Assembly: GCA_020349945.1 (NCBI GenBank)
Contig: CP070704.1
Location: 1,583,751-1,622,066, forward strand
Length of the DNA stretch: 38,316 nt
DNA from: Deltaproteobacteria bacterium
Lineage (GTDB): Bacteria; Desulfobacterota; DSM-4660; Desulfatiglandales; B25-G16
Direction of reading: 5' to 3'
The position numbers were made by a program, and so were the translations under genes. The notes beneath the pieces were generated by a model. The model did no database searches and was not told the origin of the DNA. It saw only the letters and a list, made by a program, of their open reading frames with translations. Positions 1-38,316 of the stretch are shown piece after piece. Within the stretch, counting starts at the first letter, position 1, and each line of letters opens with the position of its first letter.

Positions 1-208
1 GAGCGTGCCTCTTGGGAGGCTTTACTCCTTTGAAAAAAAGGCCCATACTCTCCGCTGATAAAGGGTTGCTCAGATTGGTCAGGGGCAAAAACCTGCCCCT
101 TCATACATTAGGGCTCGCGTGTTTGTCAAATGGATTTTGGGGAAAGAGTGTAGGCTTTCCGAAAGGCTCGCAAGAAATGTGTGCGGTTGAAGAGGACGGA
201 AACGATTT
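1..208. other. Non-coding left edge with one short hairpin
   Basis: I see no convincing gene here. A 7-bp perfect inverted repeat (AGGGGCA at 81-87, TGCCCCT at 94-100, 6-nt loop) lies about 110 nt past the lolA stop on the minus strand. It is not followed by a T run on either strand, so a terminator role is only possible. An open frame on the plus strand from position 12 runs into the antisense of lolA and has no recognisable content. Confidence 0.4.
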
Positions 209-889
209 TTATTCCTCTATAACTTTTATACCTGGAGGAGTGGAAAAAGAAAAGAATCCTGTTCCAAATCGATCTCTTTCTTGCCAGCCTGTGAAGAGGA
301 ATCTGGTCAGTCCGCCGACATTGTTATAGATGTCCAGCTGCTGTATAGCAAAATCCCTTTTACGGATGATCATTTCCAAGTGATCAATCTCTTGCCATGG
401 TGGCTCTGGCTTAAGAATGAGATGGTAGGTATTAGTTTTAGGTATTGGTTTAAGGCTGATCTGAAAACTATCTTCTGTATCTTTCAGGCCTTTCAGGATA
501 TCACTCAGAAGGCGTAATTCGTGGCCAAACTTTTCAGTGGGGTATTTGTAGACCTCCTTTTTGGTGGGAAGGTACCACCAAAGTATCTGCCCATCTGTAA
601 GGAGTAATTCCTCCTGGGGGGAGCTCTGTTCAAGGCGGAGAAAGTGGGGGGGCTTGAAATAAAGGCTTCCTTTGGCCATATCATGCCTTTCTGCTACTCC
701 TAACATAGCCATTGTCTTACTGATGGCCTCTCTCGTATACTCTGCAGTCAGTCCCTCAGCATTTCCATATCTACCCCTGATGCCTCCAATAACCGTTGGT
801 AGTTTATCATCAGGTAGCGCCTTTGTTAAGGGGATAGGGCCAAGAAGGAGAAGAAAAAGCGGAATTATGAGGCAGTATTTCGAATTCAA
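209..889 (-). CDS. lolA: Outer-membrane lipoprotein carrier protein LolA
   Basis: LolA is the periplasmic chaperone that takes lipoproteins released by LolCDE and hands them to the outer membrane. The 226-residue product has a signal peptide (hydrophobic core around residues 6-20, ending near KALPDD) and the LolA pattern: an N-terminal helix with YTREAISKTMAM, then GSLYFKPPHFLRLEQ, then LLTDGQILWWYLPTKKEVYKY, which matches the family's G.l.i.rP..lR.e....... dG..lw.Y.P...qv. The length suits the family. The start is a TTG at 889 that overlaps the ftsK stop (TTGA, 4 nt), so translation is probably coupled to ftsK. LolA next to FtsK is a common arrangement in Gram-negative bacteria. I see no T-rich terminator right after the stop. 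Confidence 0.88.
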   Translation of the reverse strand: MNSKYCLIIPLFLLLLGPIPLTKALPDDKLPTVIGGIRGRYGNAEGLTAEYTREAISKTMAMLGVAERHDMAKGSLYFKPPHFLRLEQSSPQEELLLTDGQILWWYLPTKKEVYKYPTEKFGHELRLLSDILKGLKDTEDSFQISLKPIPKTNTYHLILKPEPPWQEIDHLEMIIRKRDFAIQQLDIYNNVGGLTRFLFTGWQERDRFGTGFFSFSTPPGIKVIEE

Positions 890-3066
890 AATCGTTCCCT
901 TCTTCTCAAAACCTCCCGAGGCCTGCTCCCATCAGACGGACCAACAATTCCATCTTTCTCCATGGCCTCGATCATCCTGGCAGCCCGGTTATATCCGACC
1001 CTGAGTTTCCGCTGGACCATTGAAATTGATGCCTGACCTGATTGCAAAACTAATTCCACTGCGTCCTCATATTTTTCATCCTTATCCCCTTCCATCTCCT
1101 CTACATCTTCCCCTGTACTTACATCAGCAACTATAGAAGTGTCATACTCTGGCTTCATCTCCTCTCTTAAAAAGAGGGTCACCCTCTTGACCTCATCTTC
1201 TGACACGTATGCTCCATGGATTCTGGTAAGCTTGCCTACACCAGGCGGGAGAAACAACATGTCTCCATCTCCTAAGAGGTGCTCGGCTCCCATGGTGTCG
1301 AGGATAGTCCTCGAGTCCACCCTGGATGATACCTGAAAAGAGATCCTGGTAGGAAAGTTGGCCTTGATAATACCTGTGAGAACATCCACTGAGGGCCTCT
1401 GGGTGGCAATTATCAGATGGATCCCTGCAGCTCTTGCCATATGCGCCAGTCTTGCTAGAGACTCCTCCACCTCCCTGCTGGAGACCATCATAAGATCCGC
1501 CAGCTCATCAATTATGATCACAATATACGGAAGATGCTCCTCTGTTCTCTCACTGAGTTCAGGCCCGACAGAGCCTGCATCCTTTGCAACCTTCCGGTTA
1601 TAGGCCTCTATGTTCCTTACACCTTTGTCGGACAGAAGGGTGTATCGTCTCTCCATCTCCTCAACAGCCCACCTGAGGGCCCTGGTTGCCTCTTTTGGGT
1701 GATTGACTACCGGGTGTAAGAGATGGGGAATGTCCTGGTAAGGTGCAAGCTCTATCCTTTTCGGATCTATCATAACAAAGCGCGTCATTTCTGGAGAGGC
1801 CTTGAAAAGGATACTGTTTATCATGGCATTAATGGATACACTTTTCCCTGTTCCTGTAGCACCAGCAACTAAAAGATGTGGCATTTTGGTCAGATCCGTG
1901 ATCACTGGTTGACCTATTATGTCCACTCCCAGGGCAATCGTGAGCCTGTAAGAGGAATCAAGAAAAGTCTGGCTGGACAGGATCTCCTTTAAGGTAACAA
2001 GTCTTCTTCTATTGTTAGGTATCTCTATCCCAATGGCTGATTTTCCCGGTATAGGTGCCACAATCCTGATATTTGATGCCCTCAGGTTGAGTGCAAGATC
2101 ATCTGCCAAAGAGGCCACTTTGCTGATCTTGACACCAGGTGCCGGCTTGAATTCATACATTGTTATTACCGGACCTGGTATGATCTCAACCACCTCACCC
2201 TCGACTCCAAAATCTCTTAGCTTTCCTTCAAGCCGAAGGGCATTCATTCTCAGACTGTCTTTCTCGATCTCAGTGTCCAGTGACTTCGGGATCTCATCCA
2301 AAAGATCCAAAGGGGGCAGTTTGAACTTACCGGCCACATTCATAAAGGCAAAAAATTCCTGTTTTGGCTTGGCAAGTCTCTGTGAAGGGGTTTCGGCAAT
2401 AGTCATTGGCCTCTCTCTTGCCCCTTCAACCTTCTTTATTGTCTTTTTTCTCTGTTTTGCCCTTCTTCTTCGTTCCATGTATTTGAGCTGTCTTTCTTTT
2501 ATATATGTGGAAAAGGGAGAGAAAAGTGACCAGATTGCTTTAAAGAGGCTACCAAAGGAAAATCGGGTGATAACCATAAAGGAGATAATAAAGATGGTGA
2601 GGAAAAGTGCATATGCCCCAAAATAGTTAAATATCTTTTTACCCAGGCCAGCACTATACAGTCCAACCAATCCTCCGCTCATCATTGCGCCATGATAGGG
2701 GGCTCCATCAGGAATGTAAAGGCATAGCAGAGCAGAAAAGGATATTACAAGGAGAACGAGGCTTATAGATATCCAGATCACCCCGGAAGGGAACCTTCCC
2801 CTGAAAAAAGACAAGGATAAGAGAAGGAGGATGGCTATGAGCCAGAATGATGAAAAACCGAGGAGCAGAAACAGGCCACCGGCCAGGTGGGCTCCAACTG
2901 CCCCAAATAGGTTCTTTGACTGGATTATAGTGCCCGCCCTTTCCCAGAAAAGGGGATCTGTGGGATGGTAGGATAAAAGACTTCCCCCAAAGATGAGGGT
3001 TATAAGCAAAAAGATTACCCCCCATACCTCCCTTTTTATGGGATACCTGGATGAAGCTTTAGACAT
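886..3066 (-). CDS. ftsK: DNA translocase FtsK/SpoIIIE
   Basis: FtsK is a septum-anchored hexameric ATPase that pumps chromosome ends through the closing division site. The 726-residue protein has four predicted membrane helices in residues 15-170, a short basic linker (about 190-230), an alpha domain, and a RecA-like motor with Walker A AGATGTGKS at 401-409 and Walker B IVIIIDELADLMM near 515-527. The last 70 residues form the winged-helix gamma domain that reads KOPS/SRS sequences (RKLRVGYNRAARMIEAMEKDGIVG). The linker is short compared with E. coli FtsK, as is usual outside the enterics. The ATG at 3066 is preceded by a purine-rich GGGAGAAAGG. The stop overlaps the lolA start. The 121-nt gap to rfbC upstream could hold its own promoter; I could not pick one out with confidence. 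Confidence 0.96.
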   Translation of the reverse strand: MSKASSRYPIKREVWGVIFLLITLIFGGSLLSYHPTDPLFWERAGTIIQSKNLFGAVGAHLAGGLFLLLGFSSFWLIAILLLLSLSFFRGRFPSGVIWISISLVLLVISFSALLCLYIPDGAPYHGAMMSGGLVGLYSAGLGKKIFNYFGAYALFLTIFIISFMVITRFSFGSLFKAIWSLFSPFSTYIKERQLKYMERRRRAKQRKKTIKKVEGARERPMTIAETPSQRLAKPKQEFFAFMNVAGKFKLPPLDLLDEIPKSLDTEIEKDSLRMNALRLEGKLRDFGVEGEVVEIIPGPVITMYEFKPAPGVKISKVASLADDLALNLRASNIRIVAPIPGKSAIGIEIPNNRRRLVTLKEILSSQTFLDSSYRLTIALGVDIIGQPVITDLTKMPHLLVAGATGTGKSVSINAMINSILFKASPEMTRFVMIDPKRIELAPYQDIPHLLHPVVNHPKEATRALRWAVEEMERRYTLLSDKGVRNIEAYNRKVAKDAGSVGPELSERTEEHLPYIVIIIDELADLMMVSSREVEESLARLAHMARAAGIHLIIATQRPSVDVLTGIIKANFPTRISFQVSSRVDSRTILDTMGAEHLLGDGDMLFLPPGVGKLTRIHGAYVSEDEVKRVTLFLREEMKPEYDTSIVADVSTGEDVEEMEGDKDEKYEDAVELVLQSGQASISMVQRKLRVGYNRAARMIEAMEKDGIVGPSDGSRPREVLRRRERF

Positions 3067-3187
3067 TTTATGCCTTTCTCCCTATTCTAAGACCCTGGCT
3101 GCACAATACTATGCAAACTCAAGGTTTTTTTATTAGAAGTGCCTTCTTCCTGTCCGTGAACAGTTTTTCCTTGTCGGGATTCCAATC

Positions 3188-3730
3188 CTACGGAGGCAAT
3201 TCAGCGTCTTTCAACAGGGGGCAGGTGGCATCCTTTTCTGAGAGAATTGGCTCTTTAATAGGCCACTTAATGGCCAGGCCTGGATCATTCCATCTTATTG
3301 TCCGCTCATAATCCGGGTAATAAAAATCAGTGCATTTATAGAAAAATTCCGCCCTATCAGTCAGGACGCAAAAGCCATGCGCAAAATTCGGAGGAATATA
3401 AATAGCCTTTTTCTTATTTGCTGATAGGATTGTGCCAAACCATTTCCCAAAGTTTGGCGAAGACCTCCTGATGTCCACACTTACATCGAATATCTTGCCA
3501 TATAGAACCCTGACCAACTTCCCTTGCGGCCTTTTTATCTGATAATGGAGACCCCTTAATGTCCCCTTTATAGACATGGACTGGTTGTCTTGAACAAACC
3601 CAATGTCAATACCCCCACCGGTAAATTTCTCTTGATGGTAGGTCTCCATGAAATATCCCCTATCGTCAGGAAAGAGATCTGCTTCTATTATGATAACCTC
3701 TGGAAGAATAGGAGATGGGCTAAAGATCAT
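3188..3730 (-). CDS. rfbC: dTDP-4-dehydrorhamnose 3,5-epimerase
   Basis: RfbC (RmlC) epimerises C3 and C5 of dTDP-4-keto-6-deoxyglucose in the cytoplasm on the way to dTDP-L-rhamnose. The 180-residue length is typical. The cupin signature is intact: RGLHYQ with catalytic His62, the FAHGF motif with His118, and YKCTDFYYP with the conserved Tyr near 131. The start ATG overlaps the rfbA stop by 4 nt (ATGA), so the two are translationally coupled. The order rfbB-rfbA-rfbC is classic, but rfbD, the last reductase, does not follow; the next gene downstream is ftsK. Either rfbD is elsewhere or the keto sugar feeds another deoxysugar. Confidence 0.95.
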
Positions 3731-4644
3731 TGATCACCCCGTAAGGTTCTTTTTCCTCCTGCTCTGTCGTCCAGTATCTCTAAGAGATACTGTCCATAGG
3801 GACTTTCTTTCATATTCGTGGCAAGCATCTCTAACTGATCGGCTGAGATGTATCCCAAACGGTAGGCGATCTCTTCAAGGCATGCTATCTTTAATCCCTG
3901 CCTCTGTTCAATGGCATGGATGAAATTAATGGCCTGTATCATGGATTCATGTGTACCTGTATCGAGCCACGCAATGCCCCGGCCCAACTTTTCAACCTTC
4001 AGTTGATTCTTTCTCAGATAGGTCATGTTGACGTCAGTAATTTCAAGTTCCCCTCTTGGCGATGGCCCAAGTTCAGATGCAATAGAGGAAACCTGATCAT
4101 CATAGAAATAAAGGCCTGGGACAGCGTAGTTTGATTTAGGGATGTTGGGCTTTTCCTCAATACTGATCGCCTTTCCCATGGAGTCAAACTCTACAACTCC
4201 ATATCTTTCCGGGTCTCGTACCCAATACCCAAATATGGTAGCACCCTTATCATTGCTTGCTGCCCTTTTCAGGGAGTCAAGAAAACCGTGCCCATAAAAG
4301 ATGTTGTCTCCCAAGATAAGACAGGAGGGATGACCATCAATAAATTCCTTTCCTATAATAAAGGCCTGAGCCAATCCCTCTGGCCTCGGCTGCACTGCAT
4401 AGGCGAAAGATAGGCCAATCTGCCGGCCATCACTCAATAACCTCTTGAATTTAGGCATATCCTCTGGAGTAGAGATAATTAACACTTCTCTAATACCTGC
4501 AAGCATAAGAACAGATAGAGGGTAGTAAATCATAGGCTTATCACATATGGGAAGAAGCTGTTTGCTTACTGATATAGTTACAGGGTAAAGACGAGAGCCA
4601 AACCCACCTGCCAGAATAATGCCTTTAGGAGCCTTCTTAGTCAT
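3727..4644 (-). CDS. rfbA: Glucose-1-phosphate thymidylyltransferase
   Basis: RfbA (RmlA) makes dTDP-glucose from glucose-1-phosphate and dTTP. The nucleotidyltransferase signature is at the N-terminus ([26 protein letters not shown], giving G-G-x-G-x-R-L-x-P-x-T...K-Q), and [11 protein letters not shown] and EEKP segments follow. The 305 residues are slightly above the usual 290 because of a basic C-terminal tail (about residues 293-305). The ATG at 4644 directly abuts the rfbB stop (TAG-ATG), and the stop overlaps rfbC, which makes a tightly coupled operon. Confidence 0.96.
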
Positions 4645-5706
4645 CTATTTGTTCCTATAATATTTCCGGTATCTTCCTGTTTCTATATCTTCTACCCAAT
4701 CCATATGGTTAAGATACCACTCAATCGTCTCTATGATTCCCTTCTCAAAGGGGACTGACGGTTCCCACTGAAGATCACTGTTTATCTTAGAGGCATCAAT
4801 TCCATATCTTCGATCATGCCCGAGCCTATCAGGGACAAATTCTATCAGCTCTCTCCTTGGCTTTCCATCCATTAGTCCGAGTTTTTCATCGAGATAATCA
4901 CAGATTATTGCAACAATGTCTATATTTCGCTTTTCGCAATTTGACCCAATATTATATTTTTGACCAGGCAGTCCTCTTTCAAGTGTGGCCAGGATGGCCG
5001 AACAGTGGTCTCCCACATACAGCCAATCCCTCACATTTTTACCGTCTCCATATACAGGCAGCCTTTTCCCCTTTAGGGCATTGTTAATGATAAGTGGGAT
5101 AAGCTTTTCAGGGAACTGGTACGGGCCATAGTTATTTGATGAGTTGGTGATAATAGTTGGTATAGAGTACGTTGTGTAATAGGCATATGCAAGGTGATCT
5201 GAGGCCGCCTTGCTGGCTGAATAAGGGCTGGATGGATTGTAGGGTGTTGTTTCTGTAAAATAGCCCTTATCATCGAGAGAGCCATATACCTCATCGGTGG
5301 AGATATGGAGAAAGCGTTTCTTGCTGATATCTGAGGCAGGATCAAGCCAAAATTTTCTTGCTGCCTCAAGAAGACGAAAGGTCCCAAAGACGTTTGTCTG
5401 CAAGAATTCTTCTGGCTTATCTATGCTTCGATCCACATGTGATTCAGCGGCAAAATTTACTACCCACTCGATATCAAATTCTCTAAAGACATCCTCAACG
5501 ATTTTCTTATCACTGATATCGCCTTTGAGAAATTGATACCGAGATGGTGCATATTCTCTCTCCACATCAGAGAGGTTGGCAAGATTTCCAGCATAGGTAA
5601 GCTTATCTACGTTAATAACCGTAGCCTCTGCACAGTTTTGTAAAATATACCTGACAAAATTGCTGCCAATGAAACCACAACCACCTGTGATAAGTATCCT
5701 CATCAT
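4645..5706 (-). CDS. rfbB: dTDP-glucose 4,6-dehydratase
   Basis: RfbB (RmlB) is an extended short-chain dehydrogenase that converts dTDP-glucose to dTDP-4-keto-6-deoxyglucose with bound NAD+. The N-terminal Rossmann motif GGCGFIG, the STDEVYG segment that carries the catalytic Asp/Glu pair, and the YxxxK motif (Tyr162, Lys166 in SPYSASKAASDHL) are all present, and NNYGPYQFPEKLIPL matches the family. The length of 353 residues is typical. There are two in-frame ATGs in a row at 5706 and 5703; either could be used. It lies 12 nt after cooC, so it is probably co-transcribed with it. Confidence 0.97.
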   Translation of the reverse strand: MMRILITGGCGFIGSNFVRYILQNCAEATVINVDKLTYAGNLANLSDVEREYAPSRYQFLKGDISDKKIVEDVFREFDIEWVVNFAAESHVDRSIDKPEEFLQTNVFGTFRLLEAARKFWLDPASDISKKRFLHISTDEVYGSLDDKGYFTETTPYNPSSPYSASKAASDHLAYAYYTTYSIPTIITNSSNNYGPYQFPEKLIPLIINNALKGKRLPVYGDGKNVRDWLYVGDHCSAILATLERGLPGQKYNIGSNCEKRNIDIVAIICDYLDEKLGLMDGKPRRELIEFVPDRLGHDRRYGIDASKINSDLQWEPSVPFEKGIIETIEWYLNHMDWVEDIETGRYRKYYRNK

Positions 5707-5718
5707 AGATCCTGTTTG

Positions 5719-6474
5719 TCAATCTACCTCTATTATCTTATCGAAAATGTCAAAGGCTGCGGAAAGGGCTGGACTATCAGCCGGTAAGGTAACCGTTGGA
5801 TTGCCGTTCATATCAAAATCGTAAAGGAGATCATCTTGTGGCAGAGTACCTGCCAGAGTCAGGCCGTGTTTAACGATTGCCTCTTGCAAGGAATCAGTAA
5901 GCCCATCCCGTGCCTGATTTATTATCAAAAACCTCTTTGCTGCCCTTATCTTCAGCTCATCCACTAGGGTATTAATCCGATGGGCAGCCTCAATGCCCCT
6001 TATGGAAGGATCGGAAACAACCAGAAGGACGTCAACATTGTTTGTTGTCAAGCGGCTTATATGTTCCATACCTGCCTCATTATCCATAACCATATATGGA
6101 TAATGGTCTATCATTTTTTCTAAATACATAGATAAGAGATGGTTAGCAGCACAGTAACATCCTGCCCCTTCTGGCCTGCCCATGGCAATAAGGTCGAAAC
6201 CATCTCCCTCAACTACTGCCTCTGCCAGCTTCATCTCCATAAACATCTGTTTGGTCATTCCCTGTTTAACTACCCCATCTTTCATCTCCTCCCGAGCTGT
6301 GCCCAAACTTGCTCTTATGGAGACACCAAGTACCTCATTAAGGTTGGTGTTTGAATCAGCGTCGACTGCCAGTATAGGAGTTTTACCCTTTTGAACTAAA
6401 TACCTAATTAGGAATCCGGCAATGGTAGTTTTGCCCGTCCCTCCTTTTCCGGCCATTGCTATTGCATAAGGCAT
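5719..6474 (-). CDS. cooC: CooC-type ATPase (carbon monoxide dehydrogenase nickel maturation)
   Basis: CooC is a MinD/SIMIBI-class ATPase that helps insert nickel into the C-cluster of CO dehydrogenase. The deviant Walker A motif GKGGTGKTT is at residues 9-17, a Walker A' region VDADSNTNLNEVLG follows, and the family's Cys-x-Cys metal/dimer motif is intact (GCYC, Cys106 and Cys108). These cysteines separate CooC from generic ParA or MinD proteins. The 251-residue length fits. The ATG at 6474 has AGGGGC upstream. No CODH catalytic subunit is in this window; the neighbours downstream are dTDP-sugar genes, an unrelated pathway. It implies a CODH or CODH/ACS enzyme elsewhere in the genome. Confidence 0.88.
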   Translation of the reverse strand: MPYAIAMAGKGGTGKTTIAGFLIRYLVQKGKTPILAVDADSNTNLNEVLGVSIRASLGTAREEMKDGVVKQGMTKQMFMEMKLAEAVVEGDGFDLIAMGRPEGAGCYCAANHLLSMYLEKMIDHYPYMVMDNEAGMEHISRLTTNNVDVLLVVSDPSIRGIEAAHRINTLVDELKIRAAKRFLIINQARDGLTDSLQEAIVKHGLTLAGTLPQDDLLYDFDMNGNPTVTLPADSPALSAAFDIFDKIIEVD

Positions 6475-6606
6475 CTCTTGCCCCTTTCTACTGTTCCATA
6501 CGTATTTCTCTCTAAGCTACCAGCGGCATTTTAAACAATGATCTTGGTGCTGTCAATGAAGGATAGTCATAGAATTGGGGTTTGTATTTTTTCATTATTC
6601 TTTGTC

Positions 6607-6634
6607 TTGACTTTTTTTCCTATTAAGGTAAGTT
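6607..6634 (+). promoter_or_regulatory. Possible promoter for the EF-G-like gene
   Basis: A good -35 (TTGACT, 6607-6612) is followed 16 nt later by a weak -10 (TAAGTT, 6629-6634). It sits about 90 nt before the 6726 start in the 250-nt divergent gap with cooC. Only the -35 half is strong. Confidence 0.3.
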
Positions 6635-6725
6635 ACTTATCACTCAGCGCGGGTTATCCTTGCTTGGGTTTGGCTCACGGCCAAATTCTAACTATTTACT
6701 ACCCTTAGAAAATTGAGGAGATTTC

Positions 6726-8807
6726 ATGATAAAAACAACTGATCAGATTAGAAATATAGGTTTGATAGGTCATAGTGGTTGCGGGAAAACATCACTGGCA
6801 GAGGCCATTCTTTATAATAGCAAGGCGATAAAACGGTTGGGAAGAGTAGATGATGGTTCCTCCAGCATGGATTTCGAGCCAGAAGAGATTAAAAGAAAGG
6901 TAACTCTTGGTACAGCCTTCCATCCTTTTAACTGGAAAAGTGCGAGTTTCAATCTTATAGATACGCCAGGTGAAAATGATTTCCTTTCTGATACTAAGGT
7001 ATGTCTTCAGGCAGCCGAAGGGACTGTTGTTACTATCGATGCCGTTGACAGTATCAAAGTAGGCACAGAAAAGGTCTGGGCCTTTTCCGAGGAGTATAAT
7101 CTGCCGCGGCTGATATTTGTTAACAAACTCGACAGGGAACGGTCTGATTTTTATAAGGTTATAGATGAGATTGAAAGGACGTTTTCTATAAAAACAACAC
7201 CTATATATCTCCCAGTCGGCACAGAAGGTGACTTGACAGGCGTCGTAAATCTAATCAGGTTAAGGGCCCTTATGTATAAAAATGATGGTACCGGCTCCTT
7301 TAAAGAGGAGGATATCCCAGATTCAATGGCGGAGATAGTGGATACATGGCGTGAAAAAATATTGGAAAATATTGTCGAGGCCAATGATGATATTATGGAG
7401 AAATATCTTGATGGAAAGGAACTCACTGCAAAGGAGATAGAGCAGACCTTTATAGAGGGTGTTAAATCTGGCATTGTGGTGCCTGTTGTCCCCGGATCTG
7501 CCACCCTTAATATAGGTGTTGGCCAACTTTTGGACATTATTGCTCAATCAATTCCTTTTCCAGCTGAAAGAGGAACGGTAAAAGGGCATAAACTGGACAG
7601 TGAAGAGCTGGTGGAATTTGACGCTGTTGATGAGGCCCCATTTTCAGCTCTTGTCTTCAAGACCTTAGCAGACCCATTTGCAGGGAAACTCAATCTTTTC
7701 AAGGTTGTGTCCGGTAAGATAGATTCAGAATCTACGGTATTTAATTCAACAAAAAAGGTGAAAGAAAGGCTAGGCCAGTTATTGTTGATTGAGGGTAGAA
7801 AACAAACACCAATTGATATGGCTAGTGCCGGCACTATAGCAGCTGTAGCGAAGCTAAAGGAGACCACGACCGGCGATACCTTTTGCAAGGAGGATAATCC
7901 AATCGTGTTTCATCCGGCAGAACCATTGTCACCAACCATTTCCTTCGCTATTGAGGCCAGAGAAAAAGAGAATGAGGACAAGGTCTACTCTTCTCTGGCC
8001 AGATTGGTAGAGGAAGACCCTACCCTTAGGGTAGACAGAGATCAATCAACTTCAGAAATTATCCTGTCTGGCACAGGCCAGATTCACCTTGAGAATACCA
8101 GGGATAGATTAAAGAGAAAATTCGGGGTCGAAATTAACCTCAAAACTCCTAAGGTTCCTTATAGGGAGACGATCAGAAATGCAAGAGAAAGGATAATCTA
8201 TAGACATAAAAAACAGAGTGGTGGACGGGGCCAGTTTGCTGAGGTACATTTTGACATCTTCCCCCTCAAAAGAGACGAGGGGTTTGTGTTTGAAGAGGCA
8301 TTAGTTGGCATGAACGTGCCGAGAAATTTCGTTCCAGCGGTTGAGAAGGGTATAGTAGAGGCTATGAGGAGTGGAGTTTTGGCAGGATATCCGGTTGTAG
8401 ATATTAAGATTCGGTTTTTTGACGGAAAATCTCATGAGGTTGATTCCTCTGAAATGGCCTTTAAGATAGCAGCTTCCATGTGCTTTAAAAAGGCCGTTCA
8501 AGAGGCGACACCTATTCTTTTAGAACCGATTATGAACATGGAAATAACCGTTCCCGAAGAGGTTATGGGAGATGTCATAGGTGATCTTAATGGCAGGAGG
8601 GGAAGGGTTTTAGGCATGGACAGGGAAGGCAAAAATCAGATTATAAGGGCTGAAGTACCCTTGGCTGAGGTTCTGAGATATTCCTTTGATCTGACATCCA
8701 TGACAGGTGGCAGGGGAAGTTTCCAAATGAAACAGTCCCATTATGAAGAGATTCCAGCTCAACTGGCAGAGAAGATCGTATCCGGCTCTAAGGAAGAGGG
8801 AAAGTAG
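6726..8807 (+). CDS. fusA: Elongation factor G-like GTPase (EF-G-2 type)
   Basis: This is a full-length 693-residue translational GTPase with EF-G domain order: G domain, domains II-III, a ribosomal S5-like domain IV and a C-terminal domain V. G motifs visible are GHSGCGKT (G1, about 15-22), DTPG (G3, near 79) and NKLD (G4, near 132). The switch I stretch (FEPEEIKRKVTL) lacks the canonical RGITI of housekeeping EF-G, which points to the EF-G-2/FusA2 group whose role in translation is less defined. KKQSGGRGQFAEV and GRRGRVLGM match domains IV and V. It is not beside rpsL, rpsG or tuf, which also suggests a paralogue. The downstream mog gene begins 13 nt after the stop, so the two probably share a transcript. 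Confidence 0.9.
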   Translation: MIKTTDQIRNIGLIGHSGCGKTSLAEAILYNSKAIKRLGRVDDGSSSMDFEPEEIKRKVTLGTAFHPFNWKSASFNLIDTPGENDFLSDTKVCLQAAEGTVVTIDAVDSIKVGTEKVWAFSEEYNLPRLIFVNKLDRERSDFYKVIDEIERTFSIKTTPIYLPVGTEGDLTGVVNLIRLRALMYKNDGTGSFKEEDIPDSMAEIVDTWREKILENIVEANDDIMEKYLDGKELTAKEIEQTFIEGVKSGIVVPVVPGSATLNIGVGQLLDIIAQSIPFPAERGTVKGHKLDSEELVEFDAVDEAPFSALVFKTLADPFAGKLNLFKVVSGKIDSESTVFNSTKKVKERLGQLLLIEGRKQTPIDMASAGTIAAVAKLKETTTGDTFCKEDNPIVFHPAEPLSPTISFAIEAREKENEDKVYSSLARLVEEDPTLRVDRDQSTSEIILSGTGQIHLENTRDRLKRKFGVEINLKTPKVPYRETIRNARERIIYRHKKQSGGRGQFAEVHFDIFPLKRDEGFVFEEALVGMNVPRNFVPAVEKGIVEAMRSGVLAGYPVVDIKIRFFDGKSHEVDSSEMAFKIAASMCFKKAVQEATPILLEPIMNMEITVPEEVMGDVIGDLNGRRGRVLGMDREGKNQIIRAEVPLAEVLRYSFDLTSMTGGRGSFQMKQSHYEEIPAQLAEKIVSGSKEEGK

Positions 8808-8820
8808 AGATGGTTTACAG

Positions 8821-9312
8821 ATGATAAAGGCGGGAGTATTAACTATTAGCGATAAAGGGTTTAGGGGGCAGAGAAGGGACAAATCTGGTCCCCTCGTTGC
8901 TGAAATGTTGACCAAGGCTAGTTACCGGGTTGAGAAACAGGGTATTGTCCCTGATGATCATGAAAAGATTGTAGAGTGTTTACTAGAGTGGATCGATAAA
9001 GATGGTCTCAGGCTGGTTGTGACAACAGGGGGTACTGGGGTGAGTCCAAGTGATGTAACCCCTGAGGCTATGCTCAAGATAATTACATATCAGATACCTG
9101 GTATGGCTGAGGCTATGAGGGCCTCGAGTCTAACCAAGACCCCTCATGCCATGCTTTCCCGAGCGATGGCTGGCGTCAGGGGAAACAGCCTGATTATCAA
9201 TGTACCGGGAAGCCCTGATGCTGCACAGGAAAACTTGACCGTTATTTTACCTGCTCTAAACCATGCGCTGGCCAAAATTGCCGGTGACACGGACGATTGT
9301 GCTCAAGAATAG
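8821..9312 (+). CDS. mog: Molybdenum cofactor protein MogA/MoaB (molybdopterin adenylyltransferase family)
   Basis: The family binds molybdopterin and, in MogA, adenylates it before metal insertion. The 163-residue protein begins IKAGVLTISD and contains the TTGGTGVSPSDVTPEA motif (MPT binding), followed by a GxPGSPxAA-like NVPGSPDAA segment. The frame is open upstream into the EF-G-like gene, but ATG 8821 is the only sensible start because the preceding residues belong to another reading of fusA. MogA and MoaB are hard to separate by sequence alone; the length suits either. A second cofactor gene, moaC, lies 2.3 kb away on the other strand. Confidence 0.88.
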   Translation: MIKAGVLTISDKGFRGQRRDKSGPLVAEMLTKASYRVEKQGIVPDDHEKIVECLLEWIDKDGLRLVVTTGGTGVSPSDVTPEAMLKIITYQIPGMAEAMRASSLTKTPHAMLSRAMAGVRGNSLIINVPGSPDAAQENLTVILPALNHALAKIAGDTDDCAQE

Positions 9313-9358
9313 GGACCCCGGTCTTTTCAGGAGGGTATGCTAAAACAGAGAGGGATAC

Positions 9359-9461
9359 TTAGGAGCTGCTTTTAAAGCTGGGTGTAACGAGAATCTCTAC
9401 ATCTGCAGTAAAGGTCTTACTCGTTATGGTTATAATACAAAATCGGTTTTCTTTTAAAAAA
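9359..9461 (-). other. Out-of-frame continuation of the 9454-9834 lipoprotein gene
   Basis: The annotated frame stops at a TAA formed by the run TTTTTTTAAAAG (minus strand; seven T at 9455-9461 when read in reverse). Adding one T keeps the frame open for 32 more codons and gives FLKENRFCIITITSK followed by FTADVEILVTPSF, ending at a TAA at 9359-9361. This tail looks like the expected C-terminus of this lipoprotein type (a beta-strand with a Cys, then an E-V-E-I-x-V strand), so it was probably coding. The cause could be a one-base loss, a homopolymer read error, or slippage expression at the T7/A4 run. Confidence 0.6.
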
Positions 9462-9834
9462 ACATTATATTCCTTGGCGATTTGAAGGAACTCAGAAAAC
9501 GCCAGCCATCCTCAGGCATCTTGTCGGTAAAATAGTTGACGATAAAATCTGCTTCCATCTTTCCAGAGAAGGTAAGAAATCCGAAGGAATACTCAGTTGT
9601 TTGAAAGACAAAGGATTTTTTCCTTTTTATCTCCAGTCCCCTTGGAACTGCCACATCCTTAAAATCATAATAAAGAGATATTTCTGTTTCGCCAACCTCT
9701 TCAGATAGTTGGGGTTCTTCGCGGGGGACTGCTTTCGTGAATAAGGTTTCTGTGGCACATCCAGTTATAGATAGAGAAATAAGCACAGTGAAGAAGATTT
9801 GCATCAACATTCGACTCGATTTTACTTTACTCAT
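9454..9834 (-). CDS. Small predicted lipoprotein, C-terminally shortened by a frame break
   Basis: The 126-residue product has a lipoprotein signal peptide (MLMQIFFTVLISLSITGC, lipobox Cys near residue 26). The mature part reads ISLYYDFKDVAVPRGLEIKRK..SFVFQT...GFLTFSGKMEADFIVNYFTDKMPEDGWRFLSSF. I recall short uncharacterised deltaproteobacterial lipoproteins of this layout, but cannot name a Pfam family safely. It would act at the periplasmic face of a membrane. The annotated frame ends at PRNIMFF, just where the run of seven T begins; see the separate entry for the lost tail, which would bring it to about 158 residues. It is convergent with mog and divergent from the nhaD gene. No function assigned. 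Confidence 0.65.
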   Translation of the reverse strand: MSKVKSSRMLMQIFFTVLISLSITGCATETLFTKAVPREEPQLSEEVGETEISLYYDFKDVAVPRGLEIKRKKSFVFQTTEYSFGFLTFSGKMEADFIVNYFTDKMPEDGWRFLSSFKSPRNIMFF

Positions 9835-9952
9835 CCCAATACTGCGCCCTCCCTTGTTCTTTTATGTTACATAATAGCTAAAGAGAAATCTATTAGATTT
9901 TTCACCTATCGGCTTTTCACCTCTGAATAAAGATCTGAGGGGTAATTTCTTC

Positions 9953-9981
9953 TTGACTCAAGATATCCCCATACCTATACT
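9953..9981 (+). promoter_or_regulatory. Sigma-70-type promoter of the NhaD antiporter gene
   Basis: TTGACT (9953-9958), a 17-nt spacer and TATACT (9976-9981) give a near-consensus promoter about 130 nt before the nhaD ATG. The 8-mer CTGAGGGG occurs on both sides (9935-9942 and 9991-9998), which could be operator half-sites; this is inference. Confidence 0.7.
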
Positions 9982-10037
9982 TCCACCGACCTGAGGGGAA
10001 AGATCAAGATGTGAGATACTCACTTATGTTGAGCAGG

Positions 10038-10076
10038 ATTATTGAAGAATCTTGTACAAGAAGGTGGTTCAATAAT
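10038..10076 (+). promoter_or_regulatory. Nested inverted repeat in the nhaD leader
   Basis: Perfect 9-bp arms ATTATTGAA (10038-10046) and TTCAATAAT (10068-10076) enclose a 10-bp palindrome CTTGTACAAG (10051-10060). A smaller repeat GTGAG-ATA-CTCAC lies just before (10011-10023). All lie between the promoter and the nhaD start codon, so they could fold in the mRNA or bind a regulator as DNA. Function is not known. Confidence 0.5.
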
Positions 10077-10111
10077 TCTGCAAATCGCCAATTCTCCTAT
10101 GAGGCAGATAC

Positions 10112-11554
10112 ATGAGGCAGAGGAGTGTAATTCTGTTTTTGCTTGCTTTTTTTGCTCTTTCCTCTCTGGTATTTGCAGCAGAGGATTCTCATCAAGGGAC
10201 TCATGAGCACGTCAATTTAGGCGAGATTCTCTCTCTGTATAGCACCATACCATTTATTGGGATATTGCTTTCAATTGCCTTATTACCTCTTTTTACCCCG
10301 GAATTCTGGCACCATCACTTTGGAAAGGTCTCGGCCTTTTGGGCCACTGCTATAGCTATACCGCTTATCGTTGCCCATAAAGGAGTAGCCCTTCACAGTT
10401 TTCTTGATATTTTGATAGCAGACTATATCCCTTTTATTATACTCCTCTGGGGTCTTTTTACCATCTCCGGAGGTATTTTGCTGAGGGGTAGCTTGAGGGG
10501 AACGCCTATAGTAAATACCATTATGATTATCATAGGAACCATTTTGGCATCCTGGATGGGAACAACAGGAGCTGCCATGTTACTTATAAGGCCATTTTTA
10601 AGGGCTAATAGTTATCGAAAGAATAGGGCGTTCATGGTGGTTTTTTTCATATTTCTGGTAGCAAACATTGGCGGAGCACTAACACCAGTAGGCGATCCCC
10701 CACTTTTCTTGGGATTCTTGCATGGTGTTCCCTTTTTCTGGACATTTCACATCTTGCCCCATATGTTAGTAGCTGCCTTGATCTTGCTGGCTATCTATTT
10801 TGTTGTTGATACCTATTATTACAGGAGGGAAGTGCATAGCAACGAGATGGATGAAGGAGATAAAAAGCCACTCAGCTTAGTTGGTGGCTACAATTTTATA
10901 TTTTTAGCGGGGGTCATTGGCTCTGTTATATGGAGCGGATTGGTAAACTGGGGGGAGGTAAATACGTTTGGTGTAGTCAGAAGCATTCAAGAATGGGCGA
11001 GGGACGGCTTTATTATCCTCATGGGCATCCTTTCGCTGGTATTTACCGCTTCTCAGATACGGGAAGATAATGAATTTACCTGGTTTCCCATTAAAGAGGT
11101 GGCCTATCTATTTGCAGGCATCTTTATAACAATGACCCCATGTCTTCTTCTCCTTCTTGCGGGGAGCAAAGGGGCACTTGGTTTTATTATTGGTACGGTA
11201 AAAGAGCCGTTTCACTATTTCTGGGTTACGGGGGTCCTTTCAAGTTTCCTGGATAATGCCCCTACCTATTTGACCTTTTTCACAAGTGCGTTGGGGAACT
11301 TTTACCCAAGCACACCTGAGCCAATAGCTGTCTCAAGGTTGATCTCTGAAAATCCTACCTACCTGATGGCTGTTTCTGCTGGAGCGGTTTTCTTTGGGGC
11401 TAATACCTACATTGGAAATGCACCCAATTTTATGGTTAGGTCCATTGCTGAAGAGGCGGGGACACCTATGCCGAGCTTCTTTGGGTATATGTTAAAGTAC
11501 TCGATTGTTTTTCTTGTTCCTGTTTTTATTATCGTGACTATTATATTCTTCTAA
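10112..11554 (+). CDS. nhaD: NhaD-type Na+/H+ antiporter (ion transporter superfamily)
   Basis: This inner-membrane protein probably exchanges Na+ (or Li+) for H+. The 480 residues start with a cleavable-looking hydrophobic segment ending in VFAAEDSHQGTHEHV, a His-rich stretch, then about 11-12 membrane helices. Conserved segments include ASWMGTTGAAMLLIRPFLRAN and NIGGALTPVGDPPLFLGFLHGVPFFWTF, the helix-break Thr/Gly-Pro motifs of the family, and a second half repeat SSFLDNAPTYLTFF and GANTYIGNAPNFMVRSIAEEAG. These place it in the ArsB/NhaD part of the ion transporter superfamily, nearer NhaD than arsenite or citrate carriers. It is a single-gene unit with its own strong promoter and a structured leader, and it is convergent with moaC. 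Confidence 0.85.
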   Translation: MRQRSVILFLLAFFALSSLVFAAEDSHQGTHEHVNLGEILSLYSTIPFIGILLSIALLPLFTPEFWHHHFGKVSAFWATAIAIPLIVAHKGVALHSFLDILIADYIPFIILLWGLFTISGGILLRGSLRGTPIVNTIMIIIGTILASWMGTTGAAMLLIRPFLRANSYRKNRAFMVVFFIFLVANIGGALTPVGDPPLFLGFLHGVPFFWTFHILPHMLVAALILLAIYFVVDTYYYRREVHSNEMDEGDKKPLSLVGGYNFIFLAGVIGSVIWSGLVNWGEVNTFGVVRSIQEWARDGFIILMGILSLVFTASQIREDNEFTWFPIKEVAYLFAGIFITMTPCLLLLLAGSKGALGFIIGTVKEPFHYFWVTGVLSSFLDNAPTYLTFFTSALGNFYPSTPEPIAVSRLISENPTYLMAVSAGAVFFGANTYIGNAPNFMVRSIAEEAGTPMPSFFGYMLKYSIVFLVPVFIIVTIIFF

Positions 11555-11598
11555 CATAGGAGTTCAGCTGTCAGCTATAGGCCATCAGTGCCGAATGC

Positions 11599-12153
11599 TC
11601 ACCTTGTAACGTCAGGTTCAGGGCCTGATTTTTTGACCTTTTTAAGGACCCTGATATCGGAGATCCGAGTTGACGGATATTGGCCGTTTTTATCTTTCTC
11701 AATATATTTCACCATATCCCAGATGGTGGTAAGGGCAATTGAGGTACCTATGAGGGCCTCCATCTCCACTCCAGTCATAGCCTCAGCCTTTACGAGACAG
11801 TTGGCCTCGATAAAATCCCTGCCAATAGAGAAATTCAACTCAACTGTATTTAATGGTATCTGATGGCAATGGGGAATCAAGAGATAGGTCTCTTTGGCCG
11901 CTCTCATGGCTGCTATTTCAGCAACCAACAGCGGATCTCCTTTTTTAATCTGATTTTCTCTTATCCTTTTAACTGTCTCCGGTGAGAGGGTTATTCGCCC
12001 TGAAGCCAGAGCCTCTCTTAAAAGAACCTTCTTTCCAGTAATATCAATCATTCCCATGGTAAAATATAACTCAGCTCTGGGTGACTTTGTTAGCAGGGGG
12101 TCTATTCCGGGCAAGGAAATGGTGTTAATCGAGCGGGAGCCATTAATTATCAC
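11599..12153 (-). CDS. moaC: Cyclic pyranopterin monophosphate synthase MoaC
   Basis: MoaC, with MoaA, turns GTP-derived 3',8-cyclo-GTP into cyclic pyranopterin monophosphate, the first molybdenum cofactor intermediate. Signatures are intact: MIDITGKKVLLREALASGRI at the domain start, LIPHCHQIPL (active-site His pair), GVEMEALIGTSIALTTIWDMVKYIEK and the ISDIRVLKKVKKSG tail. The start is uncertain. The longest frame begins at a GTG (12153) that overlaps the DUF1178 stop by 11 nt, but 32 residues without family similarity precede Met33 (12057), where the MoaC domain begins; neither has a clear Shine-Dalgarno site. It likely forms an operon with the upstream DUF1178 gene and is convergent with nhaD. 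Confidence 0.92.
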   Translation of the reverse strand: MIINGSRSINTISLPGIDPLLTKSPRAELYFTMGMIDITGKKVLLREALASGRITLSPETVKRIRENQIKKGDPLLVAEIAAMRAAKETYLLIPHCHQIPLNTVELNFSIGRDFIEANCLVKAEAMTGVEMEALIGTSIALTTIWDMVKYIEKDKNGQYPSTRISDIRVLKKVKKSGPEPDVTR

Positions 12154-12562
12154 CGTCTTTAGGCTTAACAGAGGGGATCTTGAAAAATTTAATCCCCTCT
12201 TCTTTTAGAGTTTCCTCTTCTTCCGCTGTAGCAGATCCCCTTATATTTCTCTTTTTTGTGACGCCGTAATGCATTTTCAGGGCCTCTTTTGCAAAAGCGG
12301 TTCCCACATCGTCAAAATTATTTTTTATATACTCCACTACGTGCTTAGCGAGTTTCTTATAATCGAGCCCAACTTCCTCTGGCTTCTGCTCTACCTGGTT
12401 GCTCTTGATAGCTACTGGAGAAAGTACCCTAGTTATATCCGTGTTTTTACAAAAGGGACATGTAATCATTCCCTTGGAATTCTGCTCGTTAAATGATTCA
12501 AGGTCTTTGAACCAACCCTCAAAGCTATGCCCGTTAGAACACCTTAGGTCAAATGCAATCAT
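12143..12562 (-). CDS. DUF1178 family protein
   Basis: The 139-residue protein matches the DUF1178 pattern: MIAFDLRCSNGHSFEGWFKDLESFN at the N-terminus with one Cys, then CPFCKNTDITRVLSPVAI, which gives a Cys-x2-Cys pair and suggests a small zinc-ribbon-like site with Cys8. An acidic Lys/Glu-rich C-terminal half follows with YIKNNFDDVGTAFAKEALKMHYGV. The biochemical role is unknown. It overlaps the long form of moaC by 11 nt, so both are probably co-expressed. Confidence 0.85.
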   Translation of the reverse strand: MIAFDLRCSNGHSFEGWFKDLESFNEQNSKGMITCPFCKNTDITRVLSPVAIKSNQVEQKPEEVGLDYKKLAKHVVEYIKNNFDDVGTAFAKEALKMHYGVTKKRNIRGSATAEEEETLKEEGIKFFKIPSVKPKDGDN

Positions 12563-12764
12563 CGTCTAACCAATTAAAACCTTCCTCTTATTCAAGGTCT
12601 CTTTCTCTGTCTTCTTCTCTGGTTAGGTAAAGAGGCCTTTATTTTTCTAAGTAAAACATAGCACCCCTGTTATCTGCTGTCAATTATACTAGAGGGCTTT
12701 TTGAAGATTTTTAACTGAGACGCCGTATGAGACCAGGATGCCACAGCTTATCAGGACTTTTTCC

Positions 12765-12794
12765 TTGACACACAAGCCCCTTTGCCCTTATACT
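12765..12794 (+). promoter_or_regulatory. Sigma-70-type promoter
   Basis: TTGACA (12765-12770), an 18-nt spacer and TATACT (12789-12794) are close to consensus. A start near 12801 would give a leader of about 315 nt before the aldolase ATG, or drive an unlisted small RNA. Confidence 0.55.
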
Positions 12795-12866
12795 CCTCTC
12801 ACTCAAAAGAGCCTTCTTATCAGTCAATTATCGATCCCCCCGTATATTGCATGTGGACACATTGTA

Positions 12867-13010
12867 TCAAGTTTTGATAGCTCCTGTTGAACGTGAAAAA
12901 AATTGGGCCTTGCAATATGGCGACCCAAGGATCATATCCTGAATGATAATTTCCCGCTGAATAGTTGACAGGATGTCCGGATTTTCGATCTCAGCAGTCA
13001 AGAGCATCAT
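12867..13010 (-). CDS. Possible 47-residue small protein or gene remnant
   Basis: A minus-strand frame starts at tandem ATGs (13010) and runs 47 codons to a TGA. It reads MMLLTAEIENPDILSTIQ then REIIIQDMILGSPY and ends STGAIKT. The composition looks protein-like (balanced charge, helical stretch), and the frame is open about 15 codons upstream of the ATG, but I see no Shine-Dalgarno site and know no family for it. It may be a decayed gene or chance. Confidence 0.15.
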   Translation of the reverse strand: MMLLTAEIENPDILSTIQREIIIQDMILGSPYCKAQFFSRSTGAIKT

Positions 13011-13115
13011 AGTGGCAGTGATGATTTTTTTGGAGAGTCCAGGAAAGGTAGAGATTTACCCGGGACAGAGCAGGGATGATGCCAGTGGTTTACAGGCGCG
13101 AGAGGAGAAAAAAGT

Positions 13116-14156
13116 ATGCGGATTGTAGACCTGCGGTCTGATACCATCACGCGACCGACTCCAGCTATGCGGCGAGCTATGGCTGAGGCAAGGGTTGGAG
13201 ATGATGTCCTTGGCGAGGACCCAACTGTGAAGCAACTGGAGGAAATGGCCGCTGAACGGTTAGGTAAAGAAGCGGCCTTGTTTGTCGCAAGCGGTACAAT
13301 GGGCAACCTAGTCAGTCTGTTAGTACATTGTCATCGTGGTGATGAGTTTATTCTGGGCGATCAATCCCATACTTTTTTTTACGAGCAGGGCGGATCCGCT
13401 GGCCTTGGCGGCATTCATCCCCGGACAGTGCCCAATCAGCCCGATGGCACACTAGCTCTCCATAATATTGAAGCTGCGATTCGGCCAGACGACATTCACT
13501 TCCCTCGAACGCGGCTAATTGCACTGGAGAACACGCACACCCGCTGCGACGGGAGCCCTCTTGATGTTAAGTACATGCGTGCCGTGGGAGAGATAGCACG
13601 CCGTTACGAGGTGAAAGTGCACGTAGACGGTGCTCGGCTTTTCAACGCTGCTATTGCTCTGGGGATGGAAGCACGGGATCTGGTTGCTGAAGCCGATTCG
13701 GTTAGCTTTTGTCTCAGCAAGGGTTTAGGTGCACCGGTAGGTTCTGTGGTTTGTGGCACCCGCGATTTCATCACGGAGGCACGACGAGTTCGTAAGATGC
13801 TAGGTGGTGGCATGCGGCAGGTGGGCATACTGGCTGCTGGCGGGATTGTGGCCCTCACAGAGATGCTTGACCGCCTGGCGGGCGATCATGCGAACGCCCG
13901 GAAGTTGGCAGAAGGTCTGGCTGATATAGATGGTCTGTCTATTGATCCCGAGCGCGTGAAGACCAACATCGTGTACCTCAAGGTTACGCGCAGTGACACG
14001 GTCTCAGAATTACTATCGGAAAAGCTCAGCAGCGAAGGCGTAAGATTGCTACCTACTGGGCCAAACCAGCTGAGAGCCGTCACCAATTATCATGTGACAT
14101 CGGATGACATTGACTATGCCTTAGGCGTGTTCCGCAGGGTTTTGAGCTCTATATAG
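13116..14156 (+). CDS. ltaE: Threonine aldolase (low-specificity L-threonine / allo-threonine aldolase)
   Basis: This PLP enzyme splits threonine into glycine and acetaldehyde. The 346 residues show the family pattern: DLRSDTITRPTPAMRRAMAEA and VGDDVLGEDPTVKQLEE at the start, FVASGTMGNLVSL, the ENTHTRCDGSPL substrate segment, VHVDGARLFNAA, and SFCLSKGLGAPVGS with the PLP-binding Lys, then RKMLGGGMRQVGILAAGG. The ATG at 13116 follows AGAGGAG with 8-nt spacing. Base use is clearly richer in G and C than in the flanking genes (many CGG, GCG and CGC codons), and it stands alone between two 500-nt non-coding stretches. This fits acquisition by transfer, though it is not proof. Confidence 0.93.
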   Translation: MRIVDLRSDTITRPTPAMRRAMAEARVGDDVLGEDPTVKQLEEMAAERLGKEAALFVASGTMGNLVSLLVHCHRGDEFILGDQSHTFFYEQGGSAGLGGIHPRTVPNQPDGTLALHNIEAAIRPDDIHFPRTRLIALENTHTRCDGSPLDVKYMRAVGEIARRYEVKVHVDGARLFNAAIALGMEARDLVAEADSVSFCLSKGLGAPVGSVVCGTRDFITEARRVRKMLGGGMRQVGILAAGGIVALTEMLDRLAGDHANARKLAEGLADIDGLSIDPERVKTNIVYLKVTRSDTVSELLSEKLSSEGVRLLPTGPNQLRAVTNYHVTSDDIDYALGVFRRVLSSI

Positions 14157-14685
14157 GGTTGGGGGCTAACGGCGCTTGCGGTCCCGGAGAGCGATTTCAA
14201 CTCAAGGTTCCCAACAGTATCATTGAGTCCAGGATCAAGCGGGTGTCAGGGTGAATTTAAGCTCCATTTGATTGTCGCGGTCCGAGAGGTGGTCTTTTCA
14301 GGTAATTTCTCCCATTTTCTTCTAAGAATCGGGCAGTTTTTCACAAATACCTTCAAAAACATCAATTGAAACCATGTAGCAGGAAAATTGGATAGCGGGC
14401 AGGTGCGGTAACAAAAACTGATTCTGCTGAATTCTGGCGCGCCTGGTGTACGTGAGGGTGAAAAATAGACGAGAATGTGATTCATGGCAACATTTAAAGA
14501 GATTACATTGAGTAAGAATGACTGCCAATGCTAATAATCCTTCCGTATCTTTCAATGGCTTTTCTGGAAGGATTGCGTTGTAAAAAAATAGTGTGATAAT
14601 CTTTTGAGAGTTAACTGCAAGAACCCAGAAACAAGATGAGCTTTATTAAGAGATGTTTGTTATCCGTTATTTTTAGGAGAGTACC
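14157..14685. other. Long non-coding interval between aldolase and protease
   Basis: 529 nt without a convincing gene. A 9-bp perfect inverted repeat AATCCTTCC (14536-14544) and GGAAGGATT (14566-14574) with a 21-nt loop is the clearest structure; it has no T run after it. A GATAAT box near 14596, 16 nt after a weak TTGCGT, could be the protease promoter. An 80-codon minus-strand frame at 14246-14485 has no start signal or family I can recognise. Confidence 0.4.
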
Positions 14686-16155
14686 ATGAAGTTATTTCCA
14701 AGACTTATTTTGATAGTGGCTTTGGGCTGGATTATCAATCCACCAGTATGGGCGGAAGAAGGTATAAAGGAGGCTGTGGTAAAAATCTACACTGTGTATA
14801 ACAGATATGATTACAATGAACCATGGCAAATGTTGGGGCAGAGACGGCGGAGCGGTTCTGGATGTATTATAAGTGGAAGAAGAATCTTAACAAGTGCGCA
14901 TGTCGTAGGAGATCAGACATTTATTCAGGTCAGACGAGCAGGAGAGGCAAAGAAATATACAGCAGAAGTAGAAATAGTGGCTCACGAGTGCGATCTTGCT
15001 ATTCTGAGAGTTAATCATGATTCATTTTTTTCTGGTGTCAGGCCAGTGGAGATTGGAGACTTGGCTGAAGTTAGGGATAACGTTGCTGTTTACGGTTTTC
15101 CCAAAGGTGGCGATGAGCTATGTATTACTGAGGGAGTGGTCTCCAGAGTCGAGCACCGTGAATATACCCACAGCAGAGCGTATTTACTAACGTGCCAGAT
15201 TGATGCTTCAATTAATCCAGGCAGCAGTGGGGGGCCAGTAGTCAAGGATGATAAGCTTGTGGGAGTGGCTTTCCAGTCAGCACAGTCGGGGGAAAATATT
15301 GGTTATATGGTTCCAGCCCCGGTCATTAACCATTTCCTGACAGATATAAAAGATGGTAGATATGACGGAACACCAGACCTTGGAATATCCTGGCAAAAAA
15401 TGGAGAATCCAGACTTGAGATCTAAATTTGGTATGACTGAAAGACAGACCGGAGTGCTGGTAAATAAGATTTATCCCGGCTCCCCTGCAAAGGGAGTATT
15501 GAAATCAGAGGATATAGTCCTTTCAATTGACGGCAGAAATGTTGAAAACGATGGGACAATAGAGTTCAGAAAAGGCGAGAGGACGTTCTTTGGATATTTG
15601 GCACAAAGGAAATATATCAATGATACAGTTGAATTTGAGATCTTGAGAGGAGATAAGTTAATGGATATTGAGATTAAGTTATCAAGGCCTTTGCATTTTT
15701 GGCGATTGGTGCCACATGAACAGTATGATGTGGCACCGACATATTATATTTTAGGCGGGCTGGTATTTGAGCCACTAACAGTAAACTTTTTGAAAACATG
15801 GAGAAAGTGGTATCTTAACGCTCCGTTAAATCTGATAAATTACTACATTCACGGGGAACCAACAGATGGCCAGAGAGAGATAGTTGTTCTGGCTAAAGTC
15901 CTTGCTGATGAGACTAATGCAGGTTATCACAACTGGAAAAATAGGGTGATTTCTTACGTCAATGGCAGGAAGATCTCTACCATAAGAGATCTGGTAAAGG
16001 CCTTTGAAGAACATGAAGGAAGATACCACATCATAGTAGATAAGAAGGGTTATAGAATCGTCCTGGACAAAAATAAGGTTGACGAGAATGGTCCGGGCAT
16101 CCTGAAGCAATATAAAATTAGTGCCGATAGATCAAGAGATTTGGAACACTGGTAA
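14686..16155 (+). CDS. Secreted trypsin-like serine protease with PDZ domain (Deg/HtrA-like)
   Basis: A periplasmic S1C-type protease for damaged or misfolded proteins is likely. The 489-residue protein has a signal peptide (cut near PVWA-EEG, residue 23) and a full catalytic triad: His72 in TSAHVV, Asp103 in ECDLAIL, Ser181 in NPGSSGGPV. A PDZ domain follows at about 245-335 (GVLVNKIYPGSPAKGVLKSEDIVLSIDGRNV). The last 150 residues, with NRVISYVNGRKISTIRDLVKAFEEHEGRYHIIV, look like a second PDZ-like unit, an arrangement I associate with plant Deg9-type enzymes and their bacterial relatives rather than with E. coli DegP. The ATG is preceded by AGGAG with 7-nt spacing. It stands alone. Confidence 0.9.
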   Translation: MKLFPRLILIVALGWIINPPVWAEEGIKEAVVKIYTVYNRYDYNEPWQMLGQRRRSGSGCIISGRRILTSAHVVGDQTFIQVRRAGEAKKYTAEVEIVAHECDLAILRVNHDSFFSGVRPVEIGDLAEVRDNVAVYGFPKGGDELCITEGVVSRVEHREYTHSRAYLLTCQIDASINPGSSGGPVVKDDKLVGVAFQSAQSGENIGYMVPAPVINHFLTDIKDGRYDGTPDLGISWQKMENPDLRSKFGMTERQTGVLVNKIYPGSPAKGVLKSEDIVLSIDGRNVENDGTIEFRKGERTFFGYLAQRKYINDTVEFEILRGDKLMDIEIKLSRPLHFWRLVPHEQYDVAPTYYILGGLVFEPLTVNFLKTWRKWYLNAPLNLINYYIHGEPTDGQREIVVLAKVLADETNAGYHNWKNRVISYVNGRKISTIRDLVKAFEEHEGRYHIIVDKKGYRIVLDKNKVDENGPGILKQYKISADRSRDLEHW

Positions 16156-16556
16156 AAGCTATGCTAAAGCAGAGTTCAGGTCTTCTGAAAGCGTTCCTTG
16201 AAAGCCGCCATTCAATGCGGCACGTTACCTGGACCTTTTGAACGTTACTATTTCTTATGATATTTCTGCCTTCTGGGTTGGCCAGTGCGGATAAGATTAG
16301 CTGGCATAGGGATCTCAACTCTGATGCTAATCTGTCCCTTGACATACCTATCAGGAATTCAGGCCTGGAGGATGAAAAAGGCATCTCTCTTGTCTGAACT
16401 TTCAGAACCGTCCGTGTCTAGTGAAACTCAGAGTATGTGCATCTTGTAGACACTGAAAACACAGGTGTCAATACAAACCTTGACGTAAAGATTTTTTTTC
16501 TATAACTTGTTAAAATGTATCCTTCTTAAAGGTTGGCTAGGTGAAAGGAGAGGTTG
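16156..16556. other. Non-coding interval, possible coding remnant
   Basis: 401 nt with no full gene. A 46-codon plus-strand frame at 16258-16398 begins MIFLPSGLASADKISWHRD, which resembles the end of a signal peptide joined to a mature start, but it has no Shine-Dalgarno site and stops soon. It may be what is left of a secreted protein gene. A 5-bp hairpin GCCGC/GCGGC sits at 16204-16221, shortly after the protease stop. Confidence 0.3.
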
Positions 16557-17201
16557 ATGAACGAGGACCTGGATAAAACAATGAAAGGGTTCCCGGGAGA
16601 AATTGCTGATGATCAGGGGTACCTGCGGAAGAATGAAAATATCCAACGCCGTAGAGCATTCCTTGATTTCAGGCCCAAAAAAAACATCCTGATTCTTGGG
16701 GGTGTGGGAATTCTCCTTTTGATCGTCCTTATCGCTATATTTTCAGGAGGCGGCAAGAAGCTCCCCACAGAGGATCTAAGTGTGATATTGGTAAGAGTTG
16801 ACCTCCTTGAGAAAAGGCTCACACGCCTTGAGGGTGTAGAGGTTAGAATCGACCTTCTCGAAAAGCAGGAAGAAGAGCTGCGGCAATTTATTATAGAGAT
16901 GGATAGATCTGGAACGCACCTGAAACAACGGCTGGACAAACTGACAGAAACGTTTGACAGGCTGCAAAAAAGAATGGCCGCAGTTGCTGCGAAGACCGAA
17001 GCCTCACGCCCTGTCCAAAGGAAGCCAGTTTCTCCAGCCGTAGGGCGCTATCACGAGGTCCGTTCTGGGGAAAATCTCTATCGAATCGCCCAAAGATATG
17101 GTATATCGGTGAAGGAACTATGTCGTCTCAACAACATAACCCCAGACCAAGCCATTCATCCAGGGCAGAAACTTTTAGTAGCCCCGGGCAGCCAGGAGTG
17201 A
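16557..17201 (+). CDS. Membrane-anchored LysM domain protein
   Basis: The product is about 214 residues: a short cytoplasmic N-terminus, one membrane helix near residues 42-63 (NILILGGVGILLLIVLIAIF), a coiled coil (about 75-150, rich in Leu, Glu and Arg heptads: LLEKRLTRLEGVEVRIDLLEKQEEEL), a Pro/Lys linker, and one C-terminal LysM motif (YHEVRSGENLYRIAQRYGIS and the VKELCRLNNITPDQAIHPGQKLLV half). LysM binds peptidoglycan glycan strands, so this is probably an inner-membrane protein reaching the cell wall. I choose ATG 16557 because AGGAG at 16546-16550 is 6 nt away; a TTG three bases upstream is also in frame. No enzyme domain is visible. Confidence 0.8.
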   Translation: MNEDLDKTMKGFPGEIADDQGYLRKNENIQRRRAFLDFRPKKNILILGGVGILLLIVLIAIFSGGGKKLPTEDLSVILVRVDLLEKRLTRLEGVEVRIDLLEKQEEELRQFIIEMDRSGTHLKQRLDKLTETFDRLQKRMAAVAAKTEASRPVQRKPVSPAVGRYHEVRSGENLYRIAQRYGISVKELCRLNNITPDQAIHPGQKLLVAPGSQE

Positions 17202-17568
17202 GGAGTTAGCCTCTAACCATTTCTTATAGACTTATGCAGTTGTTTAGAATGATCTTCAATGCAGAGCCTGCCCGACCGCGCATTTACTCACCCAAGGTTA
17301 GTTGAGCACCCGTATGGATACTGAATGCCATATAGATGCTCATTAGTCGTGATTTTCAAAACGTGAAATGGTTTTTGAGGATATTAAGGGCTTCAGAGAG
17401 GCTCAGTTGCTGCACTGTGGACGATATTAATGAGATATCGCCTGATTAAGGCTTTTGAGAAAACCTGAAACTACAGTCGGTTTTAAGGACATCACAGATA
17501 GGCCTGAGTAATATCTAAAGCAGGAGAAAGCTCACAAAAGGCAAGTCCATACCGAGATCCTTTTTCCC
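17202..17568. other. Non-coding interval before the cold-shock gene
   Basis: 367 nt in which I see no gene, no RNA gene and no clear repeat. All short frames on both strands are broken within about 40 codons. The region ends at the csp promoter. Confidence 0.4.
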
Positions 17569-17598
17569 TTGACGTTTGATACAGCCATGGAGTAAAGT
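17569..17598 (+). promoter_or_regulatory. Promoter of the cold-shock gene
   Basis: TTGACG (17569-17574), an 18-nt spacer and TAAAGT (17593-17598). A start near 17605 would place the first hairpin of the leader right at the 5' end of the mRNA. Confidence 0.5.
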
Positions 17599-17604
17599 GC
17601 AGCT

Positions 17605-17722
17605 AATACGGGCCCGGCTTTCTTCGCGGGCCGGTCTTGCTCTGAAGGAACGTTTCCTTTGCGAGAGCGGTGACCTTAAGCCCGGGACCATAATAGAAGC
17701 TTTTAGAAAGGAGGTTAGCGGT
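17605..17722 (+). promoter_or_regulatory. Structured 5' leader of the cold-shock gene
   Basis: About 118 nt between the predicted start and the TTG start codon, rich in pairing. Hairpin A: GGCCCG (17611-17616) with CGGGCC (17627-17632); an alternative pairing CCGGC (17614-17618) with GCCGG (17630-17634) uses the same bases. Hairpin B: GCTCT/AGAGC (17639-17643 with 17664-17668) continuing as AAGGAA/TTCCTT (17645-17650 with 17654-17659, 3-nt loop). A later GCCCGGG (17680-17686) could compete for hairpin A. The AAGGAGG ribosome site at 17708-17714 lies after these. Competing folds are a known theme in cold-shock mRNAs; a thermosensor role here is inference. Confidence 0.5.
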
Positions 17723-17923
17723 TTGGCAAAAGGGACAGTAAAGTGGTTTAGTGATAAAAAGGGATACGGCTTCATTGAGCGGGAAGACGGTCAGGACATA
17801 TTTGTTCACTACTCCTCCATCAACACTCCCGGATTCAAGAGCCTCACTGAGGGTGATCAGGTGAGCTTTGATGTGGAAGAGAGCGACCGGGGACCTGTGG
17901 CCAAGAATGTCAGTAAACTTTAG
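17723..17923 (+). CDS. Cold-shock domain protein (CspA family)
   Basis: A 66-residue single-stranded nucleic-acid-binding OB-fold protein that acts as an RNA chaperone. RNP1 (KGYGFIER) and RNP2 (DIFVHYSSI) are intact, preceded by [12 protein letters not shown] choose the TTG at 17723 because it gives the family's usual start (M-A-K-G-T-V-K-W-F) and follows AGGAGG with 8-nt spacing. A longer frame back to 17576 would translate the structured leader and is unlikely. It has its own promoter, a long leader and a strong terminator, so it is monocistronic. Confidence 0.92.
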
Positions 17924-17942
17924 CTCACTACCATACGGTTAT

Positions 17943-17985
17943 AAAGGGCATCTCGTCTTGCCTCGACGAGATGCCCTTTTGTTTG
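17943..17985 (+). terminator. Rho-independent terminator after the cold-shock gene
   Basis: A 15-bp perfect stem (17943-17957 with 17965-17979; AAAGGGCATCTCGTC and its complement) with a 7-nt loop, followed by a short T-rich tail (TTTTGTTTG). It begins 19 nt after the csp stop and could serve the plus strand, and partly the convergent ftsY transcript. Confidence 0.85.
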
Positions 17986-18168
17986 AACAAGTCTGTGAAG
18001 GAGGTACTGAAGGCAGTATGGTTTTTTTGAGCCTTATGTCCCGCATGCCATTCACCGAATTATGAGTCTTTTACTAGTACTATTTTTCACAGGGTTAATT
18101 CTACAATGTAGTGGTGTAAGACTGCAATTGTTATTCTACACGGCAGGCATGGCTTGCAGGGTTGAAAT

Positions 18169-19122
18169 TCAGGCAAAGATGGCTTCCACAAATTCTCTCG
18201 GATTAAATACCTCAAAATCCTCAAGCCCTTCGCCAGTGCATATAAACGAGATAGGAATGCGGAGCTTTTGAGAAATACCAATTACTATACCGCCTTTGGC
18301 AGTTCCATCCAATTTGGTTAGGATAATATCCGTTACCCCGAGGGATTGAGCAAATACATGGGCCTGGGCAATTGCATTCTGGCCGGTGGTAGCGTCAAGG
18401 ATAAGGGTAACTTGATGGGGGGCCTCGGGAAGCTGTTGGCCAGCCACTCTCTGAATCTTCTTCAGTTCTTCCATCAAGTTAGACTTTGTGTGAAGTCTGC
18501 CAGCGGTATCAATAAAAACCTTATCCATGTTCCTTGCCTTAGCAGCTGATATAGCATCAAAGACGACTGCCCCGGGATCTGCTCCCCTTTTCTGACTGAT
18601 TACCTCTGCACCGACCCGGTCTCCCCAGATCTGTAGTTGTTCAATGGCAGCAGCCCTGAAGGTATCTGCCGCCGCCAGCATTACCTTTTGCCCTTGGGCA
18701 CGAAAGTAGTGAGCCATCTTGGCAATAGTAGTGGTCTTTCCCACCCCATTAACACCGACAAACATGACTACATGTAAGGTTCTGGAGACCTCCTCCGGCA
18801 GATTAAGAGGAAAAAGGTCTTGGCTGGCATCCAAAAAGGAAGTCATCTCTTCCTTTAGAATGGTTTTTACCTGTTCTGGTGTGTCGAGTGATTTCTGATC
18901 TAGCCTTTGTTTTAACCCCTCAATCAACTGCACTGTTGTCTCTACACCAATGTCAGAACTAAGAAGAATCTCCTCAAGATCATCTAAGAGGGTTGGATCG
19001 ATTGCCTTCTTTCCGGCTACCACCGTATTGAGCCTGTCCGTTAATGTCCTTCTTGTCTTGGACATCCTATCCCACAGTCTTCTTGCACGAGCCTTGCCAT
19101 GAGCAGCTTCTGGTCTATCCAA
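18169..19122 (-). CDS. ftsY: Signal recognition particle receptor FtsY
   Basis: FtsY is the membrane-associated SRP receptor GTPase that docks ribosome-nascent-chain complexes at the translocon. The 317-residue protein is an NG domain with almost no acidic A domain: helical N domain to about residue 110, G1 GVNGVGKTTT at 123-132, the insertion DTFRAAAIEQL, DTAGR near 207 and TKLDGTAKGG near 270. The start is a TTG at 19122, with AAGGAGG 11 nt upstream, a little far; an ATT at 19128 would be better spaced but is rare. It lies 110 nt after smc and is probably expressed with it; smc-ftsY is a frequent pair. Confidence 0.95.
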   Translation of the reverse strand: MDRPEAAHGKARARRLWDRMSKTRRTLTDRLNTVVAGKKAIDPTLLDDLEEILLSSDIGVETTVQLIEGLKQRLDQKSLDTPEQVKTILKEEMTSFLDASQDLFPLNLPEEVSRTLHVVMFVGVNGVGKTTTIAKMAHYFRAQGQKVMLAAADTFRAAAIEQLQIWGDRVGAEVISQKRGADPGAVVFDAISAAKARNMDKVFIDTAGRLHTKSNLMEELKKIQRVAGQQLPEAPHQVTLILDATTGQNAIAQAHVFAQSLGVTDIILTKLDGTAKGGIVIGISQKLRIPISFICTGEGLEDFEVFNPREFVEAIFA

Positions 19123-19232
19123 AGGAATCTTTGCCTCCTTCCAAAGCGTCTAGAGTGAGCTAAGGTACCTAAATTTCTCTGTCGGCCGTCATAAAGTAAA
19201 CAGATCCAACGAGCCCAACGAACACGGGAACA

Positions 19233-22200
19233 TTACCGATAACCTTCCAGATCTACAGAAACAATTTTGGAAACACCACTCTTGTCCATGGTCACACCAT
19301 ATAACCTTTCAGCTACTTCCATGGTCCTTAGATTATGGGTAACCATGACTACTTGGGATGATTTTTCAATCTCCTTTAATAGGTTATTAAAGCGATCTGT
19401 ATTGGCCTCATCCAATGGAGCGTCTACCTCATCCATTATGATGAATGGACTTGGTTTAATAAGGTAGATGGCAAATAATAATGCCATAGCTGCCAGGGCC
19501 TTTTCCCCCCCGGATAAAAGCCCCATATGAACCAACCTCTTTCCTGGAGGCTGCACCTCAATCAACACACCACTTTCCAATGGAAGATTTTCATTAATCA
19601 ATCTTAAGCGAGCCCTACCACCATTAAATAGGAGAGGAAAGACCTGCCTTAATTTCTCATCTACCCTCCCAAAGGTAGAAAGAAATCTCTCCTTTGAAAT
19701 CCTGTTGATTCTTTTAATGGCATTATTAAGGGAATCAATGGAGGAAAGGAGGTCCTGCCGCTGCGCAGCTATAAATTCATATCTCTGTTTTACTTTCTCA
19801 TACTCATTAATAGCCAGAAGATTCACCTCTCCCATTCTCTCCTTAATGAAGACATAATCTTTGAGCTTTTGTTCACACTGAGCCTTTGAAAAATTTTGAT
19901 CCAAATATCTCTCGTAATCCCTTTGGAGATTGATTCCCGTCTCCTTACTCACCTGGGACAAAATGCTCTTTATCTGGAAATCTATCTCTGCCTCGTTTAT
20001 CCTTGCCTCGTTGATTTGTTCCCTTATCTGCCTAATCCTTTCTCTTAAAAGGGCAGACCTGTTCTCTTCCTCCCTTAATTTATCCTTCAGAATATGATAC
20101 TTATGCTCAACCCCTTTGCCCTCTTTTTCAAGCCTTTTCTGTTTTTGATAAATGACCTTTAATCCCTCCTTCAACTCCTTCTCCTTGCTCAAAGAGCTCT
20201 CATATTGATCTCTATTTGAATTTATCTGCCCTTCCATCTTCTTGATTCTCATGCCGATTTCACATATGAATTGATCAAGCCTCTCTTTTTCTCGCATGAG
20301 ACCTCTCTCTTCCTCTTTCTGCTGGTTATATCGGAGTAGGAGCTGAGAGAGATAGTTTTTTGAATCATCAATACCATTCTCCAGCTCTCCAACTTGAGCC
20401 TCTTTTTCTGAAACTATGCCCTTAATCTTTTCCGTCTCCTTAAGGCCTCCTGACAGCCTCCCTTCAAGATTAGTTAGATAAGACCGCTTTTCCTCCATCT
20501 CCTTATCCAAAGATTCTAACTGGCCTAATATATATCGAGAGTGTTTTATTAGTTGTTCTGATTCCTTTTCCAAAAGGAACATGTCTTTATCCATTCCTTC
20601 AATTTGTTGGGAACAGGCCTCCTTATCTGTTTCCAACTGAGCAATGACATTCTCTATTGCATCCAGTCTTGCGTGCAATTCGGCAAGGTCTGATTGCAAG
20701 ATGGAGATGAGTTTTTCCTTCTCCTTTATCTTATCCCTCAATTCATTTTCCGTCCTCCTTCTCTTCATTAAGCCCATAGGCTCTTTTCCCAATCTCCCGC
20801 CGGTTATGACTCCCCTCTTATCCACCAGATCGCCTTCTGGAGTGACGAGTGTTTGTTTACCCCCATTTTTCTTCCAGGCATATATGGCCTGAGAGAGATT
20901 ATTAACCAATGCCGCAGTACCCAAGAAGGATTCTATTAACGGTCTAAATTTTTCTGGCACAGAAATATGATCTCTTAGAAGCTTAAAGCCATTGAGCTCA
21001 ATTTCGGAGTCATCAAGGGATTTCTCTTTTTCCTTTTTGAACTCCTCGAGCGGAAGAAAGTAGCAGCGGCCCACACGTTTTGATCGCAAATATTCAACAG
21101 CCTCCCTACCATCTTCCTGTCTGGCGACGAGTACATATTGCAATTTTTCTGCTAGGACTGCCTCAACAGCTACCTCAAATTTTTCTTCTGCCTGAATAAA
21201 ATCCGCCACCACGCCTAAGATCCTACCTTCTTTAGAGGTCTTTAGAACCTGAGCGTTCATAACCTTCTGGACGCCTGATCTAAATCCTTCATAGTTTTCA
21301 ATAAGGCTCCTGGTTGTCTTTAATTGAGAACGAAGGACATTCAGTTCCAGCTCTGCTACTGTCTTTTCAGATTCTTTTTTTCTCCTGACTTCTTCCAACT
21401 CCTTTAGCTTTGCCCTCTCTTCCTGTATATGCTTCTCACTTGAGCTTATCTGGATAGAAGTCTCTTCCCTCCTTTCCTTTTTTTCATCTAACAGAAGGGA
21501 AAGGGTTTCGATCTTTTTTGCAATTTCTTTGGACTCCACCTCCAGCCCGCCCTTTCTGATTTCCAATTGTTTGATCATTTCAGAGAGATTCCTTATCTCC
21601 CCTTTCAGCCCTGCCTCGTTAGTGGCCAAGTCAGTTAAATGGGATTTTTGCTTCTTCAACTCATCTTTCATTCTATCCAGTGACACTCTTTGGTCCTTGA
21701 GAAGAGAATCATAATGGGAGCGGAGGGCTGGGATCTCCTGAATCGACTTTTGTAATTCCTTAATCCTGGAGTTAATCTTTTTGATTTCAGATCTAAATTC
21801 CACCAATTTTTGAGCGAATTCCTCTTTCTCTTCATTCAACCTGATATCAGCCTGGCTAAATCTTTCCTGATCAACCGACAAATGCCGTAACGCATCTTCA
21901 TGCCTTCTGCACTCTTCTCTGAGGGAAAAAACTGAATTTTTAAGACTAGATAAGGACTTTTCTTCCTCTATTAATTCCAAATTGCTAGTTTCAATAACTT
22001 TCTCAGATTCAGAGAAAAGTGCCTGCAATCCACTTTCCTCATCTGCAAGATCATCAAGTTTCTTTCCCCTCTTTTCCTTTTCTGTGTGCAACTCACCGTA
22101 GTTAGAGGCGTGTAAAAAAAGCTCCAAGCGGTGGATCTCAGAGCTTACCTCTTTGAATCTTTTAGCCTTGCGAGCCTGCCTCTTTAGAGAATTCATCTCC

Positions 22201-22793
22201 CTTTTTATCTCACCAAGGAGATCTTCCACCCTCCTGAGATTTTCTTCTGTTAAGGATATCTTTCTTAAAGATGCCTCCCTCCTCAGTTTGTACTTAGTAA
22301 TGCCAGCTGCCTCTTCCAAAAGAAACCTTGTCTCTTCTGGCTTCTGCTCAATTATAGAAGCGATCTCTCCTTGGGCGATGATTGAATATAATCTATTTCC
22401 CAATCCAGTGCCCATAAGTAGATCCTGGATATCCTTTAGCCTACATGCTGCGTTGTTGATTAGATATTCGCTTTCACCGGACCTGTAAAGCCTCCTGGTA
22501 ACAGATATCTCGCTGGCATCATGGAATTCTTTGATATCTTCAAGTGTCAGGGTTACCTCGGTCATACCCAAGGGCTTCAAAGCATCTGCCCCCGAAAAGA
22601 TCAGGTCCTCCATCTGGCGGGCCCGCAACTGTTTAGGGCTTTGTTCACCCATCACCCACCTTATGGCATCGACTATATTGCTCTTTCCGCAACCATTAGG
22701 GCCGACAAATGCACTGATTCCTGGTTGAATCTGGAGGTTCAATTTATCCATAAAGGACTTAAAACCTTGCATATAAAGGCTCTTTAATCTCAT
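19233..22793 (-). CDS. smc: Chromosome segregation protein SMC
   Basis: SMC homodimers form a ring ATPase with ScpA and ScpB that organises and helps separate chromosomes. The 1186-residue length and layout are standard: N-terminal Walker A GPNGCGKSN (32-40) in FKSFMDKLNL..FVGPNGCGKSN, a long coiled coil, a hinge around 510-680 (FRSGVQKVMNAQ, VLAEKLQYVLV, GGKQTLVTPEGDLVD), the return coiled coil, the ABC signature LSGGEKALAAMALLFA and Walker B FIIMDEVDAPLDEANT near the C-terminus. The ATG at 22793 begins MRLKSLYMQGFKSF, as expected. scpA and scpB are not in this window. It is divergent from the double-LysM gene. Confidence 0.97.
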   Translation of the reverse strand: MRLKSLYMQGFKSFMDKLNLQIQPGISAFVGPNGCGKSNIVDAIRWVMGEQSPKQLRARQMEDLIFSGADALKPLGMTEVTLTLEDIKEFHDASEISVTRRLYRSGESEYLINNAACRLKDIQDLLMGTGLGNRLYSIIAQGEIASIIEQKPEETRFLLEEAAGITKYKLRREASLRKISLTEENLRRVEDLLGEIKREMNSLKRQARKAKRFKEVSSEIHRLELFLHASNYGELHTEKEKRGKKLDDLADEESGLQALFSESEKVIETSNLELIEEEKSLSSLKNSVFSLREECRRHEDALRHLSVDQERFSQADIRLNEEKEEFAQKLVEFRSEIKKINSRIKELQKSIQEIPALRSHYDSLLKDQRVSLDRMKDELKKQKSHLTDLATNEAGLKGEIRNLSEMIKQLEIRKGGLEVESKEIAKKIETLSLLLDEKKERREETSIQISSSEKHIQEERAKLKELEEVRRKKESEKTVAELELNVLRSQLKTTRSLIENYEGFRSGVQKVMNAQVLKTSKEGRILGVVADFIQAEEKFEVAVEAVLAEKLQYVLVARQEDGREAVEYLRSKRVGRCYFLPLEEFKKEKEKSLDDSEIELNGFKLLRDHISVPEKFRPLIESFLGTAALVNNLSQAIYAWKKNGGKQTLVTPEGDLVDKRGVITGGRLGKEPMGLMKRRRTENELRDKIKEKEKLISILQSDLAELHARLDAIENVIAQLETDKEACSQQIEGMDKDMFLLEKESEQLIKHSRYILGQLESLDKEMEEKRSYLTNLEGRLSGGLKETEKIKGIVSEKEAQVGELENGIDDSKNYLSQLLLRYNQQKEEERGLMREKERLDQFICEIGMRIKKMEGQINSNRDQYESSLSKEKELKEGLKVIYQKQKRLEKEGKGVEHKYHILKDKLREEENRSALLRERIRQIREQINEARINEAEIDFQIKSILSQVSKETGINLQRDYERYLDQNFSKAQCEQKLKDYVFIKERMGEVNLLAINEYEKVKQRYEFIAAQRQDLLSSIDSLNNAIKRINRISKERFLSTFGRVDEKLRQVFPLLFNGGRARLRLINENLPLESGVLIEVQPPGKRLVHMGLLSGGEKALAAMALLFAIYLIKPSPFIIMDEVDAPLDEANTDRFNNLLKEIEKSSQVVMVTHNLRTMEVAERLYGVTMDKSGVSKIVSVDLEGYR

Positions 22794-22932
22794 CTTCTTT
22801 AGTCTCCAAACCTCTTAAGGTAGTATCAATAACAGATAGCAGGATGAGTGTAAAGATAAAAATACTAGATAGTGTATATTTCCTTTTCAGATTTGCAATA
22901 TATTGTGGACGTAGGATCACTGGCAAAAAATG

Positions 22933-22962
22933 TTGACAAGGTTTTATTTAAGTATTTAACAT
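22933..22962 (+). promoter_or_regulatory. Promoter of the double-LysM gene
   Basis: TTGACA (22933-22938), an 18-nt spacer and TAACAT (22957-22962) lie about 45 nt before the 23008 start, in the gap that diverges from smc. Confidence 0.5.
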
Positions 22963-23007
22963 AACAATAATTATTCAAATTAATGGTTAGGCTGAAAATA
23001 TCAGGTA

Positions 23008-24795
23008 ATGAAAGGAAGTATTGTGAAGAAAGTCTCAGTTCTTCTCACGTTTCTGCTTGCTTATTCCTGCATGCTTGCACATTTAGTTCAAGGAAAAGAG
23101 GCAGACACATTTTCTATCTCCTTGGTTCAGCAGGCTACTGTCAAAAAGATGGAGGGTAGAGAGGTTACTTATGAGCATTACACGGTAAAAAAGGGAGATT
23201 ACATCTGGCGACTTCTGCGCCAGAGAGGGTTACTGAAAAGACCAGATCTTGCTGTGCTAATCTCTTTATTGAAAACCATGAATAGATCTTTGACAAATCT
23301 TGATCTTATTCATCCGGGACAGACCATATTGATTCCGCTTAATATAACACCACTTAAAGGATATGGAGAAAGGGAAGAGATTTTCCAGGAATCGATAATG
23401 GGTATCTCGTCACTGGAAGATGTGAGTTTTGAGCATTATACGGTTAGGCCTGGGGATAGTCTGACGATGATCGCCCGTAACAGATATAAACTACCTGCTG
23501 GACATCTTTATGACGAGTATCTGGAGTTAGTACGGAAACTTAACCCCACACTAAAGGACCTGGATCTCATCTATCCAAATCAGGTTATCAAGCTTCCCAT
23601 TTATTCTCCAGAAATAGTCAGGATGCCTATCAAGGTTGAAAAGATAGAGAGGGATTTAAGAAAGACCAAGATCACCCCAATTGAGGATACTGGTAGGATT
23701 TTATCCTTAAGACAAAAGCTCAGGGATATCTTCACTCAAATGGGTGAGGAATGGATTGATACTGGTGAGCAGTTCATTCCCCTGAAGTCTGGTGCCCAGA
23801 TAAACCTAAAGGCTGAATCTTTCCCCACTCTAAACTTAAGCAATGGTAGGAGGTTGATAATTGACATAAAAGATGAGCTTCCGGAAGACATCTGCCAGTT
23901 GATTGAATCGGACTGGGAGGATTATAGGATTGTGCATCTGGCTCCTCAGGATGACCTTACAGCTGTCATGGATAAGATCCTTTCAGCCAGTAACTACTAT
24001 AAGGTTCTAAGATCTGGGGAGCAATTTAGGATAGGTGGGGATATAGAGATTTCTATTGCCGGTGACTGGGTTATCGTACCATATCGAGGTGGGCCGGGCA
24101 GCACCGATACAATAATAGTAATTAGCCTTATTAGTAATCCTTCCGAAAAGACACCAGGAATACTGAGTGCATACCTGAAGAGATTGGGAATACAGGTAAT
24201 TGAATATCCGGATTTTTCTGCTCATGAGGATATGAAAGAGGAAATACCTATTCAAGAGAAGATAAAAATTGAAAAAGATATGGATTTCCCCTTAGCAACT
24301 CTTCTATTAAACCTTGCTGGACAGCCTTTCTCCAGTAAGGTAAAGATTCCCGTATATCAAGGAGAAAGCGCCAAGTTTAATCTGATCATACAGGCCGATT
24401 TATTCTTTAACAGGAAGGGCAAAGACTGTATCATAGACTTGACAGGCCTATCGCCTGCTATTCTATCTTTGCTGGGAAAGCACCACTTTCTGGTTCTCTC
24501 CCTTGCCAGTGAGAAAGACGTAAACAGGATGACAGAACTGATACTTGATTTCCTTGGGCTCCCATTCGACTCTAAACCGCACCACCTTCTGGCTGCGGCC
24601 AGGGATGAGACGAGAAGTATAACACTTAGCATTCCAGGGATCAGTTTTCATGACCAGGAGGGAGAAAGGATTCTTGCAACGGATACGAAGGTGCCGGTAG
24701 AGATCGTGTCATTCCTAAATCAAAAGGGGTATAATCTCCTTGAGTTAAGGCAGTTTCAAGATCAAAAACAAAACCAGACGAGAGGTGGGCAATGA
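23008..24795 (+). CDS. Secreted protein with two LysM domains
   Basis: A 595-residue exported protein: signal peptide (KKVSVLLTFLLAYSCMLAHLVQG, residues 6-29), LysM 1 at about 57-113 (YEHYTVKKGDYIWRLLRQRG, ending LDLIHPGQTILIPL), LysM 2 at about 140-204 (FEHYTVRPGDSLTMIARN, ending LDLIYPNQVIKLPI). Both LysM units are spread by inserts. The remaining 390 residues match no family I can name; they read as alternating alpha/beta and contain no obvious catalytic motif. It probably binds the cell wall in the periplasm. Two starts are possible: ATG 23008, or GTG 23023, which has AAGGA with better spacing; the signal peptide is intact from either. The stop overlaps the start of a 47-codon frame. Confidence 0.8.
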   Translation: MKGSIVKKVSVLLTFLLAYSCMLAHLVQGKEADTFSISLVQQATVKKMEGREVTYEHYTVKKGDYIWRLLRQRGLLKRPDLAVLISLLKTMNRSLTNLDLIHPGQTILIPLNITPLKGYGEREEIFQESIMGISSLEDVSFEHYTVRPGDSLTMIARNRYKLPAGHLYDEYLELVRKLNPTLKDLDLIYPNQVIKLPIYSPEIVRMPIKVEKIERDLRKTKITPIEDTGRILSLRQKLRDIFTQMGEEWIDTGEQFIPLKSGAQINLKAESFPTLNLSNGRRLIIDIKDELPEDICQLIESDWEDYRIVHLAPQDDLTAVMDKILSASNYYKVLRSGEQFRIGGDIEISIAGDWVIVPYRGGPGSTDTIIVISLISNPSEKTPGILSAYLKRLGIQVIEYPDFSAHEDMKEEIPIQEKIKIEKDMDFPLATLLLNLAGQPFSSKVKIPVYQGESAKFNLIIQADLFFNRKGKDCIIDLTGLSPAILSLLGKHHFLVLSLASEKDVNRMTELILDFLGLPFDSKPHHLLAAARDETRSITLSIPGISFHDQEGERILATDTKVPVEIVSFLNQKGYNLLELRQFQDQKQNQTRGGQ

Positions 24796-24935
24796 AATAC
24801 GCTATATTCCCGCCTATTTACTTAGCTCCTGATAAGGCATGGCTATCTGTTTCAATGAGGACTACCAAATTATTGGAACAGCCAAATAGCCACGTGATGC
24901 ATAGAGTGGTCGGCCGGATCACATTCAGCTATTAG
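24792..24935 (+). CDS. Possible 47-residue protein coupled to the LysM gene
   Basis: An ATG at 24792 overlaps the LysM stop (ATGA), and a GAGGTG site (24783-24788) is correctly spaced just before it, inside the LysM gene. The product reads MKYAIFPPIYLAPDKAWLSV, then a basic stretch, and ends GRITFSY. I recognise no family. It may be a small coupled protein or the surviving start of a longer gene; nothing coding follows before the ggt promoter. Confidence 0.3.
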   Translation: MKYAIFPPIYLAPDKAWLSVSMRTTKLLEQPNSHVMHRVVGRITFSY

Positions 24936-25036
24936 ATCTTGAAAGACATCCTTGCCTGCCACATAACTGCTCTTCTTTTCTTCTCGCACCTAGGAAAGGT
25001 CTGTTCCACAACCTTTACCTTGCCTAATTAAACACC

Positions 25037-25065
25037 TTGACGATGGTCGCACAGGGCTTTATACA
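25037..25065 (+). promoter_or_regulatory. Promoter of the ggt-transporter unit
   Basis: TTGACG (25037-25042), a 17-nt spacer and TATACA (25060-25065), about 75 nt before the ggt ATG. A perfect inverted repeat AGAATT-T-AATTCT (25102-25114) lies in the leader and could be an operator. Confidence 0.6.
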
Positions 25066-25138
25066 ATAGGGCCCGTTTGAAAGACGATTACATGTCGGGG
25101 GAGAATTTAATTCTTATAGAATGCTTGGAGGGTAGCAT

Positions 25139-26764
25139 ATGGATTTCTCATACAATCAAAAGAGGGAATGGAGCAGTTTTGCCCAGAGATCAGTTGTGAT
25201 GGGCACGCGAGGTATGGTTGCATCAAGCCAGCACTTGGCGAGCCTTGCCGGCTACAAGGCCCTATCCAAGGGCGGAAGCGCCGTGGATGCCGCCGTAGCT
25301 ATGGTCAGCACCTTGAGTGTGGTTGAACCTTATTCCGTCGGGATCGGCGGCGACGCCTTTGCCTTTATCTACCTGGCCAGGGAAAACAGGATTGTTGGCA
25401 TGAATGCGAGCGGCAGGGCTCCATACCATGCAACCAGGGCCTGGTTCCTGGACAAGGGTATAAAGGCCATCCCTGAGCGGGGTATGTTACCGGTCACGGT
25501 CCCTGGTGCCTTGCATGGGTGGGCCCAGGCAGCGGAACGCTATGGGAGGTTAAAGCTGGGAGATTTGTTTGAAGACGCCATATACTATGCAGAGAAAGGA
25601 TTTCCAGTGACCGAGGTTATTGCTGGGGAGTGGAAAGATGCGGAAGAGGTCCTTATCTCTCAGGAAAGCTCCTCTAAAGCCTATCTTATTGATGGCAGGG
25701 CCCCTCGGCCAGGCGAGATCTTTCGAAACAAAGAGCTTGCCCGCACCTATAGCAAGATTGCCAGGGAAGGTATCGAAACCTTTTATGAAGGAGAGATCAG
25801 TAAGGCCATTGTGGATTTTTCCGAGAGGAATGGCGGCTTTCTTTCTCAAGAAGACTTCAAGACCCATACCACAGCCTGGGTTGAACCAATAGCAACCGAT
25901 TACCGCGGCCATACCGTCTATGAGCTTCCTCCCAATGGGCAGGGTATTACTGCCCTGGAAATGTTAAATATCCTGGAAGGATATGATATCCCCATTTTCA
26001 GGCACAATAGCCCCGAGTACATTCACCTCCTCATAGAGGCAAAAAAGATTGCATTCAGTGATCGGGACTACCTTATAACAGACCCTGAATTTGAAGACAT
26101 CCCGGTAGATAGACTTCTCTCCAAAGAATATGCAAGGCAGTGCAGAGAGAAAATTAGCCACCATAAGGCCATGGTTCCCGCCATTTCTTCTTCATACCTA
26201 AAGGGTTCCGACACCGTGTTTGTTACTGCTGTGGATGAGGAAAGAAATGCGGTTTCCTTTATCAGTAGTATCTATGCACCATTTGGCTCCGGGATGGTCG
26301 TGGACGGAACAGGCATTGTTCTGCAAAACCGGGGAAAATCCTTTTCCCTGGATCCAAACCACCCCAACCGCCTAGAGCCTCACAAGCGACCAATGCACAC
26401 AATCATACCGGGAATGGTCTTTAAAGACGGCAATTTTCTACTGAGCTTTGGGGTCATGGGCGGGGATATGCAACCACAGGGTCACGTGCAGTTTCTCATT
26501 AACCTCATTGACTTTAAGATGAACTTACAGGAGGCAGTCGATGCGCCACGAGTAAGGCATATGCAAGGGATGGAGGTGTATCTGGAGGATGGTATTTCCA
26601 AGGAAACAGCATTAGGGCTTCAGGAAAAAGGGCATCAAATTGTTCAGGCTTCCCCACCGGTAAATCAGGTCGGTGGTGGTCAGGCTATCTACCTGGACCG
26701 TGACCAGGACGCGTTGCTGGGGGCCTCAGACAGGCGGAAGGATGGCTGCGCCATTGGGTATTAA
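25139..26764 (+). CDS. ggt: Gamma-glutamyltransferase family protein
   Basis: An Ntn-hydrolase that moves or removes gamma-glutamyl groups, e.g. from glutathione. The 541 residues show GGSAVDAAVAM and PYSVGIGGDAFAF, LPPNGQGITALEMLNIL, and the autocleavage region KGSDTVFVTAVDEERNAVSFI with Thr359 as the expected nucleophile, followed by SIYAPFGSGMVV and GIVLQNRGKSF. There is no signal peptide, so it is likely cytoplasmic, like the YwrD type and unlike periplasmic E. coli GGT. ATG 25139 follows GGAGGG with good spacing. The MFS transporter starts 20 nt after the stop, so this is a two-gene operon. The true substrate is unknown; members of this branch are often annotated only by homology. Confidence 0.9.
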   Translation: MDFSYNQKREWSSFAQRSVVMGTRGMVASSQHLASLAGYKALSKGGSAVDAAVAMVSTLSVVEPYSVGIGGDAFAFIYLARENRIVGMNASGRAPYHATRAWFLDKGIKAIPERGMLPVTVPGALHGWAQAAERYGRLKLGDLFEDAIYYAEKGFPVTEVIAGEWKDAEEVLISQESSSKAYLIDGRAPRPGEIFRNKELARTYSKIAREGIETFYEGEISKAIVDFSERNGGFLSQEDFKTHTTAWVEPIATDYRGHTVYELPPNGQGITALEMLNILEGYDIPIFRHNSPEYIHLLIEAKKIAFSDRDYLITDPEFEDIPVDRLLSKEYARQCREKISHHKAMVPAISSSYLKGSDTVFVTAVDEERNAVSFISSIYAPFGSGMVVDGTGIVLQNRGKSFSLDPNHPNRLEPHKRPMHTIIPGMVFKDGNFLLSFGVMGGDMQPQGHVQFLINLIDFKMNLQEAVDAPRVRHMQGMEVYLEDGISKETALGLQEKGHQIVQASPPVNQVGGGQAIYLDRDQDALLGASDRRKDGCAIGY

Positions 26765-26784
26765 CTGCTACAAGGGGACTTTAC

Positions 26785-28023
26785 ATGGATACTGATCGAA
26801 TGCCGGTTTCTAAGTATCGTTGGTTATTAGTTTGTGCATCATTTATCGTCATGATGATTATTAGTATCTATCAGTACTCCTGGTTTTTATTCGCCTACGC
26901 CATTCAAAGGGAATTGAATTGGGATCTGGCAACAATCGGATTGACCTTTACTGTCTTTGCATATGCTGCAACCTTCATTCAGCCATTTTCCGGCTACATT
27001 GCAGATTCTTACGGACCCCGAAAAGTGGGAATTGCAGGCTCTTTGTTGGTTGGCATCGGCTTCATTTTGGCCTCTTTTGCATCTTCTCCACCGGTGTTCT
27101 ACCTCTTTTATGGTTTGGGGGGATTGGGCGTAGGGGTTCTTTATGGTATCTCCGCCGCATGCGCTGTTAAGTGGTTTCCTGACAAGAGAGGTTTTGCAAC
27201 AGGCCTGGTCGTATTTGGGTTCGGTGCAGGCACTGCAATCTTTAACTGGCTCATCCAGCGGTTATTGGATTCCGAGGGACTCAGCACAACATTGTTGTGG
27301 CTGGGATTCTTTATGATTATCACATTAACTCCTCTCTCGCTACTTTATACCTACCCAAAGGAAGGATGGTCCTCTTACTTGACCTCCGGTAGGGAGACGG
27401 TAAAATTCCCTGGCGATTATAGACCTTCTGAGATGCTGGGTACCTACCAATGGTTTCTGATCTATTTTTCATTTGCCGTCACTGTTTCCATTGTCCTGAT
27501 GTTTGGTGCCCAAATGAAAATGCTTGCCAGGGAATTTGATATCCCAACAGGATATTTCAGCCTGGTTCTGGTGCTGTTTCCCCTTGGAAATGGATTAAGC
27601 AGGGTATTCTCTGGGAGTGTCTCTGATACACTAGGCAGGGAGAAGACCATGGTGGTATTCTACTCCCTGTTAGGTCTCTCGATCATTTCCTTTATACTGT
27701 TCGGCCATATTCCCGTGCTTTTTATGCTCATAGTATTCATAGCTGCGTTGCTAGGAGGGGCACCTTTCGCGTTATACCCCGCAACCATTGGAGATTATTA
27801 CGGTGCAAGATATGCCACTACGAACTATGGAATTACCTACACTGCTAAGGCATGGGCCGGATTGATTTCAGGCTGGTTGAGTGGCTATCTTGTAATGAGG
27901 TTTGGCTCCTATAGATTCCCCCTTTTTGTGATAGCCATATGCAGTTTGATGGCAGCTGCGCTCTCAAATCCAAGATTAATGAAGGCACCTACCAAGAAAA
28001 GGCCACATCCATTTCCGATGTAA
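26785..28023 (+). CDS. MFS transporter, oxalate/formate antiporter (OFA) family
   Basis: A 412-residue inner-membrane carrier with 12 predicted helices. The OFA pattern is visible: YQYSWFLFAYAIQRELNWD at the first loop, FSGYIADSYGPRKVGIAGS (MFS loop 2-3 motif), YGLGGLGVGVLYGISAACAVKWFPDKRGFATGLVVFGFGAGTAIF, and NGLSRVFSGSVSDTLGREKTM in the second half. OFA proteins exchange small carboxylates such as oxalate and formate; the substrate here is not visible. Pairing with GGT suggests import of a substrate or export of a product of that enzyme. A decayed EamA permease follows directly. Confidence 0.88.
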   Translation: MDTDRMPVSKYRWLLVCASFIVMMIISIYQYSWFLFAYAIQRELNWDLATIGLTFTVFAYAATFIQPFSGYIADSYGPRKVGIAGSLLVGIGFILASFASSPPVFYLFYGLGGLGVGVLYGISAACAVKWFPDKRGFATGLVVFGFGAGTAIFNWLIQRLLDSEGLSTTLLWLGFFMIITLTPLSLLYTYPKEGWSSYLTSGRETVKFPGDYRPSEMLGTYQWFLIYFSFAVTVSIVLMFGAQMKMLAREFDIPTGYFSLVLVLFPLGNGLSRVFSGSVSDTLGREKTMVVFYSLLGLSIISFILFGHIPVLFMLIVFIAALLGGAPFALYPATIGDYYGARYATTNYGITYTAKAWAGLISGWLSGYLVMRFGSYRFPLFVIAICSLMAAALSNPRLMKAPTKKRPHPFPM

Positions 28024-28077
28024 CAGGGTGAGATTTCAGATGTTGATTCCATATTGTAGGCATTGCGATTAGCCCGA

Positions 28078-28598
28078 TGGGTAACCGGAATCGTTCCAAA
28101 TCCTCTTGAAACCAGTGTTGCCGTGTCTACTCTGGCGATCCTCCTCCAGTAACTTTCCCCCATCCTTGTAGCCTTTCTCTCTGTCTGTTTCTGGAAGGAA
28201 CCTCTTACCGTTACAAAGCTTGCAGCCCTCTTGCTATCCTTCGGCGGCTGCTACCTGGTAGTGTGAGGCTAAAGTCCCCAGCTCCTCCAGATGAACCGCC
28301 TGGGGATCATGGGAGGCCTGGCTTCAGCCGTGTGTGCGGCAGTCTATACCTTGCTTGGAGAGTGCGGAATGCACCGCTACGAGCCCTAATCACAGCGACA
28401 CTAGAGCCCATATCTGCAGGTTTCATGGCCCCCTTTCTTCTGCGAAAAGGCATGGGACATCTACAGATCCTTGGAGGAGCAGTGGTGGTAGGTGCCATCC
28501 TGTTATTGCAGGTGCAGCGAGAACAAGACGAAATCGCTCCAGAGCTGATCCCAACACAGAGAAGCCAAGAGTCTGTTCCTAAAAATGAATTGATTTAG
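28078..28598 (+). pseudogene. Decayed EamA/DMT-family permease
   Basis: No intact frame exists, but reading one frame from 28078 gives a clear EamA half: SVAVSTLAILLQ, stop, LSPILVAFLSVCFWKEPLTV, then TKLAALLLSFGGCYLVV, stop, G, stop, then MNRLGIMGGLASAVCAAVYT and LLGECGMHRYEP. The stops are at 28150 (TAA), 28264 (TGA) and 28270 (TAA), each one base from the expected Tyr or Gly codon. At 28387-28389 the frame ends and similarity resumes in another frame: ITATLEPISAGFMAPFLLRK, GMGHLQILGGAVVVGAILLL, stop at 28596-28598. Around 65-70 residues (helices 6-9) appear deleted between, and the N-terminal helices are missing. It would have been a metabolite exporter; it is surely non-functional. Confidence 0.85.
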
Positions 28599-28677
28599 AG
28601 ATACTTTAGTGGTAGCTTGTGCCCAAACAAGGTGCTGATAGCATGTGGGGGTCAACCTTCTATCAAAGGGATGAAAG

Positions 28678-30252
28678 ATGAAGGTATCTACCGTTGAACA
28701 GATGAGAAACCTTGACAGAAGGGCTATAAAGGAATTCAAAATCCCGGATACAGTTCTTATGGAAGACGCTGGGGAGGCTGTATACTTTGTAATCCATAAT
28801 GAGTTTGGAATAAGGGGGAAACGATTTATTGTCTTTTGTGGGATTGGCAATAATGGTGGTGATGGATTCGTTGTTGCAAGAAAGCTTCACTCAAATGGGG
28901 GGCTGGTTACGGTATTCCTTCTGGAGGATAGTAAAAAACTAACGGGGTGTGCGAGAGACAATTTTGAAACAATTTCCACTTTTCCCATCCAGATTCAAAG
29001 GCTTACCTCTCTGGAGCAGATACCCCCTTATATATCTACCTGTGATGCAATCGTTGATGCCATCTTCGGAACCGGCCTTACAAGGGGTGTAGGTGGGAAA
29101 TATAGAGAGGTAATTGGATTAATCAACGAGAGCCAGAAAGCTGTATTCAGCGTTGATATCCCCTCTGGAGTAAATGGTGATACTGGCCAGATTATGGGGT
29201 GTGCTGTCAAGGCGGACTATACCGTAACATTTGGTCTTCCCAAACTGGGAAATCTGCTTTATCCGGGCTTTGGTCTCTGTGGGAAGCTGTATGTCACCCA
29301 TATCTCCTTCCCCCCTTCCCTATACGATAATGATAGCATAAAGGTAGAAACAAATGATCCGTTACCAATACCGGAAAGAGGCGAGGATACGCACAAGGGC
29401 GGTTACGGAAAGGTCCTCTTTATTGCAGGTTCATCAAATTACCTTGGCGCCCCCTATTTTTCTGCTCTGTCCTTTCTTAAGGCCGGTGGAGGGCTTGCAT
29501 ATCTTGCTTCCCCTCAATCAATAACCAACTTCTTGGCCAGTAAAGGGAGCGAGATCGTCTTTGTGCCACAAGAGGAGACAGATAAAGGAAGCTTATCTAT
29601 CAACGCCAGGAACCATCTTTTGAGATTTTCAGACGAGGTTGATATGGTTGTCATTGGCCCAGGATTATCGCTTCATGAGGAAACCCAGGAACTGGTAAGG
29701 GAGCTCGCACCTGAGATCAAAAAACCTCTTATCATTGATGGTGATGGTATTACCGCTGTTTCCAAGGATATAGATATCATAAAAAAGAGAAAGCAAAGGA
29801 CAATCCTGACTCCTCATCTTGGTGAGATGTCGCGGATCACAAAGACAGATATAGGAGACATCCAAAAAAACAGGGTGCCTCTCTTGTTCAAAACATGCAA
29901 GGAACTCAATGCCATCATAATATTAAAGGGGGCTCATACATTAATAGGTTATCCTGGTGAACGTAGCTTTATTAACATGAGTGGAAATCCCGGGATGGCT
30001 AGTGCTGGCAGCGGGGATGTCTTGGTCGGCACCATTGCAGCCATGTTCGGTCTTGGATTCTCAGTTGAAGAGAGCACGCGGATGGGTGTATTTATCCATG
30101 GTCTGGCTGGAGACCTTGCAATGAGAGATATAGGGGCTGATGGAATAATAGCTGGAGACATCATGAAGTATCTACCGGAGGCGGTTCGATATTGCAGGGA
30201 GCGTTTTGAAGATCTCATTAAGAACAGCTATGAAAGTATCTATTTTGTCTAG
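28678..30252 (+). CDS. nnrD: Bifunctional NAD(P)H-hydrate epimerase / ADP-dependent NAD(P)H-hydrate dehydratase
   Basis: This enzyme repairs NAD(P)H damaged by hydration: the N-terminal YjeF domain (residues 1-215) epimerises R- to S-hydrate, and the C-terminal ribokinase-like domain (about 230-515) dehydrates it with ADP. Motifs: STVEQMRNLDRRAIKEF, FCGIGNNGGDGFVVARKL, VDAIFGTGLTRGVGG and SVDIPSGVNGDTG in the first half; HKGGYGKVLFIAGSSNYLGAPYFSALSFLKAGGG, TPHLGEMSRI and the GSGD phosphate-binding motif near residue 446 (NPGMASAGSGDVLVG) in the second. ATG 28678 fits the family start. Length 524 is typical. It is the first gene after the EamA pseudogene. Confidence 0.96.
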   Translation: MKVSTVEQMRNLDRRAIKEFKIPDTVLMEDAGEAVYFVIHNEFGIRGKRFIVFCGIGNNGGDGFVVARKLHSNGGLVTVFLLEDSKKLTGCARDNFETISTFPIQIQRLTSLEQIPPYISTCDAIVDAIFGTGLTRGVGGKYREVIGLINESQKAVFSVDIPSGVNGDTGQIMGCAVKADYTVTFGLPKLGNLLYPGFGLCGKLYVTHISFPPSLYDNDSIKVETNDPLPIPERGEDTHKGGYGKVLFIAGSSNYLGAPYFSALSFLKAGGGLAYLASPQSITNFLASKGSEIVFVPQEETDKGSLSINARNHLLRFSDEVDMVVIGPGLSLHEETQELVRELAPEIKKPLIIDGDGITAVSKDIDIIKKRKQRTILTPHLGEMSRITKTDIGDIQKNRVPLLFKTCKELNAIIILKGAHTLIGYPGERSFINMSGNPGMASAGSGDVLVGTIAAMFGLGFSVEESTRMGVFIHGLAGDLAMRDIGADGIIAGDIMKYLPEAVRYCRERFEDLIKNSYESIYFV

Positions 30253-30295
30253 GATAAAGATATAAGCGCACGGCTCCCGGATTTCATTGGAATTC

Positions 30296-30931
30296 ATGAC
30301 AGCACAAGAACACTACAAGCCGGTTATTGTCCTCGATGTGGGAAGCGTCTTGGTGGATATCAACCCTAAGGTCGTGCTTGAGGAGCTTTCGAGAAGAGCT
30401 GGAAGAGAAATAGGGCCTCCCCTTCAGCTTGATTTGGACAAGCTTTTATTTCCGTTGTATGCGGGCACGTGGTCGTTGGAGGATATACGCCGAATCGTCA
30501 ACGGCACTCTCCGTCTCTCCCTTGAGCCAGGAGAATGGCGAGAGCTCTGGTGCCGTATCGTAACCGGAGAGGTATCGGGGATGAGGGAGGCACTCGCTGA
30601 ACTCAAAAGTGAGTTCCGCCTTGTGGCACTCAGCAATACGGATGAGGTTCACTGGAAGTTTCTTCTTAAAAAATACCCGATCTTTGAGCTTCTTGACGGG
30701 TGGGTTGTTTCCTGCGCAGAGGGTATTACAAAGCCTGATCCTGCCATGTACTCAGCGGTAGTGAATCGCTACTGCGACGACAGATTGCCACTTTTCTACA
30801 CTGATGACACTCCGCACTACGTTGAAGCAGCGCGGAGCCTGGGCTGGGAGGCTGAGGTGTTTACTGACGCGGCACACTTCAAGGAGGAGGTTAGAAAGCG
30901 TTGCACGAATTATCTCGAGAGCTCGATGTGA
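30296..30931 (+). CDS. HAD-superfamily hydrolase, subfamily IA-like
   Basis: A probable phosphatase of about 211 residues. Motif I is IVLDVGSVLVD, with nucleophile Asp in the D-x-G variant seen in YihX-like proteins (many HADs have D-x-D). Motif II Ser is in VALSNTDEVHW, motif III Lys in GITKPDPAMY, and motif IV is FYTDDTPHYVEAA. I choose ATG 30296; a TTG nine bases upstream is in frame but has no better ribosome site. The gene is richer in G and C than its neighbours, like the threonine aldolase. Substrate unknown; it begins 43 nt after nnrD and may be co-transcribed. Confidence 0.82.
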   Translation: MTAQEHYKPVIVLDVGSVLVDINPKVVLEELSRRAGREIGPPLQLDLDKLLFPLYAGTWSLEDIRRIVNGTLRLSLEPGEWRELWCRIVTGEVSGMREALAELKSEFRLVALSNTDEVHWKFLLKKYPIFELLDGWVVSCAEGITKPDPAMYSAVVNRYCDDRLPLFYTDDTPHYVEAARSLGWEAEVFTDAAHFKEEVRKRCTNYLESSM

Positions 30932-30979
30932 TTCCTTTTCCCCGAGAGTTTCGGTTACCTAATCTTATACTTTGTATTA

Positions 30980-31009
30980 TTGCACTTTAGCCATGTGCAA
31001 AAATATAGT
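30980..31009 (+). promoter_or_regulatory. Promoter overlapping an inverted repeat, before the lipoprotein gene
   Basis: TTGCAC (30980-30985), an 18-nt spacer and TATAGT (31004-31009). The -35 box is one arm of TTGCAC-N9-GTGCAA (second arm 30995-31000), so a dimeric regulator bound there would block the promoter. The lipoprotein starts 108 nt further on. Confidence 0.45.
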
Positions 31010-31116
31010 ATAGTGCGTGTAAGCAAGATGAAGGTTCGAACAGGAGATCATAAAATTATGAAAGAAAAAAAGAGGGAGGTTTTTCTAATTTTCTCCGAAA
31101 GAAAGGGGGGATTAGG

Positions 31117-31734
31117 ATGAAGGGAAGGGCCATTATCTTGTTCATGATCCTCAGTCTCATCCCACTTTTTTTAGGATGTGCCAAAAGTAGGATTTATCTC
31201 ATGGATGTGAGATATATCCCGAAGGAGAAGGCATCTCCTACCGAAAAAATGGTGGGTGTTTGCCCGTTTGAGGATACAAGGAAGGAAAAAGAGGAAGAGA
31301 CCATCGGCCTCAGGCACGGACCCGGTAAAAAGGTGGATGTCATCGAACTTAAAGGGATCAGCCTTTCAGAATCCGTTACCGGGGCTGTGGAGGACTACTT
31401 TGCCGAAAGGGGATTCGAGGTCACTGATTGCAAGGGATGGGATAGGAGCGCTGAGGGACTTGAAAGCTTGCCCAAGGATCTCTATCTCGTCGTAGGAGGA
31501 AGGATTGATTCCTTTACGCTTGAAGCCCGGTCAGGTATTACGGGCACGGATACCCATTACATGGTGAAGATAGATGCGTTCATCGGTCAGATTGAGAAAA
31601 GGAATGTGGTCATCCGCACAGTCGAAAGCGAACCCAAGGCCAGAAAGGTGACATTTGATCCAGACGAGGTCGATGCTCAGCTGGACATCATTTTGACCGA
31701 GGTGATCCAGAAGCTCTTTGAGGGCAAATATTGA
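31117..31734 (+). CDS. Predicted lipoprotein, YajG-like
   Basis: A 205-residue lipoprotein with signal peptide MKGRAIILFMILSLIPLFLGC (lipobox LFLGC, Cys21). The mature part has VGVCPFEDTRKEKEEETIGLRHG, a G-rich strand, SESVTGAVEDYFAERGFEVTDCKGW, LVVGGRIDSFTLEAR and a C-terminal helix ITEVIQKLFEG-like (LTEVIQKLFEGKY). This order (strand, DxR, helix with xYFxxxGF, strand, GxIxxF) resembles YajG-type lipoproteins; the match is from memory and moderate. The role is unknown. A GGGGG ribosome site precedes the ATG. Confidence 0.65.
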   Translation: MKGRAIILFMILSLIPLFLGCAKSRIYLMDVRYIPKEKASPTEKMVGVCPFEDTRKEKEEETIGLRHGPGKKVDVIELKGISLSESVTGAVEDYFAERGFEVTDCKGWDRSAEGLESLPKDLYLVVGGRIDSFTLEARSGITGTDTHYMVKIDAFIGQIEKRNVVIRTVESEPKARKVTFDPDEVDAQLDIILTEVIQKLFEGKY

Positions 31735-32271
31735 GTTAGGTTCCGATAAGCGGGCATCTGTTTATGGGGCTGGAATCCGACATCTTGGTCTTTGTTTAGG
31801 AGGTCATCTCTGAAGCTTCTGCGTTTTGCTCCTCAGAATGACGTGTCAAAGTAGCATTCGTTTGTTATAAAACTCTGGGAGAATACCCGGCACATTGCTG
31901 CCCATGGAGCAGGAGACTGAATGCCCGGGGCAGTAGTGGGTGGCAATGGCCACTGAGGAAACCGGAGGTCAGTCGAATCAGACATTCCGCCCGATACCGA
32001 TTGTTGAGACCTTGCCTTTCCTCTAATTTCGAGCTTGCGAATGTGTGAGTGAGATTGTCAGATCTGATCCTCGGCAATTTACCTACTTCCACCATTATCG
32101 GCTTCGGTAAATACTCCAACGACTGAATCAGTGGCAATCGCTATATCTCGCGATGCCTATGAGGTGTCAATTTCCTTTCTTTATTTAGTACTCGCTAAGT
32201 GATTTGGGTTGAAAATTTTATCTATTCTGATACATTTCTAGTTGTAAATTTAGTTTAAGGGGGAGGTAGGT
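31735..32271. other. Long non-coding interval before ssb
   Basis: 537 nt with no convincing gene, RNA gene or repeat. A 90-codon minus-strand frame (31865-32137) has no start signal and no recognisable family. The last 65 nt hold the likely ssb promoter. Confidence 0.4.
32209..32236 (+). promoter_or_regulatory. Likely ssb promoter
   Basis: TTGAAA (32209-32214), a 16-nt spacer and TACATT (32231-32236), about 35 nt before the ssb ATG. Confidence 0.4.
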
Positions 32272-32688
32272 ATGGCGAGTGTAAATAAGGTAATGTTAAT
32301 AGGTAACCTTGGTGGCGATCCGGAGATAAGGTACACACCAAGCGGTGCGGCTGTTGCTAACTTTAACATGGCTACCAAGGAACAGTGGACCAATAAAGAA
32401 GGGGAAAAGGAAGAGAGGACTGAATGGCATAGAGTTGTGGCCTGGAGACGGCTAGGAGAAATCTGTGGGGAATATCTCCATAAAGGAAGCCTTGTTTATA
32501 TAGAGGGGAGATTACAGACGAGGACATGGGAGGACCGGGATGGTAACAAAAGGTATACCACTGAGGTCGTTGCACAGGGGATGCAGATGCTGGATAGGGT
32601 AGGAAAATCAGGGGAGGCCGTTTCTGTAGAGGAACGTTTTCCAACTGAGGAGCCAGTAGACACACCTGAAGACGATATACCATTTTAA
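32272..32688 (+). CDS. ssb: Single-stranded DNA-binding protein SSB
   Basis: SSB coats single-stranded DNA as a tetramer during replication, repair and recombination. The 138-residue protein has the OB fold ([22 protein letters not shown], then [51 protein letters not shown]), a short flexible linker and the acidic DDIPF tip that recruits partner proteins. The ATG follows GGGGGAGG with ideal spacing. It is monocistronic here, convergent with tatA. Confidence 0.97.
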
Positions 32689-32707
32689 GGAATCCGCATG
32701 CGGCGGA

Positions 32708-32908
32708 CTAATCATCGAGTCTTTCGATTTCCTTCTCATTATCGTCGGTATCAGAGGGTATTTCCTCAGGCTTTTCGGAAGTGGCGTGCTTGAAGTTCTT
32801 TATTCCCCTACCAAGACCTCTGCCGATCTCAGGGAGTTTGCCGGCTCCGAAAATTATCAAGATAATAACCAGAATTATGAGCAATTCTGGCATGCCAAGA
32901 CCGAACAT
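32708..32908 (-). CDS. tatA: Twin-arginine translocase subunit TatA/E
   Basis: TatA forms the variable pore part of the Tat system that exports folded proteins. The 66-residue protein has the N-terminal membrane helix ([27 protein letters not shown]), the FGxxKLPE hinge, an amphipathic helix ([14 protein letters not shown]) and an acidic tail. GAGGTG precedes the ATG. No tatB or tatC is nearby. The stop faces ssb with 19 nt between; a CCGCATGCGG palindrome sits there. Confidence 0.95.
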
Positions 32909-32971
32909 TTATGCACCTCTTTGATTAACGATTACTCCCTTTTTTATAATAACTCTATTTATACAAGTCAA

Positions 32972-33868
32972 TTAATTTCTCACAAGGGATTCGCGCGAAT
33001 CCTTGAACACCTGCAAGGCTCTTTTTCCCAGCTGCCCAAGATTGAGGACCACGGTTATTCCATGGGACTTGAGGGCATTTATCTTATCCTCAGCCTTTCC
33101 CCTACCCCCTGAAATTATGGCCCCAGCATGACCCATCCTTCTTCCTGGTGGGGCTGTCTGCCCAGCAATAAAGGCCATTGCAGGCTTATTAAATTCTTCC
33201 TCTATATATTCTGCAGCTTCTTCCTCAGCCGTACCACCTATCTCCCCAATAAGCACCACACCATTTGTTTCCCTATCCTCTTTGAACCACCTTAAATGGT
33301 CTATAAAGGAGGTTCCAACAATTTGGTCGCCACCTATACCCACACAGGTAGATTGTCCCAGTCCAGCCCTTGTTAATTGGTCTACAACCTCATAGGTTAG
33401 GGTTCCACTCCTGGAAATCACACCGATACCTCCCTGTTTATGAATATGGCCTGGCATTATACCAACCTTTGTCTTCCCTGGGGAAATAATCCCCGGTGTG
33501 TTTGGACCGATCAGCACAGCTCCGCGCTTTCTAACAAAATGAGCTGTCTTAATCATATCGAGGGTAGGAATCCCCTCGGTAATGCATACAATGACATCTA
33601 TGCCTGCATCTGCAGTCTCGAGCATGGCATCAGGGGCGAATGGGGGTGGTACAAAGATGCATGAGGCATTGGCACCATAAATATCCACAGCATCCTTTAC
33701 CCCGTTTAGAACTGGTATACCCTCAACCTTTCTTCCCCCTTTACCAGGTGTTACACCAGCCACAATATTGGTGCCGTAAGCCAACATTTGTCTTGAGTGG
33801 AATGTTCCTTCTCTGCCTGTAATACCCTGGACAACGACCTTTGTATTCTCATCAATCAGGATACTCAT
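32972..33868 (-). CDS. sucD: Succinyl-CoA ligase alpha subunit
   Basis: SucD binds CoA and carries the phosphohistidine of succinyl-CoA synthetase. The 298-residue length is standard. The N-terminal Rossmann part ([35 protein letters not shown]), the [10 protein letters not shown] loop and the phospho-His motif [17 protein letters not shown] (His246 region) are all present. It starts 35 nt after sucC and is co-transcribed. In anaerobes this enzyme can run towards succinyl-CoA in a reductive or propionate-type pathway; direction cannot be seen from sequence. Confidence 0.97.
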
Positions 33869-33903
33869 GCGATTGTCCTATTTTTCTATGCAGTGATAGC
33901 GAC

Positions 33904-35070
33904 TTACCTCACTTGGCTCGCTACCATGCTTGCAGCCTCTTCCATATCCTTAGCCACTGAGAAATCGAGATCTGAATTCTTTAATATCTCTTTGCCCTCC
34001 TCCACATTTGTCCCTTCTAACCTGACAATGAGGGGAACCTTTATCTCTACCTCCTTGGCAGCCTTTACCACACCCCTTGCCAGAACGTCGCATCTCATTA
34101 TTCCACCGAATATATTGATCAGGACTGCCCTAACCCTCCTGTCACTAAGGATGATTTCTAGCCCGTTAGTAACCATTTCCTCACTTGCCCCGCCGCCAAC
34201 ATCTAAGAAATTAGCTGGTTCAGCGCCAGCCAGCTTAATTACATCCATAGTTGCCATTGCTAAACCGGCCCCGTTTACCATGGCGCCAATATTGCCATCC
34301 AGTCTAATATAGTTCAGATTATGCTGGGATGCCCTTACCTCCAATTCATCCATTTCATATGGATCAACAAGTTCGGCGATGTCTCTTTGCCTGAACAGGG
34401 CGTTATCATCGAAGTTGATCTTCGCATCTAATGCTACTAGTCTGCCTGATTTGGTGATAACCAAGGGATTGATCTCAACCAAGGAACAGTCCTTGGATAT
34501 AAATAACTTATAGACCTGGCCGGTTATTAATGAAAACCCTTTGAGTATATCTTTGTCCGGCATTGGCTTGATAGCATAGAAGAAATTCCTGGCCTGATAG
34601 GGCATAAATCCATGGATGATATCTATGGTTTCAAGTAGGACTAAATCCGGATGCTTAGCAGAGGCCTCCTCAATTTCCATTCCCCCTGCCTGGCTGAATA
34701 TCATCACGGGACATTCCAGCCTTCGATCAATAACAATACCGAGATAGAACTCTCTATCAATGTCCAGTCCTTCCTCTATTAATAACTGCCGGACCTTTTG
34801 ACCAGAAGGACCGGTCTGAGGTGTAATCAGAGGATTGGAGAGAACCTCATCAGCTGCTCTCTCCACCTCATGAAGACTGTTCGTCAGTCTTATTCCACCA
34901 CCCTTTCCCCGTCCGCCAGCGTGAATCTGGGCCTTGACTACCCAGGGAGGACCAGACAGGCTTTTTGCAACATCCACTGCCTGACTTGGTGTACAGGCTA
35001 ATTTGCCTGAAGGGACGGGTATCTCAAAATTGCGGAAGAGATCCTTTGCCTGAAATTCGTGAATTTTCAT
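33904..35070 (-). CDS. sucC: Succinyl-CoA ligase (ADP-forming) beta subunit
   Basis: SucC carries the ATP-grasp nucleotide site and the succinate site. KIHEFQAKDLFRNFEIPVPSGKLA, VVKAQIHAGGRGKGGGIRL, INPLVITKSGRLVALDAKINFDDNA and GAMVNGAGLAMATMD match the family. ATG 35070 gives the usual M-K-I-H-E start; a GTG two codons earlier is also in frame. A TTGACA box on the minus strand (35149-35154) lies about 80 nt upstream and is a candidate -35, but its -10 is poor. Confidence 0.96.
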   Translation of the reverse strand: MKIHEFQAKDLFRNFEIPVPSGKLACTPSQAVDVAKSLSGPPWVVKAQIHAGGRGKGGGIRLTNSLHEVERAADEVLSNPLITPQTGPSGQKVRQLLIEEGLDIDREFYLGIVIDRRLECPVMIFSQAGGMEIEEASAKHPDLVLLETIDIIHGFMPYQARNFFYAIKPMPDKDILKGFSLITGQVYKLFISKDCSLVEINPLVITKSGRLVALDAKINFDDNALFRQRDIAELVDPYEMDELEVRASQHNLNYIRLDGNIGAMVNGAGLAMATMDVIKLAGAEPANFLDVGGGASEEMVTNGLEIILSDRRVRAVLINIFGGIMRCDVLARGVVKAAKEVEIKVPLIVRLEGTNVEEGKEILKNSDLDFSVAKDMEEAASMVASQVR

Positions 35071-35561
35071 GGTCACCTAATCCATTCGCAATAGCCATAT
35101 TTTATAGCAAATTTTCAAATCGAATCTTATTATCTTTTGCCTTTAAAATGTCAAGGCCAAAGGGTAGGTTTTTATCTGTAAAACTGAAGATTAGGATTCG
35201 CATCTGTTATTGTGACAAATTATCTGCGCGGTGGAGCTTTTGGCCACTGGTAGCGTAGGTTTCGAATGATGGCCCATAGATCACCTTGACACTCATAATC
35301 CTTCTGCTCCTTCTGATGGTCATCACTGTCGTGGCTTGCCTGAAAAAGATTACGGCTAGAAGGACATCAGGGCAGTTTAGAATGAGGAAGTTCTGTAGGT
35401 CCACACGTAGTAATTTGGTCAACGAGATCTTTCGTATGCATATCGTTTGGATTGAGCAAAGGATCGTTCAGATAAGTGCGCTGCCACTACAATCGGTGAA
35501 ATCTAACCGGGTTGGTGGATCAGCCAAGTGATGTTTGCTGACATGAGCTCCCCGTGAGGGA
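35071..35561. other. Interval between Smr and sucC, no convincing gene
   Basis: About 490 nt. A plus-strand frame (TTG at 35286 to 35531) would encode a hydrophobic start (LTLIILLLLLMVITVVACLK) and a basic tail, but it has no ribosome site and a weak start codon; I do not call it. No repeat or RNA gene seen. Confidence 0.35.
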
Positions 35562-35852
35562 TCAGGGGGTAGGGGGAGGGCCTTGGCCCTTTAGGAAGAC
35601 AATGGTTGCACCCCAGCTTGAGGGGCCTGGATCCTGTTTGAAGGATAGGACTAAAGGGTGCCTCTTTAAGACAGACTCCACCGTACGACGGAGAGCACCC
35701 TTGCCCTTCCCGTGAATGATCTTAACCTCCAATATGCCTTTGTGGAAGCAGACATTGAGGTATTCATCCACAACTTTAGAGGCGTCCTTTGGTGCAAACG
35801 TATGGAGATCTATCACACCGTTAATTGGGATATGCACAGGTGAATTATGCAT
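35562..35852 (-). CDS. Smr domain protein
   Basis: A stand-alone Smr (small MutS-related) domain of 96 residues: GVIDLHTFAPKDASKVVDEYLNVCF (DLH motif) and VKIIHGKGKGALRRTVESVLKRH (HGKG motif), both needed in the family's nuclease-like fold. Stand-alone Smr proteins act on nucleic acids, e.g. in ribosome rescue or repair; which one here is not visible. A proline tail ends the protein. Confidence 0.9.
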   Translation of the reverse strand: MHNSPVHIPINGVIDLHTFAPKDASKVVDEYLNVCFHKGILEVKIIHGKGKGALRRTVESVLKRHPLVLSFKQDPGPSSWGATIVFLKGQGPPPTP

Positions 35853-35942
35853 GGAACTTAGCTTCGCTTTGTGCCAATGTACAGTTTGTGGTCACGCATG
35901 GTGTATGTCACGAGGCCGGATACCGCACTTCCAGAGGTTAAT

Positions 35943-36191
35943 TTACTCTACCTTTACTTGGGTGGCCTTTCTCCCTGCCTTTTTTAGATGCCTTTTCTCT
36001 ATAGTATCTATTCTCTTATCAATCAGAGACCTGATTCCCTTTAAACACTCTATCCTGCTCTTGGCTATGTGTTCACGAAACTCAGAACCAGGGCTGATCT
36101 TTCCTTCCAGCCAGGAGAAAAAACGACCAAGATAGCAAAAGGCCTCCTCTGTGGCTATCTCCTCTCTCACTCTAGGTTTTTTGTTTTCCAT
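35943..36191 (-). CDS. Small hydrophilic helical protein coupled to the ArsA-like ATPase
   Basis: An 82-residue, charged, mostly helical protein (TEEAFCYLGRFFSWLEGKISPG, then SRIECLKGIRSLIDKRIDTIEKRHLKKAG). I choose ATG 36191, since GGAGGAAAG lies just upstream; a TTG at 36206 would overlap that site. The start lies inside the end of the ArsA gene (20-nt overlap), so translation is coupled. No family recognised with certainty; the tight link suggests a partner of the ATPase. Confidence 0.7.
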   Translation of the reverse strand: MENKKPRVREEIATEEAFCYLGRFFSWLEGKISPGSEFREHIAKSRIECLKGIRSLIDKRIDTIEKRHLKKAGRKATQVKVE

Positions 36192-37377
36192 CTTTCTTTC
36201 CTCCAAAAATGATATTTAAATGGTTACCATCTATCTTTGCCTTAACATCCTTATAGGTAGCAACATATCTCGGCAAAAGGATGTGTCTCTTGAATCCGCC
36301 TATCCTTATAACTATCTCTTCGGGTAGCCTGTTTAATTCTACCTCTTCTTTGGTGAGAAATGGAAGTCTAATCCTTATTAGAAACTGGCCATCCTCGTGA
36401 TGAAATTCGTAAGACTTCTCGGTAAAAAAATGTTGGGTTGGATCATGCTCACCATATATATTTGCGCCAAGCTTCTTTAGGCTCTCCGCTCCCAGAGGCT
36501 CATTCTTGAAAAGGTTTACGGAAAATATGGGAACAGGGCTGAAATATTCCTCTGCCAATTTCAGGTATCTCTTCTGAGACTCCTTCCAGTCATCGAAGTA
36601 TTTTTCCTCAAGATTAGCTGGTAAGATCCTGTTCATGACGACCGCGTCAACGCACATCTTATAAAGAGAGAAATACAAGAAGATCCTCTGTGTTTCTTTT
36701 AGGACCATCTTTTCTGGATTGGTCACAAGCCTTACGGTGGTTACAGCAGGATCGGTGAGGATCTTATCTATGCCCTCAAGTCTGACAAAAAGATCTTTAA
36801 GGGCCCTAAAATAATCATCTTCTGGGAGGGGAACCTCGTAAAATCGTCTGGCTAGAGGCCTGATGTAGCTTACTACCCTGCGCTCAATCTTGAATATCTT
36901 TCTAATATACCATTCAAGCGTTGTGGGAATACTGATGAACCTCAAAGACTCCCCAGTTGGTGCACAATCGAGAATAATTAGCTCAAAATCGCCTTCCTGC
37001 GCATATCGGTTTATATAAAGAAGGGAACTCACCTCTTCCATGCCCGGTAAAATAGCAAGCTCCTCAGCCAATATCTCATCCAGACCTGATGTATTAAATA
37101 GGCTGGCTATATATCTATGGACATCTCCCCAGTTGCTCTGTATCTCTTCATTAATATCCAATTCCTGGATCCATAGCCGATCTCCTACCTTAACCGGCAT
37201 CCCCCTATTTTTGTCCGTCAAGCCCTTATCGAGGGCAAAGACGTCGCTTAGGCTATGTGCAATATCTAGGGACATTATCAAGGTTTTGTGGCCGGCCTCA
37301 GCCGCTTTTACACCTGTAGCGCTGGCAATACTGGTCTTTCCCACTCCTCCCTTGCCAGCAAACATTATGATCCTCAT
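36172..37377 (-). CDS. ArsA-family ATPase with HSP20-like C-terminal domain
   Basis: A SIMIBI ATPase of 401 residues. Walker A FAGKGGVGKTS (residues 5-15), the Walker A' region SLDIAHSLSDVF, and LIILDCAPTGESLRF (switch II) are those of ArsA/Get3. Only one ATPase half is present, unlike double-headed ArsA, and the metalloid-binding cysteines of arsenite pumps are not evident. The C-terminal 90 residues (about 310-398; FLIRIRLPFLTKEEVELNRLPEEIVIRIGGFKRHILLP) form an HSP20-like beta domain known in this bacterial subgroup. No arsB, arsC or arsD is near, so arsenic resistance is unlikely; a client-protein or membrane-targeting role is more plausible. Confidence 0.88.
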   Translation of the reverse strand: MRIIMFAGKGGVGKTSIASATGVKAAEAGHKTLIMSLDIAHSLSDVFALDKGLTDKNRGMPVKVGDRLWIQELDINEEIQSNWGDVHRYIASLFNTSGLDEILAEELAILPGMEEVSSLLYINRYAQEGDFELIILDCAPTGESLRFISIPTTLEWYIRKIFKIERRVVSYIRPLARRFYEVPLPEDDYFRALKDLFVRLEGIDKILTDPAVTTVRLVTNPEKMVLKETQRIFLYFSLYKMCVDAVVMNRILPANLEEKYFDDWKESQKRYLKLAEEYFSPVPIFSVNLFKNEPLGAESLKKLGANIYGEHDPTQHFFTEKSYEFHHEDGQFLIRIRLPFLTKEEVELNRLPEEIVIRIGGFKRHILLPRYVATYKDVKAKIDGNHLNIIFGGKKDGKQKT

Positions 37378-37689
37378 GTTCCCTCTTCTTTAAGATACCT
37401 TTGGATAAATGAGCATTACGTTTTGGCCTGTCTTTCATAAGATTTTTCTCAGGTAATAACAAACTATGTATTAATCAATTTTTAAGCAGTTTAGGGAGAT
37501 TTGGTCAAGTGGATTAATTCCCTGTGTCTATACAGGGCGACAGGTGGGGATGTTCAAAATACAGCAGGAGGATGGATATTTCCTGGGATCTATGTGATTA
37601 ACGCACTGATATTACTAATAAGAGGAAAAGTGGGAGGTGTTTAAGTATCGACATAAAGGGCAAGCGAAAAGCGTAAGGGGCCGGAGGTG
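37378..37689. other. Interval between Fis-like gene and ArsA-type gene
   Basis: 312 nt with no gene. The only clear structure is a 6-bp perfect hairpin CCCTGT (37520-37525) / ACAGGG (37532-37537). It contains the upstream region of the ArsA gene and the 3' region of the Fis-like gene. Confidence 0.4.
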
Positions 37690-37902
37690 TTATAGGGCAG
37701 GCCTCTTAATATGGTGTTTTTTCATTTTGCTATACAATGTGCTACGGGCAATGTCGAGTTCCCTGGCGGCCTGCTTCAGGTTCCAGTTTTTTTCTTCAAG
37801 GACCTTGTGAATCAAGGACGCCTCTGCTTTGGGAAGAGAAGGCTCAGTTAGCTCCAGGATAATTTGCTCCTGTGCTGCGTGTGTTTTGAAGTGATCTGGC
37901 AT
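37690..37902 (-). CDS. Stand-alone Fis-type helix-turn-helix protein
   Basis: A 70-residue protein whose last 45 residues are a Fis/HTH_8 domain (EASLIHKVLEEKNWNLKQAARELDIARSTLYSKMKKHHI). This is the same domain that ends NtrC-type sigma-54 activators, but here there is no receiver or AAA+ domain; a 25-residue polar N-terminus precedes it. The ATG at 37902 has a GGGG stretch at a long spacing. The next gene downstream in the window's right direction is a paralogue. It probably binds DNA as a dimer, as a small nucleoid or regulatory protein; it could also be the relic of a larger activator. Confidence 0.7.
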   Translation of the reverse strand: MPDHFKTHAAQEQIILELTEPSLPKAEASLIHKVLEEKNWNLKQAARELDIARSTLYSKMKKHHIKRPAL

Positions 37903-38181
37903 AGTAATAGGCCCCTTTCAGTCAGTAGAGAGACTCCGAAAACTACTACCCGCCTTATTGATTGTTCCGAACATGCAAGGCGGCCCGACAGCGCTATTGG
38001 GGCTGCTTAGTAATTGGCAAGCAATTTAAGTGCCAAATCTACATTCGCTGTTTGGGGGGCATTTAAGAACCCACAAGCCCTTGGGAGCTGAAACGCTCAT
38101 AGGGAAGGTAAGGGGAGATCTTCATCCCGGTGCGGCATCGAGGTAGGTGTTTAGGGTCAATCAGGCAGGGAGAGTCCTTGG

Positions 38182-38316
38182 TTAATAGGGCTTTTCTATC
38201 CGGTATTTCTTCATCTTGCTGTAGAGGGTGCCGCGGGCAATATCCAGCTCCTTGGCTGCCTGCACCAGGTTCCAGTTTGTCTCCTCCAGGACCTTGCGTA
38301 TCAGGGTTGACTCTGC
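38182..38316 (-). CDS. Fis-type helix-turn-helix protein, partial (cut by window edge)
   Basis: The stop is at 38182-38184 and the frame is open to the end of the window (44 codons): AESTLIRKVLEETNWNLV, then QAAKELDIARGTLYSKMK, ending KYRIEKPY. By eye 32 of 44 residues match the Fis-like gene at 37690-37902, so the two are tandem paralogues. Whether it is another small protein or the end of a full sigma-54-dependent activator cannot be seen here. Confidence 0.8.
   Translation of the reverse strand, partial: AESTLIRKVLEETNWNLVQAAKELDIARGTLYSKMKKYRIEKPY

Follow-up and report, generated by a model that had tools for sequence, protein, structure and literature searches.

Does the short lipoprotein gene on the minus strand of the window, by which the whole stretch of 38,316 nucleotides analysed is meant, encode a complete protein, or has a longer reading frame been interrupted at a homopolymer? 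The 126-codon ORF terminates in ...SPRNIMFF-TAA, with the stop arising inside TTTTTTTAAAAG, and the minus-strand context of the break reads ...ATG TTTTTTT AAAAG..., where the final T of the T7 run and the two A that follow it make up the TAA. In the adjacent frame LKENRFCIITITSKTFTADVEILVTPSFKSSS is read up to a TAA at 9361-9359, giving 32 codons, and the leucine preceding KENRFCIITITSKTFTADVEILVTPSFKSSS uses bases of the T run; an example of the peptide coded by the tail is TFTADVEILVTPSFK. The span 9359-9834 contains 476 bases, one less than 159 codons. This arrangement, a frame stopping at the TAA inside the T7/A4 run with 32 codons open in the adjacent frame, had been described in an earlier note, and the coordinates and translation agree with it, the "annotated frame" of that note being simply a mechanical ORF. 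The gene is single-copy in the window's genome, which belongs to an uncultured bacterium of the sulfate-reducer type (G000; one contig, 2,531,530 bases), and where a second intact copy was sought and none was found. The sequence directly 5' of the T run, AAGGAATATAATG (minus strand, 9463-9477), consists of a Shine-Dalgarno-like sequence and an ATG, from which the only reading is MFF-stop, and at the position of its AGG (Arg) codon the relatives have a lysine, coded by AAG or AAA. The coordinates of the features are collected in Table 1.

Table 1. Features of the lipoprotein locus and its neighbours, in positions of the window.
Feature	Position	Strand	Remarks
Truncated lipoprotein ORF, 126 aa	9454..9834	-	Signal peptide with lipobox LSITGC (Cys26), end ...PRNIMFF TAA
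T7 run, site of frame loss	9456..9462	-	A7 on + strand
A4 completing the TAA stop (9456-9454 on -)	9452..9455	-	T4 on + strand
Out-of-frame tail: 31 codons KENRFCIITITSKTFTADVEILVTPSFKSSS (9454-9362) and TAA 9361-9359	9359..9454	-	Family C-terminus
GGGAGGG, likely ribosome-binding site, 12 nt 5' of ATG	9847..9853	-	Sequence
MogA/MoaB-type molybdopterin-binding protein, convergent neighbour, synteny anchor	8815..9312	+	Pfam PF00994; same order in relatives
CitMHS_2/NhaD-type transporter, divergent neighbour, synteny anchor	10112..11554	+	Pfam PF16980; same order in relatives

Searches of the genus and the family recovered 11 orthologues in other genomes, and all 11 of these same-family genes carry the tail in a single unbroken frame. 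The full ORF, which was read directly in 10 of them, is unbroken over 157-161 aa and its tail follows the pattern FF[L/Q/M]KE[N/S/K]RFC[I/V]ITI...EI, and in the eleventh (L012) the alignment continues through the tail, also in a single frame; the two same-genus sisters exhibit 76-77% identity across the full length. Two tail residues, Cys133 and Glu147, do not vary among 16 members, including distant order members, at identities down to 24%. A profile search of 297 phylum genomes detected the family in 116. As a rule the match extends in a single frame to profile positions 149-157; a smaller number of weaker, local matches end at 137-144, and none at 126. A split match was observed only in the window's genome, where one part covers 1-134 (with the TAA within) and the tail forms a separate match to positions 109-157 of the 158-position profile (E 1.3e-14). 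The lipobox LSITGC, whose Cys26 is invariant among the aligned relatives, is present in the window gene, as are the YYDFKDV..P, SFVF, G.LTFSG and DGWRFLSS motifs, and the C-terminal KE.RFCIITI...EI.V strands are found in the window's DNA one frame off, indicating an interrupted family member. Because the tail aligns to the C-termini of the 11 orthologues and gives a profile match of its own, the likeness is more than chance, and sequence comparison establishes the out-of-frame tail as the true C-terminus of the lipoprotein family. The earlier note had proposed as much, and the Cys and the E-I-x-V strand to which it pointed are conserved in the relatives. It had also reasoned that relatives all ending at PRNIMFF would speak against a lost C-terminus; no such relative was encountered among those examined, the tail being in frame, and the comparison of the reconstruction with relatives that it recommended gave an aligned tail in all 11 orthologues, with run lengths that differ in the related genomes and are in frame in all of them. 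The pattern YYDF.D...P, SFVF, DGW and C-terminal CII.I...EI.V was observed in L023-L027 and in the phylum matches, and some genomes harbor two family copies, which in G125 and G160 lie side by side on one contig.

The genes of the relatives are regarded as orthologues because the gene neighbourhood is conserved, the order being EF-G, Mog protein and convergent lipoprotein, with the CitMHS_2/NhaD transporter also present in most loci. Differences in the neighbouring genes were observed in the sister G003 (CP070660.1). The window (6726-8807) has an intact EF-G-like gene beside the Mog gene, but in G003 this gene is split, and the pieces for residues 1-432 and 511-693 (68218-69513 and 618180-618728) are located approximately 550 kb apart, which suggests a rearrangement or misassembly in G003. 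The CitMHS_2/NhaD gene is mostly missing in G003 (window 10291-11446 against G003 620084-620462) at a place that is otherwise collinear, and the gap looks like an internal deletion.

The intact sister protein was predicted by AlphaFold with a mean pLDDT of 77, rising to about 90-96 over residues 61-150, and the predicted elements comprise strands at 83-91, 112-118, 122-128, 131-139 and 144-152 and a helix at 95-105. The truncation takes away the last two predicted strands and the end of a third, and for this reason the 126-residue product is, on the model, unlikely to fold properly. Neither the short nor the read-through protein had a match in Pfam or NCBIfam, the same scans of 16 relatives gave nothing significant, and a PDB sequence search gave nothing significant either. 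With the intact sister protein as query, the top matches in Foldseek were 3lyd, LpqN, MTC28, PsbP, EagT6 and DcrB, with E values from 3.5e-3 upward, TM-scores of about 0.3-0.45 and no match below E 1e-3. We take these matches to belong together as a Mog1/PsbP/DcrB-like alpha/beta sandwich, several of them being lipoproteins, and such a fold for the family is put forward as a lead only. The gene most likely encodes a small lipid-anchored envelope protein.

The tail displays dN/dS values of 0.088/0.360 and 0.057/0.544 against two sister genomes, and the upstream mature region (codons 50-126) displays 0.089/0.367 and 0.077/0.441 against the same sisters, so that the ratio in the tail is about 0.1-0.25, similar to that upstream, and decay is absent. 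These comparisons show the tail to have been under purifying selection like the upstream part until very recently, or still to be so. That the 126-residue form is the proper product, with a tail whose likeness is coincidental or vestigial, is given next to no probability: the mechanical ORF is all that favours it, and it is ruled out by the in-frame relatives, the invariant Cys133 and Glu147 of the tail and the phylum profile matches, while strands 131-139 and 144-152 belong to the predicted sheet and not one relative ends at PRNIMFF.

At the site of the break the sisters carry TTTTTTTTG or TTCTTTTTG and most other relatives carry TTTTTTCAG, all of them in frame. The sister G003 reads ATG TTT TTT TTG AAA, its T8 exceeding the T7 of the window by one base, the sister G005 reads ATG TTC TTT TTG AAG, and the remaining relatives show TTT TTT or TTC TTT followed by CAG (ATG in one). 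Just two genomes, the window's and that of G003, have at least seven T in a row at the site, and G003 stays in frame through its run. A T7 followed by at least four A is rare (2 places in 1.235 Mb of the window's genome), T7 itself is not, and 744 kb of aligned ORFs contain 139 coding A/T runs of 7 bases and 24 of 8 bases, some of which entered the count on both strands; many such runs in the window's genome are harmless.

Expression of the gene in both a short and a long form, which the earlier note had also considered, finds little room in these data. Programmed or tolerated slippage, with a minority long form made alongside the 126-residue short form, could proceed through addition of a base on T7 by RNA polymerase or through a -1 ribosomal slip with tRNA-Phe at UUU before UAA, and a -1 slip on U UUU UAA would yield exactly the conserved tail. 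An AAGGA lies just 5' of the run, in a position as for internal SD stimulators, and occurs within 16 nt of only 5 of the 289 T7 runs in the part of the genome that was sampled, and a bacterial precedent exists in tssM at an A11 tract (PMC4256274). However, the T7A4 run and the AAGGA are missing in the relatives, which need no shift and make the long form only, from one frame; AAGGA is found in 2.5% of random 16-nt stretches; the zero frame at the run is G UUU UUU UAA, without an X XXY YYZ heptamer; a search for hairpins 3' of the run detected no strong stimulatory structure (z = -1.3), the nearest one starting about 30 nt away and not at the spacing of 5-9 nt that such signals have; and an Rfam search at the site gave no match. 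The slippage survey of Baranov et al. found that a large share of bacterial genomes show selection against A/T runs when these reach nine nucleotides (PMC1088944), a length of which T7 falls short. A programmed short/long pair is therefore unlikely, and slippage of this kind as a whole is considered distinctly improbable. The related case of a real run of seven T with low-level slippage at T7AAAAG, so that an abundant short form would be accompanied by some full-length lipoprotein, perhaps with the newly arisen upstream AAGGA as a helper, is thought very improbable indeed.

As the tail is undecayed and the break falls on a long homopolymer, we infer either an undercall in the assembly or a very recent deletion, in line with the earlier note, for which a one-base error or a recent loss was among the explanations; with the relatives whole, it is the best one. 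In either event a conserved single-copy gene of 158 codons would lack one base of the T run near codon 126, and the recorded frame would then stop at 126 residues with the bases for the last 32 residues intact behind it, the cause being a homopolymer-length undercall, somewhat more likely, or a very recent slippage deletion. A one-base undercall in the assembly of a conserved lipoprotein gene is held to be rather probable, and the cell would then make an ordinary full-length envelope lipoprotein. That replication slippage really deleted one base very recently is a substantial possibility of lower probability, and such a loss would leave a fresh pseudogene or a strain variant whose 126-residue lipoprotein, without its two final strands and a portion of another, is probably non-functional.

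The two were compared through a frameshift survey of 1.235 Mb of the window's genome, sampled as stretches, against 1.6 Mb of G003, in which 898 ORF queries from the sister genome were matched and nine candidate frame changes were obtained. Only that of the lipoprotein gene lies at a homopolymer, the others being apparent antisense ORFs, gene starts or poorly conserved stretches, and since no other homopolymer frameshift was seen the consensus is generally clean. Such a near-absence of other frameshifts (1 in about 900 ORFs) is expected from an accurate consensus and favours the recent deletion, as does the fact that homopolymers are mutation hotspots, and so recent a mutation would show no decay. 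Against the deletion, the gene is whole in every relative where it was found, and the scarcity of long homopolymers in the genome suggests that runs were shortened in the assembly. The T7/T8/T9+ runs number 651/131/4 in the window's assembly and 2031/553/52 pooled over five same-genus genomes, whose proportions predict approximately 651/177/17; the shortage of runs of at least eight versus seven T is significant (Fisher p = 5e-4), and both the T8/T7 and the T9+/T8 ratios are the lowest of 18 family genomes. T runs of at least nine bases number 4 in the 2.53 Mb of G000, where about 17 are expected from the same-genus genomes, and 0 in the sampled 1.235 Mb, which would reflect either a shortening of long runs by the assembly or their avoidance in the lineage. 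In long-read assemblies, miscounted homopolymers make up most of the errors that remain (PMC8442456). As a counterpoint to an error, the shortage of long runs could have a biological origin, and about 20 coding 8-base A/T runs in conserved ORFs of the window's assembly are intact, indicating that undercalling of such runs is not frequent. The signature of one base lost at a long run with the rest intact is slightly more in keeping with the undercall than with a very recent deletion. Two further comparisons were made. A scan of codon usage for changes of frame at runs of at least 5 bases, whose thresholds missed the lipoprotein gene, flagged 24 sites in the window's genome, most of them resembling ordinary gene junctions. 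A reciprocal comparison of ORF lengths with G003 was uninformative, being dominated by spurious antisense ORFs and by genes of G003 that seem to be broken midway.

A truncated lipoprotein called at this locus should thus be read as a full-length conserved protein with a one-base frameshift, and neither as a short variant nor as a site of recoding. As a side benefit, a lipoprotein family without a Pfam or NCBIfam entry is now clearly defined in 116 of the 297 sampled phylum genomes.

Among known systems, the Mog1/PsbP/DcrB/LpqN-like fold (LpqN 6e5d, DcrB 6e8a, PsbP 2vu4) presents a weak structural likeness to the intact sister protein. The rescue of the interrupted Citrobacter rodentium tssM1 by transcriptional slippage (PMC4256274) resembles the locus in having the C-terminal part in the other frame just past a homopolymer, but tssM1 has A11 where the window gene has T7, and the window's run is not conserved and the relatives are uninterrupted. 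The homopolymer errors of long-read assemblies (PMC8442456) share with it a one-base loss at a long run, an intact remainder, a single contig and few long T runs, whereas the conserved ORFs with 8-base runs in the window's assembly are otherwise intact. Also close are the orthologues of the Deltaproteobacteria/Desulfobacterales lipoprotein family in CP070660.1 (bin79) and DAOVGH010000083.1, which are 74% identical to the window gene over its 126 aa and have in common with it the lipobox, the YYDFKDVPVP and EDGWRFLSS motifs, the C-terminus and the neighbourhood; in the relatives one frame continues to the full family length, whereas the window gene stops at 126 aa with a T run one base shorter.
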